NCBI GenBank assembly: GCA_030680795.1
Contig: JAUXUL010000029.1
Span: forward strand, 1 to 64,000
Length of the DNA: 64,000 bases
Direction: 5' to 3'
Origin: Anaerolineales bacterium
Lineage (GTDB): Bacteria > Chloroflexota > Anaerolineae > Anaerolineales > Villigracilaceae
The notes below the pieces were generated by a model, which had not been told where the DNA came from, made no database searches, and worked only from the letters and a program-made list of their open reading frames with translations. Shown here one piece after another: positions 1 through 64,000 of this stretch. A program made the position numbers and the translations under genes. Within the stretch, counting starts at the first letter, position 1; each line of letters opens with the position of its first letter.

Positions 1-349
1 TGACGCGGATCGGGTATTCGTATGTTTCGAAGAGAGTGGCAAACACATGCCTCATGTCGCCCGCTTTGCGGAAAATCTGATTGCCAATGAATTCGCGACC
101 GATGTGACATTCAACGCAGGCAATGCGCGCATGAGGCGAGACCTGATAAGCCGCGTACTCAGGAGGCATGGTGTGGCAGCTGGTCCCGCAGAATGTTGGG
201 GAATTGGTATAGTCCCAAACATACGCCCCGCTCACAAATAGCGAAACGATGAACACACTCAATATTGCGTACGGGATGATATACATCCAACGCGAGGAAC
301 CGTGAGGTGGAAATAGGAAGTTGCGAAGTTTGTGGCGAAATTTTGTCAT
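1..349 (-). CDS. NapC/NrfH-like multiheme cytochrome c, partial (N-terminus)
   Basis: The first 116 codons of a gene that runs off the left edge. The product begins with a short basic stretch, one membrane helix (about residues 22-42), then two heme-binding sites: CGTSCHTM (three residues between the cysteines) and CVECHIG, followed by further NapC-type sequence. NapC/NirT/NrfH proteins take electrons from menaquinol and pass them to a periplasmic reductase. The ATG at 349 lies 13 bases after the stop of the cytochrome b/c fusion, so it is the last visible gene of that operon. A reductase partner, for example NrfA, could lie beyond the edge but cannot be seen. Confidence 0.8.
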   Translation of the reverse strand, partial: MTKFRHKLRNFLFPPHGSSRWMYIIPYAILSVFIVSLFVSGAYVWDYTNSPTFCGTSCHTMPPEYAAYQVSPHARIACVECHIGREFIGNQIFRKAGDMRHVFATLFETYEYPIRV

Positions 350-362
350 ACTTTGATCCTGT

Positions 363-2486
363 TTAGTTTTCTGGTGCGCCAGCCGCAATCCAATCCAGGA
401 TTACCTGTATATCCGATTGAGATAAAGATCCTATAGGAGGCATCTGGGAGCCTTGTCCCAAAATACTCCGGGCAAGGAGGCTGTTTGCGGCATTGCCGGG
501 GATGACGGCTGGGGCGTTGTCGCCGCTGGTCATCAACGATTGATAAGAGGTGGAATCCCAGCCTCCGCGCAGCTTTTCCGGGTTATGGCATGTGTTGCAA
601 TTTGCTTCGAGGATGGCGCTTACCCTGCCAGAATAGGTCAGCGAGGCCGCATAATTGGGATCCAATGTTCGGATGTATTGGATCAACAATTCGATCTGAC
701 TTTTGGAAAGTTTATCGGTCCATGCGATCATGTCTGTCCCGGCGCGACTGTAACTGATCATATCGAACAACGCTTGATCGTCGAGTTTACTTTGAAATTC
801 CTTTGTGTTGAACGCGGGTCCCACATCCCCCTCTCCAGCCGGACCGTGACAACGGGCGCATGCGATAGTGAATAATTGCGCGCCGGTCAAACTAGTCAAA
901 TTGGGAGAAGGAGCCGCCGGGGTCTCAGGTTGAACTTCGGCGTTTGCAGCTGGCGCTTCGGCGGGCGGATTGGATTCCCAGTTACGTATGAATGCCACAA
1001 CTGCATCCAGCTGTTCATCGTCAAGCGCTCCACCATTTTCAGCCCCAAAGGGCGACATGCCAAAATCGGGCTGTCCGAATGAGATGATATTTCGAATAGT
1101 GGCGTCGTCGCGGGTCTTTAAATATTCGCTCGAACTGATCGGGGCGATGATATCACCATGCCTGGATGGATTTAGACCGCCTTGCCCAGATTTCCCATGA
1201 CAATCACTGCAATTTTCAGCAAATAAGTTTGCTCCAGCCGCGGGACCGCCGCCTTTGCTTGCTGCAAACGTGTATTGTACAAGCGCGTCAAGTTGTTCAA
1301 CGGTAAGAATGTCGCCCCAAACAGGCATGGTGATGTGCGCTCCACCCGAAGAAATAATCTTTATGGCGCTTTCCTTATCAGGGGCCTTCGGGACTTTATT
1401 TCCATGGCAACTGGCGCAATGTTGCCCGAATAGAGTCGCACCGCCGGAATTCTGCGCCGGGTCCACAACATAAGAAGTCAGGGCATCCATGTCTTTTTCG
1501 CTGAGAGTGCCTTTCCATGCAGGCATATCCAGATGCTGGCCGCCTTTTGTGATCAGCTCTGTAAGTTCTTCTTCTGTGCCGTTGTAGCCTACGGCTTGCC
1601 CATGGCAACCGGAGCAATTAATAACAAACAAGCGTTGTCCATCCGGCGCTGCGAGGAAGTTAAGCAGTCCGTTGAGCTCAGTGTCTGTCAGACTTTCGGC
1701 CCAGTTTGCGGCCTCGATCCCTTCATGAGATGGGTAGTTTACGCCTTCGTCGAATACACGCTGCAATTCTACGGGGTTGCCGCTGGCCACCAGTGGCTGC
1801 TCATGGCAAACCGCGCAATATTTGGTGAAAACCGCGCTGCCATTTGGCGAGAGAATAAAGCCGGCTAGCGCATCTATTTCATCCGTGCCGAGATCGCCTC
1901 CCCAGGCCGGCATGCCCTCATGCGTGCCGGCTGCGATGACCTGATGCAAATCCGTGCCAACTGGAACGTCAATGCTGGGGCCATGGCAATTCGCGCAATT
2001 TGCCGCGTAGAGCGCCGCGGCTTTATCCACAACAATTGCCTCTTGCGGCGGGGGAGCCTCTCGTACCGAGGCGATGGTTAAATAGAGGATGCCTGCAACC
2101 ACCACGAACGCAGAGATGCTGGCAAAGGGACGATTTAGAAAGTGCCGTTTAGGGCTTCTATCAATAAATGGCAATAGAATCAGGAGCAGGATGAGAAGCC
2201 CGGGCAGCACCATCGCGCCGATCACTTCCAGTTTGCCGGGAAAATATTTAAGCGCCTGGAAGAGGAAGAGAAAATACCATTCAGGACGCGGCGTATACGT
2301 GGTATCGGCTGGATTCGCGCGGGCCTCAAGCGGAGCGCCAACAAAATATGCCAGGGCAGCCAGAATGATGAATATCAAAAGGGCGGCAATTGTATCCTTG
2401 AAGATGATATCGGGGAAAAAAGGTACTCCCTTTTCCTTTTCCTTTTTATATTCATCCAGATATTTCTTTTTTTCCTGTTCGTTCAT
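363..2486 (-). CDS. Cytochrome b C-terminal domain (subunit IV-like) fused to seven c-type heme domains
   Basis: 707 residues. The first 140 residues hold three membrane helices and the PEWY motif (residues 68-71), the quinol-oxidation-site signature of the C-terminal half of cytochrome b / subunit IV. Seven CXXCH motifs follow at about residues 164, 224, 291, 357, 426, 543 and 630. The first five domains are closely spaced class I cytochrome c units, a Pro/Ala-rich linker lies near 505-530, and the last domain resembles the planctomycete-type single cytochrome c fold. It starts 3 bases after the cytochrome b N-terminal gene. The protein would serve both as half of the quinol-oxidising core and as an outward heme wire replacing cytochrome c1/f. 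Confidence 0.9.
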   Translation of the reverse strand: MNEQEKKKYLDEYKKEKEKGVPFFPDIIFKDTIAALLIFIILAALAYFVGAPLEARANPADTTYTPRPEWYFLFLFQALKYFPGKLEVIGAMVLPGLLILLLILLPFIDRSPKRHFLNRPFASISAFVVVAGILYLTIASVREAPPPQEAIVVDKAAALYAANCANCHGPSIDVPVGTDLHQVIAAGTHEGMPAWGGDLGTDEIDALAGFILSPNGSAVFTKYCAVCHEQPLVASGNPVELQRVFDEGVNYPSHEGIEAANWAESLTDTELNGLLNFLAAPDGQRLFVINCSGCHGQAVGYNGTEEELTELITKGGQHLDMPAWKGTLSEKDMDALTSYVVDPAQNSGGATLFGQHCASCHGNKVPKAPDKESAIKIISSGGAHITMPVWGDILTVEQLDALVQYTFAASKGGGPAAGANLFAENCSDCHGKSGQGGLNPSRHGDIIAPISSSEYLKTRDDATIRNIISFGQPDFGMSPFGAENGGALDDEQLDAVVAFIRNWESNPPAEAPAANAEVQPETPAAPSPNLTSLTGAQLFTIACARCHGPAGEGDVGPAFNTKEFQSKLDDQALFDMISYSRAGTDMIAWTDKLSKSQIELLIQYIRTLDPNYAASLTYSGRVSAILEANCNTCHNPEKLRGGWDSTSYQSLMTSGDNAPAVIPGNAANSLLARSILGQGSQMPPIGSLSQSDIQVILDWIAAGAPEN

Positions 2487-2489
2487 GGC

Positions 2490-3149
2490 TCACTCATCCT
2501 TCTTTGGCACACCGGTAATGCCGATGCGAATGACAAGGTATAGATGGATGCCAACCAGCGCCGCGAGTGTGGCGGGCAATATCCACACGTGGGTGCCGAA
2601 AAAGCGCGCCAGGGTGACGGCTGAAATGTCCCTGCCTCCTCGTGCAATACGCAGCATCCAATCTCCGACAAATGGGGCAAGACCTATAATTTGTGTTCCC
2701 ACAGTGGTTGCCCAAAACGATTTCTGATCCCAGGGGAGCAGGTAGCCAGTGAAGCCAAAGCCAATGACTATCAGGAGCAGGATTATGCCGGTAATCCAGG
2801 TGGCTTCGCGCGGATACTTATACGCGCCGAAGTAGAAGACACGCAACAGATGAAGGACCGTCAGCACGACCATTGCACTGGCTCCCCAATGATGCAAGCC
2901 GCGGATTAACCAGCCAAATGGCAACTGGGTGGTAATGTAGACAACGCTGTCATAGGCATGATCAGGTGTAGGGACGTAATACAGGGTCAACAATATACCC
3001 GTAATCGCCTGATTTATCGCCACAAAAAGAGTGGCGCTTCCAAGTGTATAGAACCAATTTACATGCGGAACCTTGCGTTCAAAGATCGCCGCCCACACCT
3101 CACGCCAGGAGAATCGTTCATCCAGCCAGTCGCCAATTTTTGCCAACAT
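2490..3149 (-). CDS. Cytochrome b N-terminal subunit (b6-like) of a bc-type complex
   Basis: 219 residues, the length of a stand-alone cytochrome b6-type subunit. Four membrane helices are visible. Paired histidines in helices B and D bind the two b hemes; the helix D pair in the segment around HVWILPATLAALVGIH has the 14-residue spacing of the b6 type. It lies between the Rieske gene (the Rieske stop is 1 base before its start) and the subunit IV-heptaheme fusion, the usual order for a split cytochrome b. It forms the quinol oxidase/reductase core of a menaquinol:cytochrome c oxidoreductase. Confidence 0.92.
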   Translation of the reverse strand: MLAKIGDWLDERFSWREVWAAIFERKVPHVNWFYTLGSATLFVAINQAITGILLTLYYVPTPDHAYDSVVYITTQLPFGWLIRGLHHWGASAMVVLTVLHLLRVFYFGAYKYPREATWITGIILLLIVIGFGFTGYLLPWDQKSFWATTVGTQIIGLAPFVGDWMLRIARGGRDISAVTLARFFGTHVWILPATLAALVGIHLYLVIRIGITGVPKKDE

Positions 3150-3150
3150 A

Positions 3151-3633
3151 TCAACCTCGCTTTATAAAAATTACCCCGTCTTCCACCTTGCTCTCAAAAC
3201 GATCGAGAGGACGGGGCGGGGGACCAGCTACGACAGCGCCATCTTTCGCAAAAACCCCATTATGGCATGGGCAGAAGAAACTATCCTGTTCCGGGATCCA
3301 GCGCACCCTGCAAGCCAGATGCGTGCAAACGTTGGACATCACAACATAATCCTGCCCATTGGAGGTGAGCACGTAAGCCGAGATCTCCTCCTCGGTATCG
3401 ATCCAGCCGGTTTGGGTTTCTATTGTTTTTTTGAAGAGTGTGGGAATATTGAGCTCCACCTTGCTGATGGAACCAAGTTGGATCCAGTCATCGCTTTCTT
3501 TCTGGAGCGCAGGTCCCATGATGTAAGGAATTGCCGGCAAGCCAATTGCCGCGCCAATTACCCCGCCAATACTGGCGATTGCCACTTTCATGAAATTACG
3601 GCGACCAAGTTGTTTGCCTTCTGATTTATCCAT
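3151..3633 (-). CDS. Rieske iron-sulfur protein of the bc-type complex
   Basis: 160 residues from the ATG at 3633, chosen because AAAGGA lies about 8 bases upstream; an in-frame ATG at 3672 has no such site. The N-terminus carries a twin-arginine signal (GRRNFMK) followed by a hydrophobic segment. The [2Fe-2S] ligands appear as CTHLAC and CPCHNG, the two Rieske boxes. The protein takes the first electron from quinol at the Qo site and passes it to a c-type heme, here presumably one of the seven fused to the next subunit. It heads the Rieske/cytochrome b part of the operon. Confidence 0.93.
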   Translation of the reverse strand: MDKSEGKQLGRRNFMKVAIASIGGVIGAAIGLPAIPYIMGPALQKESDDWIQLGSISKVELNIPTLFKKTIETQTGWIDTEEEISAYVLTSNGQDYVVMSNVCTHLACRVRWIPEQDSFFCPCHNGVFAKDGAVVAGPPPRPLDRFESKVEDGVIFIKRG

Positions 3634-3724
3634 GGCTCTTTTCCTTTTGAAATTAAAATGGATGTGTTTCAATTGTTTTGAGTTAGCGTGTTCGGACTAA
3701 CCTGTGGAACGTTTTCAACCGCGC

Positions 3725-4582
3725 TTATGGCTGCGGCGTTTGAGGGGAATAGATCTGCGTTTCTGTCAATGGGGTGATGGTGGTGAGAGCGGTTTCTTCA
3801 GTGTTGATAAAGCCAAAGATCCCAGCGAGCATGCCGATGGTCACGATTGCGGCGATGGGATAATATATCATTTTGCGCTTGCGCAGTGTCGCGGCGTCGG
3901 GTCTTCGATCCGCTAGGCCTGCTTTAATATCCGCAAGTTCGAGGGGATGCTCGTAGAGCATTTCCTCTTCGGTCTGTGTGCCTGTCCACATGGCTTTATT
4001 GAGGCGTTTGATGTGCACGCCGTATATGTGCCAGATGATGATGGCAAGCACCGCGAGCACGGCTTCGCCTCCGTGCGCGGCTTTGGCAGCTGGGACGAAT
4101 TCACCGGGCAGGTATTGTGTAGCGGTGATGGGATTCCACATGAAGAAGCCTGTGGCGCCCATCACAGCTGCACCCCACACGAAGGCCCAATATTCCAATT
4201 TTTCTTCAAAGGTATAACGTCCCATTTGGGGATAGGTCTTTGCAAAACCGAGGTTGTAGAACAGGGCTTGTATGCCGTCTTTCGCATCCTGTATGGTTGG
4301 AAGCATGGACATCTGGTCGCGCAGGACATAAACGCTGTAGCCCATGACGAGGATGTGATAAGCAGTCCCGAGCATCATAACAATAGCGGCGGTGTGGTGG
4401 ATGAAGCGCAGGGTTTCAATGCCTCCCAATATATTCAGGAGGAAGGCGCCGAGGCTTGAGGTTGGATACTTTTGGGGAAGGCCTGTCATTCCAAGCGTTA
4501 TAAAGGAAAGCAACATGAGGAGGTGTTCAATACGGCGCACCACAGGGAAGCGCATGTAGAGATTGGTTGTTTGCTTGCTCAT
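3725..4582 (-). CDS. Membrane diheme cytochrome b (formate dehydrogenase gamma / b561 type)
   Basis: 285 residues with about five membrane helices and conserved histidines in RRIEHLLM, FIHHTAAI and HIYGVHIK, consistent with the family of di-heme b subunits of formate dehydrogenase, hydrogenase and thiosulfate reductase. Such proteins carry electrons between the quinone pool and a periplasmic redox partner. The start overlaps the stop of the nonaheme gene by four bases, so the two proteins are very probably partners, forming a quinone-reactive module with the nonaheme cytochrome facing outward. Confidence 0.85.
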   Translation of the reverse strand: MSKQTTNLYMRFPVVRRIEHLLMLLSFITLGMTGLPQKYPTSSLGAFLLNILGGIETLRFIHHTAAIVMMLGTAYHILVMGYSVYVLRDQMSMLPTIQDAKDGIQALFYNLGFAKTYPQMGRYTFEEKLEYWAFVWGAAVMGATGFFMWNPITATQYLPGEFVPAAKAAHGGEAVLAVLAIIIWHIYGVHIKRLNKAMWTGTQTEEEMLYEHPLELADIKAGLADRRPDAATLRKRKMIYYPIAAIVTIGMLAGIFGFINTEETALTTITPLTETQIYSPQTPQP

Positions 4583-5793
4583 GAGTGCTTGACTCCTTTG
4601 ACGCGGTTAATGATGCGCCGGTATATATCGGTGATGACGAAAAAGGTCATGCCTGCCAATACGGCGGGGATAAAGAATTTATAAAAGAGGTTGACGTAAT
4701 AGACAATGGGATTGTGTTCAGGGCTGGGTTCGTAGTGACTCATCCACGCGTCGGGGAAATCAGCTGTCGCATCTGGATGGCAACGCTGGCATTTTTTCAG
4801 CAGGTTATCGCGCAGGGCAATGCCTGTTTTCACATTACTCACTTTGGAGATGTCGTGCACGCCATGACAATCAGTGCAGACCGGTTTGTTGGTGGGTTGC
4901 CCGGGGAATTCTTCTTCAAACAATTTTACAGTTGTGCCGTGGAAATCTGCAACGTAAGAATTGAGTACGTTTGTGGATATCCCGTACTTGTCCATAATGG
5001 TTGAATCGGTATGACATTTGGCGCAAAGAAAGGGCGTGCTATTGCGGAAGGTGACGACAGTTGGGTCCTGGATGTTATGTACGCCATGGCAATCAATACA
5101 GGTGGGGACGTCTGTATTGCCTTCCTGTGTGAGCGCGTTGCCGTGCACGCTGTATTTGTATGAGTCATAAATGCCGCTGTGACATTGCGCGCAGGTCTCC
5201 GGGATGTGCAGGCGAGCGGAGGGTGTAAGTTCGCCGCTTGTTTTGCCGGTCAGGCGTGTTTGTGTGTGCGGGTTGTGACAATCCATGCAAACGGCGGCAT
5301 TCTTGTTGCCTTCATCAAATGCGCGCTGGTGTACGCTGTCATGAACCTTGGTGTATTGTTCCTCGTGACAATCCTTGCAGGAATCTAAAAAGGTTAAGGT
5401 GAAGTCGCGTACGTTTTTAACCTTTACATCGGGGTGGGGGTAGTCGCTGATGTTCGTGTGGCAGTCTACACAGCTGAGGCCTTCTTCTGAGTGGGCGGAG
5501 TTGCCAAACTTTATCGGGTTGATGGTAACGGGCAGGGATTCACTGCCAAGGGTGATGTCTAAGCCTTCTTCCTGATGGCAGGCGAGACAAAAGTCGTTTG
5601 AGGGTTTGTCTTCCTGATAGGCAGGTGCTGCCTGGGCGGATGTGGTTAAAGATGCCAGGGCGAAGGTGAAAAGCCCAAGTCCGAGGAGCAGGAACAAGGC
5701 TTGCACAGAGCGAAGCATTGTCATGCTGCGAAGCGTGTCGAAGGGCCGAAGTGTCCAGGTACGGGACGGGCGAAGCCGTGTCCTTTGGTGCAT
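4579..5793 (-). CDS. Nonaheme c-type cytochrome with C-terminal membrane anchor
   Basis: 404 residues with nine CXXCH motifs (about residues 69, 108, 139, 169, 201, 232, 257, 306, 335) and a closing membrane helix near 368-390. The ATG at 5793 has AGGAG seven bases upstream. The first 25 residues are unusual: they come from DNA resembling a dispersed repeat, and a normal signal peptide (MLRSVQALFLLLGLGL) starts only after them, so the mature protein probably begins near Ala53. Multiheme cytochromes of this type relay electrons across the periplasm or cell surface. Translational coupling to the next cytochrome b gene supports a membrane quinol-linked role. Confidence 0.88.
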   Translation of the reverse strand: MHQRTRLRPSRTWTLRPFDTLRSMTMLRSVQALFLLLGLGLFTFALASLTTSAQAAPAYQEDKPSNDFCLACHQEEGLDITLGSESLPVTINPIKFGNSAHSEEGLSCVDCHTNISDYPHPDVKVKNVRDFTLTFLDSCKDCHEEQYTKVHDSVHQRAFDEGNKNAAVCMDCHNPHTQTRLTGKTSGELTPSARLHIPETCAQCHSGIYDSYKYSVHGNALTQEGNTDVPTCIDCHGVHNIQDPTVVTFRNSTPFLCAKCHTDSTIMDKYGISTNVLNSYVADFHGTTVKLFEEEFPGQPTNKPVCTDCHGVHDISKVSNVKTGIALRDNLLKKCQRCHPDATADFPDAWMSHYEPSPEHNPIVYYVNLFYKFFIPAVLAGMTFFVITDIYRRIINRVKGVKHS

Positions 5794-5845
5794 TACATTC
5801 TCCTAGTATGAAAATAATTGCTGGATTATGGTGTGAAACAATGTC

Positions 5846-5863
5846 ATGGGGTACATGCCCCAT
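5846..5863. repeat. Short inverted repeat in the nonaheme leader
   Basis: ATGGGG and CCCCAT are separated by six bases. It lies just downstream of a TATAAT (5864-5869, minus strand) and about 55 bases before the nonaheme start, so it would sit at or next to the mRNA 5' end. It could be an operator or a 5' hairpin. Confidence 0.4.
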
Positions 5864-5924
5864 ATTATAAGGGGGGTTGTCAGGAGAATGAAGTGCAAAA
5901 TATCATAAATTCTGTGTGATTAAC

Positions 5925-5960
5925 AAAAAGATGGCGGACATTTCTGCCCGCCATCTTTTT
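5925..5960. terminator. Bidirectional intrinsic terminator after the decaheme gene
   Basis: AAAAAGATGGCGG and CCGCCATCTTTTT form a perfect 13-base stem with a ten-base loop, with a T tract on either strand. It follows the stop of the decaheme gene and separates that transcript from the nonaheme operon. Confidence 0.88.
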
Positions 5961-5973
5961 TACTGGGTGTTTC

Positions 5974-8142
5974 TTATGGGCGAGTGTATGCGCTCACATT
6001 ACCGCCCAGATCCTGGATCGAGTCGATCAGAATCTGAATGATGTACTTGTTGTTGTGGACGTAAACACCGGGGTCCTTCTGGCTGTATTGATAGTTGAAG
6101 GCAGCCTTGACTGAACGAGGTGTCCAGGTGGCATAGCCTTTGCCGTCTGCGCCAAAGAAGTACGGGTAGGCGCCGCCCTTATATTCAATTGCGCCGCCAT
6201 TTGCCGCCGCGTAGGTTTGAAGTTCGGCATAGAGGGCTTCTGCGAGCGTATCAACTTCGCCCTTGACGCCTTCGGTCACGTCGCCATCGCCATCGTAATC
6301 CACATCGGTCTCGCGGATGGTGGTTGGGTCAGTGGTGTCGTGGCAGGTCTCGCATGTTTCAACTTTCGGTTCAAGCGCGTGGACATCGTGACAATCCTTG
6401 CACTTGTTCACCTTGCCAGTATCGCTGGCGTGCAAGTTCTGTCCCACATATTCCTTGCCTTCGTACTGATAGGCGCCTTGAACATCGCCGCCAAAGATGG
6501 TAGCACCGGCAGCAAAGTAATGGATGTTCTTGAAGCGAACACCTGCATCAACAGTATCGAGGTCTTTGCCTCTGAGGGCATTGTTCATGCTGGTAGTAGA
6601 TTCGCGTCCCTGATGGCAGGAGATACAGAGGTTGGAGTCATCGGCAACGAACTTACCATCGGCATCCTTACCTCCAAAGCTGACCGTCTTGCCGCTGGGG
6701 AATATAACAGAAGCAACAGCATAACGTTCGGGCCAGGCTTCTTCGTTATGGCAGGTGGTGCACAGGTAGCCATTACTGGACGGCAGGGGAGCTAGACCAG
6801 TGATGGCGGTTGTGCCGCTGGATGTCACAACTGTCGTGCCGCCATCCTTAAGGTAGGTGGGCAGGCCTTGTGCGGTATGACATTTCACACATGCAAAAGG
6901 CACCTCTCCTCCCTCATCCCAATGACGGAACGCTTCTGTGTTTCCAGCGAAGTGGCCTGCATCGGTGCGGGCGAGTTTGCTGACGTCACCGCCGAGATCG
7001 GCGACAGAGTCGAAGAGCAATTGGACGATGTACTTGTTGCCGTGGGCGAAGGCACCGGGATCCTTGAGGGAGACCTGGTAGTTGTAGGCGGCTTTGAGCA
7101 GACGAGGAGTCCAATTCTTGTAGGCATTCGGGAAGACGGCTTCGCCTTCGTCTACTGTGCCATTGGCATTGGTGTCTGCGAAGAAGTAGGGATAGGCATC
7201 TGGCGAGTAAACGATCGCGGCGCCAGCCTTATCCGTGGCGTACTTGGTGATCTCAGCCATGAGGGTTTCCTGCAAGCCTTGAATCTCATAGTACATGCCT
7301 TCTTCCACATTGCCGTCGCCATCATAGTCTTTGGCAGAAGCAACCATGCGGACATCTTTGAGGTCATCCACTGTGGCAACGCCTTCATGGCAGTTCGCGC
7401 ATTGTTCAACATTCACCTCGAGGGTGTGGGGGTTGTGACAACCGGTGCATGTGGCATAGCCTTCGACGTGGGTGTTCTTGGCGTCGTAGGTATTGCCGTC
7501 ATATTCATAACCGCCATGAGTCTCACTACCATAGAGAGTGGCGGCTGCGGCAAAGTAGTGAACATTGCGGAAGCCAAGAACGACATCGTTGCCTTTGTCG
7601 TCTTTGAAAGGCGCAGGCACGGCATCCGGGTCAACGTTCTCGCCGAACTTGGCAATGGCTTCATCAACGCTGACTTTGGATTCACGTCCCTGATGACATT
7701 CCATACAACGGACATCGTCTCCGGCTTTGATCTCTACGCCGGAGGGGAACATGACGGTGGTCTTTGTGAAGGTGACTGCATTGTGGCAGGTCACGCATTG
7801 AATGCCGGGGTTGCCGTCTTTCACAGACACAGCGGCGTCCGTTTTATTGGCTTCAGTACCGTCTGCGCCAATGTAATCCTGATAACCGGCACTGGTATGG
7901 CATTTTGCGCAGGTGGCGGGGACTTCGAATTTGCTGTCCTCATTGCTCCAGTGCAAGAAGGGTTCTGTATCAAGGGCATTATGAGCAGAACCCTGCCATG
8001 CCTCAAGATTGGGAACCTCTACCTCTGGCGCGACAGGGGCTTCGGTTGGGGCTTGTGTGGTTGCCGCGCCGCCGCAGGCTGCAATAATTACGCCGACTAC
8101 GAGCATCACACCGAGCAAAACAAGCATTTTTTTGTAATTCAT
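5974..8142 (-). CDS. Decaheme c-type cytochrome lipoprotein with two pentaheme halves
   Basis: 722 residues from the ATG at 8142, preferred over 8151 because AGGAG is ten bases before it. The signal peptide ends in the lipobox IIAAC. Ten CXXCH motifs are split five and five. The halves repeat the same order: an HW-containing opening, CAKCHT/CVKCHT, a two-Cys site after it, FPSG, CMECHQGRES/CISCHQGRES, an H-Y-F-A-A segment, two more heme sites, a DYDGDG loop like a calcium-binding EF-hand, and a DPG...NKYI ending. The gene therefore arose by internal duplication. It is exported and lipid-anchored, probably an electron conduit or reductase at the cell surface. It is its own transcription unit with a terminator behind it. 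Confidence 0.88.
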   Translation of the reverse strand: MNYKKMLVLLGVMLVVGVIIAACGGAATTQAPTEAPVAPEVEVPNLEAWQGSAHNALDTEPFLHWSNEDSKFEVPATCAKCHTSAGYQDYIGADGTEANKTDAAVSVKDGNPGIQCVTCHNAVTFTKTTVMFPSGVEIKAGDDVRCMECHQGRESKVSVDEAIAKFGENVDPDAVPAPFKDDKGNDVVLGFRNVHYFAAAATLYGSETHGGYEYDGNTYDAKNTHVEGYATCTGCHNPHTLEVNVEQCANCHEGVATVDDLKDVRMVASAKDYDGDGNVEEGMYYEIQGLQETLMAEITKYATDKAGAAIVYSPDAYPYFFADTNANGTVDEGEAVFPNAYKNWTPRLLKAAYNYQVSLKDPGAFAHGNKYIVQLLFDSVADLGGDVSKLARTDAGHFAGNTEAFRHWDEGGEVPFACVKCHTAQGLPTYLKDGGTTVVTSSGTTAITGLAPLPSSNGYLCTTCHNEEAWPERYAVASVIFPSGKTVSFGGKDADGKFVADDSNLCISCHQGRESTTSMNNALRGKDLDTVDAGVRFKNIHYFAAGATIFGGDVQGAYQYEGKEYVGQNLHASDTGKVNKCKDCHDVHALEPKVETCETCHDTTDPTTIRETDVDYDGDGDVTEGVKGEVDTLAEALYAELQTYAAANGGAIEYKGGAYPYFFGADGKGYATWTPRSVKAAFNYQYSQKDPGVYVHNNKYIIQILIDSIQDLGGNVSAYTRP

Positions 8143-8252
8143 TGTTAGCATTCTCCTTTTTATTCAAATGGGATAAGGGTTGATAATTTATTTCAGTAGG
8201 GATAACCTCCTTACGGGGAAATTAATCTTTTATGAGATATTTCGAACCTTAT

Positions 8253-8290
8253 TCTCATAATTCTATGCTTTTGTGACATAAAATACAAGT
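8253..8290 (-). promoter_or_regulatory. Predicted promoter of the decaheme gene
   Basis: On the minus strand TTGTAT (8288-8283) and TAGAAT (8265-8260) are 17 bases apart, giving a predicted start near 8253 and a leader of about 110 bases. The FNR/CRP-like palindrome at 8311-8322 is centred about 63 bases upstream of that start. Confidence 0.5.
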
Positions 8291-8310
8291 TAATTTAGAC
8301 TTAATCTACA

Positions 8311-8322
8311 TGACAAAAGTCA
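8311..8322. promoter_or_regulatory. FNR/CRP-family-like operator (TGA-N6-TCA)
   Basis: TGACAAAAGTCA is a perfect palindrome with the half-site spacing used by CRP/FNR-family regulators. It lies upstream of the predicted decaheme promoter. A second site with the same spacing occurs at 9991-10002 before the neighbouring cytochrome gene. Confidence 0.5.
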
Positions 8323-8486
8323 CTATAATTTGGATAAAGTTCGTTGCATTACAGTTTGCTGTATATATATGTTTGGTTGAATATTTTGCCTGCTCCACTT
8401 CCCCGCTCAATCTTCAGCGCACCAAAGTGTGAAAATAACTTTATCGTATTGAATGCAATTAGACTTTCGCTCAACCTCGCTTTTCC

Positions 8487-8611
8487 ATGTCACCATGAGC
8501 GTAGCGAAGGGTCTCTCTCTACTCCTGAAGTCGGAGATTCTCACCGCACTGGCGTACGGCGCAAGTGTGCGCCGCGCGCCAGTGCGGTGTGCTCTTTCGC
8601 GAGAATGACAA
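8487..8611. repeat. Dispersed intergenic repeat with long hairpin
   Basis: The block runs from a GTCACCATGAGCG-like end to a GAGAATGACA-like end, the form of a widespread bacterial intergenic repeat. Its middle holds a strong hairpin (8544-8587) with an 11-base stem, CCGCACTGGCG/CGCCAGTGCGG. It fills most of the 590-base gap between the two cytochrome genes. Short reading frames over it look like repeat-derived noise. Confidence 0.7.
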
Positions 8612-8684
8612 GCGAAAGTCCTGGCAGTGAAACTATTCACTCGCGGGCAAAAAATATGAAACGTACAAATCATGGATAAAGAAA

Positions 8685-8713
8685 GTGGGGCGCATTTTCA
8701 AAATGCGCCCCAC
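8685..8713 (-). terminator. Intrinsic terminator after the EB_dh-like lipoprotein gene
   Basis: GTGGGGCGCATTT and AATGCGCCCCAC form a perfect stem, followed on the minus strand by TTTCTTTAT. It is 23 bases past the stop codon of the gene at 8736-9902. Confidence 0.85.
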
Positions 8714-8735
8714 ATATTCTAAATTATCGGATTGT

Positions 8736-9902
8736 TTAGCGAGGCATGAAGACCAGGAAGGAAGCGCCGGTCTCTGTTGCATGGCGGACTTGCGCATTCT
8801 CGAAGACTGCTACGCCGAAGTAATATGAAGCGGTCAGGTCGGTGAACTCCACATCAAACTCAGAGGCGGTATCGAGCAGGCGGCCAAATTCGATTGTCCA
8901 CATACCATCAGCCCATACCCAGCCAGCAGAGATATTACCGCGGTCGCCAACGATCTCGGATTTCACGATGCCGGGGATGATGGTGCCTGCAGGCATTGCA
9001 TCGAGTTCTTCCTTGGTCACGGCAACTTTTTCGCTGGCGAGGATATAGCCGGGTGCACCAGTTGTTGTATCAATACTGGGGGAAGTGAAACCGGGCATGC
9101 TATGATCGGCAACGGTCTTGGTCGCATCAGCGGGATCGGGCATGGAAGCATAGTTGTCGCTGTAACCACCGGATTCCTTGGGGTCGGCCTTGCGTCCGGC
9201 TTCTTTGTTTCCATTATCAGCCGCGACACGAGCTTCAAAGGTGGTCCAATCAACATACTGGTCATCAATTTGATTCAGGTTGCGGACAGATTTCCAGTGC
9301 CAGATGTCGCCCAATTCGCCTTCTTTGGCGGTGTACTTGTTACCGTAAGGCTTGACGTCGGGGTTTTGATCAGCATGGCAGGCGGTGTAGCAGCCCTTGG
9401 TTTCAAATTTGGCGATGCTGTTATTGATCGGCCAGATGAAAGCCATTTTATCTTCGTAGTGCAAATTATTATCGCCGCCTTTGTCATTCGGGTCTTTATC
9501 CTGTTTCCAAGTGCCGTCTTCTTGCTTGATCCACGGGTAGCGGTACCAGGATTCGGTGGGGTCTTCGTAGGTAGCCAGGAAGTAAACACTATCGGCTGTA
9601 TAAACGGCTTTCAAATGAACTTTGGTTTCAAAGCCGCCAAAGCCGCCATCTACATCAACGACGATCTCTTCTGTATCAGCCCAGAAGGCTTCATCAGCAA
9701 CGCCATCCAGCGTGGGGGCGGCATCCACAGGGAACGCGGCCAATGCGCCAGCGGGGGCTTCCCAGGCGGGCATCGGGGGTTCAGTTGGGGCAGGTGGTTC
9801 GGTTGCTACAACCGGGGGTTCTGTTGGAGCGGGGGTGCCGCATGCGCTCAATACCATCGAAGCCAGCACGAGCAGTGAAACAAGTATAAACAGTTTTTTC
9901 AT
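8736..9902 (-). CDS. Ethylbenzene-dehydrogenase-like heme-binding lipoprotein with one CX3CH site
   Basis: 388 residues. A signal peptide ends in the lipobox VLSAC, followed by a Pro/Thr-rich linker (about 25-45). The body has the pattern of the EB_dh / DMSO-reductase gamma heme-binding fold: APTLDGVADEAFW at the start, a YEDKMAFIW strand and a C-terminal YYFGVAVFENAQVRHA. One c-type-like site, GCYTACHADQ, has three residues between the cysteines instead of two. Related proteins bind heme b outside the membrane and shuttle electrons for molybdoenzymes, but no molybdoenzyme is adjacent here. AGGAG lies eight bases before the start. It is transcribed divergently from the histidine kinase. Confidence 0.78.
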   Translation of the reverse strand: MKKLFILVSLLVLASMVLSACGTPAPTEPPVVATEPPAPTEPPMPAWEAPAGALAAFPVDAAPTLDGVADEAFWADTEEIVVDVDGGFGGFETKVHLKAVYTADSVYFLATYEDPTESWYRYPWIKQEDGTWKQDKDPNDKGGDNNLHYEDKMAFIWPINNSIAKFETKGCYTACHADQNPDVKPYGNKYTAKEGELGDIWHWKSVRNLNQIDDQYVDWTTFEARVAADNGNKEAGRKADPKESGGYSDNYASMPDPADATKTVADHSMPGFTSPSIDTTTGAPGYILASEKVAVTKEELDAMPAGTIIPGIVKSEIVGDRGNISAGWVWADGMWTIEFGRLLDTASEFDVEFTDLTASYYFGVAVFENAQVRHATETGASFLVFMPR

Positions 9903-9954
9903 GATCTTCTCCTTTTGGGTTATTTCTCATCTTATTGGGTCAAACATCCCAATA

Positions 9955-9967
9955 CCCTTATATTCTA
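9955..9967 (-). promoter_or_regulatory. Predicted promoter -10 region of the EB_dh-like gene
   Basis: TAGAAT on the minus strand (9967-9962) places the start near 9955. The -35 region is poor, and the palindrome at 9991-10002 is then centred about 41 bases upstream, the usual position for activator-dependent (class II) FNR/CRP promoters. Confidence 0.45.
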
Positions 9968-9990
9968 CATTGTTATGGAAATACCAATAG

Positions 9991-10002
9991 TGACACAAAT
10001 CA
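9991..10002. promoter_or_regulatory. FNR/CRP-family-like operator (TGA-N6-TCA)
   Basis: TGACACAAATCA, extended as GTGA...TCAC, lies in the divergent region between the heme lipoprotein and the histidine kinase. Its distance to the -10 of the cytochrome gene fits direct activation. It could also affect the kinase gene, whose TACAAT (10047-10052) is about 50 bases to the other side. Confidence 0.5.
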
Positions 10003-10066
10003 CGAATAATAGATGATTAAATTAGCTTATTTATTGGGTAGTGTTGTACAATAAATTCAACCTGCT

Positions 10067-11521
10067 ATGCGATTTGAAATCCTTTTCATCGTTTATTTTA
10101 TTTATGGATTAGCCTTTTTCAGCATGGGCTTGATTTTGTTTTTGGAAGCAAGCCGCACCCCCTCCCTTGAACAAAAAAAACTGCTCTTACCCCTTGCCGT
10201 CTTCGGACTTTTACACGGCATTCACGAATGGCTGGAAATCTTTACCCTGCAAAATGAACAACTTCATGGGAGCCTGCCCGCATGGATAACCTGGTTCCGT
10301 TTGATATGGCTGGCGCTTTCCTTCATTGCACTCTGGTTTTATGGCTGGCAGGCCTTTCAAGTTGCGCGCGCGCATATCAGCGCTTTCACTATTTTTGGAT
10401 TGGCAACCCTGCCGCCCTATATCCTGCTCATTCTGATTGACGTACTCTATTCTTTTTATCAAGGCGACATCACCCCGCTTCAGACGACGGGTGGGCTGGT
10501 TCGCTATCTACTGGCAGTTCCCGGCGCCGCCATCGCTTCCCTCGGACTTCGAGCGGGCGCGAACAGAGCCAAAGCAAATTCACGCCGACCGCTGGATACC
10601 CATCTCAACTGGACGGCTCTAGGCTTTGCCCTATACAGCGCCACACAACTTGCCGTTCCCAAAATGGATACGCTGACAGCCAACCTGATCAATGCCGAAG
10701 CCTTTACGCAAATTACAGGTATTCCCATTCAAGCCCTGCGCACCTTTGCCGCCATCGTTATCACCTGGAATTTATTCCGCGCCATTCAATTTCTGGAAGA
10801 GGAAAGACAGGTACAACTCACCGCCGCACAGCAAGCGCGCCTCGAAGCCCTTGAACAACATGAGATCATGCGCCGCGATCTGCTACGCCATATCGTGCGC
10901 GCACAGGAAGAGGAACGTACCCGCATTGCGCGCGAACTTCACGATGAAATGGCGCAAACGCTGACGGCCTTCACGCTTGATCTTGGCACGCTGAAACAAA
11001 TGACTGGAACCCGTTCCAAAACCGCATCCATCCTTGCAAGATTACAGGAGCTTGGGAAAAAAATGTCCCAAAGCATGCATCAGATGGTTTATGACCTGCG
11101 CCCCGCCCATTTGGATGAACTCGGACTTTTACCCGCCTTGCAATTCCTGGCAGATAAGGACGGCCCGCGGCTTGGTTTGCAAATCGAATTCAAAACGGAT
11201 GGCGAACCGCGCCGCATTGACTCACTTGTAGAAACCGTCCTCTTTCGTGTCGCCCAGGAATCCATAACGAACATTGCGCGTCATGCCAAATCAAAACGCG
11301 CTGTTATTTATATAAGTTATCTTGCCCAGGAAGTTAAGTTGGAAGTGTCAGATGACGGCGTTGGCTTTGACCCCGAAGAGAAGTTCATCGCGCCGCGCGG
11401 CTGGGGTTTGGCTGGGATGAAAGAAAGAGCCGAATCGGTCGGAGGCAGGTTCGAGGTCCGAGCTGAAGCGGGACGCGGGACTATAATCCGCGTGAATATT
11501 CCAGTCCAACAGGAGATTTGA
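10067..11521 (+). CDS. NarL-type membrane sensor histidine kinase
   Basis: 484 residues. The first 240 hold about seven membrane helices with no large outside domain, so the signal is probably sensed in or near the membrane. A coiled linker leads to the HisKA_3 box ARELHDEMAQ with the phosphorylated His near 292, then a HATPase_c domain with DDGVGFDP and GWGLAGMKERA. The response regulator gene starts one base after its stop, so the two form a pair. Divergence from the cytochrome locus makes respiratory control a reasonable guess, not a demonstrated one. Confidence 0.9.
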   Translation: MRFEILFIVYFIYGLAFFSMGLILFLEASRTPSLEQKKLLLPLAVFGLLHGIHEWLEIFTLQNEQLHGSLPAWITWFRLIWLALSFIALWFYGWQAFQVARAHISAFTIFGLATLPPYILLILIDVLYSFYQGDITPLQTTGGLVRYLLAVPGAAIASLGLRAGANRAKANSRRPLDTHLNWTALGFALYSATQLAVPKMDTLTANLINAEAFTQITGIPIQALRTFAAIVITWNLFRAIQFLEEERQVQLTAAQQARLEALEQHEIMRRDLLRHIVRAQEEERTRIARELHDEMAQTLTAFTLDLGTLKQMTGTRSKTASILARLQELGKKMSQSMHQMVYDLRPAHLDELGLLPALQFLADKDGPRLGLQIEFKTDGEPRRIDSLVETVLFRVAQESITNIARHAKSKRAVIYISYLAQEVKLEVSDDGVGFDPEEKFIAPRGWGLAGMKERAESVGGRFEVRAEAGRGTIIRVNIPVQQEI

Positions 11522-11522
11522 T

Positions 11523-12200
11523 ATGTCCAATATCCGTCTTATGCTGGTGGATGATCATCAAGTCATCCGCACGGGGTTGAAATCCTTTTTGCAAACACAG
11601 CCTGATTTTGAAGTGGTCGCCGAAGCAAGCAATGGGCAGGAAGCCATTACGCTCGCGTTGGAGACGCGCCCCGACATTATCATTATGGATATCTCCATGC
11701 CAGAGATGGACGGCCTGGAAGCCACGCGCCGATTAAAAGTACAGTGGCCGCAAGTTGTGGTGCTGGCTCTGACTGTACACGAAGATAAGTTTTATTTTAT
11801 GAAAATGCTGGAAGCGGGCGCATCCGGCTATCTCACCAAACAAGCGGCTTCTGATGAGTTGGTGCAAGCCATCCAGACCGTAGCCAATGGACATATATAT
11901 TTACAACCCGCGTTGGCGCGTTGGTTGTTGGAAGATTATCAGCATTTGATCGAATCCCCATCACCAGAGAAACCTGAAGAAGGGGGAGCAGTTGGGCTTA
12001 AAGCATTGAGCGCCCGCGAACGCGAGGTGCTGGAAATGGTCGCGCAGGGATTGAGTAATTATGAGATCGGGGAAAAACTTGATTTGAGTCACAAGACCAT
12101 TGCGCGTCATCGCGAACGTATTATGAATAAGCTCAATATGCACTCGCGCACCGAGTTGGTCAAGTTTGCCATTCGCACGGGGTTGATCTCGTTGGAGTAG
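11523..12200 (+). CDS. NarL/FixJ-family response regulator
   Basis: 225 residues. The receiver domain carries the acidic pair DD near residue 10-11, the phosphoacceptor Asp56 in IIIMDISMPEMDG, a conserved Thr (ALTVHED) and Lys in TKQAA. The C-terminus is a LuxR-type helix-turn-helix (LSAREREVLEMVAQGLSNYEIG). The AGGAG of CAACAGGAGATTTG is inside the end of the kinase gene, so translation is coupled. It should bind promoter DNA when phosphorylated by the preceding kinase. Confidence 0.94.
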   Translation: MSNIRLMLVDDHQVIRTGLKSFLQTQPDFEVVAEASNGQEAITLALETRPDIIIMDISMPEMDGLEATRRLKVQWPQVVVLALTVHEDKFYFMKMLEAGASGYLTKQAASDELVQAIQTVANGHIYLQPALARWLLEDYQHLIESPSPEKPEEGGAVGLKALSAREREVLEMVAQGLSNYEIGEKLDLSHKTIARHRERIMNKLNMHSRTELVKFAIRTGLISLE

Positions 12201-12218
12201 GCGCAGATCGGTCTGGTT

Positions 12219-12599
12219 TTATTCGTCGCCAGTGCTGTCATCGCCCAGGTCGGGCAGGACAGATTCAATTTCTGCGGGGCTTTGACCAGCTTCCAGCCTA
12301 TCCACCACTTCGTCAAATTCTGCCGGCAAGTCTTCGCCCATTTCGCCGCCCATTTTCCGCATCATTTGGCCGAGGGCTTTGGGATCATCCTCGAGGCCTT
12401 CAAAACCGGAAAAATCATCCGCCATGGATTCAAGCCGGCCTTCATCGGTTTTGGCAATGCGCACATTCGTCATGCGGCGGCGAACTTTGTCGCTTCCGCA
12501 GTGCGTGCAGTTTACAGCCTTATTCCCGTATTCGTTGAAGGTCATGAATTGGTCAAAGCGTTGTTGGCAGGCGTTGCAGATAAAGTCATAGGTGGGCAT
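12219..12599 (-). CDS. FmdB-family zinc-ribbon regulatory protein
   Basis: 126 residues. The N-terminus MPTYDFIC-X2-C followed by C-X2-C (CTHCGSDKVRRR) is the FmdB/CxxC_CxxC_SSSS zinc ribbon; the rest is an acidic tail with many Asp/Glu. The family's role is poorly defined; founding members were linked to regulation of formamidase and amide transport genes. A TAAAAT hexamer ends six bases before the ATG and there is no ribosome-binding site, so the mRNA may be leaderless. Confidence 0.85.
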   Translation of the reverse strand: MPTYDFICNACQQRFDQFMTFNEYGNKAVNCTHCGSDKVRRRMTNVRIAKTDEGRLESMADDFSGFEGLEDDPKALGQMMRKMGGEMGEDLPAEFDEVVDRLEAGQSPAEIESVLPDLGDDSTGDE

Positions 12600-12757
12600 A
12601 TATCCATTTTACTGTTTCTTGAATAAAAATTGAATACAGTCTTCTATTTCACACAGGATTTAAAGAAAATCTGCAATCAGAGTATCGCAGTACGTTGAAA
12701 CCTGAATTAGGCTGGGAGGAGTAGGAAGCGGCGTGTCCTCTTTGGTAAAATATATGT

Positions 12758-13375
12758 ATGTCCAATACATTCGAACTCCGCAAACCCCATCCCCTGTTAA
12801 TCGTCATATCAGGCCCGTCCGGTGTTGGAAAAGATTCCATCGTACAGCGCATGATAGAACGTAGTTTTCCATTTCACTTTGTTGTTACCGCCACCACGCG
12901 TGAAAGGCGTGAGAACGAGACGCATGGCAAGGATTACTGGTTTGTTTCGAAGGATGAATTTGCGCGCATGATCGAAGAGGATGAATTGATCGAATATGCC
13001 ATCGTGTATGGCGATTACAAGGGTATTCCAAAGGCGCAGGTGCGCGAGGCGCTTGCCAGCGGCAAGGATGTAGTCATGCGCCTCGATGTGCAAGGCGCCG
13101 AGACAGTTCGTAAACTTGCTGCCGAGGCTTTGTTGATCTTTATTACCTGTGAAAGTGAAGATGAGTTGGAAAACCGTTTGCGCAAGCGCAAATCCGAAAC
13201 GGCTGACTCTCTATCGTTGCGCATTGCCACGGCGCGCAAGGAATTTCAGCGCATTGAAGCCTTCGATTATGTGATCGTCAATCCGGATTTTCATTTGGAT
13301 GATACCGTGGGAAAGGTACATGCCATTATTTCGGCGGAACATTTACGCGTGCAGCATCGCAAGGTGACATTATGA
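12758..13375 (+). CDS. gmk: Guanylate kinase
   Basis: 205 residues, the normal length. The P-loop GPSGVGKDS is near residue 19, followed by the GMP-binding segment TTRERRENETHGKDYWFV and the lid region. It phosphorylates GMP to GDP. The stop overlaps the start of the rhomboid gene. No ribosome-binding site is visible; TAAAAT (12746-12751) ends six bases before the ATG, as expected for a leaderless transcript. Confidence 0.96.
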   Translation: MSNTFELRKPHPLLIVISGPSGVGKDSIVQRMIERSFPFHFVVTATTRERRENETHGKDYWFVSKDEFARMIEEDELIEYAIVYGDYKGIPKAQVREALASGKDVVMRLDVQGAETVRKLAAEALLIFITCESEDELENRLRKRKSETADSLSLRIATARKEFQRIEAFDYVIVNPDFHLDDTVGKVHAIISAEHLRVQHRKVTL

Positions 13376-14226
13376 ATCAAACCCCCATTGTTCCTCTCGA
13401 TCCTTTAACACGTTTCGCGTCAGGGCGACGCGTTGAACCCTTCGATCAAACTCCCCCTACGGGGACTTCGCAGGACAGGCCTGTTTCTCAGCCCCAATCA
13501 GTTCGCGTCGCTTTGCCTTCCCTCTCGCCGACAGTCACGTATGTCCTGATCGGCTTTACGGTGTTTGTTTATCTTTTGCAATTGGCAAGCGTGGCGATCT
13601 GGGGCTATGCCGTCTATCAAATAGACTGGCTTGAGGTCTATGGCGCGCGTTTCAATACCGCCATCCGCGCGGGGGAATTATGGCGCTTCATCACGCCTGT
13701 TTTCCTGCATGGTTCCCCCGCCCATATTTTTTTCAACATGTATGCATTGTTATCCATCGGCACTTTTTTGGAGAGGCAATTTGGGCATGGCAGGTTTGCG
13801 CTCTTGTATTTCCTCGGCGCATTTGCTGGGAATGTATTTTCCTTCCTCTTGACCGGTGAGAACGGATATTCAGTCGGCGCATCCACGGCCGTGTTTGGGC
13901 TGATCGGGGCGCAGGTGGTTTTCTTTTACCAGAACCGTGAGTTGTTCGGGAGGCAGGCGCGCCAGGCAATTGGCAACACGGTTTTCATCATTGTCATCAA
14001 TTTGTTCATTGGCTTATCACCCGGCATTGATAATTGGGGGCATATTGGCGGCCTGCTCGGCGGCGTGATCTTTGCCTGGTTTGCCGGCGTACGCTGGATG
14101 GTGACAGGCATGCCTCCCGAAATGACCTTGATCGATCGGCGTGAATCACGTGAGATCGTTACGGGTCTCGGGGTTGTTATTCTTATTTTCAGTATGTTGG
14201 CAACTTGGGGAATGTTTTTCAAATAA
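13372..14226 (+). CDS. Rhomboid-family intramembrane serine protease
   Basis: 284 residues with six or seven membrane helices. The catalytic dyad is Ser171 in GYSVGASTAVFG and His224 in WGHIGGLLGG; the WR in GELWRFITPVFLHG and the HIFFNM segment of helix 2 are also present. The first 50 residues are a soluble tail in which codons about 20-38 come from a dispersed repeat (CCCTTCGATCAAACTC...). It overlaps gmk by four bases, so both are likely co-transcribed. Natural substrates are unknown. Confidence 0.92.
   Translation: MNQTPIVPLDPLTRFASGRRVEPFDQTPPTGTSQDRPVSQPQSVRVALPSLSPTVTYVLIGFTVFVYLLQLASVAIWGYAVYQIDWLEVYGARFNTAIRAGELWRFITPVFLHGSPAHIFFNMYALLSIGTFLERQFGHGRFALLYFLGAFAGNVFSFLLTGENGYSVGASTAVFGLIGAQVVFFYQNRELFGRQARQAIGNTVFIIVINLFIGLSPGIDNWGHIGGLLGGVIFAWFAGVRWMVTGMPPEMTLIDRRESREIVTGLGVVILIFSMLATWGMFFK
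13428..13488. repeat. Dispersed repeat fragment inside the rhomboid reading frame
   Basis: The stretch CCCTTCGATCAAACTC plus the following CTACGGGGACTTCGCAGGACAGG resembles intergenic repeat ends; CCCTTCGATCAAACTC recurs in noncoding sequence near 60590. Here it is translated in frame into the soluble N-terminal tail. Confidence 0.55.
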
Positions 14227-14236
14227 TAGGGACCAT

Positions 14237-14276
14237 CGTCATTGCGAGTGGCGCCTCGGCGCCACTCGCAATGACG
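14237..14276. terminator. 19-bp hairpin between convergent genes (repeat-derived)
   Basis: CGTCATTGCGAGTGGCGCC and its exact complement are separated by two bases. It lies between the convergent rhomboid and PhnD-like genes. The ends GTCATTGCGAG / CTCGCAATGAC match the repeat at 44560-44681, so it is a minimal copy of a dispersed element that may also end transcription. Confidence 0.65.
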
Positions 14277-14282
14277 GATGTA

Positions 14283-15296
14283 CTATTCGATCAGACTCAA
14301 CAGATCCAGCCTCGAAGCCTTTACATAGGAAGCGAATTCCGCATACGCGGCATCTTCCACAACCTGCAATTCATCCATGCCGTAAACGGTCTGTATGGCG
14401 GCTTTGCCTTCGGGCGTCAGCATCAGGTCAATCAACGCGCGCTGGATCACTCGGCGCATTTCAATGGGCAGGGCATTTGCAATCGAGATATTTTCATACG
14501 GAATAATATTGGGGATTCGCCAAATGACGATCACTTTGTCCATCACATCGCCATAATCCGCTTCGAGGGCCGGCGAGTCGCGCGCGTCAATAAAGGTTGC
14601 TCCAAAATCGCAGATATCATCCACATAGACGGCGCGCACCACGCTTGGTTGACCTGCGAGGAATGCCCCGCTTCTGATCTGGACCCCGGCCTGATTCAGC
14701 AATCCGAACGGCACTACATACCCTGATGGCGAGACCTCATCACTCCAACAGGCTTTTTTCTCTTCAAATTGATTCAAGGCGGTGGCGGCCTCTGCTGTAT
14801 TTTCGCCGCGAGTTTCGTCATAATAAGACGCGAATTTTTTTTCGCGGTTGACAATGATCTGCGCCCCGTAGAATGTGCTGCCGTCACGCACGCTCGCCAG
14901 TAGGGCAGTGACCGAGTCGTTTTGACGCGCAAGCAGATAGGCATACGGCGAGAGTGACCCAATATGTGCGTTGCCTTTGTCGAAAGCCTCCACCAGCACT
15001 TGTTCGGAAGATGGGATGACGGTCACAACGCGGTAGCCTGTGCGCGATTCAATGAAAGCCGCAATCATCTCTCCCGCCGCGATGGTTTCGTCGCTGGGGT
15101 GTGTGGAGGCGGCCAGGGCGAGGATCAATGGATTTTGTTCAGTGCCAGGCTCGGACGGGGCGAGAGGCGTCAGCGTGGGGGACGGAGTCCCCGCAGGGGT
15201 GAGCGTTGGAATTGGCGTGGGAGTCCCCAAAGTCACTTGCACAGGGAATGAACACCCAAAAATTGCGAGGGAGAGTACGAACAGGAATTTTTTCAT
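14283..15296 (-). CDS. PhnD-like phosphate/phosphonate ABC substrate-binding lipoprotein
   Basis: 337 residues. The signal peptide ends in the lipobox IFGCS and is followed by a Pro/Thr-rich spacer. The rest has the periplasmic binding fold of the PhnD family: LALAASTHPSDETIAAGEMIAAFIESRTGY at the start and an internal SPYAYLLARQ and GSTFYGAQIIVN. The family binds phosphonates or phosphite, but several members bind other oxyanions. No permease or ATPase gene is adjacent, so it is an orphan here and the ligand cannot be stated. Confidence 0.8.
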   Translation of the reverse strand: MKKFLFVLSLAIFGCSFPVQVTLGTPTPIPTLTPAGTPSPTLTPLAPSEPGTEQNPLILALAASTHPSDETIAAGEMIAAFIESRTGYRVVTVIPSSEQVLVEAFDKGNAHIGSLSPYAYLLARQNDSVTALLASVRDGSTFYGAQIIVNREKKFASYYDETRGENTAEAATALNQFEEKKACWSDEVSPSGYVVPFGLLNQAGVQIRSGAFLAGQPSVVRAVYVDDICDFGATFIDARDSPALEADYGDVMDKVIVIWRIPNIIPYENISIANALPIEMRRVIQRALIDLMLTPEGKAAIQTVYGMDELQVVEDAAYAEFASYVKASRLDLLSLIE

Positions 15297-15370
15297 CGTT
15301 CAAGAATGGTTGCGCGCAATCATACTGATGTTGCTATAATAAGACAAGTTTTGCGTTAGAAAGGACGAAA

Positions 15371-16045
15371 ATGAAAAACACATTCAACACGATCATGTCC
15401 ATCCTTATTTTAGTAGTGCTGGCAGCAGGTGTCTATTTTATCGTACAGACCGTGCGCGAGAGTGCAGCGGCGGCAACGGCTCCGTTCCAACAGATCAACC
15501 AGGCCAATGACACATTGCAAACCCAGGTGTCGCAGATGATGAATCCGACGCCCACGATCATACCCGACCCCATCACGTATATCAATGAAATTCGCGCGTT
15601 GGCTCGTTTGGAGACCATACAATACAGCGTTTCACAAGTTGTGTCGCATGAAGTTAACCAGGAACACCCCCTCTCTACATACCTCTTTGGTACCAAGCTA
15701 CTCGTGCAAATCCATGGATCGGTAATCGCGGGGATTGACATGGAGAAAATCCAGCCCGGCGACATGCGCCTCCAAGATGGCGTTTTGTATGTAAATCTGC
15801 CGCCTGCGGAAATCCTGGCGGTAACTTTGGATACAAATCAAATGGAAGTCTATACTGTTCAGGAAGGCATCTTTGTGGATATTGACCCGAACTATGTGAT
15901 TCAATCGCTTGGCGTGGGACAGGACAGAATCATGAGAGTCGCATTGGATGACGGTATCCTTGTGCAGGCGCAAAAAAATGCTGAGGCCTATTTGCTCAGA
16001 TTTTTCAATGCCTTGGGATATAAGATCGTATTGTTTGAGCAATAG
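15371..16045 (+). CDS. DUF4230 family membrane-anchored protein
   Basis: 224 residues: one N-terminal helix (about 8-28), a short linker, then the DUF4230 domain, recognisable from the opening EIRALARLETIQYSV and the later GIDMEKIQPGDM and YVNLPPAEIL segments. The domain's function is unknown. AGAAAGGA lies nine bases before the ATG and a TATAAT is at 15334-15339. The S51 peptidase gene starts 17 bases after its stop. Confidence 0.8.
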   Translation: MKNTFNTIMSILILVVLAAGVYFIVQTVRESAAAATAPFQQINQANDTLQTQVSQMMNPTPTIIPDPITYINEIRALARLETIQYSVSQVVSHEVNQEHPLSTYLFGTKLLVQIHGSVIAGIDMEKIQPGDMRLQDGVLYVNLPPAEILAVTLDTNQMEVYTVQEGIFVDIDPNYVIQSLGVGQDRIMRVALDDGILVQAQKNAEAYLLRFFNALGYKIVLFEQ

Positions 16046-16062
16046 TTGGTCTCGTCTTTTAA

Positions 16063-16749
16063 ATGGGCTATCTTTTGCTGGCAGGCGGCGCGGAGTTTGG
16101 CGGGCAAATGTCTGCGCCGGATGTACGCGCGATTGAACTCGCGGGCGGGTTGGATGCGCCGATCTGCATCCTCCCCACAGCCGCCGCGCCGGATAATAAT
16201 CATCAAAGAGCGGGGGAAAATGGAATGCGCTGGTTCAGAGGTCTTGGCGCAAAAAATGTTTTTGTTGTGGATGTGACCGACTCTGCCAGTGCAAATGACA
16301 TTTCCCTGGCCGCCTCCATTCGCACCTCGCGCCTGATCTATCTACTGGGAGGCTTTCCCCGCCATCTGGGAGAGACTCTTGCCAACAGTCTCTGCTGGCA
16401 AGTTGCGTTGGATGTCTACCAACAAGGCGGGGTGATCGCGGGCAGCAGTGCCGGGGCAATGGTATTATGCGAACATTATTACGATCCGTATCAAAAGAAA
16501 TTATTGCGCGGCTTGAATTTGATTCCCAATGCGTGTGTGCTGCCCCATCATAATAATTTTGGCAAAGCGTGGGCGGGTCAACTCGTGCGGATGTTGCCTG
16601 ATGCAGTTTTACTTGGCATAGATGAATACACTGGCATGCTGACTGACATGGACAATGGGTGGCAGGTCCATGGTGCGGGGCAGGTCACACTTTATCGGGC
16701 AGGAGCATCTGTCCGTTATGCAAGAGGCGAAAGATTCTCATTCTCATAA
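16063..16749 (+). CDS. Peptidase S51 family protein (cyanophycinase-like)
   Basis: 228 residues. The nucleophile elbow GGVIAGSSAGAMVL carries the catalytic Ser, the GLNLIPNACVLPHHNN segment and GIDEYTGM follow in the order of S51 enzymes, and the N-terminus GYLLLAGGAEFGG is the usual first strand. Family members include dipeptidase E and cyanophycinase. No cyanophycin synthetase is near, so the substrate is open. No ribosome-binding site is visible at the ATG. Confidence 0.85.
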   Translation: MGYLLLAGGAEFGGQMSAPDVRAIELAGGLDAPICILPTAAAPDNNHQRAGENGMRWFRGLGAKNVFVVDVTDSASANDISLAASIRTSRLIYLLGGFPRHLGETLANSLCWQVALDVYQQGGVIAGSSAGAMVLCEHYYDPYQKKLLRGLNLIPNACVLPHHNNFGKAWAGQLVRMLPDAVLLGIDEYTGMLTDMDNGWQVHGAGQVTLYRAGASVRYARGERFSFS

Positions 16750-16796
16750 ATCAGACACATAATCCGTCAAATTTGTAGGAACCTTCGACATTACTT

Positions 16797-17163
16797 AAAA
16801 GATCACAAAATAACAATTGCAGGGAAATGTGCCGGTTACTGTGCTGCATTTTCTCGGTTAGCTGGAGAGGATGTCCAAAGCGAAGAATTGCCGCTTACAG
16901 CGGTTCGGGATGCGTATGATGCGGGCGCGCGTTTTATGCTGGTTGATCTCGCCGAAGTGGATACGCTGACCAGTGCGGATATTCGCGCCCTGCAAAAAGT
17001 TTATAAATTGTTTACGTCTCAAGATGAACATATTATAGTTGCGCGAGTCAAGTTGTGCAACGCGCCTCCACAGGTTTATCATGTGCTTAAGATGACAGGC
17101 TTTTTGCAGAACATCCCGAATTATGAAACCATGCAAGCCGCTGTGGATTCTTTTAAAGAATAG
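16797..17163 (+). pseudogene. Remnant of a STAS-domain (anti-sigma-factor antagonist) gene
   Basis: The frame from 16858 to 17163 encodes a clear STAS half (DVQSEE...AYDAGARFMLVDLAEVDTLTSADIRAL). The preceding STAS strand is in a different frame: 16820-16858 reads QGNVPVTVLHFLG and then hits TAG, while KITIA just upstream is back in the first frame. At least two frameshifts and one stop are needed to join them, and the downstream frame has no ATG. The gene is therefore probably dead, although an internal TTG at 16888 could in principle start a 91-residue fragment. Confidence 0.7.
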
Positions 17164-17177
17164 TTTATCCTGTTCCA

Positions 17178-17217
17178 ATTGAAACGGCTCTTCGGATGTG
17201 CCGAGGAGTCTTTGTTA
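17178..17217 (+). terminator. Possible terminator behind the STAS remnant
   Basis: GGCTCTTCGG and CCGAGGAGTC pair with two G-T wobbles around a short loop and are followed by TTTGTTAATT. It is about 20 bases after the remnant's stop codon. Confidence 0.45.
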
Positions 17218-17397
17218 ATTAGATAATCCCAACTTACGATGATGAATTAGTTTCAGCGCTTTTTTCTTAAGCAAACTATCATCTTTAAATAAGGAAGTTT
17301 TTTTAGAATGATGACATCATATTTACCAATATGAAACGACTCCTGATTGGTTGCTTTTGACTGCTGACCACCTGCGCCCCACGTCTGAATTTTCTGA

Positions 17398-17520
17398 ACC
17401 TGTCATGCCAATTGTCAACGCTTCATTCAAGGGCGCATTCGTTACGTCCACATCGGCGAAGGCGGTTATAAAACAACCGAGCAGGCCATTCAAAGCTTGC
17501 TTGCAGAGAATTACCCGTAA
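17398..17520 (+). pseudogene. 3' remnant of a thioredoxin-like (redoxin) gene
   Basis: The open stretch before msrP encodes a C-terminal tail reading GRIRYVHIGEGGYKTTEQ followed by AIQSLLAENYP and stop. This is the ending of TlpA/DipZ-like redoxins. A stop closes the frame at 17395-17397 and nothing upstream resembles the CXXC domain, so only the last 40 codons survive. It stops 21 bases before the msrP start. Confidence 0.55.
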
Positions 17521-17541
17521 AATTATTAAGAGGAGAGACTT

Positions 17542-18495
17542 ATGAGCAACCCGTTTAAATCCGTTCCCGTTCGTTCATCTGAAATTACATCGAAGCATGT
17601 TTATCTTTCGCGGCGTGACTTCATCAAAACCGCGGGTGTTGTGGCAGGCAGCATGGCGCTCGCGGCCTGTGCACCAGAAGCGGTTGAAAGCACAGCTGCG
17701 TCTGCGCTTGACGCAGGTCCGCCAAAGACCGATGAATTGGGTAACCCAGCCAATTCCTTTGAAGATATTACCAACTACAACAACTATTATGAATTCAGCA
17801 CAAACAAGGAAGCAGTAGCCTCCTTATCCAAAGACTTTACCACCGCGCCATGGACGGTGGAAGTCGGCGGTCTCGTCAACAAGCCGCAGACATTTGGCGT
17901 GGAAGACCTGCTGGGCCTGTTCCCGCAGGAGGAACGTATCTATCGCCTGCGCTGCGTGGAAGCCTGGAGCATGGTCATCCCGTGGAATGGATTCCCGCTT
18001 GCAAGTTTGCTCAAAATGGTCGAGCCGACCTCTGCTGCAAAGTATGTGCGCTTCGAAACTGTTTTCCGTCCCGAAGAAATGAAAGGACAGGGAAGCCCGT
18101 TTTATCCCTGGCCGTATGAGGAAGGCTTGCGTATGGATGAAGCCATGAATGATCTGGCCATTCTTGCAACGGGCATGTATGGCGAGACCATGCTTCCACA
18201 AAATGGCGCGCCAATCCGGCTCGTTGTGCCGTGGAAATATGGTTTCAAATCCATCAAATCCATCGTCAAGATCGAATTGACGGCCGAAAGACCGAATACA
18301 TTGTGGAATACAGTCGCAACCAATGAATACGGCTTTTATGCCAACGTCAATCCAGCGGTGGATCATCCGCGCTGGTCACAGGCTTCCGAGCGCCGCATCG
18401 GAGAACTCAGCCGCACAGCCAGCCTGCCTTTCAATGGCTATGGCGAACAGGTCGCCAGTCTCTATGCTGGCATGGACCTGAGTTTGAATTTTTAA
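17542..18495 (+). CDS. msrP: Periplasmic protein-methionine-sulfoxide reductase, molybdopterin subunit
   Basis: 317 residues. A twin-arginine signal ([10 protein letters not shown]) is followed by a hydrophobic stretch. The SUOX-fold molybdenum-binding Cys138 is in [15 protein letters not shown], the MsrP signature, and [24 protein letters not shown] follows. MsrP reduces oxidised methionines in exported proteins, with electrons from MsrQ, whose gene begins four bases after its stop. AGAGGAG lies seven bases before the ATG. Confidence 0.95.
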
Positions 18496-18498
18496 ATA

Positions 18499-19179
18499 AT
18501 GAAATTTCTCTCCCGTTACACCCCTCTTCAAATCGCCATTCACGTTTACGCCTGGTCTGCGTTGGTATGGATCATCTACGAATTGTTAACCGGCTCATTC
18601 TCGATCAATCCCATCCAGGAGTTGGAGCAACGCACAGGCCGCCATGCCATTACCCTGCTTGTGCTTTCATTGCTTTGCACGCCCATTCACACCATCTTCA
18701 AATGGAGCGAGCCACTCAAACGCCGCCGCACACTGGGTCTGTACACCTTCTTATATGCAACCATCCACGTCATCATCTTTGTGGATCTGGATTACGGCCT
18801 CGCGTGGAGTCTCTTGATTCAGGAACTCGTTGAAAAGCCGCGCCTGATTGTGGGTCTGATCGCATTTACCCTGCTGATCCCGCTCGCGATCACGTCATTT
18901 GATATTTGGAAAAAACGCCTCGGTAAAAACTGGAAACGCCTGCACCGACTTGTTTACTTGATCGCGCCCCTGGCGTTCCTCCATTATGTGTGGAGCAAAA
19001 AAGGCGACCTGCTTTCATTGCAAGGCGAAGTGGCAAAGCCATTGATCTATGGACTCCTCATTGCGATTTTTCTCATTTTTCGGATTCCCATCATTCGAAA
19101 AGCGCTCGCTTCTTTCTCGATCCGAGACCTGCGTCTGCCTCCCAAAAAGGATCAGCAACCCAAAGTGGATGCGCCTTAA
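18499..19179 (+). CDS. msrQ: Heme-binding membrane subunit of the MsrPQ system
   Basis: 226 residues with about six membrane helices of the ferric-reductase-like fold. Conserved His residues occur in RHAITLLVL, ATIHVIIF, RLHRLVYLI and FLHYVW. The protein carries electrons from the quinone pool or a flavin reductase to MsrP. The arrangement msrP-msrQ with a three-base gap is standard. Confidence 0.93.
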   Translation: MKFLSRYTPLQIAIHVYAWSALVWIIYELLTGSFSINPIQELEQRTGRHAITLLVLSLLCTPIHTIFKWSEPLKRRRTLGLYTFLYATIHVIIFVDLDYGLAWSLLIQELVEKPRLIVGLIAFTLLIPLAITSFDIWKKRLGKNWKRLHRLVYLIAPLAFLHYVWSKKGDLLSLQGEVAKPLIYGLLIAIFLIFRIPIIRKALASFSIRDLRLPPKKDQQPKVDAP

Positions 19180-19186
19180 ATCAAAA

Positions 19187-19202
19187 GGTGACTGTCACCT
19201 GC
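19187..19202. repeat. Short palindromic repeat
   Basis: AGGTGACTGTCACCT is a 15-base near-perfect palindrome placed between the converging msrQ and small membrane protein genes. It has the form of the other small dispersed repeats in the window. Confidence 0.45.
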
Positions 19203-19207
19203 TTTCG

Positions 19208-19435
19208 TTAAAAAATCCCGCGCAGAAAAAGAAGCAGACCGATAATCGCCAGCGGTACACCCACAATTGCGCCAATGATCGTCAGGCTGACGATGACACC
19301 GACAAGGATGAGTACAATGCCGAGCACCATCGCCACAAAACGCCCTGTCATCTCAACGATGACCGCAAGCAATTTCCATAGTGCCACAAAGGGCCATAAA
19401 TACCAGGGGATATGTTTTTTTGTTTGAGCAGTCAT
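19208..19435 (-). CDS. Small two-helix membrane protein
   Basis: 75 residues from the ATG at 19435, set by GGAGG six bases upstream. A basic N-terminus is followed by two long hydrophobic segments (about 13-37 and 41-70) rich in Val, Ile and Gly. No family can be named from sequence alone. Confidence 0.7.
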   Translation of the reverse strand: MTAQTKKHIPWYLWPFVALWKLLAVIVEMTGRFVAMVLGIVLILVGVIVSLTIIGAIVGVPLAIIGLLLFLRGIF

Positions 19436-19540
19436 TAGAACCTCCAATTCTTTATATACGCAGGTTTTGATTAAAAGATGTGGGGAGCTTAAATCAAAAT
19501 GCTTCTCCACAAATCTCTCAGAAAGGCTATAATTTTGTCC

Positions 19541-20356
19541 ATGCCTACAAAAACTAATAAATCCACTTCGGTTGAAAAAAAGTCTGCTCCTATTGTTGTT
19601 GAAGAAGAGCAGGTGATGCCAGACGCTGAAGAGTTCATCACCCTTAAGCGCAGTCACTTTTATTCTATACTGGTTGTGCTTGCATTTGGTGTCGGAATTC
19701 TCGTCGGTTACGTCCTGTGGGGACGCGGCGCTCCAGCAATCGCCGCCGCACCCGCTCAAGCGCCAGCCGCGGGACAGCCCTCAGGTCAGGTTGCTGAAGC
19801 GCCTGTGACGGCAGAACCGCAATTCGTTCGCTATGATATTCCCATAGATGGGTATCCAAGCATGGGCCCGGATGATGCGCCCATCACCATCGTAGAGTTC
19901 AGTGACTTCCAGTGTCCGTTCTGCCGCCGCTTCCACGATGAAACCTTTCAAGCCTTGCTGGATGCCTACCCCGATCAGATCCGTTTCGTCTATCGCAACC
20001 TGCCGCTCACATCCATTCATTCCGAGGCGATGCCGGCCGCGATCGCCTCGCTCTGTGCCAATGATCAGAACGCTTATTGGGATTATCATGGCAAATTGTT
20101 CAGCAGTGAGACCCTGGGAGAAGAAATATATATTCAATATGCCACCGCTCTCGGTTTAAGTGTTGAAGAATTCAACGCCTGTCTCTCCAGCGGCAAGTAT
20201 GATGATTTTATTCAGGCGGATATGGATTTTGCGCTTAACCTTGGTGTACAGTCCACACCCACTTTCTTTGTCAACGGGCTGGCGATTGTCGGCGCACAAC
20301 CTCTTTCCAATTTCCAGCAGATCATAGACAAGGAACTGGCAGGAGAACTTCCGTAG
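19541..20356 (+). CDS. DsbA-family membrane-anchored thiol-disulfide oxidoreductase
   Basis: 271 residues from the ATG at 19541. One membrane helix (about 36-58) and an Ala/Pro-rich linker precede a thioredoxin-like domain with the active site FQCPFCRRF and a cis-proline loop QSTPTFFVNG, as in DsbA/Thioredoxin_4 proteins. It should form or shuffle disulfides in exported proteins, which suits a cell with many c-type cytochromes. TATAAT (19528-19533) ends seven bases before this ATG, favouring it over 19499 and suggesting a leaderless mRNA. Confidence 0.9.
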   Translation: MPTKTNKSTSVEKKSAPIVVEEEQVMPDAEEFITLKRSHFYSILVVLAFGVGILVGYVLWGRGAPAIAAAPAQAPAAGQPSGQVAEAPVTAEPQFVRYDIPIDGYPSMGPDDAPITIVEFSDFQCPFCRRFHDETFQALLDAYPDQIRFVYRNLPLTSIHSEAMPAAIASLCANDQNAYWDYHGKLFSSETLGEEIYIQYATALGLSVEEFNACLSSGKYDDFIQADMDFALNLGVQSTPTFFVNGLAIVGAQPLSNFQQIIDKELAGELP

Positions 20357-20373
20357 TAAATTCAAGCCTTTTG

Positions 20374-20400
20374 GGCGGGTGATGAACCCGCCTTTTTGTT
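20374..20400 (+). terminator. Intrinsic terminator of the DsbA-like gene
   Basis: GGCGGGT and ACCCGCC pair around a five-base loop, followed by TTTTTGTTTTT, 18 bases past the stop codon. Confidence 0.9.
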
Positions 20401-20425
20401 TTTAATTGCCGAGTTAAAAATACTG

Positions 20426-20508
20426 TGTCATTCTGAGGGAGCGTTCTTCGCGACCGAAGAATCTCGTACATTCGAAATGAGAGATCCTTCGCTTTGCTCA
20501 GGATGACA
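20426..20508. repeat. Dispersed intergenic repeat
   Basis: Ends TGTCATTCTGAGGGAGCG and CTTTGCTCAGGATGACA are imperfect inverted repeats enclosing a GAAGAATCTCGTACATTCG core. It is of the same class as the elements at 8487-8611 and 44560-44681. Confidence 0.7.
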
Positions 20509-20621
20509 TTTTTATAATGAGCTCCAGCCATCCCTCAATTATTGTTAATCTTAAAACTCCACGCATATTAATTACTCGGTGGTAAGATAGATAAGATAAA
20601 AATCCCTTTTGAGAGAATCCC

Positions 20622-21287
20622 ATGAAAAAATTTGTAGCAATTGCGGGCAATATCGGTGTTGGAAAATCCACACTTGTGAAAATGTTATGTGACCAGATGT
20701 GCTGGGACCCATTCTACGAGCCAGTCAACGAGAATCCCTATCTGGCTGATTTTTATCAGAACATGTCCGCCTGGGCCTTCCATTCGCAGGTCTTCTTCCT
20801 TACCCATCGTTTGCGCTCACATTTCAACCTGGCTCAGCATCCCAATTCTGTGGTGCAGGATCGCAGTGTTTACGAAGACGCGGAAATTTTTGCCCACAAT
20901 TTATCTCAACAGGGCAGTATTACAGATCGTGATTATCAAACCTACCGCGATTTGTATGAAACTGCTGTGCAATTTCTGCCCCCACCCGACCTTGTGATCT
21001 ACCTGCGCGCCTCAGTGGATACCTTGATGAACCGTATCAATTCCCGCGGACGCGACTACGAACGCAAGATCACACCTGAATATTTACAAAACCTCAATCA
21101 TCTGTACGAATCGTGGATCGAGAATTTCACGCTTTGCCCCGTGCTGGCCGTCCCTGCCGATGACCTGGATTACGTGGCGCACTCCGGTCATTTGCGGTTG
21201 ATCATTTCAAAAATAGACGATAAATTAACCGGCAAGGAAGAAGTAGTCTTTGAACCTGAAGAAATGGCAAGAGCTGCAGAAGATTAA
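20622..21287 (+). CDS. Deoxynucleoside kinase
   Basis: 221 residues. The P-loop GNIGVGKST is at residues 9-17; the E-P-V-N-E-N-P segment, the DRSVYEDAEIF motif (DRS) and the lid ...RGRDYERKI are those of the dNK/dCK/dGK family, which phosphorylates salvaged deoxynucleosides. A second member of the family is 3.2 kb away (24511-25146). The upstream sequence has GAGAG about five bases before the ATG. Confidence 0.9.
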   Translation: MKKFVAIAGNIGVGKSTLVKMLCDQMCWDPFYEPVNENPYLADFYQNMSAWAFHSQVFFLTHRLRSHFNLAQHPNSVVQDRSVYEDAEIFAHNLSQQGSITDRDYQTYRDLYETAVQFLPPPDLVIYLRASVDTLMNRINSRGRDYERKITPEYLQNLNHLYESWIENFTLCPVLAVPADDLDYVAHSGHLRLIISKIDDKLTGKEEVVFEPEEMARAAED

Positions 21288-21298
21288 ATTCGGTATCA

Positions 21299-21355
21299 AG
21301 TGTCAAGTTCCAGGTATCAGGAAAACCTGACACCTGATACCTGGAACTTGACACT
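21299..21355. terminator. 23-bp perfect inverted repeat between convergent genes
   Basis: AGTGTCAAGTTCCAGGTATCAGG is followed after 11 bases by its exact complement. It lies between the converging deoxynucleoside kinase and pyrB genes and overlaps the last two bases of the pyrB stop codon. It looks like a dispersed repeat that doubles as a two-way terminator. Confidence 0.65.
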
Positions 21356-22337
21356 ATGCCTTTCCGAGAACCATCGCTAACAGCGCCATTCTGACATACA
21401 ACCCATATTCCATCTGACGGAAGTATGCCGCGCGGGGGTCATCGTCGAAATCCATGCTGATCTCAGTCACACGTGGCAGCGGATGCATCACGATCATTTC
21501 CTTTTTCGCGGTTTTCATGATCTCCGTATCCACTACGAAGGAATTTTTTACCTTCTCATAATCAGCGGGGTCTTCAAATCTTTCCTTTTGCACACGCGTC
21601 ACATACAAAACATCGCTCTCAGGCAAAACATCTTCGAGCTTACTGAATTCTGCCTGTGGGATTCCCTTTTCTGCAACTTCATCCATCACTTCTTTCGGCA
21701 TTTTCAAAATGTCGGGCGAGACGTAGTTCAATCTCACTTTGAACAATGAAAGCAAACGCGCCAATGAATGGACGGTGCGCCCGTATTTCAGATCGCCGAG
21801 CATGGTCACGGTCATACCGTCCACTTGACCCGCGCCAAGTTCTTCAAATATAGTGAATGTATCCAGCAAAGCCTGAGTCGGATGTTCGCCCACGCCATCG
21901 CCTGCGTTAATGACAGGTTTGCGCGCCGCCTTTGCTGCAATCGCCGCTGAACCCGTTTCTGGATGGCGTAGCACGATCACATCCGCATAACATTCAAGCG
22001 TGCGGATCGTATCGGGTAAACTCTCGCCTTTTGATACAGACGAATACTTCACCTCATTGATTGGGATGACCGATCCGCCGAGTCTTTCCATCGCCGCAGT
22101 AAACGATGATGATGTACGCGTGGACGGTTCATAAAACAGATTCGCCAGAATTTTTCCTTTTAGCAAATCAAAGGTACCGACGCGCTCGACCATGCCGCGC
22201 ATCTCATGCGCCACACCGAACACGTACTCCAGGTCCGCGCGGCTGAACTGCTTGACGGAAATAATGTCCTTGCCGTACCATGCGGCGTTTTTATTTTCGC
22301 CGAAAGGCAGGTGAGGGGAGGGGGATTGGGTTGGCAT
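21354..22337 (-). CDS. pyrB: Aspartate carbamoyltransferase catalytic chain
   Basis: 327 residues from the ATG at 22337, which has AGGAG eight bases upstream; the open frame continues 79 codons further but without support. The carbamoyl-phosphate loop [11 protein letters not shown], the HPTQALLD motif and the aspartate-binding [11 protein letters not shown] are present. It makes carbamoyl-aspartate in pyrimidine synthesis. No pyrI or other pyr gene is adjacent. Confidence 0.95.
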
Positions 22338-22481
22338 TTGCTGCTCCTTTGTTTGGTAATTCGTAATTAGTGAAATAGAGATTTTAGAGATTGGCTTCTC
22401 AGGCCGGGTGGAGATGGTCACTGGTTTGATGACTTTTTCTGACATGCTGCCAAAAGGCACACAAAATGCTAAAATTGGCGC

Positions 22482-22646
22482 ATGAAATATTTTTCGAAGT
22501 ATAAAGGACAAAAGATTTTCGCAGCGCAGATTGATGATTATGTCTACCACGTGCCTTTTATCGAAAACGACCATGAAATTTTTCTAAAAACCATTATTCC
22601 GAGACGCAAAGCAACAAGGAAGTATTTGAAAGGTAGTGAAAAATGA
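22482..22646 (+). pseudogene. BrnT-like toxin, C-terminal half only
   Basis: 54 codons: [16 protein letters not shown]..., then [20 protein letters not shown] and RRKATRKYL. This matches the C-terminal half of BrnT-type RNase toxins; the N-terminal half with the usual WDxxKxxxNxxKH motif is missing. The last four bases overlap the antitoxin-like gene, as in intact pairs. TAAAAT ends six bases before the ATG, so a short product could still be made, but the missing half argues for a dead toxin. Confidence 0.6.
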
Positions 22647-22919
22647 GCGACCTAAAACTCCAACAGGATGAACTTGAACTTCTTGCCTCGTATGAAGCAG
22701 AGGAGTGGAAGTCCGTCAAGAAACTGAAAGAACAAAAAGAACAAAATCGCGCTTATGCCCGCGCAACCTTCCGCAAGGATAAACGCGTCAATATCCGGAT
22801 TTCGGAAAAAGACCTCCTTGATTTGCAAAAGAGAGCCATACGCCAGGGCATTCCCTATCAAACTTTATTGTACAGCGTCCTACATATTATACGCAAACGG
22901 CGCGCTGACGGAGAAATAA
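22643..22919 (+). pseudogene. CopG-like antitoxin with frameshift near its end
   Basis: The first 80 codons encode a charged N-terminus and a ribbon-helix-helix region (KRVNIRISEKDLLDLQKRAI, then PYQTLL). At about 22886 the expected ending (YANGALTEK, stop at 22917-22919) is in the next frame, so one extra base in CATATTATACGC has shifted the reading frame. As it stands translation would run to 23101 through unrelated sequence. Together with the truncated toxin it marks a decayed type II module. Confidence 0.65.
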
Positions 22920-22960
22920 AGAAACACACATTCACAACTTGTACCAACCCACTCTATTCC

Positions 22961-23372
22961 TCATTCGACTTGTCCATGCCTGTGATGAATATCGGGCATG
23001 TGATCGTGCTCATGCTCCTCGGCGGGCAATCAAGGTTGTCCCCACGCCTTCAAAATTCAATAACAGCGAGGCTGTGGACGCGGGCATGTTTTGCAGACTG
23101 ATCATCAAAACGATTGGCGCAACGATCCCGCCTGAGATGATGGCGCCCGCCAGCCATTTTACATCAGGGGATTTGATCCCCGCATCCACTAATTTCGATT
23201 GCAATCTCCGAGTCAAGTTGACGAGGAAAGTCCCCGTGCCACTGCCGAGATAAAGGAATGCGGCAAGGAAGATCGACGCGATATCGCCGCCCAACAATGA
23301 TTTCGCAATTGGCGCTCTCACCCCGAAAAATATCGCAGCGAAAGCGCACGATCACATCGCTTTTTTCAACAT
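22961..23372 (-). pseudogene. Broken EamA/DMT-type transporter gene
   Basis: From ATG 23372 the frame reads MLKKAM then a TGA, then continues with transporter sequence AAIFFGVRAPIAKSLLGGD, FLAAFLYLGSG, LAGAIISGGIVAPIVLM and PASTASLLLNFEGV. The frame ends after NFEGVGTTLIARRGA, and a His-rich ending (EEHEHDHMPDIHHRHG) typical of these transporters follows in another frame. About half of the membrane helices are missing. Premature stop, internal deletion and frameshift together show a pseudogene. Confidence 0.75.
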
Positions 23373-23471
23373 TAATTTGATAAGAAGGTGTAACCATTGC
23401 TTGCTCCCTTTGTCTGGCACATAATATAGCAAAGAACAACTTGTCATCCCCGGCATCAGACCATATTTTCT

Positions 23472-24500
23472 CTACATCCCTGCGGGTTGGGCAGCTTCCA
23501 GCCCGTTGGCGCTTGCAATTTCATCCAAAGTGGTCTCGATCTCATCAATGTACTGATCGAGTCCCTGTACGCGTTCTGTGAAACCATCACCAAGCAGACC
23601 CAACTCCTCGCAGGCTTTCTGCCAGAATTTGAGTTGATCGCCTTGCAGCATTTCGGCGGATAGAGTCCAGGTATGCAGGAGCGGCCAGAGCGCGGCGAGA
23701 GGCGTTTCACCCTCAAGCATCGCTTTGATGGCTTTCTCGTAATAATTTAACCGACAATCATGAATACGTAAATCTACTTTTTTATTTTCACTTGCAACTG
23801 AAAACGCCGCTTTCCAATCTGCCAGCCAGCTTTTTACTTTGTCGGCATCTATCCTGTTCGCGCCGATCAGGCCATACGCGCCAACGGCCAGGCCAGGCTT
23901 TTGCGCTTCTTCTGCGCGGGCAGGGAATTCAAGCAGCAATCTGCGTTGATGAATGGGCGGCCCGCTTAACTCTGCCACGCTGTTAATGGCATGGAAAAGG
24001 GACTTCATATATTTTCTGATTTCCTTTGGTCCTGCGGCTGTTTCAATCTCTGATAGATCCGTCCAGATTCCGCGGCCATGAGAGAGCATCTTTCGGCAGC
24101 GTTGCAGCATGAACGCAGGCTTTTCAAAGTCAGAGCCTGCACGCAGACTGGCTTGTACAAAATCGAAGAATTTTTCGCGTTCATACAATAAGATCGGATC
24201 ATATATTTCATAACCGAGCCAGGGATCGCCACGCAACGAGCGGGGTGATTTGAATTCATCCCTTGCTCGGCGGTTGATATCGAGGTGGAAATCAACCGTC
24301 AGTTTGACAAATTCGCGTGGTTTGGCTGGCAGGTTCTTGTGGACGAAAACCAGGTCAATATCGGCTGTGCCGCCGAGCATCGGTTCAACATTAAGCAGGG
24401 AACCGGTCAGGTAGGCGGCAATAATATCGGGGTCGTTATAGGCACGCTCCTGGGCGGTCTCTTTCGCAATACGAATGAGTGATTTACGGGTGACTCGCAT
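23472..24500 (-). CDS. Nucleotidyltransferase-domain protein
   Basis: 342 residues. The N-terminal 100 residues have the pol-beta-type signature: YLTGSLLN followed by GGTADIDLVFVHK, with the two metal-binding Asp residues, and a third acidic strand further on (VDFHLDINRR). The remaining two thirds are mostly helical and contain no motif that identifies a substrate. The gene follows the second deoxynucleoside kinase by ten bases, so they are probably co-transcribed. A signalling or kinase-coupled role is possible but not shown. Confidence 0.7.
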   Translation of the reverse strand: MRVTRKSLIRIAKETAQERAYNDPDIIAAYLTGSLLNVEPMLGGTADIDLVFVHKNLPAKPREFVKLTVDFHLDINRRARDEFKSPRSLRGDPWLGYEIYDPILLYEREKFFDFVQASLRAGSDFEKPAFMLQRCRKMLSHGRGIWTDLSEIETAAGPKEIRKYMKSLFHAINSVAELSGPPIHQRRLLLEFPARAEEAQKPGLAVGAYGLIGANRIDADKVKSWLADWKAAFSVASENKKVDLRIHDCRLNYYEKAIKAMLEGETPLAALWPLLHTWTLSAEMLQGDQLKFWQKACEELGLLGDGFTERVQGLDQYIDEIETTLDEIASANGLEAAQPAGM

Positions 24501-24510
24501 AATGATCCGA

Positions 24511-25146
24511 TTAACCCAAAGGCAAACTTGGTTGAAACGGAGTCAGGTTCAAGGTTTGGCGGATGCGGTTCTGTATCAGATGAAGATGCTCCGTGTTGCG
24601 GACGATGTCGAGGTCGTTTGTATCTATCTTTAGCACAGGCGTGTGGTCGTATGGTTTCGAAAAGAACTCTTCATACGCGTTGTTAAGTTCGTGAATGTAA
24701 GCGCGTTCCATTTGCCTTTCGTAGGATCTGTCGCGAAAGGCGATGCGGCTCATGAGCGTGTCAGTGTGGGCTTGTAAATAGACAAGCAGGTCTGGTTTGG
24801 GAATTTTTTCACCGAGCGCTTCATGCACCTTGCGATACATAGCCAACTCATCGCCTTTTAGGTTGATGCCTGCAAAGAGCGCATCTTTTGCGAAGGTATA
24901 ATCTGCGATCAGGTTTTTTTTGGAATCAAGAATCTTGGGGACGCTGTTGTTTTGTTGATGGTAGCGGCTAAGCAAAAAGAAAATCTGGGTTTGAAAAGCA
25001 TATCTTGCTCGGTCTGCGTAAAAATCGGAGAGGAATGGATTCTCCTCAAATATTTCCAGCAGGACTTCGGCTTCGAATGTCGGTTGCAGGAGGCGTGCAA
25101 GCGTGGTTTTTCCCACGCCGATCACTCCTTCGATGGCGATGTACAT
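24511..25146 (-). CDS. Deoxynucleoside kinase (second copy)
   Basis: 211 residues with P-loop GVIGVGKTT near residue 7, E-E-N-P-F-L, and a lid RDRSYERQM. Although the family is the same as the kinase at 20622, the two differ clearly in sequence, so they probably have different nucleoside preferences, as in the dGK/dAK pairs of Firmicutes. It is transcribed with the nucleotidyltransferase gene behind it. Confidence 0.88.
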   Translation of the reverse strand: MYIAIEGVIGVGKTTLARLLQPTFEAEVLLEIFEENPFLSDFYADRARYAFQTQIFFLLSRYHQQNNSVPKILDSKKNLIADYTFAKDALFAGINLKGDELAMYRKVHEALGEKIPKPDLLVYLQAHTDTLMSRIAFRDRSYERQMERAYIHELNNAYEEFFSKPYDHTPVLKIDTNDLDIVRNTEHLHLIQNRIRQTLNLTPFQPSLPLG

Positions 25147-25240
25147 GAAATAATGCTCCCTAAATGATGTAAGTTAAGGATACCATAATTTAAGAATGAA
25201 CGCTTCGCGTGAATGATGTGGAAGATTGTATAATGGATAG

Positions 25241-26245
25241 ATGAAAAAGATTTGTATTGTCCCGCGTGTTGAGGGAACGGGCGGCATGGCGTCCTTTCGC
25301 ATAAAATTTGAACAAGGATTAAAGACGCGTGGGATTGATTTTACCTACGACCTTTCCGCCAACTCTGACGCAATCCTAGTCATCGCAGGCACGCGCTTCC
25401 TACCTGACCTGTGGCGGGCGCGGCGGCGCGGCATTTGCGTCGTCCAAAGATTGGACGGCATTAACTGGGTGCAGCGCGTGCGTTGGACGGGAGCGCGTTA
25501 TCACCTCCGTGCGGAGTATGGGAATGCGATACTGGCTTTGATACGAGGTCGTTTCGCAGATCGTGTGATTTATCAGAGTCAGTTCATCCGCAAATGGTGG
25601 GATGATTGGTACGGGGTTGCAAAAGCGCCCGCGTCTGTGATCATCAATGGCGTAGATTTGAACGTCTATTCGCCAGATGGAACGGATGAACGCCCGCAGG
25701 ATAGATATCGCATGTTGTTGTTGGAAGGCAGCTTGGCGGGCGGGTTGAATGCTGGCTTGTTTCATGGAGTGGCTGTAGCTGAAAAACTATCGGAGAAATT
25801 TCCAATGGAAGTGGTCGTGGCTGGAAAAGTAGATGATGCCACCCAGCGAAAATTGCAAAGCGAAGTGCCTGTGAAATTTTTAGGTACAATTCCGCGCGAA
25901 CAAATTCCGCAGTTGGCGCGCTCTGCGCACCTCATGTATTGCGCGGAGGTCAATCCGCCTTGCCCGAATTCCGTCATCGAAGCGCTGGCTTGCGGGCTGC
26001 CTGTGATCGGGTTTGACAGCGGCTCGCTTAAGGAATTGGTTACAGATGACACAGGACGCGTTGTTTCGTATGGCGCGAATCCCTGGAAGTTGGAAACTCC
26101 TGATATTGCCACGCTGGCTGTATTTGCGCAGGCAGTGCTTTCGAAACAGGAGCAGTTCCGCAGGTCGGCACGGAGGCGCGCTGAGGCTGAGTTCGGCCTG
26201 GATAAGATGGTCGATTCCTATTTGAAAGTCCTGTTGGAGGATTAA
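25241..26245 (+). CDS. Glycosyltransferase, GT4-like
   Basis: 334 residues with a GT-B fold. The C-terminal nucleotide-sugar site has the E-X7-E form in PNSVIEALACGLPVIGFDSGSLKELV. The N-terminus has VEGTGGMASFRIKFEQGL, the usual Gly-rich first loop. Sugar and acceptor are unknown. TATAAT (25229-25234) ends six bases before the ATG with no ribosome-binding site, so the transcript is probably leaderless. The next two genes follow with almost no gap. Confidence 0.85.
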   Translation: MKKICIVPRVEGTGGMASFRIKFEQGLKTRGIDFTYDLSANSDAILVIAGTRFLPDLWRARRRGICVVQRLDGINWVQRVRWTGARYHLRAEYGNAILALIRGRFADRVIYQSQFIRKWWDDWYGVAKAPASVIINGVDLNVYSPDGTDERPQDRYRMLLLEGSLAGGLNAGLFHGVAVAEKLSEKFPMEVVVAGKVDDATQRKLQSEVPVKFLGTIPREQIPQLARSAHLMYCAEVNPPCPNSVIEALACGLPVIGFDSGSLKELVTDDTGRVVSYGANPWKLETPDIATLAVFAQAVLSKQEQFRRSARRRAEAEFGLDKMVDSYLKVLLED

Positions 26246-26248
26246 GTC

Positions 26249-26689
26249 ATGGATCAGGAAATTCACGAATTTCTTTTGAAACATTTGCAGGGGATCATGA
26301 ATAATGACATTGCTTCATATCACGAAACGACAGCGGAGGATCTCACACTGTATGAATGGTGGGTGACCCCCCATCGTTTGGATGGCTTACCTTTTCACGA
26401 ATTCATGATGACATCCAATGCGGAGCGCGGCTCTGTGTTTGGCGCGCAGGATAAAGGGCATGCAGCGCAAAGCCGTTTTGATCTGGCGAATTTGCATATA
26501 CAACGATACGGCGAAACAGCGATTGTAAGTTATACGTTGTTGATCAGTACGGCACTGCCAGAGGGTGTGAAAGTTGCCTCGCATAATGAAAGCCGTGTGA
26601 TTGTGAAAATCACTGGCGCGTGGAAAGTTGTGCATGTGCATAAATCGCCCGCGTGGCCAGCTCCACATGTGCAGGCACAGGAAAATTGA
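26249..26689 (+). CDS. NTF2-like protein related to the CaMKII association domain
   Basis: 146 residues. The cone-shaped NTF2 fold is suggested by the pattern LLKHLQGIMNNDIASYHETTAEDLTLYE at the start and WKVVHVHKSP at the end, with the H-R-L-D-G-L-P-F-H segment typical of CaMKII association/SgcJ-like proteins. Whether it is an enzyme or a scaffold is unclear. It sits between two glycosyltransferase genes with three-base and one-base junctions, so it probably works with them. Confidence 0.72.
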   Translation: MDQEIHEFLLKHLQGIMNNDIASYHETTAEDLTLYEWWVTPHRLDGLPFHEFMMTSNAERGSVFGAQDKGHAAQSRFDLANLHIQRYGETAIVSYTLLISTALPEGVKVASHNESRVIVKITGAWKVVHVHKSPAWPAPHVQAQEN

Positions 26690-27762
26690 TGATCAAGTTT
26701 TCTGGCAAGCTTGGTTTGCAGCAGCGCGTACTTCCCGGTTATCGCGTCCCATTTTTTGATTTGCTGGCGGGGCAATGCGAAGGCGGTATGAGTGTGTTTG
26801 CAGGGCTGCCTCGACCCGTTGAAATGATCGCAAGTGGGCAGACTCACATTACAAAATACAAGGAAGCAAAAAATATTCATTTGTTCGGCGGCGCATTTTA
26901 TCTTTGTTATCAACAAGGTTTTTTTAACTGGCTCGAAGAATGGAATCCAGATGCCTTGATTGTGGAGGCAAATCCCCGTTATCTATCCACGCCTTCCGCA
27001 GTCAAGTGGATGCGCACGCGCGGACGAAAAGTGATTGGCTGGGGATTGGGGAACCCCTCTCCTTTTAGCAGAGGGACAGGGGTGAGGTCGCATTTCATCA
27101 ATCAATTTGATGCGATGATTTCATATAGTCAGCGTGGAGCGGAGGAGTACGCCGCGCTTGGTTTCCCTCGCGAAAAAATGTTCGTGGCGCATAATTCTGT
27201 TTCGTCGAAGCCGGAAAAACCAGACGACAGACCGTTGACAATAGACCGTGTGACGATTTTGTTTGTAGGAAGATTGCAGGCAAGGAAACGAATTGATTCC
27301 TTGTTGCGCGCTTGTGCTGAAATGGAATCCAAACCCCGATTGATTATTGTTGGAGATGGACCGGAGCGCGTTGCGCTTATGTCATTTGCAAAGGATGTTT
27401 ATCCTTCAACTGAATTTATCGGCGCAAAACATGGCGCGGATCTAAAACCATATTTTGAGCAAGCAGACTTGTTTGTTTTGCCAGGCACGGGCGGACTCGC
27501 TGTGCAGGAAGCCATGGGTTATGGCTTGCCCGTCATCGTTGCAAAAGGGGATGGCACCCAGGATGATCTTGTCCGCGAGGGGAATGGCTGGCAGATCAAC
27601 CCTGAAGATTATGGCGCGCTTGTTTCCACAATGCAGAACGCGCTATCTGACATGGCGCGTTTGCGAAAGATGGGGGCAGAGTCTTATCGAATCGTTTCGG
27701 AAGAGATCAATATTCAAAAGATGGCGGATGTTTTTGTTCAGGCGTTAAATTCGGTTAATTGA
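26689..27762 (+). CDS. Glycosyltransferase family 4/1-like protein
   Basis: 357 residues from the ATG at 26689, which overlaps the stop of the preceding gene (TGATG). The C-terminal GT-B half has VTILFVGRLQARKRIDSLL and the donor-binding GTGGLAVQEAMGYGLPVIVAKGDG. Codons around 27218-27255 (PDDRPLTIDRV) coincide with a dispersed repeat and add an extra linker between the two halves. Substrate unknown. Confidence 0.85.
   Translation: MIKFSGKLGLQQRVLPGYRVPFFDLLAGQCEGGMSVFAGLPRPVEMIASGQTHITKYKEAKNIHLFGGAFYLCYQQGFFNWLEEWNPDALIVEANPRYLSTPSAVKWMRTRGRKVIGWGLGNPSPFSRGTGVRSHFINQFDAMISYSQRGAEEYAALGFPREKMFVAHNSVSSKPEKPDDRPLTIDRVTILFVGRLQARKRIDSLLRACAEMESKPRLIIVGDGPERVALMSFAKDVYPSTEFIGAKHGADLKPYFEQADLFVLPGTGGLAVQEAMGYGLPVIVAKGDGTQDDLVREGNGWQINPEDYGALVSTMQNALSDMARLRKMGAESYRIVSEEINIQKMADVFVQALNSVN
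27218..27255. repeat. Dispersed repeat fragment within the glycosyltransferase
   Basis: GACGACAGACCGTTGACAATAGACCGTG resembles the GACCATAGACCGTGGAC-type elements in intergenic sequence at 46152-46212 and within mutS2. It is translated in frame as an interdomain linker. Confidence 0.5.
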
Positions 27763-27885
27763 ATTATCCACGATCTCGGCGGCTTGAGAGAATAAATTCC
27801 CATATTAGGTAATCAAGATTGGATGGGAGTGATAGTTCCAGTGTGTATAAATATTGCAGTTCCACCTTCACCTTGCGCGGATTAA

Positions 27886-28545
27886 TTACTGTCCATATTT
27901 CGGCGTATCCCCAATGATTTCCCAACCGCGCTCCATTGCAATGCTCTTCAACTTCGCATCGGGATAAACAGCCACAGGCTGATCGGCATGTTCAAGCAGG
28001 GGAATATCCAGCACAGTATCGCCATAGGCAACGTCCACGCGCTCAACGCCGAGGCGGCGCAATACCTGCTCAATTTTCTTTTCATTTGCCATTAACTGAC
28101 CGACCATTTTTACCCGTCCGTTCACAATTTCAACGGGTGTGCCAATCACCTGCGCACCGATGCGTTTTGCGAAGGGTTCAATGAATGGCTCGACCACACT
28201 GCTTGCGATATAAACTTTTGCGCCATCTTTGCGATGTTTGATGAGACGCGCCACCACCTCTTCGCGGCGGTTCTTCCACAAATCATGCTCCACCACCCAT
28301 TCAGAGGCTTGACCTAATTTTTCAGGATTTGCATCCTTGATATAAGCCAAACTATCCACCATTAACTTTTGTCCCCAGATTTGCGAGTCTATCAGCCCAT
28401 TTTTTGCGAGCAAATACGAAGGCGTGATTGCAGCCATATAAAGATTCGCGCGGACTTTGCTTTGGTTATGTTTTATCCAATTGATCAATCCGAGGAAGGG
28501 TGAGCCGGTTGTCAACGTGCCCATTAGATCTGATGCGACGATCAT
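27886..28545 (-). CDS. HAD-superfamily phosphatase (SerB-like, subclass IB)
   Basis: 219 residues. Motif I is ASDLMGTLT, with the nucleophile Asp6 but Met where most HAD phosphatases have the second Asp. Motif II is the IASSV segment and motif III is YGDTVLDIPLL, with the usual metal-binding Asp pair. Overall order fits HAD-IB hydrolases such as phosphoserine phosphatase. The missing general acid makes phosphatase activity uncertain. Confidence 0.78.
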   Translation of the reverse strand: MIVASDLMGTLTTGSPFLGLINWIKHNQSKVRANLYMAAITPSYLLAKNGLIDSQIWGQKLMVDSLAYIKDANPEKLGQASEWVVEHDLWKNRREEVVARLIKHRKDGAKVYIASSVVEPFIEPFAKRIGAQVIGTPVEIVNGRVKMVGQLMANEKKIEQVLRRLGVERVDVAYGDTVLDIPLLEHADQPVAVYPDAKLKSIAMERGWEIIGDTPKYGQ

Positions 28546-28598
28546 ACGGTCTCCTTATACCTGATTTGAAACATGACTATTACTTTTAAACCATGAAA

Positions 28599-29372
28599 TT
28601 ACTGTGCGGTATTGCCGCCATCCACCAAAAGCAAATGACCAGTCACAAATGTTGAATCATCCGAAGCCAGAAATAAAACTGCGCGGGCAATTTCCTCTGG
28701 TTGCCCAAATCGCCCCATCGGAATGTATTCACTTGATTCTTTCGCCGCTTCTTCGATTGTCACCGGGTCAGAGCCTTCGAAATAGCCCTTCTCCGTCCAA
28801 CGCTCTACAAACGTATCGCCGGGGCAAACTGCATTCACGCGGATACCCTGGCGTGCATAATCAATCGCCATGGACTTCGTCATCATGCCCACCGCGCCTT
28901 TACTCATGATATACGGGAATGCATCCTTCCCCGCCACCACAGACCAATCCGAGCCGTTGTTCACGATCACGCCTTGGCCCTGTTTCTTCATCTGCGGGAT
29001 CACCAGCTTGCACATGCGCCAGACCGCTGTCACATTGATGTTCAATGTATCCTGCCAGATATCTTCAGGCGTTGTATCCGCTGTCCCATTGGTGACGATG
29101 CCTGCGTTGTTAAATAAAATATCAATGCGATTGAATTCTCGCAAAGCGATATCCACCACTCTTTGACAGTCCTCCTGCTTTGTGTGATCCGCTTCGACGA
29201 ACACGCATCGAACTCCCCTTTGCCTGCATTCCGCTTCGACGGTTTTTCCTAATTCGGAGCGTCTGCCCGTAACAACGAGATTCGCGCCTTCTTCTGCAAA
29301 TAGCAACGCTGTGGCTTTTCCAATTCCGCTTGTCCCACCTGTGATAATGGCTGTTTTATCTTTTAGTTTCAT
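28599..29372 (-). CDS. Short-chain dehydrogenase/reductase
   Basis: 257 residues from the ATG at 29372, set by GAGGAG six bases upstream; the open frame goes on for 219 more codons only because it runs opposite mutS2. The cofactor loop TGGTSGIGKA, the NNAGI motif, catalytic Ser in NNGSD and Y-x3-K in YIMSKGAVG are all present. It is a classical NAD(P)-dependent SDR ending in LLVDGGNTAQ. Substrate unknown. Confidence 0.92.
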   Translation of the reverse strand: MKLKDKTAIITGGTSGIGKATALLFAEEGANLVVTGRRSELGKTVEAECRQRGVRCVFVEADHTKQEDCQRVVDIALREFNRIDILFNNAGIVTNGTADTTPEDIWQDTLNINVTAVWRMCKLVIPQMKKQGQGVIVNNGSDWSVVAGKDAFPYIMSKGAVGMMTKSMAIDYARQGIRVNAVCPGDTFVERWTEKGYFEGSDPVTIEEAAKESSEYIPMGRFGQPEEIARAVLFLASDDSTFVTGHLLLVDGGNTAQ

Positions 29373-29384
29373 TGTCATCTCCTC

Positions 29385-29452
29385 TGGAGTCGGACAGCTC
29401 ACTTGCCCTGTAGGGGTGCTGTCCGTATGAGCGGCTTGCCGCTCGACTCCAA
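29385..29452. repeat. Intergenic inverted repeat between SDR and mutS2
   Basis: GGAGTCGGACAGC at the left and GCTGTCCG...CTCGACTCC at the right are complementary, with an inner GCGGCTTGCCGC hairpin. It fills the gap between the divergent genes, and the mutS2 -10 sequence begins right after it. Confidence 0.55.
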
Positions 29453-29454
29453 AG

Positions 29455-29460
29455 TATAAT
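29455..29460 (+). promoter_or_regulatory. -10 hexamer for mutS2, leaderless-type
   Basis: TATAAT ends nine bases before the mutS2 ATG and no ribosome-binding site is present between them. A transcript starting 6-8 bases after it would begin at or within a base or two of the start codon. Confidence 0.5.
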
Positions 29461-29469
29461 TCACCCATT

Positions 29470-31878
29470 ATGGATGGCAAGACTCTCAACGTTCTCGAAT
29501 ACCCGAAAATCCTTGAGCGGCTGGCGGGTTTTTGCGATTTCTCCGCTTCGATGGATCTGGCGCGCGCGCTTGAACCGACCTCCTCGTATGATCTGGCAGC
29601 CACCCGCATCGCAGAGACCACCGAAGCGCGCAAGTTACTTTCCATGCAAAGCACAGGCGTCGGTGCCGCGCATGACATCCGCCCGCAAGCCGATCTTGCC
29701 GCGCGCGGCGGTGTGCTTGACCCGCATGCCCTGCTTGACGTTAAGTCCACACTGATCTCATGCCGCGATCTAAAGAAAGCCTTTGAAAAGAAAACGGACG
29801 AATACCCGCGCCTGACACAGATCGTGCTGGGCTTGCCGGAAACACACGGACTCGTGGATGCCATCACGCGCATCCTTTCTGATCGCGGCGAGATATTGGA
29901 TTCCGCTTCTCCCAAACTCGGAGAATTTCGCCGCAATCTGCGCGTGGCACAGGACCGCCTGATGACCCGCTTGCAAAAATATGTGACGGATTCAAAAACC
30001 GTTTCAATGCTGCAGGAGCCCATTATCACACAACGCGACGGGCGTTATGTGATTCCCTTGCGCGCGGAATTCAAAGGCAAAATCAAATCCATTATCCATG
30101 ACCAATCTTCCAGCGGCGCGACCCTGTTCATAGAGCCGCTGCCAGTTGTGGAAGCGAACAATGAGATCCGTGAATTGCAGCTTGCCCAGCGCGATGAAGA
30201 ACGCCGCATCCTGGCGGAGGTTTCTACACAAGTGGGCGAGCATGCGATAGAGTTGAAATATGGAGTGGAAAATCTCGCGGTTCTCGACCTCGCGTTTGCG
30301 AAAGCAAAGTATGCGGAAGAGTTGCATGCGAGTGAGCCGATCCTTCATAAAATGACTGAGGACAAAAGACAGAAGACGGAGTCTGAACCTCGTCCTTCGT
30401 ACTCGGTCATCCGTCTTTTGGATGCCCGTCATCCTCTCCTTGATTCCAACACGGTTGTGCCTATTGACGTAGACCCCGCGCCCGGCACACACGCCGTTGT
30501 CATTACGGGACCGAACACGGGCGGCAAAACGGTTTCGCTTAAAACGGTTGGCTTGCTTGTGGTGATGGCGCAAAGCGGACTTCACATCCCCGCGCAAAGC
30601 GGTTCGGAACTGCCGTGCTTTCATTCGGTCTATTCCGATATCGGCGATGAACAATCCATCGAGCAATCGCTTTCCACATTCAGTGGACACATTACAAATA
30701 TCATCCGCATTCTGAAAAAGATCGATCATCGTTCGCTGGTTATCTTCGATGAACTTGGTTCTGGCACAGACCCGCAGGAAGGCGCGGCCATCGCGCGTGC
30801 GATTTTGAGTCACTTGCTGGAAACGGGTGCGATGACTTTGGTTGCGACCCATTATCCTGAGCTTAAAACATTTGCCCATTCCACGGATGGAGTAGTCAAC
30901 GCTTCTCTTGAATTTGACATCAAAACGCTTCGCCCTACCTACAAGTTGACTCTGGGACTCCCGGGCAGGTCCAACGCCCTTTTGATCGCGCAGAAACTGG
31001 GACTTCCACAATCCATCATTGATTCTGCCAAAGCGGAGATCAATCCGCTGGATCTGCGGGCAGATAAATTATTGGATGACATCCGCAAGGAGCGCAATCG
31101 CACTTCTCGCGAACGAGAGAAGCTGGAAAAGGCGCGCAATAAACTGGAAGCGCAAACACGCGAACTGGAGAAGCGACTTGAGAAAATAGAAGATGAACGC
31201 CGTGAGACGATTGCCAAAGCCCGCGCCGAAGGGGAGTTGGAAGCGGCAGTGTTCAAACGCAATATTGACTCGTTGAAGTCTCAACTAAAAAAAGCAAGCC
31301 AGCCTTTGCAAGCCATTAAAGCCATTGAAGAAAAAATGGAGAAGATGGAAGAGCAGGTTGAAGCTCCTGTTGAACGAAAAATTGAACAGTTATCAGTGAG
31401 CAGTAATCAGTCGGTGAAGTTGGGTGAACGGGTTACTGTCAACTCAGTGAATGCCGAAGGTGTAGTGACTGCTTTGGGTGAGTCCGATGCGGAGGTCCAG
31501 ATCGGGTCGCTGCGTGTGCGGGCCAGGTTGTCTGATCTTGGGAGAAGAGCTGAAAAGCAGACCGTGGACGATAGACCACAGACCGTGACAAGCCGCTCAT
31601 CGTCCACCGTCCACCGTCAATCGTCATCGCCCGGCATGGAAGTGGATTTGCGCGGGTTGATGTCTGAAGATGCGCTGGATAAGATGGAACGATATTTGGA
31701 GCAGGCCTATCTTTCGGGCTTGCCGTTCGTGCGGATCATTCACGGCAAAGGGACAGGCAAGTTAAGGCAGGCTGTGCGTGAGACCTTACGTGGGCATGAG
31801 TATGTCAAGTCGTTTGAAGAAGGTGGAAGTACCGAAGGCGGCGAAGGTGTGACGGTGGCGAAGTTGAACGCGGGGTAG
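29470..31878 (+). CDS. mutS2: MutS2 ATPase/nuclease with C-terminal Smr domain
   Basis: 802 residues. The MutS-like core and clamp precede the Walker A loop GPNTGGKTVS (about 347-356), Walker B VIFDELGSGTDP and the H-loop THYPELK. A coiled coil (about 515-640) and a C-terminal Smr nuclease domain (VDLRGL...IHGKGTGKLR) follow. MutS2 acts in recombination control and rescue of collided ribosomes. Three stretches have the sequence of dispersed repeats and are still in frame (near 30361-30420, 31387-31412 and 31558-31625), giving local loops not conserved in the family. Confidence 0.94.
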   Translation: MDGKTLNVLEYPKILERLAGFCDFSASMDLARALEPTSSYDLAATRIAETTEARKLLSMQSTGVGAAHDIRPQADLAARGGVLDPHALLDVKSTLISCRDLKKAFEKKTDEYPRLTQIVLGLPETHGLVDAITRILSDRGEILDSASPKLGEFRRNLRVAQDRLMTRLQKYVTDSKTVSMLQEPIITQRDGRYVIPLRAEFKGKIKSIIHDQSSSGATLFIEPLPVVEANNEIRELQLAQRDEERRILAEVSTQVGEHAIELKYGVENLAVLDLAFAKAKYAEELHASEPILHKMTEDKRQKTESEPRPSYSVIRLLDARHPLLDSNTVVPIDVDPAPGTHAVVITGPNTGGKTVSLKTVGLLVVMAQSGLHIPAQSGSELPCFHSVYSDIGDEQSIEQSLSTFSGHITNIIRILKKIDHRSLVIFDELGSGTDPQEGAAIARAILSHLLETGAMTLVATHYPELKTFAHSTDGVVNASLEFDIKTLRPTYKLTLGLPGRSNALLIAQKLGLPQSIIDSAKAEINPLDLRADKLLDDIRKERNRTSREREKLEKARNKLEAQTRELEKRLEKIEDERRETIAKARAEGELEAAVFKRNIDSLKSQLKKASQPLQAIKAIEEKMEKMEEQVEAPVERKIEQLSVSSNQSVKLGERVTVNSVNAEGVVTALGESDAEVQIGSLRVRARLSDLGRRAEKQTVDDRPQTVTSRSSSTVHRQSSSPGMEVDLRGLMSEDALDKMERYLEQAYLSGLPFVRIIHGKGTGKLRQAVRETLRGHEYVKSFEEGGSTEGGEGVTVAKLNAG
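31387..31412. repeat. Dispersed repeat in the mutS2 reading frame
   Basis: TTATCAGTGAGCAGTAATCAG is a form of a small repeat based on ATCAGT units. It is translated in frame as LSVSSNQS just before the KOW-like segment. Confidence 0.5.
31558..31625. repeat. Inverted repeat within mutS2, before the Smr domain
   Basis: AGACCGTGGACGATAGACCACAGACC and the later TCCACCGTCCACCGTC have the GACCGTGGAC/GTCCACGGTC character of the intergenic elements at 36750-36800 and 46152-46212. It encodes the Ser/Thr-rich linker in front of the Smr domain. Confidence 0.6.
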
Positions 31879-31938
31879 GTCACGTTTCAAACGCGACCTA
31901 CTACGGTATAATTTTCGAACTGAAACAGGGAGCCGCGT

Positions 31939-32109
31939 ATGTTCATTGACGATGCCATCCACAAAATGACAGACCTGATCAAAGGTGCATGTTCAAGTGC
32001 GGAGATTGAGGATGCGACCTTTCAGCCCGCGATAGACATGTTAAATAGTGGAGGGGTGGATGTGCAGGTATTTGTTTACGATAAGGATGCGCCGTCGTTG
32101 AAGGGCTGA
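31939..32109 (+). CDS. Small protein of unknown function, 56 residues
   Basis: Reads MFIDDAIHKMTDLIKGACS... and ends VFVYDKDAPSLKG. GGGAG lies eight bases before the ATG, and a TATAAT (31907-31912) lies upstream, so it may have its own transcript. It is short, acidic and partly helical, with no motif I recognise. It lies between mutS2 and the aminotransferase. Confidence 0.5.
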   Translation: MFIDDAIHKMTDLIKGACSSAEIEDATFQPAIDMLNSGGVDVQVFVYDKDAPSLKG

Positions 32110-32167
32110 TAACAAAAGAAAATAATCCTCTTTTTTCAATGGTTGAGAAATAATTCAAGGAGACTCA

Positions 32168-33346
32168 ATGCAGGAAATAGGCGAAGTAGTAAGACTTTCA
32201 AAACGCGTGGCAGAATTAAAGCCCAGCGGCATTCGTAAATTCTTTGATATTGCCGCGACCATGAAGGATGTGATCTCGCTTGGGATCGGCGAACCGGATT
32301 TCACAACCCCAAAGCCGATCCTCGATGCAGGCATCCGCTCGCTGCAAAACGGCGAAACGCATTACACATCCAATCACGGCAGGCTGGAATTACGCCAGGG
32401 CATTGCGGATAATTTGCAAAAATTATACAAGGTGAAATATGACGCCGCGAATGAGATTGTCGCAACGGTCGGTGTTTCGGAGGCGTTATATCTCACCTTC
32501 ACTGCAATTTTGAATCCCGGTGATGAAGTCATCATCCCCACGCCATGTTTTGTTTCGTATCAAGCCGAGGTCATTCTTGCCGGCGGCGTGCCGGTGGAGA
32601 TCCCTGCCCGCCTGGAAAATAATTTCACGATTGACCCGCATGATATTCGCAAAGCCATTACACCGCGCACGAAGGTTATCTTTATCGCTTATCCATCCAA
32701 CCCGACGGGCGCAGTCGCTCCGCGCGAAGTGATGCTGGAGATCGGCAGGATCGCCGAACAATATGATCTGATTGTTGTCTCGGATGAGATCTATGACCGC
32801 CTCGTGTATGACTTTGAACATGTCTGCTTCCCGGCCCTGGATGAAAGCCTGAAACGCCGCACCGTTTTACTCGGCGGCTTCTCGAAAGATTATGCTATGA
32901 CAGGCTGGCGCATCGGTTACGCCTGCGGACCGGCGGACATCATTCAGGGTTTGGTGCGCATCCATCAATACACCATCATGTCTGCGCCCACAACCGCGCA
33001 GGATGCTGCCATTGAAGCCTTGAAGACTGGCGAACCCTACGTGCGGGAAATGGTGACCGAATATGACCGCCGCCGCAGGCTTTTAGTGGCTGGATTAAAC
33101 CGCCTCTGTCTCTCGACCTTTGAGCCGCTCGGCGCTTTTTATACATTTCCGGACATCCAGGCCTCCGGCATGGACGATGAGACCTTCTGCCAAAAATTAT
33201 TGGAAGAAGAGCATGTGGCAGTTGTACCGGGCAACTCATTCGGCCCCGGCGGAGAAGGATTTGTAAGAGCCTGTTATGCCACTGAATATGCAAAGATCGA
33301 AGAAGCGCTGGTAAGAATGGAAAGATTCATGAGCAGGCACGGGTAA
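32168..33346 (+). CDS. PLP-dependent aminotransferase, class I/II
   Basis: 392 residues of fold-type I. The PLP lysine is in GGFSKDYAMTGWRIGYA (SKxxxMxGxRxG form), with NPTGA and the SDEIYDRL strand carrying the PLP-contacting Asp and Tyr. It resembles aspartate/aromatic aminotransferases of the I-gamma group. AAGGAG lies six bases before the ATG. Exact amino-acid preference cannot be read from sequence. Confidence 0.92.
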   Translation: MQEIGEVVRLSKRVAELKPSGIRKFFDIAATMKDVISLGIGEPDFTTPKPILDAGIRSLQNGETHYTSNHGRLELRQGIADNLQKLYKVKYDAANEIVATVGVSEALYLTFTAILNPGDEVIIPTPCFVSYQAEVILAGGVPVEIPARLENNFTIDPHDIRKAITPRTKVIFIAYPSNPTGAVAPREVMLEIGRIAEQYDLIVVSDEIYDRLVYDFEHVCFPALDESLKRRTVLLGGFSKDYAMTGWRIGYACGPADIIQGLVRIHQYTIMSAPTTAQDAAIEALKTGEPYVREMVTEYDRRRRLLVAGLNRLCLSTFEPLGAFYTFPDIQASGMDDETFCQKLLEEEHVAVVPGNSFGPGGEGFVRACYATEYAKIEEALVRMERFMSRHG

Positions 33347-33453
33347 GGGCAGAGATTAGAGATTAGTAAGGGCGGACTTAGGTTCGGATCGTGACACTTA
33401 TGTCTTAACCCGCTGGCAATGCGACATAAATGCCGCGCACAAAAAAGAGAATC

Positions 33454-33489
33454 AAAAAACTCCCTGAGACTTTCATCTCGGGGAGTTTT
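33454..33489 (-). terminator. Intrinsic terminator of the cold-shock gene
   Basis: ACTCCCTGAGA and TCTCGGGGAGT form an 11-base stem with one G-T pair; on the minus strand TTTTTT follows. It is 16 bases past the stop codon. Confidence 0.9.
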
Positions 33490-33504
33490 GGTATCAAGTC
33501 CGAA

Positions 33505-33717
33505 TTAGTTGACTACAACTACGTCACTAGCCTGCGGGCCTTTGGGACCCTGCTCGACGGTGAATTCGACATTCTGGCCTTCCTCAAGATTTTTGAAACC
33601 ATCACCCTGGATCGCGGAGAAATGCACGAAAACATCCGCGCCGCCATCGCGAGCAAGAAAGCCGTAGCCCTTGCTACCGTTGAACCACTTGACTGTACCT
33701 GAAATACGTTCTGACAT
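33505..33717 (-). CDS. Cold-shock-domain protein (CspA family)
   Basis: 70 residues from the ATG at 33717, with GGAGG seven bases upstream. RNP-1 is KGYGFL and RNP-2 is VFVHF; the start is [14 protein letters not shown]. It is a single-stranded RNA/DNA-binding chaperone. It lies between its own terminator and that of the DEAD-box helicase, another RNA-remodelling protein, suggesting shared physiology although they are separate transcripts. Confidence 0.95.
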
Positions 33718-33772
33718 TGTTTGCCTCCTATGGCAAATAAAAAAATGGAGGACCCGGTTCTTTCGCCAGAAC

Positions 33773-33813
33773 AGATAAAACAAAACGGCTCATGGATTTG
33801 AACCCATGAGCCG
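33773..33813 (-). terminator. Intrinsic terminator behind the DEAD-box helicase
   Basis: CGGCTCATGG and CCATGAGCCG form a perfect ten-base stem; on the minus strand it is followed by TTTTGTTTTAT. It lies about 90 bases after the helicase stop and upstream of the cold-shock gene. Confidence 0.85.
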
Positions 33814-33905
33814 ATGGTAGTACTTCCAAAGCGAACTTACTGGTATCCGTAGGGCGCAACTTTATCATGCGTACTGGAATGTGTCAATGGAAATTAGGCT
33901 GAAAT

Positions 33906-35582
33906 CTACGATCTAGCCAGGCTGAATTTATCCTTGCCGATGCGATAGTTACCATTATGCTTTAATACTTTATCTGCCAGTTCTTCGGGCACATCCACGT
34001 AGGTGAATTTATCTTCAATGCGGATCTTACCAATCGAACTGCCCGGGATATCGGCGTGATGGGCAATCGTGCCAACGATATCATTTGGGCGGACTCCATT
34101 CTGCTTGCCTTTGTTCAACTTCAAGCGGATCATGCCAGCCTCATGCGAAGCCCTCTTGTTGCCAGCATCGCCGCGTATGCCAAAATCACGCCTTCCATCC
34201 CTGCCCTGAGGTTTGCCACGCCCAAACTCGCGATCACCACGATAGGAGGAACGACTTTCGGAAACTGTTACATCCGTAACATTCGCCACAGGGCGTTGTT
34301 TCTCGTCGGCGCGGGATAACTTCAAAGCGGCAGCGGCGATTTCCAGTGGGTCAAGACCTTCTTCAACCAAACGCGCCACGAGTTCACGCTCGCGTTGATA
34401 ACGTCCGCGGCCGAGCCAGACCTTCAATTTCTCCAACATTTCATTTTCACGATGTTGATGAATATCCGTCGCGGTGGGTAACTTTCCTAGTGTGAGCGCT
34501 TGCTTTGTCATATGTTCGATCTCGCGCAAACGGCGTTTCTCGCGCGGCGCGAATAATGAAATGGCAATGCCAGTCTTGCCTGCGCGGCCTGTGCGCCCGA
34601 TACGATGAACATACACTTCAGCATCATCAGGCAGATGGTAGTTGAAGACGTGCGAAATATTATCAATATCAAGACCGCGCGCGGCAACATCTGTGGCGAC
34701 CAAAACTTTAATTTGACCTGCGCGGAATCTGCCAAGGATCTGCTCGCGCGCATTTTGTTCAAGGTCGCCATTGATGGCTTCAGCGGGGAAGCCGCGCGCA
34801 GAAAGTTGACTCGCAAGCTGGCCTGTCTCCACACGGGTGCGGACGAAAATCAACGCGCTGGTAATTGGCTCGATCTCGAAGAGGTTTGTCAACGCTGATA
34901 ATTTGTCGCCTTCATGAACGAGGTAGTAGCGTTGTTCGGTCAAGGAAACGGTGAGAGTCGACTTTTTAACGGTTACAGATTGAGGGTCACGCATGAAGCG
35001 GTCTGCGAGCGAACGAATGCGCACGGGTAGAGTCGCGCTAAAGAGGGAGGTCTGCCGTGTGGCGGGGGTCGCAGAGAGAATTTCTTCCACAGGTTCGATG
35101 AAGCCCATGTTGAGCATTTCATCGGCTTCATCCAACACAACGGACTTAACCATGCTCAGGTCCAATACTTTGCGCGCCATCAAGTCAATGATGCGGCCGG
35201 GTGTGCCAACGATAATATCCACGCCGCGCTTGAGTTGATTGACTTGCGGGCCGTAAGGTTGCCCGCCATAGACAGCCAGCACGCGCACTTTAAGATGCTT
35301 GCCATAATCGTTGATGGCAGCGGCAACTTGAACAGCCAGTTCACGCGTAGGCGCGAGCACAAGCGCCTGCGGCAGTCGTTGATGTATGTAGTTATGAAGA
35401 ATGGGGAGGGCGAAGGCGGCCGTTTTGCCTGTGCCTGTTTGAGCCTGGCCAATTACATCCACGCCTGTCAGCATAAGCGGGATCATATCGGCTTGAATGG
35501 CGGTTGGCGTTACATAGCCAAGCTCAAGAATGGCCTGCTCCAGTTCGGGACGCAGGTTTAAAGAAGTAAATTCAGTTGTCAT
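33906..35582 (-). CDS. DEAD-box RNA helicase with DbpA-type RNA-binding domain
   Basis: 558 residues from the ATG at 35582 (AAGGAAA upstream); the longer open frame is unsupported. Motifs in order: Q motif, AQTGTGKT (I), PTRELA (Ia), VLDEADEML (II), SAT (III), and the C-terminal HRIGRTGRAGKTG (VI). A basic linker leads to a DbpA RNA-binding domain (MIRLKLNKGKQNGVRPNDIV, to the end), as in CsdA/DeaD. Such helicases act in ribosome assembly and cold adaptation. It has a leader of about 180 bases. Confidence 0.93.
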   Translation of the reverse strand: MTTEFTSLNLRPELEQAILELGYVTPTAIQADMIPLMLTGVDVIGQAQTGTGKTAAFALPILHNYIHQRLPQALVLAPTRELAVQVAAAINDYGKHLKVRVLAVYGGQPYGPQVNQLKRGVDIIVGTPGRIIDLMARKVLDLSMVKSVVLDEADEMLNMGFIEPVEEILSATPATRQTSLFSATLPVRIRSLADRFMRDPQSVTVKKSTLTVSLTEQRYYLVHEGDKLSALTNLFEIEPITSALIFVRTRVETGQLASQLSARGFPAEAINGDLEQNAREQILGRFRAGQIKVLVATDVAARGLDIDNISHVFNYHLPDDAEVYVHRIGRTGRAGKTGIAISLFAPREKRRLREIEHMTKQALTLGKLPTATDIHQHRENEMLEKLKVWLGRGRYQRERELVARLVEEGLDPLEIAAAALKLSRADEKQRPVANVTDVTVSESRSSYRGDREFGRGKPQGRDGRRDFGIRGDAGNKRASHEAGMIRLKLNKGKQNGVRPNDIVGTIAHHADIPGSSIGKIRIEDKFTYVDVPEELADKVLKHNGNYRIGKDKFSLARS

Positions 35583-35595
35583 CAGATTTCCTTTT

Positions 35596-35690
35596 CCAAT
35601 AGTCGCCTGGTCTGATAGTCGTTGGTCGGCTGGTCGCTTGCAAGCGATTCGACTTAAGACTATTTGATTAACAACTACGAGACTAAATTG
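35596..35690. repeat. Repeat-containing leader before the DEAD-box helicase
   Basis: Contains several AGTCGCCTGGTC / AGTCGTTGGTC units and a GCTTGCAAGC palindrome. It falls within the 5' leader of the helicase mRNA. Confidence 0.4.
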
Positions 35691-35761
35691 AAATGTTCTG
35701 ACAACTCCGTTTAACTTCCTTCTTGCCAACAAAGCCTTTCTTTTCAGATTGGCCCGCCCAA

Positions 35762-35791
35762 CAAAAAAGCCCGAGTAAGTTTTATCGGGCT
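35762..35791 (-). terminator. Intrinsic terminator of the EamA transporter gene
   Basis: AGCCCGA and TCGGGCT pair around a ten-base loop, followed on the minus strand by TTTTTTG, about 80 bases past the stop codon. Confidence 0.85.
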
Positions 35792-35871
35792 TACAGTTCA
35801 GAGTGATCAAAACAATTTCCCAAAAAATGCTCTCCGTTAAGAGCGGACGAGAGTTTACCACATATTTTTGA

Positions 35872-36717
35872 TTAGATCGTCATCAAGACAATGGCGATCA
35901 AAGCGGCGAGGATCCCGATCCACTGATTGCGGGAGAGGCGTTCTTTGAGGAAGATCCATGCGAGCATGACGGTTGCGCTGGGGAAAAGGGAACTTAATAC
36001 CGCGGCCACATCCAAACGACCTGTTTGACCTGCAAGGATGAAAAACATATTTCCTGAAATATCAAGTATTCCATTGAGTGTGATCGTGGGCCAAGCGGAT
36101 GCGTCTTCGACTTTCCACGCGGCGCGTATGGAAAGCATGTAAACGGTAATCAGAATCATGCCTCCACTGCGCGAGGCGACCATCGGCCAGACCCTGGCGC
36201 CCGTGCTGGTGGCTTCGTGCATAAAAACAAAGTAAAGGCCAAAACCAATGCCTGCAAGCAGGGGCAGTTTCAAGTCAGAGAGATGCGCTAGGATGTTCGT
36301 CACACCGCCTTCGACCTGGGAGATCATCCAAACCGCGAAGAGGGCAAATCCAAATCCAAAGACAGTCGGGATTTCGGGCAGGCCTTCCTTGAAGATGCCG
36401 ACCAAAACCGGAATAGATGCCGCTAATAAAGCCGAGACCGGTGTGGCAACGCTCATCAAACCAAGTGTCATGGAATGATATAGCAACATTAAACCTACAG
36501 TACCTACTGCGCCTGCCAGCATGGCAAGCAGCCACACTTTGAGATTGGGAAGAGACTCGCCTGAGATTCCCACAACGGCAAAAAGAAGGAATATGCCGAC
36601 CACCTCACTATAAAAAACCGCGCGATATGCGCCTGTTTTTCGCGCGGCAAGCCCGCCCGTAAAATCACCTGCGCCCCAACTGAGGGCGGCGCCAAGTCCA
36701 AAAAGAATGGATAGCAA
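35872..36717 (-). CDS. EamA/DMT-family transporter
   Basis: 281 residues if the TTG at 36717 is used; AAGGAAGG is six bases upstream of it. The earlier ATG (36795) would add residues encoded by a dispersed repeat. Ten membrane helices in two EamA halves are visible (GLGAALSWGAGDFTGGLAA in the first; FLKERLSRNQWIGILAALIAIV at the end). The exported or imported small molecule is unknown. This intact transporter is distinct from the broken one at 22961-23372. Confidence 0.88.
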   Translation of the reverse strand: MLSILFGLGAALSWGAGDFTGGLAARKTGAYRAVFYSEVVGIFLLFAVVGISGESLPNLKVWLLAMLAGAVGTVGLMLLYHSMTLGLMSVATPVSALLAASIPVLVGIFKEGLPEIPTVFGFGFALFAVWMISQVEGGVTNILAHLSDLKLPLLAGIGFGLYFVFMHEATSTGARVWPMVASRSGGMILITVYMLSIRAAWKVEDASAWPTITLNGILDISGNMFFILAGQTGRLDVAAVLSSLFPSATVMLAWIFLKERLSRNQWIGILAALIAIVLMTI

Positions 36718-36749
36718 TGAATACCTTCCTTGAATGTGTTTCTTGAAGA

Positions 36750-36800
36750 ACATGGACCATAGACCACAAGGAATGGCCCATCGTCTAATGTCCACCGTCA
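36750..36800. repeat. Dispersed GACCATAGACCAC-type repeat
   Basis: GGACCATAGACCACAAGG and CATCGTCTAATGTCCACCGTC are imperfect inverted halves, related to the elements at 31558-31625 and 46152-46212. Confidence 0.55.
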
Positions 36801-36803
36801 GGA

Positions 36804-37664
36804 TTATTTCGCTTTTGCGCGCTCCAACACCTTTTGTGCATTCTTCAACAACGGCATATCAATCATCTTTCCATCCAAAGAATACGCACCTTTACCCTCT
36901 TTTTGACTGGCTTCAAATGTTTCGACGATTCGCTTTGCATGAGCAATTGCTTCATCGTTTGGAGTGAATGCAGTCTGGACTGGTTCCACCTGTGCGGGAT
37001 GAATGATCTGCTTGCCGCTGAATCCAAGCCGCGCGCCGAATTCAGATTCGATCCGCAAGGCTTCGATATCTCTGTAATCAATCGTGACAATATCAATGGC
37101 CTGCAAATCATTTGCCGCGCAAGCGACAACGACCGCCTGCCGCGCGTACAGCAACTCAACTGCATCCTTTGTTCGTGTCGCGCCAATGGATGTGGTGAAA
37201 TCCTCACCGCCGAAGATGATCGCATCCAGGCGTGGATGGGAGGCGATCTCTTTGAGATTCAAAATCCCTTTGGCGGTTTCCACGCCGATCAAGATGCGGA
37301 TTGAGTTGATCCGCCAGCCGTATTTCAATTCCGCGGTTTCGATGATTTCGGCTGCCCAATCCACATGCTCAAGGGATTCGACCTTTGGAATCACAATTCC
37401 ATCCGGGCGAAAGGGAAGTACTGCGTCAATATCATCTTTTTCCCAACCTGAGCCGACTGCATTGATGCGGGCAAGTTTTTCGCTCTTGCCAAAATCCAAT
37501 TCCTTCAAAGCCTTCGCTATCGTGGCGCGTGCTTCAGCTTTCTTGTTGACCGCTGTGCCGTCTTCCATATCCATGCAAATGGAGTCAACACCGAGGGAGA
37601 TGGATTTGGTGATCATTTTCCATTTGTCACCTGGCATGTAGAGGAGTGCGCGTCGGGAGGGCAT
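36804..37664 (-). CDS. HpcH/HpaI aldolase / citrate lyase beta-like protein (CitE-like)
   Basis: 286 residues with the TIM-barrel signature of CitE-like CoA-ester lyases: RRALLYMPGD at the start, CMDMEDGTA with the metal-binding Glu/Asp, RINAVGSGW, IVIPKVES and IFGGEDFTTSIGA. Relatives cleave malyl-, citramalyl- or beta-methylmalyl-CoA. No CitF/CitD partner is present, which agrees with a CoA-ester lyase rather than a citrate lyase. It ends near the EamA gene and begins 12 bases after the NYN gene. A shortened copy of its 5' end lies 0.8 kb upstream. Confidence 0.88.
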   Translation of the reverse strand: MPSRRALLYMPGDKWKMITKSISLGVDSICMDMEDGTAVNKKAEARATIAKALKELDFGKSEKLARINAVGSGWEKDDIDAVLPFRPDGIVIPKVESLEHVDWAAEIIETAELKYGWRINSIRILIGVETAKGILNLKEIASHPRLDAIIFGGEDFTTSIGATRTKDAVELLYARQAVVVACAANDLQAIDIVTIDYRDIEALRIESEFGARLGFSGKQIIHPAQVEPVQTAFTPNDEAIAHAKRIVETFEASQKEGKGAYSLDGKMIDMPLLKNAQKVLERAKAK

Positions 37665-37676
37665 AGGGCTTCCTCG

Positions 37677-38288
37677 CTATTTCCATTGTATGGGACGGCG
37701 AAGAACAACGCCATCCGATTCAATCACTTGTTCGGGGAACATGCTTTTGGACAGTTCGACATGTCCAATATGCAATACACCGCTCGAAGCCTGCTTCAAA
37801 GCAAAGGATGTCCTGCCTGGTGGAAAGACCGCAATTACACGCTTAGGGTGGAACAAATTCTTGACTTTGGCTACCACCCCTGCGAGATCGCTATCAGCAG
37901 AGATCAACAAGGCTGTATCAAAATTGTTCTTTGACGCGTCAGCCATCACTTCAACAGAGATGTTTACATCGGTCATCTTTTCGTGATATGTCGTATAAGT
38001 ATGCCCACAACGCCGACAAACGATGGTTTCCGAGAGAAAGTGACCATAGTAAATTTGGAAATTGGGTAAGGTTTTGAGCGCGTCGAGGAAAACTGCCTGT
38101 CTCCGCCGCTTATCTTCGGGTTGTTTAACGACTGTAGTGAAATACCTGGTCATCACAAGCGTTTGGTTTGGCTTGAGAAACTGCTTTGCAAGCGCCTGAA
38201 CGTTGAGCCAGTAGAATCGTTTCCACCCTTTGGATCGCAGGCCGTAATAAAGGTTATAGCCATCAATATATGTAATTACTCGTTCCAT
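37677..38288 (-). CDS. NYN-domain protein (PIN-like nuclease fold) with zinc knuckle
   Basis: 203 residues. The acidic active-site pattern of NYN proteins is present: YIDGYNLYYG near the start, KMTDVNISVEVMADA in the middle and LISADSDLAGVV later. A CRRCGHTYTTYH segment could bind zinc. NYN/DUF88 proteins are predicted or shown to be metal-dependent RNases. AGGAGGG lies seven bases before the ATG. It is placed between a complete CitE-like gene and a truncated CitE 5' fragment, as if inserted or trapped by a duplication. Confidence 0.82.
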   Translation of the reverse strand: MERVITYIDGYNLYYGLRSKGWKRFYWLNVQALAKQFLKPNQTLVMTRYFTTVVKQPEDKRRRQAVFLDALKTLPNFQIYYGHFLSETIVCRRCGHTYTTYHEKMTDVNISVEVMADASKNNFDTALLISADSDLAGVVAKVKNLFHPKRVIAVFPPGRTSFALKQASSGVLHIGHVELSKSMFPEQVIESDGVVLRRPIQWK

Positions 38289-38309
38289 AAAAACGCCCTC
38301 CTAACTTAA

Positions 38310-38362
38310 GGGACAGCCCGCCTTGAGGGCGGGCGTCGGCCTGGAGATGCTATCTCCGGGGG
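38310..38362. repeat. Hairpin repeat, copy 1
   Basis: GACAGCCCGCCTTGAGGGCGGGCGTCGGC, with a CCCGCC/GGCGGG stem, followed by GGAGATG. A close copy is at 38567-38612. Confidence 0.65.
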
Positions 38363-38410
38363 GGTTGATTGAATTTTACACGATTGTAGTTCCTTGTCAA
38401 TGTTTTTGTT

Positions 38411-38488
38411 AAATGCCCAAGACAGAGCTTCGGTGCTCTTCTTCTGGTCATCGCCTGGCATGTAGAGTAACGCGCGTCGGGAGGGCAT
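38411..38488 (-). pseudogene. Truncated duplicate of the CitE-like gene (5' end only)
   Basis: From the ATG at 38488 the reading is MPSRRALLYMPGDDQKK..., the same first 13 residues as the CitE-like gene at 37664, then it diverges and soon reaches a repeat. The bases before the ATG are also similar in both copies (GCAAGGAA / GCGAGGAA). It is a relic of a second CitE-like gene or of a tandem duplication. Confidence 0.75.
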
Positions 38489-38566
38489 GGGCCAAGTTTC
38501 CTTGCTGTATTTTATCCCCATTCTGTCATTCAGTAGAAAACGATGGCACATTCTTCCTTGTTAAAG

Positions 38567-38612
38567 AGACAGCCCACCTTTCGGTGGGCGTCGGCTCGGA
38601 GATGTTAGGCGT
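38567..38612. repeat. Hairpin repeat, copy 2
   Basis: GACAGCCCACCTTTCGGTGGGCGTCGGC, stem CCCACC/GGTGGG, followed by GGAGATG, the counterpart of 38310-38362. The stem sequence has compensating changes (CCCGCC/GGCGGG versus CCCACC/GGTGGG), which suggests that the hairpin is what is conserved. Confidence 0.65.
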
Positions 38613-38653
38613 TACTTTTTCTTCTTACGTCGGAACAAGGAAATAATCCTCGA

Positions 38654-38965
38654 TCATACTTCCAGTCCTTGCAAACGCGCTTCATTCTTCTCCAGCATTT
38701 CGCACATGCCAGCCCAAAGGATGAAATCCTCGCTGTCGTCCATTTGCCCCTGGTTGAACTTCTTGTGGAATATTGTGCTTGACATCTTGTATTTTTCTTC
38801 AAAGGCTTTCAATTCCAGCCGAAGGTTGAGAATGGCGCGCCGAAATTCGGCGATCTGATATGCGATGAAACTTTGAGAAAATGCCTCTTCATCGCGCGAA
38901 TATTCCAGCATCTTTTTCAGACGGTTGGCAGTCTTTGGGCGAACGTTCAAATTGAAATTTAGCAT
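38654..38965 (-). CDS. Small helical protein of unknown function
   Basis: 103 residues from the ATG at 38965 (AGGAAAG upstream). The N-terminus LNFNLNVRPKTANRLKKMLEYSRDEEAFSQS resembles a ribbon-helix-helix antitoxin, and the middle (about 38-65) is a probable coiled coil rich in Glu, Leu and Arg. No toxin gene is adjacent. I do not recognise the family; an orphan antitoxin or DNA-binding protein is one possibility. Confidence 0.6.
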   Translation of the reverse strand: MLNFNLNVRPKTANRLKKMLEYSRDEEAFSQSFIAYQIAEFRRAILNLRLELKAFEEKYKMSSTIFHKKFNQGQMDDSEDFILWAGMCEMLEKNEARLQGLEV

Positions 38966-39085
38966 GGGATACTCTTTCCTGTCCAAATTCAATAATTGAG
39001 TATAGCATGATACTCATCAATCCTGCCTCCATCCGCCTGCATTTTCCATTACAATCGGGATATTCCCAAAAAAGGAGGCTCGCTG

Positions 39086-40450
39086 ATGAGACCAGTTTAT
39101 GCAATTTCAGGCGGGGTATCGAAATTCGCAAAAGCACGACCAGATAAGACCTTCCAGGCGATCATTAAGGAGGCGTACGATTACGCCATTGATGATATTG
39201 GCTTGGACTTCCCGACCTTCACTCGCATCGTGAACGGTTCGGTCGCTTCATACTTCTCGGATCATTTCACCCGACAGTTGATGGCAGGCATCATGGCGCA
39301 GGATTACCTCGGGCTGTGTCCCAAGCCTGGACATCGCGTGGAGGGCGGCGGCGCGACGGGTGGACTATGCTTCCAGGAAGCATGGAAGTCTGTCGCTTCG
39401 GGTCACATGGATGTGTGTGTGGCGTACGGCTTCGAGACCATGTCGCACGTGGAGACATGGAAGGGAAACGAATTCATCGCGCTTGCCTCCGACATCTCGT
39501 TCGATTATCCCGTCGGAGGTTTTTATTCGGGCTACTACGCCATGATGGTGACGCGCCACATGAAGGAGTTCGGCACGACCGTCGAGCAGATGGCGCACGT
39601 CAGCGTGAAGAACCACATCAACGCGTATCACAATCCCTACTCCCAGAAGCGCAACCGCTACACGATTGCGGATGTCCGCAATGCGCCGATGGTGGCCTGG
39701 CCTTTGACGCGCCTCGACATCTGCGTGATGTCCGACGGCGCGGCGGCGACCATTCTCGTTTCCGAAGAAGGGTTGAAGAAACTCGAAGCCGCGGGCGCGA
39801 AGATTCCGCGTCCGCTCGTGAAGGTGACCGGCATCGGCCGCGGCACAGACATGATGCGCATGGCTGATCGTCCGCACGTGGACTATGACAACTTCATGGA
39901 AAACTATGCCACCGAGCAGGAGAAATCCTCCGACGACACAAAGGTGTATTACAAAAAACTTTGGGATCACGGCACGCGCTATCCCGGAGTCCATTCGTTC
40001 CGCGCGGGACGCTCCGCGGGCAACATGGCTTGGAAACACGCGGGCATCAATGACCCTCTGCACGAACTGGACTTCATCGAATTGCACGACGCGTACACAT
40101 CCTCTGAAATCCAGACCTACGAAGATTTGGGATTGTGTCGCTACGGTGAAGGCGGTCCGTTTGCTGAATCGGGCAAAACCTTTTTGCCGAACATTGACTA
40201 CGGCTTGAAATTAAAAGACAAACCCGTTTGCGCGGTGAATCCCTCGGGCGGACTGATCGCCTGCGGACATCCTGTCGGCGCGACGGGACTGATGCAAGGC
40301 GTGTTTGCCATTTGGCAAATTCAAGGGACGATCAAAAAACATTTCAACGACGACCAGCTCCAGGTCAAGAATGCGAAGCGGGGCGCGATTCATTCACACG
40401 CGGGCACGGGCACCTACGTCTCCGTCTCCGTTTTGGAAAGGGAGGGTTAA
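39086..40450 (+). CDS. Thiolase-like protein lacking the catalytic cysteine
   Basis: 454 residues of the thiolase/SCP2 fold: VEGGGATGGLCFQEAW (about 85-100), the SDGAAATILVS strand, the ELHDAYTSSE histidine segment and the C-terminal NPSGGLIACGHPVGATG. Where thiolases have the nucleophilic Cys (E-A-A-C-A-S-G-G), this protein has Gly89; the nearest Cys is at 95. Thiolase-fold partners of DUF35 proteins that lack this Cys are known to act as retro-aldolases on CoA esters (steroid side-chain Ltp2 type), so a carbon-carbon lyase role is more likely than thiolysis. AAGGAGG precedes the ATG; the DUF35 gene follows by three bases. Confidence 0.85.
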   Translation: MRPVYAISGGVSKFAKARPDKTFQAIIKEAYDYAIDDIGLDFPTFTRIVNGSVASYFSDHFTRQLMAGIMAQDYLGLCPKPGHRVEGGGATGGLCFQEAWKSVASGHMDVCVAYGFETMSHVETWKGNEFIALASDISFDYPVGGFYSGYYAMMVTRHMKEFGTTVEQMAHVSVKNHINAYHNPYSQKRNRYTIADVRNAPMVAWPLTRLDICVMSDGAAATILVSEEGLKKLEAAGAKIPRPLVKVTGIGRGTDMMRMADRPHVDYDNFMENYATEQEKSSDDTKVYYKKLWDHGTRYPGVHSFRAGRSAGNMAWKHAGINDPLHELDFIELHDAYTSSEIQTYEDLGLCRYGEGGPFAESGKTFLPNIDYGLKLKDKPVCAVNPSGGLIACGHPVGATGLMQGVFAIWQIQGTIKKHFNDDQLQVKNAKRGAIHSHAGTGTYVSVSVLEREG

Positions 40451-40453
40451 GTC

Positions 40454-41002
40454 ATGGTTAAGTTACCTTCACAACGCGAAGAAACACTGGGTGGTTACAT
40501 CGTCCACGGCATTCCGTTCCCGATCAGCACCGATGAGGAGTCGCTGGAATTTCTCAAGCGCATGGCGCCGATCCAGATCGAACAGGAATATAAGATTAAG
40601 TATCTGCATTCGTACGGACAGGACAGCCCATGGTTCGCGGCGCTGACGAATAAACGACTGCTCGCCTCGCGCGACCCCGAGAGCGGATACACCACCGCCA
40701 ACCCGCGCGGTCACGACATGTTTTCAGGCGCGGAGACAAAATGGATTGACATCACGAACGCGCCCGCGCACGTGCATGCCTTCACCGTTTGTTATTTCGG
40801 CTCGGAGGAGTTCCTGCCCGAATGTCCGTTCGTGCTGGCGTTGATCGAGTTCGAGGGTGTGAACACGTTGCTGCTGACCCGTCTCATGGGCGTAGACCCG
40901 GCCGCGCCTGCGCTGGATTGGATCGGCATGGAGGTGAGACCACGCTTCCTGCGCAATTCCAAGTTGAAGCCGACGGATGTGTATTTTGTGCCTAGTGAAT
41001 AG
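40454..41002 (+). CDS. DUF35/OB-fold partner of the thiolase-like protein, zinc ligands lost
   Basis: 182 residues. The N-terminal helix and the segment TNKRLLASRDPESGYTTANP, then FSGAETKWIDI, correspond to the rubredoxin-like zinc ribbon of DUF35 proteins, but the expected Cys residues are absent (Asp in RDPESG). The C-terminal half is the OB fold ending PRFLRNSKLKPTDVYFVP. These proteins bind and stabilise thiolase-fold partners and help CoA-substrate binding. The three-base junction with the preceding gene supports a complex. Confidence 0.82.
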   Translation: MVKLPSQREETLGGYIVHGIPFPISTDEESLEFLKRMAPIQIEQEYKIKYLHSYGQDSPWFAALTNKRLLASRDPESGYTTANPRGHDMFSGAETKWIDITNAPAHVHAFTVCYFGSEEFLPECPFVLALIEFEGVNTLLLTRLMGVDPAAPALDWIGMEVRPRFLRNSKLKPTDVYFVPSE

Positions 41003-41026
41003 CCCGCCCCCTCTGTCCTTCGGACA

Positions 41027-41059
41027 TCTCCCCCATTTGAAGATCACAAATGGGGGAGA
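41027..41059 (+). terminator. Hairpin after the thiolase-like/DUF35 pair
   Basis: TCTCCCCCATTTG and CAAATGGGGGAGA form a perfect 13-base stem with a seven-base loop, 25 bases past the stop. There is no T tract, so it may be an RNA-stabilising hairpin or repeat rather than a strict terminator. Confidence 0.6.
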
Positions 41060-41169
41060 ACTGGAGTTTAAATTTTCATAAATACAGGACATTCTCCTTC
41101 CCCAAAATCTGCACTTAGGTTGAGGGGGCGCATCAAGTGGCGGAGAAAAGGTAACCATCGAATCGAATT

Positions 41170-41253
41170 CCGTTGGACTAAAGTCCTGCCTCAATTCTTT
41201 GCGCCAGCCCGAAGGGCTTCCAGGTACTGAGCAGGTGGCTTTAGCCCCAGCGG
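41170..41253. repeat. Long inverted repeat, copy A
   Basis: CCGTTGGACTAAAGTCCTGCCTCA and TGAGCAGGTGGCTTTAGCCCCAGCGG are complementary ends around an AGCCCGAAGGGCTT hairpin. A related element is at 58405-58504. It occupies the 300-base gap before the GGDEF gene, which otherwise shows only a TATAAT (41274-41279). Confidence 0.7.
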
Positions 41254-41310
41254 ACTTCGATTTGTAGTTCATGTATAATACAACAAATGACTTGATCACA
41301 TAAACTTCTT

Positions 41311-43218
41311 ATGCAAAATCAGCAGACCACTCACCCTAATCGCTTTGGCGTCATCACCGTTTTTCTGGTTTTAACGTTTTTCTCCATAGGTGACTTACTG
41401 GAGGTCATTTCCTATTTCGCTCCTGTTGTTGCCAGCCCGCTCTTCCCTTTTTTGCACGAGTCGCATGACCTGCTGGCCTTGATAGTGGCTTTATATGCAG
41501 CGCATAAGTTCTCTCCAGCAGTAGGCTGGGGGGCATTAGCATGGTTTGTTGTTCTCCACATCCCGTATGCTTACATTGTATTCCCGAATTCACTGCCAGA
41601 ATTATTCCGGTTGGCAGTACTGACCGCCGCGGCCATCATTGGCGTCCGCATTATCGCGATACGCAGTCGTCTCGAGAGACAACTTGGAGAACTCGCCTCG
41701 GATATGGAAATCCAACGGGCTGCCGCTTTTCAACGCGCGGACGAACTGACCATTTTGAATGGCATTGCTATTGTCGGAGTGGAAGCGGATAACGTGGATA
41801 CTTTGATCGAAAATGCCGCCCAAATCCTGAACAATGCACTTCACCCGGATTATTTCGCCATAGGCATGGTGGAAGAATCATCTGACATGCTGCGTGTTTA
41901 TAATTCAACACTCACCGCAAATAGGGAGCGTTTGATATTGCCTTTGGGAAAAGGCGTGACCGGTCAAGTGATAGCCACCGGTAAGTCCAGGCGGGTTCCT
42001 GATGTACGTCTCGAGCCTGATTATCTCGCAGTGAATCCAGAAGTGTTATCGGAGTTATGCGTTCCGCTTAAAGTCAGCGGGAATGTCATCGGATTTATCA
42101 ACATTGAAAGCAAACACCTGGATGCTTTCAGCGAGTCTGATGAATACCTGATGACAACATTTGCCGGGCAATTGGTTAACGCAATCGAAAAAGTGCGCCT
42201 GTTCCAAATAGCGCAGCGTCACGCTCAGGAAGCGGAAACCTTGCGTCAGATCGGGGCTGTTGTAACGTCAACACTCAATCAAGATGAAGCCATTGAACGG
42301 ATCTTGGTGCAATTGGAGCGGGTGGTGCCCTACTATAGCGCTTCAGTGCAGTTGTTGGGTGAAGGTTATTCGGAGATTGTAGGTGGGCGTGGTTGGCCTG
42401 ACCCGGCGATCGTATTGGGGGTTCGCTTCCCAATACCGGGTGATAATCCAAACACAGTCGTCATTCAACAACGCAAGCCGCTTATTCTTGGCGATGCAGG
42501 TTCGGTCTACGCAGCTTTTCGCGAAGAATCTCACGCTGCTCACATCCGTTCTTTTTTAGGTATGCCTCTGATTATCGGCGATCAGGTAATCGGTATGCTG
42601 ACAGTGGACCACACACAATCCAACTACTTTACACAAGACCATGTCCGCCTGGTTTCAGCATTCGCCGATCAGGTAGCGCTTGCCATTCAGAACGCCAGAC
42701 TGTTCGGCGAAGTACAGCAATTGGCCAGTACCGATGGTTTGACGGGCCTGCACAACCGCCGTCACTTCATGGAACAGGCTGATCTTGAATTCGAACGCGC
42801 CCGGCGTCATCAGCGCCCGCTGGCTGCGGTCATGCTGGATATTGACCACTTTAAACAAGTCAATGACACCTACGGTCATGCTGTTGGTGATCAAGTTCTC
42901 CAAATTGTATCCGCACGCTGCCGGGAAACCGTACGGGAGATTGACATCCTCGGGCGTTACGGCGGCGAAGAATTTGTCGTGCTCCTGCTCGAGACCGATC
43001 TGGAAGGAGCGCGTATCCTGGCTGAACGTCTGCGCCAGTGCGTGGTCGAGCCGCGAATTAGCACAGACGGTGGCATGATGAAAATTACAGTCAGTTTGGG
43101 AGTGGGAATTTTAGATAAAGAATGTCCGGATCTGGATCATTTATTACAGCGCGCAGATCAGGCATTATATAAATCCAAACAAGATGGACGGAATCGAGTA
43201 TCCATTTGGCAGGAGTAA
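41311..43218 (+). CDS. Membrane GAF-GAF-GGDEF protein (predicted diguanylate cyclase)
   Basis: 635 residues: about four membrane helices in the first 115, a coiled linker, a GAF domain (about 145-295), a second GAF domain (about 310-465), and a C-terminal GGDEF domain with DGLTGLHNRRHF and the active-site loop RYGGEEFVVLL. It should make c-di-GMP, with activity set by the membrane and GAF parts. An RXXD inhibitory site is not evident at the usual place. No ribosome-binding site is clear. Confidence 0.9.
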   Translation: MQNQQTTHPNRFGVITVFLVLTFFSIGDLLEVISYFAPVVASPLFPFLHESHDLLALIVALYAAHKFSPAVGWGALAWFVVLHIPYAYIVFPNSLPELFRLAVLTAAAIIGVRIIAIRSRLERQLGELASDMEIQRAAAFQRADELTILNGIAIVGVEADNVDTLIENAAQILNNALHPDYFAIGMVEESSDMLRVYNSTLTANRERLILPLGKGVTGQVIATGKSRRVPDVRLEPDYLAVNPEVLSELCVPLKVSGNVIGFINIESKHLDAFSESDEYLMTTFAGQLVNAIEKVRLFQIAQRHAQEAETLRQIGAVVTSTLNQDEAIERILVQLERVVPYYSASVQLLGEGYSEIVGGRGWPDPAIVLGVRFPIPGDNPNTVVIQQRKPLILGDAGSVYAAFREESHAAHIRSFLGMPLIIGDQVIGMLTVDHTQSNYFTQDHVRLVSAFADQVALAIQNARLFGEVQQLASTDGLTGLHNRRHFMEQADLEFERARRHQRPLAAVMLDIDHFKQVNDTYGHAVGDQVLQIVSARCRETVREIDILGRYGGEEFVVLLLETDLEGARILAERLRQCVVEPRISTDGGMMKITVSLGVGILDKECPDLDHLLQRADQALYKSKQDGRNRVSIWQE

Positions 43219-43341
43219 AGACCCTCAGACCGTTTTTCCCAATAGAGCGCAACTTGATTAATTTGCTGACTCGTCGAAGTGCCGAATCGCATCTCCTTGC
43301 GATACCGTTTCTCACATGAAATTCTCAACCGCTTCCATGAT

Positions 43342-44388
43342 TTACAAAACGACAGAACTCGTATCGCCAAGATTTAACTGCATGACATGACCATCGCCTC
43401 TCCCACTGATCTTAGCTTGCCTGCCGATCAATGAGCGAGTCAGCGCAGTATCCTTGATCTCGCAATCCTCTTCGAGAATACTCTCTGCAATCTGGCTATT
43501 TTCTATTTTGCAATTTGCGCTAATCGAAGCATAAGGACCAATGGTTGACTTAATTATTTCAGCAGTAGGGTGGATAAAAGAGGGTTCGATCACTTTCACC
43601 TGTGTACCTGTATACCTGTCCGCTTGCGCGTGTTTAATATGTTTACCTATTTTCTCCAACAGAATCTTATTCGTATCCAGCGTGGCTTCGATCGTGCCCG
43701 TATCCAGCCATGTGCTGATCTTGTGGGTGCGGATTTTTGCGCCGCTTTCGATCATGATGGAAATAGCGTCCGTCAGGAAATATTCATTCTTTAGCATGAC
43801 ACCGCGTTGGATTTGGTCGTCAATAGCGGCCAGTAATTTCCCGGCGCTTTTGAAGTAATAACAGCCAACTACCACAAGGTTGTTATCCATACTTTGCGGT
43901 TTCTCGATGAAACGCTTCACCCAACCGTCTGCGCCTGCCTCCGCCACACCAAAACGACGCGGGTCATTGACAGGCATGACCCAGGCTACCCCGTCCGACT
44001 GCTCATTTGAGAGGAAGGAGAAATCTGTTTCCATCAGCGTGTCTGAAAAACAGATGATTAGTGGTCCGCACCGCAGGTATTCGCGGGCCAGCGCAAGTGC
44101 GTGGGATTGTCCCTTCATCTCAGGCTGCACAACAAAATGCGCCACGAGATTGGGGTAATGTTCTTTGATAAAGGCGGGTATTTGTATCTCGCCCAGGTAT
44201 GGCCCAACGATAAAAATGTATTCCGCGTTTTCCGGGTCGGGCAGGGTCTTGAACATTTCGAGTAAATGCTCAAGGGTTGTTTTGCCGGCCACGCTCACGA
44301 GCGGCTTGGGCTTGCTCCAGGTATGCGGCCGCATGCGCGTGCCCCAGCCTGCCATTGGAATAACAATCTTTAAGGATTCATTTGTCAT
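43342..44388 (-). CDS. NDP-sugar nucleotidyltransferase (RfbA/GlmU-N-like)
   Basis: 348 residues. The nucleotide-binding start IVIPMAGWGTRMRPHTWSKPKPL is that of sugar-1-phosphate nucleotidyltransferases; the C-terminus has the left-handed helix repeats (PSFIHPTAEI, GPYASISANC, ENSQIAESIL). It makes an activated sugar for cell-surface glycans. Codons near 43597-43620 (ADRYTGTQVKV) lie on a TACCTGT-type dispersed repeat. It stands alone between two repeat-bearing gaps. Confidence 0.85.
   Translation of the reverse strand: MTNESLKIVIPMAGWGTRMRPHTWSKPKPLVSVAGKTTLEHLLEMFKTLPDPENAEYIFIVGPYLGEIQIPAFIKEHYPNLVAHFVVQPEMKGQSHALALAREYLRCGPLIICFSDTLMETDFSFLSNEQSDGVAWVMPVNDPRRFGVAEAGADGWVKRFIEKPQSMDNNLVVVGCYYFKSAGKLLAAIDDQIQRGVMLKNEYFLTDAISIMIESGAKIRTHKISTWLDTGTIEATLDTNKILLEKIGKHIKHAQADRYTGTQVKVIEPSFIHPTAEIIKSTIGPYASISANCKIENSQIAESILEEDCEIKDTALTRSLIGRQAKISGRGDGHVMQLNLGDTSSVVL
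43597..43620. repeat. TACCTGT repeat inside the nucleotidyltransferase
   Basis: ACCTGTGTACCTGTATACCTGT comprises three TACCTGT-like units and is translated in frame on the minus strand. Similar units occur in noncoding DNA at 48502-48528 and, reversed, near 62436-62466. Confidence 0.5.
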
Positions 44389-44559
44389 GGTTCAATTATC
44401 CATCAATGATGTTGATTTTGTGTATGGTTCGTATTATACCGTTTGAAAATTTCTGGATAGCGGCCGCTTTATTATCAGGACTTTCGCTTGTTGCTAAGAA
44501 TCGGCGCTGGAGAGCCCCTTTTACGCTCAATCACATCATTTATTGTAACAACTCAGCCA

Positions 44560-44681
44560 TGTCATTGCGAGCGCACTTCAGCGAAGCAATCTTTCATTAA
44601 ATTGGGGAATTTCCTTGCTAGGCGCTTGCCGCTAAAGCGGAGATTGCTTCGTCGCGGAGAGCACGCTCCTCGCAACGACAT
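44560..44681. repeat. Dispersed intergenic repeat (GTCATTGCGAG type)
   Basis: Ends TGTCATTGCGAGCGCACTTCAGCGAAGCAATCT-like and GGAGATTGCTTCGTCGCGGAGAGC...GCAACGACA are imperfect inverted repeats about 120 bases long. It fills the gap between the nucleotidyltransferase and Nudix genes. A minimal copy is at 14237-14276. Confidence 0.75.
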
Positions 44682-44704
44682 TGTTTTTGAAGATGACTGA
44701 GCAA

Positions 44705-45163
44705 TTACCATTCCCCAAAGAGTGGCTGCTCTTTTCCTTGGGCGTAGTTTTCGATGAGGCGGCGATGCACCGAGAAGACGTTGGCAGGCAGGGTATTTAA
44801 TGGAAAGGCGCGTACTTCCGCGATCTCGCCGTCAGTTTTTCCATTAATATTAAAGTCTTTGCAAAGAAAAACAATGGTGTGGTCGGTTTTCCACTCTTTG
44901 AAATTGGAGTATGCGCCGATCAGGGTTATTTCTCGAAGTTCAGCACCCGTCTCCTCGAATGCTTCACGGCGCGCGGCTTGTTCGAGGGTTTCTTTACGTT
45001 TCAATCCGCCGCCGGGCAGGAACCACCCGGGCAGGTAGGTGTGCCGCACAAGCCATACCTTATCATACTGAATCATGACAACCCGCACACCCATGCGGAC
45101 AGGACGGAAGATGAAGCAATAAATTTTAAAACCGACGTAAAGCAGGCGAAAGTGCATTTTCAT
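44705..45163 (-). CDS. Nudix hydrolase
   Basis: 152 residues. The Nudix box is complete: GGGLKRKETLEQAARREAFEETGAEL. The N-terminus has an extra amphipathic segment (RLLYVGFKIYCFIFRPVRMG) seen in Nudix proteins near membranes. Substrate is not defined by sequence. Its start overlaps the stop of the aldo/keto reductase by four bases, so they are translated together. Confidence 0.92.
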   Translation of the reverse strand: MKMHFRLLYVGFKIYCFIFRPVRMGVRVVMIQYDKVWLVRHTYLPGWFLPGGGLKRKETLEQAARREAFEETGAELREITLIGAYSNFKEWKTDHTIVFLCKDFNINGKTDGEIAEVRAFPLNTLPANVFSVHRRLIENYAQGKEQPLFGEW

Positions 45164-46143
45164 GAATGCCCTAATATCGGATGCGGTTGATAGGACTCTT
45201 CGAGTTGTTTTACCTCTTCCTCCGATAATTTGATCTCCAATGCGGCAATAGCCTGATCTAAATGCGCGATCTTGCTGGATCCGATAATGGGTGCGGTGAT
45301 ATAAGGCTTACTCAACACCCAGGCCAGCGCGATCTGCGAAGCCGTTGCATTGTGACTCTTTGCCACATCTGCCGCGCGCTCGGCGATGACAAAATCATGC
45401 TCGCGGAAATATAGCTGGTCTGCGAACGAGTCGCTTTGTGCGCGGGTGGTTTCACCGCCTCCGCCGCGTTTGCGGTTGCCTGCGAAGAATCCGCGCGCCA
45501 TCGGGCTCCATGGAATTAATCCGATGCCCTGATCTTTGCAAAGCGGGATCATCTCGCGTTCTTCTTCACGATAGACAAGGTTATAGTGATTTTGCATGGA
45601 CACGAACTTTGCCCAGCCGTTCATTTCAGAGATATGCAACGCTTTCATGAATTGCCACGCAAACATCGAAGACGCGCCAATATATCGCGCCTTACCCGCG
45701 CGGACAACATCGTTTAGCGCTTCCATAGTTTCTTCGATGGATGTGTTGTAATCCCAACGGTGGATCTGATACAAGTCCACATAATCCATTTGCAGGCGCT
45801 TGAGAGAGTTGTCAATCGAGTCCATAATGTGCTTGCGCGAGAGACCGCGGTCGTTTACATCCTCGCTCATTTGTTGATAGACCTTTGTAGCAACAACAAT
45901 ATTCTCGCGTTTTACACCAAAATGCCTGAGCAGGCTGCCTGTGACTTTTTCGCTTTCCCCAAGCGAATATACATCTGCCGTGTCAAAGAAATTGATTCCC
46001 GCCTCCAATGCGCGTTTGACGAAGGGCTTTGCCTGCTCTTCATCTAAAACCCACTCGCGCCATTTCTTTGAGCCGTAGGTCATCATGCCCAAACATAAGC
46101 GTGAGACTTTTAATCCAGTTTTACCGAGGTTAATGTATTGCAT
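45160..46143 (-). CDS. Aldo/keto reductase
   Basis: 327 residues. The catalytic tetrad is visible: Asp in FFDTADVYSLGESE, the Tyr in the same segment, Lys in VVATKVYQ and His in YQIHRWD. The C-terminal NADPH-binding part has IAWVLSKPYITAPIIGSSKIAHLDQ. It reduces an aldehyde or ketone of unknown identity. Confidence 0.92.
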   Translation of the reverse strand: MQYINLGKTGLKVSRLCLGMMTYGSKKWREWVLDEEQAKPFVKRALEAGINFFDTADVYSLGESEKVTGSLLRHFGVKRENIVVATKVYQQMSEDVNDRGLSRKHIMDSIDNSLKRLQMDYVDLYQIHRWDYNTSIEETMEALNDVVRAGKARYIGASSMFAWQFMKALHISEMNGWAKFVSMQNHYNLVYREEEREMIPLCKDQGIGLIPWSPMARGFFAGNRKRGGGGETTRAQSDSFADQLYFREHDFVIAERAADVAKSHNATASQIALAWVLSKPYITAPIIGSSKIAHLDQAIAALEIKLSEEEVKQLEESYQPHPILGHS

Positions 46144-46151
46144 GGTTTCTC

Positions 46152-46212
46152 CTTGACCATAGACCGTGGACGGTAGACTGTTGTTGTACGGTCCACGGTC
46201 TACCGTCCATCA
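46152..46212. repeat. Dispersed GACCGTGGACGG-type inverted repeat
   Basis: GACCATAGACCGTGGACGGTAGAC and GTCCACGGTCTACCGTCCATC are inverted halves. This is the clearest full copy of the element whose parts are found inside mutS2 and a glycosyltransferase. It separates the aldo/keto reductase from the helicase. Confidence 0.75.
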
Positions 46213-46219
46213 TCAATAA

Positions 46220-48394
46220 TTAAATGATCTGCAAATTTGTCAGACTCGCAGCTAATCTTTTTATCCCAACCGATTCAAAGACCACATCCACGATCTCATC
46301 GCCGTCCTGCATGCGACTGTCGAGGACAATGCCTTCGTTCCAGAGCGGGTGTTTGACGCGAGTACCAGCTTTGTATTTGCTGATCGAAACAGGAGCAGGC
46401 CTGCCCGTAGATAATGAAGCGGAGCCCCATTTCGTCTCAGGGACAGCGCCGCGCATTGGGCGCCCTGTGCGGGTTTTTCCGACCAGCATATCCGCAGGGA
46501 TGTCATCCATAAAACGCGAGGGATAGGTTTCTTCGCTCAGGCCTCGTCCGCCGCGTTGAATGGCGCGCAGTAGATAAAGCCGGTCTTTGGCGCGGGTGAT
46601 GCCGACATAAAAGAGGCGGCGCTCCTCTTCCATTTGTTCAGGCTCATCGAAGGAACGGCTGTGCGGAATGATGCCGTCATCGAGACCGATGATGAAGACC
46701 GCGCCGAATTCAAGCCCTTTGGCGGCGTGCAGGGTGAGCAGGGTGGGCGCGTTGGCGTCTGTGATGGTGTCCTGATCTGCAACCAGGGCGATATTCTCAA
46801 GGAATTCATCCAGCGTGCGGGAAGAATATTCAAGCGCAAGGCGTTTTAATTCCTGCACGTTTTCCCAGCGGTCTGCGCTTTCTTCGGTTTCATCTTCCAG
46901 AATGAATGCTTTGTAATTGATATCTTTTAAGATGCGCTCAAATAGTTCAACAGTCGTAGCTGTGGGCGCGACGGCGCGCCAGTTGGCAAACATGCCGCCA
47001 AAGTCTGCCAGCGGCAGGGCGGCGCGGCCTGTGAAGGATTTGTAATAGGGTGAGTCGGCACCGCGTGCGAGGTCAAGCAAAACTGCGGCGGGGCTGGTTT
47101 CGTTTTGACGCGCAACCATGTGAAGTGTGGTCAATGTTTTTTCACCGATGCCGCGCGGCGGGACATTGAGGATGCGCCCGAGCGCGGCTTCATCGGCGGG
47201 GTTGTGGACGAGGCGCATAAAAGCGACGACATCTTTAACTTCTCGGCGTCCATAAAATCTTTGCGCGCCGACGAGTTTATAAGGAAGCCTGGCCTGCAAA
47301 AAGGCTTCTTCAATTAATCGCGACATGGCGTTGGTGCGATACATCACCGCGCAGTCGCCTGGTTCGAATTGTTTGCTCAATACAAGTTGTGCGATGGTAT
47401 CCACAACAAAGGCGGCTTCGCCATAATCGTCTCTTGCTTCGAAGAAAAATATTTTTTCGCCTGCGCCGCGGTTACTAAATAGTTTTTTCTTGCGGCGGTT
47501 GTGCGCGCGGTCAATCACACCCATGGCAGCGTCGAGGATGTTTTGATTCGAACGATAATTTTGTTCGAGCAGGACCACCTGCGCGTCGGGGAAATCCTGT
47601 TCAAAGCGCTTGATGTTACGATAGTCTGCGCCGCGCCATGCGTACACCGACTGGTCCGGATCCCCGACGCAGAAAATATTTTTATGATGTGAAGCGAGGT
47701 GCTTCACCAGCGCATATTGGGCCAGGTTGGTATCCTGGAATTCATCCACCAGCACATGCCTAAATCTTTGCGCGTATTTGTCGCGCACGGCTGGCACATC
47801 TTCGAGCAGGCGCGCCGTGTAAACCAGCAGGTCGTCAAAATCCACGGCGTTGCTTGCAATCAGTCGTTTTTGATATTCCACATAAATACGTTTTACCACC
47901 TCATCGCGATAAGTGTTTATCGGATAATCCTCCGCGCCGATCAGTTCGTTCTTTGCGCGTGAGATGGCGGCATGCATGCTGGCGGCGCGGTATAACTTGT
48001 CATTCAAGTTCAATTCTTTGATGATGCTTTTTACGATCCGTTCCTGGTCGTCCGAATCAAAGATCACAAAATTTGATTCGAGCGTCAGGTGTTCGGCTTC
48101 ACGTCTCAGGATGCGCGCGCAGACCGAGTGGAAGGTGCCAAGCAGCATGCCCTTGGTGGCTTGTTCATTTAGCATTACCTTCACGCGCTGGTCCATTTCC
48201 CTCGCCGCTTTATTGGTGAATGTGACTGCGAGGATCTGCCATGGGCGGATGCCTTCATTCGCGATCAGCCAGGCGATACGTTGTGTGAGCACCCGCGTCT
48301 TCCCGGAGCCCGGGCCTGCTACGACCAAAACAGGCCCCTCCGCTGCTGTGACAGCTTTTCGTTGTTGTGGGTTGAGTTTATCGAGAAAATCCAT
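46220..48394 (-). CDS. pcrA: UvrD/PcrA-type ATP-dependent DNA helicase
   Basis: 724 residues with the SF1A motifs in order: Q motif LNPQQRKAV, GPGSGKTRV (I), TFTNKAAREM (Ia), VDEFQDTNLAQY (II), GDPDQSVYAWRGAD (III), LEQNYRS (IV), TLHAAKGLEF (V) and YVGITRAKDRL (VI). The C-terminus has the PcrA-type Tudor-like end (VKHPLWNEGIVLDSR...). It unwinds DNA in repair and rolling-circle replication. Confidence 0.95.
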   Translation of the reverse strand: MDFLDKLNPQQRKAVTAAEGPVLVVAGPGSGKTRVLTQRIAWLIANEGIRPWQILAVTFTNKAAREMDQRVKVMLNEQATKGMLLGTFHSVCARILRREAEHLTLESNFVIFDSDDQERIVKSIIKELNLNDKLYRAASMHAAISRAKNELIGAEDYPINTYRDEVVKRIYVEYQKRLIASNAVDFDDLLVYTARLLEDVPAVRDKYAQRFRHVLVDEFQDTNLAQYALVKHLASHHKNIFCVGDPDQSVYAWRGADYRNIKRFEQDFPDAQVVLLEQNYRSNQNILDAAMGVIDRAHNRRKKKLFSNRGAGEKIFFFEARDDYGEAAFVVDTIAQLVLSKQFEPGDCAVMYRTNAMSRLIEEAFLQARLPYKLVGAQRFYGRREVKDVVAFMRLVHNPADEAALGRILNVPPRGIGEKTLTTLHMVARQNETSPAAVLLDLARGADSPYYKSFTGRAALPLADFGGMFANWRAVAPTATTVELFERILKDINYKAFILEDETEESADRWENVQELKRLALEYSSRTLDEFLENIALVADQDTITDANAPTLLTLHAAKGLEFGAVFIIGLDDGIIPHSRSFDEPEQMEEERRLFYVGITRAKDRLYLLRAIQRGGRGLSEETYPSRFMDDIPADMLVGKTRTGRPMRGAVPETKWGSASLSTGRPAPVSISKYKAGTRVKHPLWNEGIVLDSRMQDGDEIVDVVFESVGIKRLAASLTNLQII

Positions 48395-48466
48395 GAGGGG
48401 AAGGATAACTTATAAAGGAGGAAAGATGAAGGCTTGTATTGAGCGAAGTCGAAATGATGAAAGAAT

Positions 48467-48501
48467 GTCCCGCATGTTTGGTTGAATGAACCTTGCGGGA
48501 C
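48467..48501 (-). terminator. Possible terminator after mscL
   Basis: GTCCCGCA and TGCGGGAC pair around a 19-base loop, about 30 bases after the mscL stop, followed on the minus strand by TTCTTTC. Adjacent TACCTGTCTACCTGT units (48502-48528) belong to a dispersed repeat. Confidence 0.4.
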
Positions 48502-48529
48502 TTGTCTACCTGTCTACCTGTATGTAACT

Positions 48530-48919
48530 TTACTTTAACTCAGATGTGCAGTTTGGGCAACGGATGGCTTTGATGGAAATGACACTGAAGCAGTGCGGGC
48601 ATTCCTTAGTGACAGGGTCAGCGGGTGGGGGAGCTTTCTTCATTTTGTTTGCGGTTTTTACAATGAGGAAGATTACGAAGGCGATGATGAGGAAGTCAAT
48701 AATGGTTTGCACAAATACACCCCAGGCGATAACAGCTGTGCCGACTGTTAAGGATAGTAAGCTGAAATTAACTCCGCCTATCGTAATTCCGATCACTGGC
48801 ATGAGAACGTCGTTGACGAGCGAGCCGACGATCTTTCCGAACGCGCCGCCGATGATGACAGCGACGGCCAGGTCCAGGACATTGCCGCGCATGACAAAGT
48901 TTTTGAATTCTTTGATCAT
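48530..48919 (-). CDS. mscL: Large-conductance mechanosensitive channel MscL with zinc-ribbon tail
   Basis: 129 residues from the ATG at 48919, with AGGAG seven bases upstream. The start MIKEFKNFVMRGNVLDLAVAVIIGGAFGKIV is the MscL helix 1, and a second helix (about 65-90) follows. The tail CPHCFSVISIKAIRCPNCTSEL has two CXXC pairs and could bind zinc; classical MscL proteins end in a charged helix instead. It releases solutes on osmotic downshock. Confidence 0.93.
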   Translation of the reverse strand: MIKEFKNFVMRGNVLDLAVAVIIGGAFGKIVGSLVNDVLMPVIGITIGGVNFSLLSLTVGTAVIAWGVFVQTIIDFLIIAFVIFLIVKTANKMKKAPPPADPVTKECPHCFSVISIKAIRCPNCTSELK

Positions 48920-49101
48920 GGTTTTCTCCTTTATGTTAATGACTTGTGTTTGGATTCTATGGCAGGAAGCGGGGCTTGTCAACGATCGAGGAAATTTTGG
49001 GTAGGATTTTGGCGATACCCCTGACTGGAACTATATAAAGTTATCCTTTATGATTTTTTTGTGTATACAAGTGTTACATTGCCCCTTTGTAGAAATCGCT
49101 G

Positions 49102-49129
49102 TTGACTCTCTTCTGGAATTAGGTATAAT
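49102..49129 (+). promoter_or_regulatory. Predicted promoter of the first opp operon
   Basis: TTGACT (49102-49107) and TATAAT (49124-49129) are 16 bases apart. The expected start, near 49136, leaves a leader of about 70 bases. Confidence 0.65.
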
Positions 49130-49205
49130 CTGGTTTGCTCGCTTAAATTGGTGTTGTATTAGTTCATAAGTAGTAATTATCCCAATATAGAATAGGACCT
49201 CGCGG

Positions 49206-50195
49206 ATGCCTGATCTTTTACTAGATGTCAAAGGGCTTGAAACGCAATTTAAGACTCCGGATGGGATTGTTCACGCAGTAAATGGTGTCTCATTTGGATT
49301 GAAGGAAGGTGAAACACTGGGGGTTGTAGGAGAGAGTGGTTGCGGCAAGAGTGTGACCATGCTCTCTGTGCTGGGCTTGATTCCATCCCCACCAGGCAAA
49401 GTGGTTGCGGGGGAGGCATTTTATTTCGGCCAGGATCTGCTTAAGATGTCAAAAGAAGAGATCCGCCATGTACGTGGCGCGCAGATCGCCATGGTCTTTC
49501 AAGACCCGATGACCTCGTTGAATCCAGTGCTCACGGTGGGTCTCCAGCTTGTAGAGCCGCTTATGTTGCATCTTGGTATGACGCGAAAACAGGCAGATGC
49601 ACGCGCGGTGGAGTTGCTGGAGATGGTCGGTATTCCGAAAGCGAAAGACCGGCTGGGCGATTATCCTCATCAGTTTTCCGGTGGTATGCGCCAGCGGGTG
49701 ATGATCTCCATGTCGTTATCTTGTACCCCGCAAATTTTTATAGCAGATGAGCCGACAACTGCGTTAGATGTGACCATTCAGGCGCAGATCATTGATTTGG
49801 TGCGCCGGTTGCGTGATGAATTGGGCATGACCATTATTTGGATCACGCACGATCTGGGTGTTGTGGCAAACCTGGCTCAGCGGGTGATGGTCATGTATGG
49901 CGGCTATATTATCGAAGAAGCGCCAGTCAAAGAATTGTATTTTAATCCAAGTCATCCGTATACGCTTGGACTTCTGGGCAGCCTGCCGCGCCTTGACGAA
50001 AAAGGGCGTCACAGGCTTACTTCCATTGATGGTGTACCGCCTGTTCTTTATGAGAAGCCGATTCATTGCCCATTTTCACCGCGTTGTAAGTTTGCCGTTG
50101 AGCATTGCTGGAAGGAAAATCCTCCCTTGGACGACGTCACGCAAGGTCATCGCGTGGCCTGCTGGGTAGATACCAAAACTGGGAGAGAGCGTTAA
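49206..50195 (+). CDS. oppD: Oligopeptide ABC transporter ATPase (OppD-like), system 1
   Basis: 329 residues. Walker [10 protein letters not shown], the signature FSGGMRQRV, Walker [13 protein letters not shown] and the H-loop ITHDLG are complete. The C-terminal oligopeptide/dipeptide extension with Cys-rich [15 protein letters not shown] could carry an iron-sulfur cluster, as in known OppD/DppD. It powers peptide uptake with OppF. First gene of oppDFABC. Confidence 0.93.
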
Positions 50196-51193
50196 TGGAA
50201 AAGGCAAATACAAATATCTTGCTACACGTTGAAAATCTGGTCAAACATTTTCCGATTACCAAGGGAATTTTGTTACAGAAACAAGTTGGCGCGGTGCATG
50301 CTGTAGATGGTGTGTCATTTGATATATATCAAGGTGAAACCCTTGGTCTGGTAGGAGAATCAGGGTGTGGAAAGTCCACCACCGGGCGTACAATTTTACA
50401 ACTTTACCGCCCAACCTCAGGTACGGTCAACTTCGATGGCGTTGACCTTGTCGCGTTGAAGGGTGAAGAACTTCGCCGCATGCGGCGCAAGATGCAGATG
50501 ATTTTCCAGGACCCCTATGCCAGCCTAAATCCGCGCATGACGGTTGGTGAAATCGTTGGTGAGCCCTTGGTTGTCCATAGGGTTGCAAATCAGAAGGAAA
50601 TTCAAGAGCGCGTATCCAATCTTCTTGAAGTAGTGGGGCTAAATGCAGGCTTTGCAAATCGGTATCCACACGAATTTTCCGGCGGCCAGCGGCAGCGCAT
50701 TGGTGTGGCCCGCTCCCTGGCTCTTCAGCCATCCTTTATCGTTTGTGATGAACCGATCTCGGCTCTGGATGTATCAATTCAGGCCCAGGTTGTCAACCTG
50801 CTGGAGGACCTTCAGAATCAGTTCAATCTGACCTATCTGTTCATCGCTCACGACCTTTCAATGGTGCGTCATATCAGTGATCGAGTGGCGGTGATGTATC
50901 TTGGTATAATTATCGAACTGGCTGACCGCGACACACTCTACTTGAATCCGCTGCACCCTTATACCCAGGCATTGTTGTCAGCAGTACCGATAGCAGATCC
51001 TATTGCTGATTCCAAGCGCAAGCGGGTTATCCTCCAAGGCGATGTGCCTTCACCCGTTAACCCGCCATCCGGTTGTCGTTTTCGGACGCGTTGCCCAATT
51101 GCCGAAAGCCTCTGCGCTGAGAGCCAGCCAGAATTCCGTGAGTTGAAACCAGGTCACTTTGTTGCTTGTCATTTCGCTGAAAGGTTCGTATAA
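50195..51193 (+). CDS. oppF: Oligopeptide ABC transporter ATPase (OppF-like), system 1
   Basis: 332 residues from the ATG at 50195, overlapping the oppD stop by one base. Walker [10 protein letters not shown], signature FSGGQRQRI, Walker [18 protein letters not shown]-loop IAHDLS, and the C-terminal [14 protein letters not shown] extension. Its last codons contain the promoter for oppA. Confidence 0.93.
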
Positions 51194-51194
51194 T
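51166..51194 (+). promoter_or_regulatory. Internal promoter for oppA
   Basis: TTGTCA (51166-51171) and TATAAT (51189-51194), 17 bases apart, lie in the last codons of oppF and just beyond. It would raise the level of the binding protein above that of the ATPases. Confidence 0.6.
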
Positions 51195-51293
51195 ATTTAG
51201 TGAAAAGGAGGTGATGGTTTTTGAATTTGAGAACATCATTATTACCCTGTTGTGTCTGTTGTGTCTATCAAACTAAAAAAGAGGAGAAGAAAG

Positions 51294-53102
51294 ATGCGTA
51301 AAAACTTTGCTATACTGAGCCTGCTTGTCATTCTCAGTATGATCTTAACAGCGTGCGGTGGCGCTACACCCGCCGCCGGTGAACCTGTTGTCGTAAAAGA
51401 AACAGTGATTGTCGAAGTCCCTGGTGCTGAGGCCCCTGCGGCTGAAGGACCCAAGGTACTCAACCTGTCCTTTGGATATGGCGATGTACCGACACTTGAC
51501 CCTGCGATCGCGGAAGATACTTCTTCCATCCAGGTCATTGAAGAGGCTTTTATCGGTGTGACCCATATCGATGAAGAGACCAGCGCCACGGTACCGGGCA
51601 TGGCCACCGATTGGTCATCTGAAATCAATGCCGATGGCTCTGAGACCATTACCTTTAACCTGCGCACGGATGTTCCGTGGGTGCGCTGGAATGGTGAAGA
51701 AGTTGAGACCGTCAAGACCTGCGATGGTGCGGCTGACCGCCTGGTCACCGCTGGCGATTTCGCTTACGGTATCAATCGTAACCTGGATCCCGTCAATGCT
51801 TCCCCTTACGCCTATGTGTGGGGCTTCGTCCTTAAGGGCGCTGCTGACTACAACAACGGCGTGACGGATGACTTCTCCACCGTTGGTGTGGAAGTCGTTG
51901 ATGATGCTACTCTAAAGTTGACATTTATTGCTCCGGCCGCCTTCAACACGCAGATCGCCGGTATGTGGATCGGCCGCCCGCAGCCCAAGTGGGTCATCGA
52001 AGGTGATTGCGATGGCGCTGTTGAAGCCCGCGGTGAGCGCTGGACCGAGCCCGGCTTCTTCCAGAGCTATGGTCCTTTTACCATGAGCGAATGGATTCAT
52101 GACTCCTCCCTGACAATTGTCAAGAATCCCTTCTGGCCGGGTACCGCTGATATTCCGGTCGCGAAGATTGACGTAGTCAACTTCTCGATGCTGGATGATG
52201 CTGTGGCCTTCGCCGATTACGAAGCTGGCAATTTGGATTCCTCCGCCGTTCCAGGCGCAGACCTGGACCGCGTCAAAGCCGATCCGGTTCTGTCTGCAGA
52301 ACTGGTGACTGCCCCAGTGATGTGCACCTATTACTATGGCTTCAACACGACTGCTCCCGTTGTCAGCGATGTGCGCGTTCGCCGTGCGTTGTCCATGGCC
52401 ATCGATCGCCAGAGCTTGATCGATAATGTGCTCAAAGGTGGACAGGAGCCCGCGCAGTGGTTCTCCCGCCCCGGCCTGGCTGGTTCCCCAACCATGGCCG
52501 ATTACCCCGACTTGGGCGTCAAGTCCGATGCTGAGGCTGCCAAGGCTGAATTGCAGTCCTATTTGGATGAGACCGGTCAGACCGCTGACCAACTCGACCT
52601 GACCCTGATGTTCAACACCTCTGCCGGTCACCAGCGCATTGCTGAGGCCATTCAGCAGATGTGGGCAGACAACCTGGGTGTAAACGTCAAACTGATCAAC
52701 CAGGAATGGGCAGTCTATCTGGCGACGATCAAGGGTGCTAATACTCCGCAGATCTTCCGCCTCGGCTGGTGCCTGGACTACCCGGATGCCAACAACTTCA
52801 TCCGCGAGAACTTCGATGCCAATGCTTCGTCCAATCCCTACACGGATGGCAAACCCTCTGGCGGCGTTTTCTATAACAACCCAGACTTCTTCGCTGGTCT
52901 GGCTGTTGCCGCAACCGAGAGTGATGCGGCCAAGCGCGTCGAATTGTACGCTGCCCTCGAACAGACCCTTGTTTACGACGAAGCGGTCATTGCTCCGATC
53001 TACTGGTATTCCCGCAACACCGTGACCAAGCCCTACGTGGTCCGCACCTTTGGTGTGGGTGGTCAGGAAGCCCTCGAGAAATGGGATATCCTGCCCCACT
53101 AA
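51294..53102 (+). CDS. oppA: Peptide ABC transporter substrate-binding lipoprotein, system 1
   Basis: 602 residues from the ATG at 51294 with GAGGAG eight bases upstream. The signal peptide ends in the lipobox ILTACGG. The rest is an SBP_bac_5 (family 5) fold, with the usual AIAEDTSSIQVIEEAFIGV start, PWVRWNGEEV, and VRRALSMAIDRQSLID. It delivers peptides or related substrates to OppBC. Confidence 0.93.
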   Translation: MRKNFAILSLLVILSMILTACGGATPAAGEPVVVKETVIVEVPGAEAPAAEGPKVLNLSFGYGDVPTLDPAIAEDTSSIQVIEEAFIGVTHIDEETSATVPGMATDWSSEINADGSETITFNLRTDVPWVRWNGEEVETVKTCDGAADRLVTAGDFAYGINRNLDPVNASPYAYVWGFVLKGAADYNNGVTDDFSTVGVEVVDDATLKLTFIAPAAFNTQIAGMWIGRPQPKWVIEGDCDGAVEARGERWTEPGFFQSYGPFTMSEWIHDSSLTIVKNPFWPGTADIPVAKIDVVNFSMLDDAVAFADYEAGNLDSSAVPGADLDRVKADPVLSAELVTAPVMCTYYYGFNTTAPVVSDVRVRRALSMAIDRQSLIDNVLKGGQEPAQWFSRPGLAGSPTMADYPDLGVKSDAEAAKAELQSYLDETGQTADQLDLTLMFNTSAGHQRIAEAIQQMWADNLGVNVKLINQEWAVYLATIKGANTPQIFRLGWCLDYPDANNFIRENFDANASSNPYTDGKPSGGVFYNNPDFFAGLAVAATESDAAKRVELYAALEQTLVYDEAVIAPIYWYSRNTVTKPYVVRTFGVGGQEALEKWDILPH

Positions 53103-53123
53103 TCGGCAAGTTTTAGAAAGAAA

Positions 53124-53156
53124 AATAGAGAGGGGAGCCTGGCTCCCCTCTCTATT
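53124..53156 (+). terminator. Hairpin between oppA and oppB
   Basis: AATAGAGAGGGGAGCC and its exact complement form a 16-base stem 22 bases after the oppA stop. Without a T tract it may act as a partial terminator or an mRNA 3' protector, keeping oppA RNA above that of oppBC. Confidence 0.7.
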
Positions 53157-53194
53157 CGTCGTAATAATCTTGATTTTGTGATTGGAGCGTAGAG

Positions 53195-54250
53195 ATGGGC
53201 CGATACATTGTTCGTCGTCTATTCTATATGATGGTTGTCATCCTGGTTGTCTCAATCATTACATTTGGATTGATGCATGCCATCCCTGGCGGCCCGTTTT
53301 CACGTGAGAAAGCCTTGCCTGAAGAAACGATAAAGATTTTGAATGAACGCTATCATTTGGATGAACCTTTATGGAAACAATATGTTAGTTACGCATACGC
53401 TGTATTGATTCCACATATCACCACGATACCCCCATCGACATCATTACAAGACGACTTTTTGGTGAACGCCCAGATCGGTTCGGTCTGGTTCCGTTGGATG
53501 AATTTCGGGCCATCCTTTAAATCACGCAGCCGGACTGTCAATGATATTTTCCGCGATAATTTACCCATCTCAGCCCAGTTAGGAACGATGGCCTTGATTA
53601 TTGCAATAGCGATTGGCTTGCCACTGGGCGTCCTGGCGGCTCTAAAGCAAAACACTCTATGGGATTATTTTGGTATGGGTATCTCCATATTGGGGGTCTC
53701 TGTGCCTGTCATTGTGTTAGGTCCAATCTTCGTGTGGGTCTTTGGTGTGGCATTAAAATGGTTCCCACCAACAGGCTGGGGCGCTAAACCACCCTATCTT
53801 TTTGGTTTTTTACCGAGTAAGTTGGGCTGGGATTTCTTCAAATATGCGATCATGCCCTCGGTTGCATTGGGTTTGGGCTCATCCGCTGTGATTGCACGCC
53901 TAACCCGGGCATCTTTGCTTCAAACCATACGCGAAGATTATATCCGCACAGCCCGTGCCAAAGGCTTGCAAGAACGTGTCATCATTATGCGCCATGCCCT
54001 TAAGAATTCTATGATACCGGTTGTTACCATCCTTGGCCCGCTTTTTGCGGCTTTGGTGACCGGTACGTTTGTAACCGAGTTGATGTTCGGCATTCCAGGG
54101 ATGGGAAAATATTTTGTGACCAGCATCACCAACCGTGACTATCCGGTTATCATGGGAACCATCCTGCTGTATGCTGTCTTTTTAGTGGTTGCAAACTTGA
54201 TTGTTGATATTACCTACGCGTTTCTCGATCCGCGCATTCGTTACGATTAA
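53195..54250 (+). CDS. oppB: Oligopeptide ABC transporter permease (OppB-like)
   Basis: 351 residues with six membrane helices. The EAA loop is DYIRTARAKGLQERVIIMRHALKNSMIPVVT. The start ATGGGCCGATACATTG has AGCGTAGAG-type sequence upstream. It forms the channel with OppC. Confidence 0.93.
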   Translation: MGRYIVRRLFYMMVVILVVSIITFGLMHAIPGGPFSREKALPEETIKILNERYHLDEPLWKQYVSYAYAVLIPHITTIPPSTSLQDDFLVNAQIGSVWFRWMNFGPSFKSRSRTVNDIFRDNLPISAQLGTMALIIAIAIGLPLGVLAALKQNTLWDYFGMGISILGVSVPVIVLGPIFVWVFGVALKWFPPTGWGAKPPYLFGFLPSKLGWDFFKYAIMPSVALGLGSSAVIARLTRASLLQTIREDYIRTARAKGLQERVIIMRHALKNSMIPVVTILGPLFAALVTGTFVTELMFGIPGMGKYFVTSITNRDYPVIMGTILLYAVFLVVANLIVDITYAFLDPRIRYD

Positions 54251-54267
54251 AGTTGAGGAAAGTATCC

Positions 54268-55293
54268 ATGACACAAGTAAAAATTGAATCGGCAATACTA
54301 GGCTCAGGCGGCATGCCGCTCACTCAAAAGCGCGAGAGCCTGTTTCAAGATTCGCTCAGGCGTTTGGTGCGGAACCGCGCGGCAGTGATTGGTGGCACCG
54401 TTATCATCGTGCTCATCCTGATGGCAATATTCGCGCCACTGATCGCTGTTAAGTCCTATGAAGTGCAGGTTTTGGTAGATCAAAATGTGGTCCCAGCATG
54501 GATTATTAAGGTCTTCCCAACCATGGCACCCTATGCCAGGATTTCGAATGATTACCCTGTGGGTGCAGATTATGTTGGGCGCGATCTGTTCAGCCGCATT
54601 CTCTATGGTGCGCGTGTGTCACTGGCCGTGGCATTTATTGGTCCTCTGATCAGTCTGATCATAGGTGTTATTTATGGCAGCATTTCAGGCTATTTCGGCG
54701 GTCGCGTGGATAACATCATGATGCGTATCGTGGACATTTTATATGCCTTTCCAAGCCTGCTCTTCATCATCTTGTTGTTGGCTTTCTTCCGCTCTACAAT
54801 ATCGGACATTCAACCAGGCACTTTAGCATATGCGTTCAGCAAATTGGACGAAGCTATGGGAGGCCTGTTTTTCATCTTTGTGGGCATTGGCCTGACGGCC
54901 TGGGAGACCATGGCCCGTCTCACGCGTGGACTGGTGCTCTCCGTCCGTGAGAAGGAATTTATCGAAGCAGCTCATACGATTGGTGCATCGAACCTGCGCA
55001 TCATGTTCCGCCATATCATGCCCAACATTCTTGGCCCACTGGTTGTCGCTGAAACCCTGGCTATTCCCGGATACATCTCCACTGAAGCTTTCCTTTCATT
55101 TATTGGATTGGGTGTGAACCCACCAACCCCCTCTTGGGGTGCGATGATCTCAGATGGTGCACAGACCATCCGTTCCTATCCGAACCAGACCCTCCTCCCT
55201 GCATTGGCTCTTGCGATTACCATGTTTGCCTTTAATTTCCTCGGTGATGGTCTGCGTGACGCCCTGGATCCTCGCCTGCGGGGAACACAATAA
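54268..55293 (+). CDS. oppC: Oligopeptide ABC transporter permease (OppC-like)
   Basis: 341 residues from the ATG at 54268 (GAGGAAAG upstream). Six membrane helices and the EAA loop EFIEAAHTIGASNLRIMFRHIMPNIL are present; the ending is LGDGLRDALDPRLRGTQ. A remnant with the same ending occurs 0.8 kb downstream. Confidence 0.93.
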   Translation: MTQVKIESAILGSGGMPLTQKRESLFQDSLRRLVRNRAAVIGGTVIIVLILMAIFAPLIAVKSYEVQVLVDQNVVPAWIIKVFPTMAPYARISNDYPVGADYVGRDLFSRILYGARVSLAVAFIGPLISLIIGVIYGSISGYFGGRVDNIMMRIVDILYAFPSLLFIILLLAFFRSTISDIQPGTLAYAFSKLDEAMGGLFFIFVGIGLTAWETMARLTRGLVLSVREKEFIEAAHTIGASNLRIMFRHIMPNILGPLVVAETLAIPGYISTEAFLSFIGLGVNPPTPSWGAMISDGAQTIRSYPNQTLLPALALAITMFAFNFLGDGLRDALDPRLRGTQ

Positions 55294-55327
55294 TTTGGAA
55301 AGTTCTATAAATCTAACCGAAGTGGAC

Positions 55328-55369
55328 ATGACAGGATTCAGAAGCCTTAAGGCTTCTGAATCCTGTCAT
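55328..55369 (+). terminator. 21-bp perfect palindrome after oppC
   Basis: ATGACAGGATTCAGAAGCCTT is followed directly by its complement, 34 bases past the stop. It closes the opp operon and may be a repeat copy; no T tract follows. Confidence 0.6.
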
Positions 55370-55422
55370 AGTAGATATAGAATAGTTCGATTGCGGTATA
55401 TGCGAAATTAAAGAGTGTTTGG

Positions 55423-55878
55423 ATGCGAATAAATTGGTTGCCATTTCTGATGCTCGCTTTTATTATCGTAGTACTAATGCTTGGGGTGACAAGTTGGTTA
55501 TTTACAGATGCACTAATTCCTTTGCAACAGACAACTATAACAAACACTCCTGCATTGCCTCCCGCATCACTGTTTAGTTGGATCACAATCGATCTTCCGC
55601 CAGCCAACTTGAATTTGGCGCGGAAGTATATAGACTGGTCTGCAAGGTCGGTCATGGTGATAAGGGACAAGGTCTTACTGATGACTGGTGTGTAAATCCT
55701 CCCGTGTGTGGGTGCGACTCAACCTGCTTATCCAACGCTTGCTGTGATGGCGGCCGATTGGGACTCTACCCATAATTTTCAAGATGAAAACACCGGAAGC
55801 GTTTCTCCTTTCTGGATGATTGGAAATACTGTGACTGTGGCGCTGATTCTTATTGGAGTCTTTCTGCTAAACAGGTGA
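55423..55878 (+). pseudogene. Decayed membrane-anchored cytochrome c gene
   Basis: The first 50 codons give a membrane helix and an ITIDLPPANLN-like linker. At about 55610 the next frame continues as EFGAEVYRLVCKVGHGDKGQGLTDD, a cytochrome c site whose second Cys is Gly. A third frame ends in a C-terminal helix (FWMIGNTVTVALILIGVFLLNR, stop 55876-55878). Two frameshifts and the lost heme Cys make it a pseudogene of a small single-heme cytochrome. It interrupts the region between the two opp groups. Confidence 0.65.
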
Positions 55879-56079
55879 TCATCTCAATGATATTGATTTG
55901 GGTGTGTTTATACTGAAATGAAACACACTCTATTGATTTTTTTAATTCAGGAGGTGGGTAACTTTCCACGCCCATTAGCCTAGAAAATGAGTTGTTTTGG
56001 GACGATCTCCTTGAAACTCGATATGAGCCTAGAAGTGTGTATTAATGGTGTGTATGCAAAACATATCAAGCATGCTAGC

Positions 56080-56124
56080 GGGGACGGTCTGCGCGATGCG
56101 CTTGACCCGCGTTTGAAGTTATAA
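56080..56124 (+). pseudogene. Last codons of a deleted second oppC
   Basis: The bases encode GDGLRDALDPRLKL and stop, the same ending as OppC (GDGLRDALDPRLRG). Upstream sequence bears no further similarity. It lies 16 bases before the second oppD, so the second system once had its own permease in front of the ATPases. Confidence 0.75.
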
Positions 56125-56139
56125 TCGGTAATAATCTCA

Positions 56140-57195
56140 ATGATGGAGAACCCTGTGGCAGCGAATAATCAAAAACCTTTGCTCGAAGTACGTAATCTAA
56201 AGACTTATTTTTATACTGAAGACGGTGTTGTGCGTGCCGTGGACGGCGTGAACTTCGAAGTTTTCCCCGGTGAAGTGCTTGGAATCGTAGGCGAATCAGG
56301 TTGTGGTAAAAGCGTCACAGCGCTTTCTATTATGCGTTTGATTAGCCAGCCCGGCAAAATTGAGGCTGGTGAGATACTTTTTGATGGCAAGGACCTTGTA
56401 AAAGCCACTGAAGAAGAGATGATGCAAGTGCGTGGAAACCGCATCTCGATGATCTTCCAACAACCCCAGTCTGCGCTTAACCCTGTTTTTCGCTCTGGCG
56501 ACCAAATCTCCGAAGTGCTCAATATTCACCAGGATTTTGGCAAGGAAGCCGGTAAGAAAAGAGCCATTGAGCTGCTTAAATTAGTGGGTATCCCCGAGCC
56601 AGAAAGCCGCGCGGAATCTTTTCCACATGAACTTTCCGGCGGCATGGCCCAGCGAGTCATGATCGCCATGGCGCTGGCCTGTGTTCCAGACTTGTTGATC
56701 GCGGATGAACCTACCACTGCCTTGGATGTGACCATCCAGGCCCAGATCCTCGATTTGATGAGGGATATGCGTACTCAGTTGGGTTCGACCATGATCCTGA
56801 TCACGCACGACCTGGGCGTGATCGCTGAAATGGCGGACCGTGTGGCAGTGATGTATGCTGGTGAAATTGTCGAGCAGTCTCCTGTAGCGACACTTTTTGA
56901 TCTTCCGCTTCACCCTTACACCAAGGGTTTGATCGGTTCAATCCCAGTGCTTGGCGAGGTGCGTGAAAGACTGGATGTCATCCCCGGCTCCGTTCCAAAT
57001 TTGGTGAACCTGCCTTCTGGCTGCCGCTTTGCCCCTCGTTGTATGGCGCGTGTTGAGCATGGTTTAGCGATCTGTTCTGAAAAACGCCCCGAATTAATGG
57101 ATATCTCCGAGGGACACCAAGTACGCTGCTGGCTTTATCAGGACTCTGAATATGAGATGCACGTCGCTCCAATCAAGTACGTAAGCAAATCTTAA
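56140..57195 (+). CDS. oppD: Oligopeptide ABC transporter ATPase (OppD-like), system 2
   Basis: 351 residues. Walker [10 protein letters not shown], signature LSGGMAQRV, Walker [14 protein letters not shown]-loop ITHDLG and the C-terminal [18 protein letters not shown] extension. It has no permease of its own left nearby; it may serve OppBC of system 1 or permeases elsewhere. A second ATG three bases later is also possible. Confidence 0.92.
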
Positions 57196-57206
57196 AAAGA
57201 GATGAC

Positions 57207-58205
57207 GTGGCTATGAATATAAAAATGCAAACTCAAGAGAAACCAGATTTGTTGGTTGTAAAAGACCTTGTAAAATATTTCCCTGTTCGTTCCGGCGTTT
57301 TGCAGCGCACCACAGCCTGGGTAAAGGCTGTGGATAAGGTGAGTTTCTCTGTGAAGCTCGGCGAAACCTTGGGCATGGTGGGTGAGTCCGGTTGTGGAAA
57401 AACAACAGTAGGTCGTTCCATTCTACGTTTGATCGAGCCCACATCCGGTGAAGTCGCCTTCAATGGTGAAGACATTATCAGGATGCGTCCAAAATCACTT
57501 AAGGCTTTGCGCCGCGATATGCAGATCATCTTCCAGGACCCTTATGCATCTCTCAACCCTCGTATGCCGATCGGGGAAGCGGTCATGGAAGGCTTGCAGA
57601 TCCATAAAATTGGACAACCCAGGGAACGCTGGGAAGTTGCCATCAATATGCTCAAAAAAGTGGGCCTGGAAGAATATCATGCCCGCCGCTACCCGCATGA
57701 GTTCTCAGGCGGTCAGCGCCAGCGCATCGGCATCGCCCGCGCTTTGGCTTTGCAGCCCAAATTCATTATTTGCGATGAGCCGGTTTCAGCGCTGGATGTT
57801 TCCATCCAATCACAGGTCTTGAATATTCTCAAAGACCTGCAAAAGGAATTCGGACTCACTTATTTATTCATTGCGCATAACTTGAGCGTGGTGGAACACA
57901 TCTCGGACCGTGTAGCTGTCATGTATTTGGGTAAGGTGGTTGAACTAACCGATCGTGACACGCTTTATCGAGAACCATTGCACCCCTATACAAAAGCTCT
58001 GCTTTCCGCCATTCCAATTCCTCACCCCAATTTCAAGCGTGAGCGAACCATTCTCAAGGGTGATGTGCCCAGTCCGCTTAACCCGCCGCATGGCTGCCGC
58101 TTCCATACTCGTTGCCCGGTTGCCATTGCAAAATGTTCACAGGAAGAACCTGAATTCAAGGAAGTCAAACCGGGTCACATGGCGGCTTGCTGGCTTGTGG
58201 AATAA
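57207..58205 (+). CDS. oppF: Oligopeptide ABC transporter ATPase (OppF-like), system 2
   Basis: 332 residues if GTG 57207 is used; ATG 57213 would give 330. Walker [10 protein letters not shown], signature FSGGQRQRI, Walker [18 protein letters not shown]-loop IAHNLS and the [14 protein letters not shown] extension. It is 11 bases after oppD of the same system and closes with a strong terminator. Confidence 0.92.
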
Positions 58206-58216
58206 GACGATAAATG

Positions 58217-58241
58217 AGACCGCCGTTCGGCGGTCTTTTTT
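58217..58241 (+). terminator. Intrinsic terminator of oppDF system 2
   Basis: GACCGCC and GGCGGTC form a seven-base stem around GTTC, followed by TTTTTT, 12 bases after the stop. Confidence 0.92.
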
Positions 58242-58404
58242 ATTTCGGGCGACCCAAATCTTTTTTCAACCTTCAACATTGTTATAATTGCCTTCATTGT
58301 TATTTGTACGTTTGCATCCCTCGCGCCATATACTGAAAACGGATACAAACTGCGCTTTTGTCCAACAGGATTCGGCGGATTACCCACAGGGGGCTTCGCA
58401 CAAA

Positions 58405-58504
58405 TCCTGCCTCAGTACATGAAAGTCGGTTAAAACCGACTCGTCGCGCCAGTGGCCAGTCCGAAGGGACTTCCATGTACTGAGCAGGCGGCTTTAGCCC
58501 CGCG
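58405..58504. repeat. Long inverted repeat, copy B
   Basis: CCTGCCTCAGTACATGAAAGTC at the left and GACTTCCATGTACTGAGCAGG at the right are inverted halves, with AAGTCGGTTAAAACCGACT inside. It shares GTACTGAGCAGG.GGCTTTAGCCCC with copy A (41170-41253). It fills the gap of about 330 bases before the next gene. Confidence 0.7.
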
Positions 58505-58572
58505 AACCAGGCGGCAAAATACCGCACGCTTCGCGTATGACCGTGTTCAGCATAATGAATCGGCAGGCATTT

Positions 58573-60498
58573 ATGAAAATAAAACTTTTCCCCTTTGCAC
58601 TGATCATTTTTACGGTTCTTGCTGGATGTTTAAGATTATCGCCGCAGGCTGAAACTCCAACCGAATCATTTACACCTTTTCCTACAGGTACTCCAAAGGC
58701 TTCTGCTGCGAGCTCCCTGACCGTATGCCTTGGGCGGGAACCTAATACTCTTTATCCCTTTGGCGAATTGAATGCCGCTGCGCGCAGTGTCTTAGCCGCG
58801 ATCAACGACGGCCCGTTTGACACGATCGGTTATGAATACCAACCTGTGATCTTCACGCGCATGCCCTCCCTCGAAAACGGCGAAGCACAAATTGTCAGAA
58901 CGCAGGTGCAGGCTGGAGGTCAGGTTGTGGATGCGAATGGGAATCTGGTCTCGCTGGAGCAGGGCGTGCGCGTGCGTCCTGCTGATTGCCGCGCCGATGA
59001 TTGTGTCATCACTTATGACGGCACGACTTCGCTTGAGATGGATCAAATGATTGTCAACTTTCGCCTGCGCCCTGACCTGACATGGGCAGACGGCACACCT
59101 CTGACCGCCGATGATTCTGTGTATGCCTTTGAAATTAATGCAAATGTCAAAACATCAGCAAATACTTATTTGATCGAACGCACACAAATCTACGAAGCCG
59201 CCGATGCGCAAACCGTACAATGGTGGGGCATGCCTGGTTTTATTGACCCGACGTATTTCATAAATTTTTGGGCGCCGGCCCCGAAACATTTGTGGGATGA
59301 ATTTCCCGCCGATCAATTGCCTTCCATTGATATTGCATCGCGCACACCGATAGGCTGGGGACCTTATATGATCGTGGAGTGGATTGCGGGCGATCACATC
59401 GCTTTGGTGAAGAATCCATATTATTTCCGCACTGCAGATGGTTACCCAAAAATTGAGACACTCTCCTTCCGCTTCATCCCGGACCCAAATATGGCTCTGA
59501 GCGAACTGGTGGCAGGCCGCTGTGACATTCTCGATCCATCCATTTCCCTTGATGGCCAGGCAGGGTTATTACAGGAAATGCAAACCGCTGAACAGGCGCA
59601 GGTATTCATCACCTCCGGTATGACTATCGAATGGCTTGGGCTGGGGCTTGCGCCCGCTTCATATGACAATGGTTATGATATTCAAAAAGACAGGCAGAAT
59701 ATTTTTGCTGATGTGCATACTCGTCAGGGTATTGCGTATTGTCTTGACCGTCAATCGGTGGTGAGTCATGTTCTCTTTGGAATGACAACCGTACCAACCA
59801 CGTATATTCCAGTTGAACATCCTGTGTACGACTCGAACATTACGCCTATCCCTTATGATCCTGAAGTAGGCATTTCACTTCTCGAACTGGCCGGCTGGCA
59901 GGACACAGATAACGACCCAGCCACGCCGCGCCGCGCAGTGAAAGTTGCCAATGTCCCATTCAATACGCCTTTGCAGCTGAATTACTACACAACAACTGCC
60001 ACACAACGCAGGCAGGTGGTGGAAATTCTTGAAAAGTCACTTGCAGAATGCGGCATAGGTCTCAAAGTTGAATTTTTTTCACAAAATGATCTTTACGCTT
60101 CAGGACCAAATGGGTTCCTCTTTGGGCGTAATTTTGACCTCGCTGAATATGCAATGGGTGTCAATGGCATTGAACCTCCATGCGCCTGGTTCACCGGTGC
60201 AGAGATCCCTTCCGAAGATAATTTGTGGGTTGGGACGAACATAACAGGATACAGCAATAAAGAATATGACTCCGCCTGCCGCGCCGCACAACTTTCACTG
60301 CCAGAAGAACAGGCTTACACCAATTCGTACCGGCAGACTCAGATGATCTTATCAACTGACCTGCCTGCCATTCCCTTGTATTATCGTCCGCAGATCGCTG
60401 CGACCCGCCCCGAAATTTGTCAATTCGATTTCGATCCAACCGCCAACCCGCTCTGGAATATCGAATCGGTTGACAAGGGTGACTCCTGTCAAAAATGA
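58573..60498 (+). CDS. Peptide-type ABC substrate-binding lipoprotein
   Basis: 641 residues from the ATG at 58573; the signal peptide ends in the lipobox VLAGC. SBP_bac_5 features: TVCLGREPNTLYPFG at the start, LRPDLTWADGTPLTADD, and later RQGIAYCLDRQSVV. It is unlike OppA of system 1 in sequence and has a longer body. No permease follows it, so it may feed OppBC or another transporter. Its ligand is unknown. Confidence 0.88.
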   Translation: MKIKLFPFALIIFTVLAGCLRLSPQAETPTESFTPFPTGTPKASAASSLTVCLGREPNTLYPFGELNAAARSVLAAINDGPFDTIGYEYQPVIFTRMPSLENGEAQIVRTQVQAGGQVVDANGNLVSLEQGVRVRPADCRADDCVITYDGTTSLEMDQMIVNFRLRPDLTWADGTPLTADDSVYAFEINANVKTSANTYLIERTQIYEAADAQTVQWWGMPGFIDPTYFINFWAPAPKHLWDEFPADQLPSIDIASRTPIGWGPYMIVEWIAGDHIALVKNPYYFRTADGYPKIETLSFRFIPDPNMALSELVAGRCDILDPSISLDGQAGLLQEMQTAEQAQVFITSGMTIEWLGLGLAPASYDNGYDIQKDRQNIFADVHTRQGIAYCLDRQSVVSHVLFGMTTVPTTYIPVEHPVYDSNITPIPYDPEVGISLLELAGWQDTDNDPATPRRAVKVANVPFNTPLQLNYYTTTATQRRQVVEILEKSLAECGIGLKVEFFSQNDLYASGPNGFLFGRNFDLAEYAMGVNGIEPPCAWFTGAEIPSEDNLWVGTNITGYSNKEYDSACRAAQLSLPEEQAYTNSYRQTQMILSTDLPAIPLYYRPQIAATRPEICQFDFDPTANPLWNIESVDKGDSCQK

Positions 60499-60584
60499 TC
60501 GGAAATTACCTGACAAACCTTGCTATAATACGCGTAATAAAATTTTAAGAGTCGGGCATGGCAATCCGCCTCATCTGTCTCCCT

Positions 60585-60620
60585 GACACCCTTCGATCAA
60601 ACTCAGGGCAAGCCTGCTCC
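60585..60620. repeat. Dispersed repeat fragment (CCCTTCGATCAAACTCAGG)
   Basis: CCCTTCGATCAAACTCAGGGCAAGCC shares CCCTTCGATCAAACTC with the in-frame fragment in the rhomboid gene at 13437. Confidence 0.5.
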
Positions 60621-60859
60621 TAATAAACAGACAGATAAACTCGCGGATGCAGTTTCCGCCTCCGAAATGAAAGCACTGCTAAAAAAAAGGGATCACCCGA
60701 AAAATGAAACTCAACAAGGCAGAGATTTGGAACGAAGCCGCCGAAAAACACGGCACGAACCCTGTCAACTCGGAAGTGATCTCGCTTGAAGAAGCGCGTA
60801 AACTCGGCATTATTTCCGAAGGAAAGTTAAAAAAATTTGTGATACAATTTTGCCCGCAC

Positions 60860-60930
60860 TGGGGCATGGTGCAATGGCAGCACACCAGCCTTTGGAGCTG
60901 TGGATCTTGGTTCGAATCCAGGTGCCCCAG
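60860..60930 (+). tRNA. tRNA-Gln (anticodon TTG)
   Basis: The acceptor stem TGGGGCA pairs with TGCCCCA, the D arm is GTGC...GCAC, and the T arm contains GGTTCGAATCC. The anticodon loop CTTTGGA gives TTG. The discriminator base is G and CCA is not encoded. The first pair of the anticodon stem (C-T) is mismatched. TACAAT (60843-60848) lies 11 bases upstream as a possible -10. Confidence 0.9.
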
Positions 60931-60962
60931 CCTGACACATCCGCATCTGCGGACTATTTTCT

Positions 60963-61011
60963 AAAACAGGATTTGTTGCGGAGTAATGCAATGCCGCACG
61001 GATCCTGTTTT
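60963..61011 (+). terminator. Terminator behind tRNA-Gln
   Basis: AAAACAGGAT and ATCCTGTTTT form a ten-base stem with an inner TGCGG/CCGCA pair and are followed by AATT. It separates the tRNA from glmU. Confidence 0.65.
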
Positions 61012-61069
61012 AATTACCCCGTACATTCCCATTTGCTCCTATCGAGATGTGCGGGGTTGAGGTGAAAAT

Positions 61070-62446
61070 ATGAAGATAACCGCCATCCTCCTTGCCGCCG
61101 GCCAGGGGACTCGCATGAAATCATCCCTGCCTAAAGTATTACATCCCATTGCAGGTCAGCCCATGATCTGGCATGCCTTGCAGGTCATTCAACGATCCAC
61201 CACCGAGAAACCGGTTGTCGTGGTTGGGCATGGCGCGGAAGAAGTGACGAAATACCTCGATGATTCCGCGCAGACTGTTTTGCAGGAAGCACAACTCGGC
61301 ACAGGCCATGCGGTCATGCAGGCCGAGGCTTTATTGAAGGGGAACACGGATCTTGTCGTCGTTTGTTACAGCGACATGCCTTTGTTGCGCGGCGAGAATT
61401 TGCAAAAACTTGTTGAAACGCAAAAGAATAATAGAGGCCCCATTTCCATATTGACCGTGGTGGCAGACGACCCGCGCGGATTTGGACGCATCATCCGCAA
61501 GGCAGACGGCTCCGTGGAGGCCATCGTGGAGGAATATGTCGCCACGGCAGAGCAGTTACAGGTCAAAGAATTGAACGTAGGCGGGTATTGTTTTGACGCA
61601 GATTGGTTATGGGATGCCTTGCATCGCATTCCAAAAAATCCCCAAAAAGGCGAGTATTATTTGACCGATACAGTTAAGTTGGCCTCCAAAGCCGGGCTGC
61701 CTGTTCAAGCTACTGTGATGGATGATCTTGAAGAGACCATCGGCATTAATACACGCGTGCATCTTTCAGAAGTGGAAGCTGCCATGCGCAGGCGCATTAA
61801 TCAGGAGCACATGCTCAATGGTGTTACGATGATGGATCCGGCCTCCACATACATTGATGTTGATGTAAAGATTGGCAGGGATACGGTCCTCATGCCCAAT
61901 ACCTATCTGCATGGAAAGACCGAGATCGGCGAAGGTAATCTGATCGGACCGAATGCCATCATCCGCGATTCAAAGATTGGAAATCGCTGTAAAGTGCTCG
62001 CGTCGGTTCTGGAAGGCGCGCTGCTTGATGATGATGTGGACATCGGCCCGTTCGCACGCTTACGCAAAGGAGCTCATCTTGGCAACCACGTCCACATGGG
62101 GAATTTCGGTGAGGTGAAAGATTCATATCTTGCTGAAGGCGTGAAAATGGGACATTTCTCATATATTGGCAACGCGCAGATCGGCGCAAATAGCAATATC
62201 GGCGCGGGCACGATCACCTGTAATTATGACGGCGAAAAGAAATATGCCACTGAGATTGGCGAGGATGTTTTTATCGGCTCGGATACCATGCTGGTTGCGC
62301 CTTTGAAGATCGGCTCAGGCGCACGCACAGGCGCAGGCTCGGTGGTGACGAAAAACGTGGCAGAGAATACACTTGTGGTGGGCATGCCTGCGCGTGCCAT
62401 TAAAAAATGGAAAGAAAAGCGAAAAAGTAATAACGTAGATAAGTAA
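61070..62446 (+). CDS. glmU: Bifunctional GlmU: GlcNAc-1-P uridyltransferase / GlcN-1-P acetyltransferase
   Basis: 458 residues. The uridyltransferase half opens with ILLAAGQGTRMKSSLPKVLHPIAGQPM. The C-terminal half is a left-handed helix with GPFARLRKGAHLGNHVHMGNF and the acetyltransferase site ...NIGAGTITCNYDG. It makes UDP-GlcNAc for peptidoglycan. GAGGTGA lies six bases before the ATG. Confidence 0.96.
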   Translation: MKITAILLAAGQGTRMKSSLPKVLHPIAGQPMIWHALQVIQRSTTEKPVVVVGHGAEEVTKYLDDSAQTVLQEAQLGTGHAVMQAEALLKGNTDLVVVCYSDMPLLRGENLQKLVETQKNNRGPISILTVVADDPRGFGRIIRKADGSVEAIVEEYVATAEQLQVKELNVGGYCFDADWLWDALHRIPKNPQKGEYYLTDTVKLASKAGLPVQATVMDDLEETIGINTRVHLSEVEAAMRRRINQEHMLNGVTMMDPASTYIDVDVKIGRDTVLMPNTYLHGKTEIGEGNLIGPNAIIRDSKIGNRCKVLASVLEGALLDDDVDIGPFARLRKGAHLGNHVHMGNFGEVKDSYLAEGVKMGHFSYIGNAQIGANSNIGAGTITCNYDGEKKYATEIGEDVFIGSDTMLVAPLKIGSGARTGAGSVVTKNVAENTLVVGMPARAIKKWKEKRKSNNVDK

Positions 62447-62466
62447 ACACGTAGACAGGTAAAGTT
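62436..62466. repeat. Dispersed repeat with GTAGATAAGTAAACACGTAGACAGG-like units
   Basis: AACACGTAGACAGGTAAA here and GTGGACAGGTAAAAA just before cdd are related to the TACCTGT units at 48502-48528. The second unit appears to supply the cdd ribosome-binding site (AGGTAAAAA-ATG). Confidence 0.5.
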
Positions 62467-62518
62467 GCTCAAGCCGCCGTCCTCGCCGCCGAGAGCATAA
62501 GAAGTGGACAGGTAAAAA

Positions 62519-62932
62519 ATGAATCTAACACATGAAGAACGACAGGCGTTGATTAACCTTGCCAATGAAGCGCGCAAACTTGCTTATGTGCCGTACTCAA
62601 ATTATCCAGTCGGTGCGGCCTTGCGTACAAAGAGTGGACGTTCATACACGGGCGTGAATGTAGAGAATGCGGCCTATCCGCAGACCATGTGCGCAGAACG
62701 CGTGGCCATCTTCAAAGCTGTGTCAGATGGTGAGACCGAATTTGATGTGATCGCAGTGGTCACGAAGAACGGCGGTTCTCCCTGCGGCGGATGCAGACAG
62801 GTGCTGGCTGAGTTTGGTTTGGATACCATTGTTCTACTTGCAAATGGCAATGGAAAACTTGTGAAGGAATCAACTGTGTCCGAATTACTCCCCGAAGCAT
62901 TTACGCCAAAACATTTGGCGGCAGATAAGTAG
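62519..62932 (+). CDS. cdd: Cytidine deaminase
   Basis: 137 residues. The zinc and catalytic sites are TMCAERVAIF and SPCGGCRQVLAEF, as in tetrameric cytidine deaminases (one Cys-Ala-Glu, then Pro-Cys-x-x-Cys). It makes uridine from cytidine and deoxycytidine in salvage, in line with the deoxynucleoside kinases in the window. Confidence 0.95.
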   Translation: MNLTHEERQALINLANEARKLAYVPYSNYPVGAALRTKSGRSYTGVNVENAAYPQTMCAERVAIFKAVSDGETEFDVIAVVTKNGGSPCGGCRQVLAEFGLDTIVLLANGNGKLVKESTVSELLPEAFTPKHLAADK

Positions 62933-62936
62933 ATAA

Positions 62937-62982
62937 CCAGAGAGTAGAGAACAGTTCTCTACGCTCTACTCTCTGCTCTCTC
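62937..62982. repeat. Inverted repeat between cdd and recO
   Basis: AGAGAGTAGAG and CTCTACTCTCT are exact complements around AACAGTTCTCTACG. It ends two bases before the recO start and leaves no ribosome-binding site there. Confidence 0.65.
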
Positions 62983-62983
62983 T

Positions 62984-63742
62984 ATGACTGAATTCCGCTC
63001 CTTCCGCGCTTCTGCGGTTGTACTTCGCCATAGTGATTGGGGCGAAGCCGACCAATTGCTGACGCTCTATACGCGCGAGCAGGGTATGGTGCGCGCATTG
63101 GCGAAAGGCGCGCGAAAAATAACTTCGCGCAAGGGGGGGCATTTACAACCCTTTACTCAAATTACCGTGCAGCTTGCAAAAGGACGTGACCTCTTAATTG
63201 TTACGCAGGTTGAAACAGTCAACGCATTTCTGCCCTTGCATGATAATTTGGAAAAGACAGGTTATGCGGCTTATGTGATTGAATTGCTCTTACGTTTTTC
63301 GTATGAAGCGGAAGGCGGCAATCCCACACTCTTTAAATTAGTGATTGAAACCCTGGGGCGCATTGAAAAGGAAACCGATTCCTGGCTGGCTGTACGATAC
63401 TATGAAATGAGATTGCTGGATGCTGTCGGATTTCGTCCGCAGTTATTCGAGTGTGCCAATTGCAGGCGCGAGATATTGCCCGAAGACCAACTTTTTTCAT
63501 TTTCGGCAGGCGGTGTCATCTGCCCTCGCTGCGGACAGGGTTTGCCCAACCTTGCGCAGATCTCAATGGAAACGCTCAAGTATTTGCGCCACTTCCAAAG
63601 ATCCAGCTACAGAGATGCCTCGCGCGCGCAGCCCAGCCTAACGGCGCGGAAAGAAGCGGAAGTTCTCATGCAGGGATATTTCACTTATCAGCTTGAGCGC
63701 GAGTTGAACACGCCGGGCTTCATCAAACGCGTTAAGTCATAG
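62984..63742 (+). CDS. recO: DNA repair protein RecO
   Basis: 252 residues. The OB-fold start FRASAVVLRHSDWGEADQLLTLYTREQGMVRALAKGAR is typical of RecO, and a C-terminal zinc site is formed by CANCRR...CPRCG. It loads RecA with RecR in gap repair. The start is directly downstream of a short inverted repeat. Confidence 0.94.
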   Translation: MTEFRSFRASAVVLRHSDWGEADQLLTLYTREQGMVRALAKGARKITSRKGGHLQPFTQITVQLAKGRDLLIVTQVETVNAFLPLHDNLEKTGYAAYVIELLLRFSYEAEGGNPTLFKLVIETLGRIEKETDSWLAVRYYEMRLLDAVGFRPQLFECANCRREILPEDQLFSFSAGGVICPRCGQGLPNLAQISMETLKYLRHFQRSSYRDASRAQPSLTARKEAEVLMQGYFTYQLERELNTPGFIKRVKS

Positions 63743-63864
63743 CGGGAAATTTCTTTTAAACTAGACTATGGATCTCATCAGTCACGAAGTAAATCACCTG
63801 TTTTTGGCTGAATAATTTTCAAAATTTGGAGCGTTTTTTTATTGCGAATGTGAAAGGATAAAAA

Positions 63865-64000
63865 ATGACGCGCAAAATCTTAATCAGTGCTTTGATCGTC
63901 CTCAGTTCAGCTCTGCTGGTCTTGAACATTCTTGGGATTGCCCTGGCGTGGATATATAACGAACCGCTGACAAAGGAAGCTGTTTCCCGCTTGCAGGAAG
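63865..64000 (+). CDS. Membrane protein, partial (N-terminus)
   Basis: The first 45 codons of a gene cut by the window edge. AAAGGATAAAAA precedes the ATG. The product starts MTRKILISALIVLSSALLVLN and has one long membrane helix. No family can be given from this much sequence. Confidence 0.65.
   Translation, partial: MTRKILISALIVLSSALLVLNILGIALAWIYNEPLTKEAVSRLQE

Follow-up and report, generated by a model that had tools for sequence, protein, structure and literature searches.

What do the closest described systems look like?

Complexes in which a multiheme cytochrome accompanies a Rieske protein and cytochrome b are known from several corners of the prokaryotic world, and among those close to the one described here are the anammox Rieske/cytochrome b complexes (Kustd1480-1485 and Kuste4569-4574) and the octaheme-linked bc operon of Nitrospina, Kuenenia and Methylomirabilis (PMC12954380, PMC3578206). 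According to the accessible parts of those papers, they combine a b6-like protein and subunit IV with a multiheme c that replaces cytochrome f, as does the DNA analysed here, a stretch of 64,000 nucleotides that we call the window. However, their hexa- or octaheme cytochrome is a separate protein, whereas the window has monoheme domains fused to subunit IV, and both anammox complexes carry an NAD(P) oxidoreductase, a gene that we did not recognise in the window cluster. The Geobacter ext cluster (ExtOPQ with ExtS/N/M; PMC5877670) also sets a Rieske protein, a cytochrome b and a small membrane protein amid multiheme cytochromes, at least in the published passages at hand, but as separate genes; against the NCBIfam cut-offs, the ExtP model scored 215 bits where 290 are required and the ExtQ model 24 where 150 are. 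In the Methanoperedens Rieske/cytochrome b cluster, pentaheme cytochromes were proposed as outward electron carriers in the portion of the paper available (PMC4683180), and these are separate, archaeal proteins where ours is fused and bacterial. As far as these partial sources go, the multiheme partners of such complexes are separate genes in the published cases compared, and a fused subunit IV with six to eight hemes was not found in the literature searched, which comprised titles, abstract openings and passages, with subscription journals mostly outside.

What does the window encode?

Three genes lie head to tail in a tight minus-strand cluster, as Pfam matches and coordinates agree: a 160-residue Rieske protein with a twin-arginine N-terminus (ATG at 3633 to 3151; PF00355; CTHLAC...CPCHNGVF), a cytochrome b6-like protein of 219 residues (2490..3149; PF00033) and a subunit IV-heptaheme c fusion of 707 residues (363..2486). 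A preliminary description, made from the window alone, had proposed just such adjacent halves, a split bc-type complex without cytochrome c1/f and a subunit IV running on into seven CXXCH domains, and all of this holds, since a separate c1/f gene is absent from the trio, seven monoheme domains are found instead, and the fusion is a single open frame.

The membrane part of the fusion (residues 1-149; 2040..2486, minus strand) is identified as subunit IV by its PRPEWY motif and a PF00032 match at residues 57-148, and hydropathy places hydrophobic stretches at residues 23-56, 82-112 and 116-144. Adjoining it are four short monoheme c domains in tandem, D1-D4 (1254..2039, minus), which resemble one another with hhalign scores of 107 for D3/D4, 91 for D1/D3 and 76 for D2/D3. 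D5 (903..1253, minus) corresponds to c domain A, the first of the two in a diheme bc complex considered below (hhalign 184), D6 (642..902, minus) is an extra monoheme c module that all three hexaheme relatives lack, and D7 (366..641, minus), a PSCyt1-type c domain, is the counterpart of the second diheme domain, B (hhalign 158). The seven CXXCH motifs begin at residues 164, 224, 291, 357, 426, 543 and 630; PF13442 matches five stretches and PF07635 matches residues 630-684, and the heme domains score so far above the Pfam cut-offs that these matches are not due to chance. A candidate Met ligand can be read from the sequence in six of the seven heme domains, and in D2 His254 is invariant and Met is absent from the aligned usual site (22/22 sequences). 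An AlphaFold2 model of the fusion, built on an alignment of nine rows, is of low confidence (mean pLDDT 55, pTM 0.29) and lends no backing to the earlier suggestion that the chain would let electrons run well away from the membrane.

Taken together, the three proteins almost certainly form a menaquinol:cytochrome c oxidoreductase built on Rieske, b6 and subunit IV, to judge from their domains and motifs. The Rieske motif, C-x-H-x2-C ... C-x-C-H, is present at all 19 heptaheme loci whose stretch includes a Rieske gene, and the window's b6-like protein, read by eye, has two His pairs, that of helix D enclosing 14 residues, as is usual in b6. A b6f complex with heme c_n was considered and rejected, because the window protein has Thr where b6f has Cys, at what we assume to be the site of the Cys that covalently binds this heme. 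The residue is Thr or Ala in 18 heptaheme loci (L065 being cut and L067 not included), and the comparison was able to detect Cys, since L007 and L008 have it.

Where did the long tail come from?

Long relatives of the fusion occur in 16/152 genomes of Villigracilaceae, the window's family, and the class survey added three genomes from other families; in the phylum and class surveys at most two candidates were scored per genome, and absences in the phylum refer to the matches listed. A search of Chloroflexota genomes for the same domain order, which the preliminary description had called for, yielded 18 further complete copies, from different genomes, with the open frame and domain order of the window protein and about 44-87% identity to it. 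Counting the window, 15 of the 19 complete copies have seven CXXCH motifs, three have six and one has eight, well in excess of the mono- and diheme fusions with which the tail had been contrasted, given that subunit IV carries 0-2 such motifs in the 58 other Chloroflexota loci counted. In a tree of b6 plus subunit IV (81 rows for 78 places, with L030/L092, L031/L093 and L047/L078 entered twice and L137-L139 left out), the 20 multiheme loci form a single clade with support of 100, apart from the diheme complex.

That diheme (subunit IV-c) bc complex of Anaerolineae and other Chloroflexota is the paralogue of the heptaheme one. Both complexes share the order Rieske, b6, subunit IV, and the diheme c domains A and B are homologous to D5 and D7; the diheme complex, however, has two hemes rather than six to eight, forms a separate clade and adjoins sdh genes, SdhA being found in 6/6 diheme stretches versus 0/25 heptaheme stretches, some of which are short. 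The long tail is made up of the diheme tail and inserts: D1-D4 adjoin the membrane part, and D6 separates D5 from D7, the two domains of the original pair. The sequences themselves establish the three-gene cluster with its tail, the one multiheme clade, the added block of four hemes and a modular heme count of six, seven or eight. On the strength of domain make-up, conservation across genomes, the single clade, the correspondence of D5 with A and D7 with B plus the extra D1-D4, and the differing gene context, we read the heptaheme complex as a second, specialised paralogue of the Anaerolineae diheme bc complex whose tail was lengthened from two domains to six to eight. The case furnishes a clean example of a bc complex changing its job through duplication, with the core kept and heme modules spliced into the tail, and the six-, seven- and eight-heme versions, together with the diheme paralogue, make a natural series for dissecting the role of each module. 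What is new here is the single multiheme clade, the diheme-derived tail with its inserts, and the His without Met in D2.

Which multiheme proteins are its neighbours?

The 'NapC-like gene' said to be next in line does have a PF03264 match, but only the 5' part of this NapC/NrfH-anchored multiheme cytochrome is present (2..349, minus strand), some 116 codons from the start at 349, before the contig ends. The remainder lies on contig C10 (3-1475) with a 141-base end overlap, a join that is ambiguous because contig C52 has the same overlap. Relatives are about 570 residues long, mostly with seven CXXCH motifs (eight in L068), and the closest, L060, has PF03264, seven CXXCH, one CX3CH, one CX4CH and one hydrophobic stretch. 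They match Geobacter ImcH, which is described in the accessible part of PMC6295460 as a NapC-like anchor with seven CXXCH motifs, by description; ImcH has three N-terminal transmembrane helices versus the single stretch of L060, and the CX3CH and CX4CH motifs are extra in the neighbour.

A NapC-type protein is found in 14/20 heptaheme loci, adjoining the trio in 12, and none lies in the stretch examined at the other six. Within the family, a close or distant relative is encoded in 15/16 fusion-bearing versus 59/136 fusion-free genomes (Fisher p ~1e-4, kinship ignored); with close relatives only, the figures are 12/16 and 54/136 (p 0.014), and it follows from the latter number that the NapC-type protein and the fusion are not obligate partners. 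The idea that this neighbour serves a lone NrfA was rejected, as an NrfH-like gene (PF03264) sits beside NrfA at C48:33375-33791.

On the other side of the trio, the nonaheme and cytochrome b pair of the preliminary description is indeed present, as a b561-type cytochrome b (3725..4582, minus; PF01292) and an overlapping nonaheme cytochrome c (4579..5793, minus; nine CXXCH; PF14522). Beyond them lies a decaheme cytochrome c with a lipobox-like N-terminus (5974..8151, minus; ten CXXCH; PF14522), possibly a surface acceptor. The pair recurs in 9/20 heptaheme loci, once cut by a contig end; decaheme relatives are clear in 4/20 and weak in two more, and five of the 20 (L062, L065, L066, L069 and L072, of which L065 is a short contig) have no multiheme neighbour. 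Geobacter CbcL also joins nine CXXCH motifs to a b-type membrane protein, as the available text of PMC6295460 has it, but there they are fused to a six-helix b domain while the window has two genes. Among nine proteins compared with NCBIfam, no model exceeded its cut-off except a generic doubled-CXXCH domain, in the octaheme protein of L060. The genome as a whole carries few c3-type multiheme proteins: PF14537 has four matches, two above cut-off and two within the window. Promoters numbered 11 against a shuffled mean of 10.7 and terminators 14 against 10.5, which is uninformative.

What might the complex do?

We infer a Q cycle in which the Qo site oxidises menaquinol. Electrons of the low-potential branch would pass through the b hemes and return to quinone, and the Rieske electron would enter the c chain and move on to another extracytoplasmic multiheme protein. 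That protein would most likely be encoded beside the complex, as the decaheme lipoprotein or the nonaheme cytochrome, and the final acceptor would lie at or beyond the cell surface; some members of the phylum, Chloroflexota, are described as single-membraned. The complex would then be the energy-conserving one among several parallel menaquinol exits of the locus. Outward electron transfer of this sort has, in our estimation, about an even chance, and the reading as a whole, from specialised paralogue to outward exit, slightly better than that. The NapC-type, nonaheme/b561 and decaheme neighbours are compatible with it; the loci that lack a NapC-type gene or any multiheme neighbour, the small number of clear decaheme relatives, the NapC-type proteins of fusion-free genomes and the few c3-type proteins of the genome count against it. 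To our knowledge, the CymA, ImcH and CbcL-type menaquinol exits to extracellular acceptors have not been credited with a Q cycle. We offer, tentatively and at well under even odds, the bolder idea of a covalent conduit grown on a bc complex, in which an invariant four-heme block is set between the anchor and the ancestral pair, the off-type heme of D2 (His, no Met) serves as a potential step, and surface or extracellular respiration runs on a proton-pumping Q cycle rather than on NapC/CbcL-type exits. Were this true, a bc complex hard-wired to a chain of six to eight hemes would mean more energy conserved on extracellular acceptors.

The genome has other outlets, namely ACIII, a COX1 oxidase and NrfHA, and although the heptaheme trio is its only bc complex, ACIII with COX1 constitutes a separate aerobic chain, so the bc complex may not be needed there. 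Of the menaquinol to outer-acceptor route put forward earlier, several candidate menaquinol-oxidising multiheme proteins are indeed at hand, but 'dedicated' is too strong a word in such company. The same outlets lend substance to a possible, if doubtful, alternative in which the tail is a tethered stand-in for soluble cytochrome c, handing electrons to the COX1 oxidase or NrfHA in the same membrane with no exit from the cell surface. The Met candidates in six domains, the resemblance of the domains to cbb3 CcoP and bc1 diheme cytochromes, diheme relatives that look like ordinary respiratory complexes and the five loci devoid of multiheme neighbours all speak for it. Yet a tether would need fewer than seven hemes, ACIII is available to the oxidase and NrfA has an NrfH-like gene beside it; that COX1 and NrfA are absent from the 25 heptaheme stretches, some of them short, weighs little, the diheme stretches being equally without them.

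Outward transfer could also be turned around, with electrons from a partner cell or a reduced mineral outside entering the tail and the complex running in reverse to reduce menaquinone. The sequence is silent on direction, but we think this improbable, as the Rieske motif, which we read as indicating a suitable potential, fits menaquinol oxidation. In the accessible part of PMC6295460, relatives of CymA and CbcL are reported from Fe(II) oxidisers as well as Fe(III) reducers, which would suit either direction, whereas all the ImcH homologues reported there, to which our neighbour is likened by description, come from Fe(III) reducers. Finally, subunit IV might have been linked to an unrelated cytochrome gene by an error of assembly or gene prediction, an idea that a contig ending within the next gene, at a repeat, could bring to mind; the preliminary description had named an assembly error as grounds for abandoning the fusion. 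This can be set aside with very little hesitation, for many independent genomes keep the same frame and domain order.

Is the fusion real, and is it new?

The proposal that a subunit IV here carries a chain of seven c hemes is borne out by 19 complete copies, the window's included, in which the CXXCH number is seven in 15, six in three and eight in one. Long relatives were found in 16 of the 152 family genomes, window genome counted, and in four of these (G464, G465, G469 and G526) the copy is truncated at a contig end or fragmented in the assembly. In a sample of the class, the fusion occurs in 4/396 genomes (the window genome itself plus three outside its family), and in two phylum samples of 400 each, where no more than two candidates were scored in any genome, the only full-length match lay in the search-centre genome. 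Nine named GTDB contigs with the fusion were found separately; five duplicated family genomes and were left out of the counts. An assembly join of two genes is excluded, since complete copies, about 44-87% identical to the window fusion, occur in many genomes.

The window covers the first 64,000 bases of contig C49 (73,062 bases), which belongs to a draft genome of 3.45 Mb that is 97% complete. On its minus strand the genes stand close together. That for the nonaheme cytochrome (5793-4579) comes first, then those for the b561-type cytochrome b (4582-3725), the Rieske protein (3633-3151), the b6-like protein (3149-2490) and the fusion (2486-363). The nonaheme and cytochrome b pair described at the outset is indeed there ahead of the trio (5793-3725, minus strand), and a NapC-like gene does come next, from 349, with only its start on the contig and the rest past the contig end. 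By Pfam, the fusion comprises a Cytochrom_B_C domain (residues 57-148), five Cytochrome_CBB3 stretches and one PSCyt1 domain; the seven CXXCH motifs begin at residues 164, 224, 291, 357, 426, 543 and 630 (spacings of 60, 67, 66, 69, 117 and 87 residues). Hydrophobic stretches at 23-56, 82-112 and 116-144 would fit three membrane helices, presumably with the tail outside.

Complexes of the b6/subunit IV type are known to have multiheme partners, but as separate proteins, in anammox bacteria (PMC12954380), in Nitrospina, Kuenenia and Methylomirabilis (PMC3578206), in the Geobacter ext systems (PMC5877670) and in Methanoperedens (PMC4683180), whereas here the hemes are fused to subunit IV. The usual c subunit is given as mono- or diheme and sometimes tetraheme (PMC3578206), and ImcH and CbcL (PMC6295460) are like the locus neighbours in plan only. 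Since the literature searched held no subunit IV to which six to eight monoheme domains are joined, we take the fused form as probably new within a known type of complex.

Where might the heme chain have come from?

In the other Chloroflexota loci compared (61 rows, 58 places), the diheme paralogue among them, the protein that matches subunit IV has 0-2 CXXCH motifs. Of the 16 family genomes with the fusion, 11 have that paralogue as well; it was not found in the window genome. In a tree built on b6 together with the core of subunit IV (81 rows and 356 columns; LG+G4+F with ultrafast bootstrap), the 20 multiheme loci form one clade with support of 100, adjoining the class's diheme clade. When single domains were compared by profile, D5 paired with the first diheme domain at a score of 184 and D7 with the second at 158, while D1-D4 are mutually alike (D3/D4 107, D1/D3 91, D2/D3 76) and D6 resembles D5 (103). 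The simplest history to be read from these sequences would be the insertion of a four-heme tandem block into a diheme tail, beside the membrane part, with zero to two modules added between the two original domains. The three hexaheme proteins would have gained none of these, the window protein one and the octaheme L137 two. The opposite history, in which the diheme group arose by domain loss, may apply instead. The octaheme fusion itself (G652:C111, 110-2569) has one further monoheme module after D6.

What would the complex do?

Ligand sites were counted over those of 22 aligned rows that cover each site. Met occupies the site in D1 (21/22), D3 (22/22), D4 (20/21), D5 (20/20), D6 (15/16) and D7 (18/18), and never in D2 (0/22), where a His three positions before the Met site is invariant. 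This His254 is a candidate heme iron ligand, and we put it no higher because the same His stands alongside Met in D1 (22/22), D4 (21/21) and D3 (16/22). In L072, the Met of D1 and D4 is also gone and the His kept.

Each of the 19 heptaheme loci whose stretch includes a Rieske gene lacks the Ser of the classical Rieske HGS motif (HN[GA] in 18, HDA in one), and L071 alone among heptaheme loci has Tyr at the Rieske Tyr position. Going by mutant work, loss of the Ser presumably gives a low-potential centre fit for menaquinol; the diheme group Rieske likewise lacks it, so this is no distinction between the two groups. None of the 18 heptaheme loci whose b6 motif was read has the Cys that holds heme c_n in b6f.

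We envisage that the Qo site would oxidise menaquinol, one electron returning via the b hemes and the other passing via Rieske into the c chain, either to D1, making the chain a linear wire, or to its old partner D5, making D1-D4 a side arm. The far end would probably meet a multiheme protein of the locus. By eye, the N-terminus of the decaheme cytochrome at 5974-8151 is lipobox-like, and single-membrane cells are described for three Chloroflexi genomes (PMC3971608), so a decaheme-type protein could sit at the cell surface. The window decaheme protein is internally duplicated (halves 36% identical over 339 residues).

What surrounds the complex?

Among 20 heptaheme loci, the window being the 20th, a NapC-type gene is found in 14 (in G526 on a second contig) and adjoins the trio in 12 of those. 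Nine loci, one of them truncated at a contig end, have both nonaheme and b561, and two further loci have b561-like genes without the nonaheme; at L061 3886-5601 a b561-like protein has two CXXCH in the same frame, with no nonaheme gene listed alongside. Five loci (L062, L065, L066, L069 and L072) have no multiheme neighbours and clear decaheme relatives occur in only 4/20, both of which count against the multiheme setting. A NapC-type relative occurs in 15/16 fusion-bearing versus 59/136 other family genomes (12/16 versus 54/136 for close relatives only), figures uncorrected for kinship.

By phmmer, SdhA is in all six diheme stretches (L078, L079 and L130-L133; named by NCBIfam for two and Pfam for four) and in 0/25 heptaheme stretches of 3.5 to 22 kb; COX1 and NrfA were found in none of these 25 or six stretches (3.5 to 22 kb).

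Several heptaheme loci lie close to a histidine kinase/regulator pair resembling window 10067-12200. NrfD proteins lie close to octaheme or heptaheme cytochromes in L060 and L068. In L082 (2916-5958) and L060 (7716-10741), NrfD, a twin-arginine Fe-S protein and an octaheme cytochrome are close to the locus (NrfD putative in L082, Fe-S in L060), a candidate for another quinone module. The protein encoded at window 8736-9902 is lipoprotein-like and has a domain of the ethylbenzene-dehydrogenase type (PF09459); after its gene comes a terminator-like hairpin of 13 pairs (8713-8685).

What else does the genome hold?

The window genome has one COX1 oxidase, an ACIII cluster with ActD and, read by eye, complex I, and therefore an aerobic chain without the fusion complex. 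NrfA and an NrfH-like gene are adjacent, and no second bc complex was found in this genome. Identical 141-base ends inside the NapC-type gene occur at window 1-141, at C10:1-141 and at the end of C52, and the gene continues on C10 or C52; as both contigs have this end, at least two NapC-type copies seem present, the assembly being broken there. Between two NapC-type gene pieces on C52 (G000, L127) lie a TAT-signal molybdopterin oxidoreductase (Pfam), proteins judged by eye to be Fe-S and NrfD-like, and cytochromes carrying two and four CXXCH motifs. The twin-arginine protein and small membrane protein at window 17542-19179 we take to resemble an MsrPQ-type pair, and past the window on contig 49 (L129, 7972-10789), two neighbouring genes have near-identical, by eye TIR-like, N-termini.
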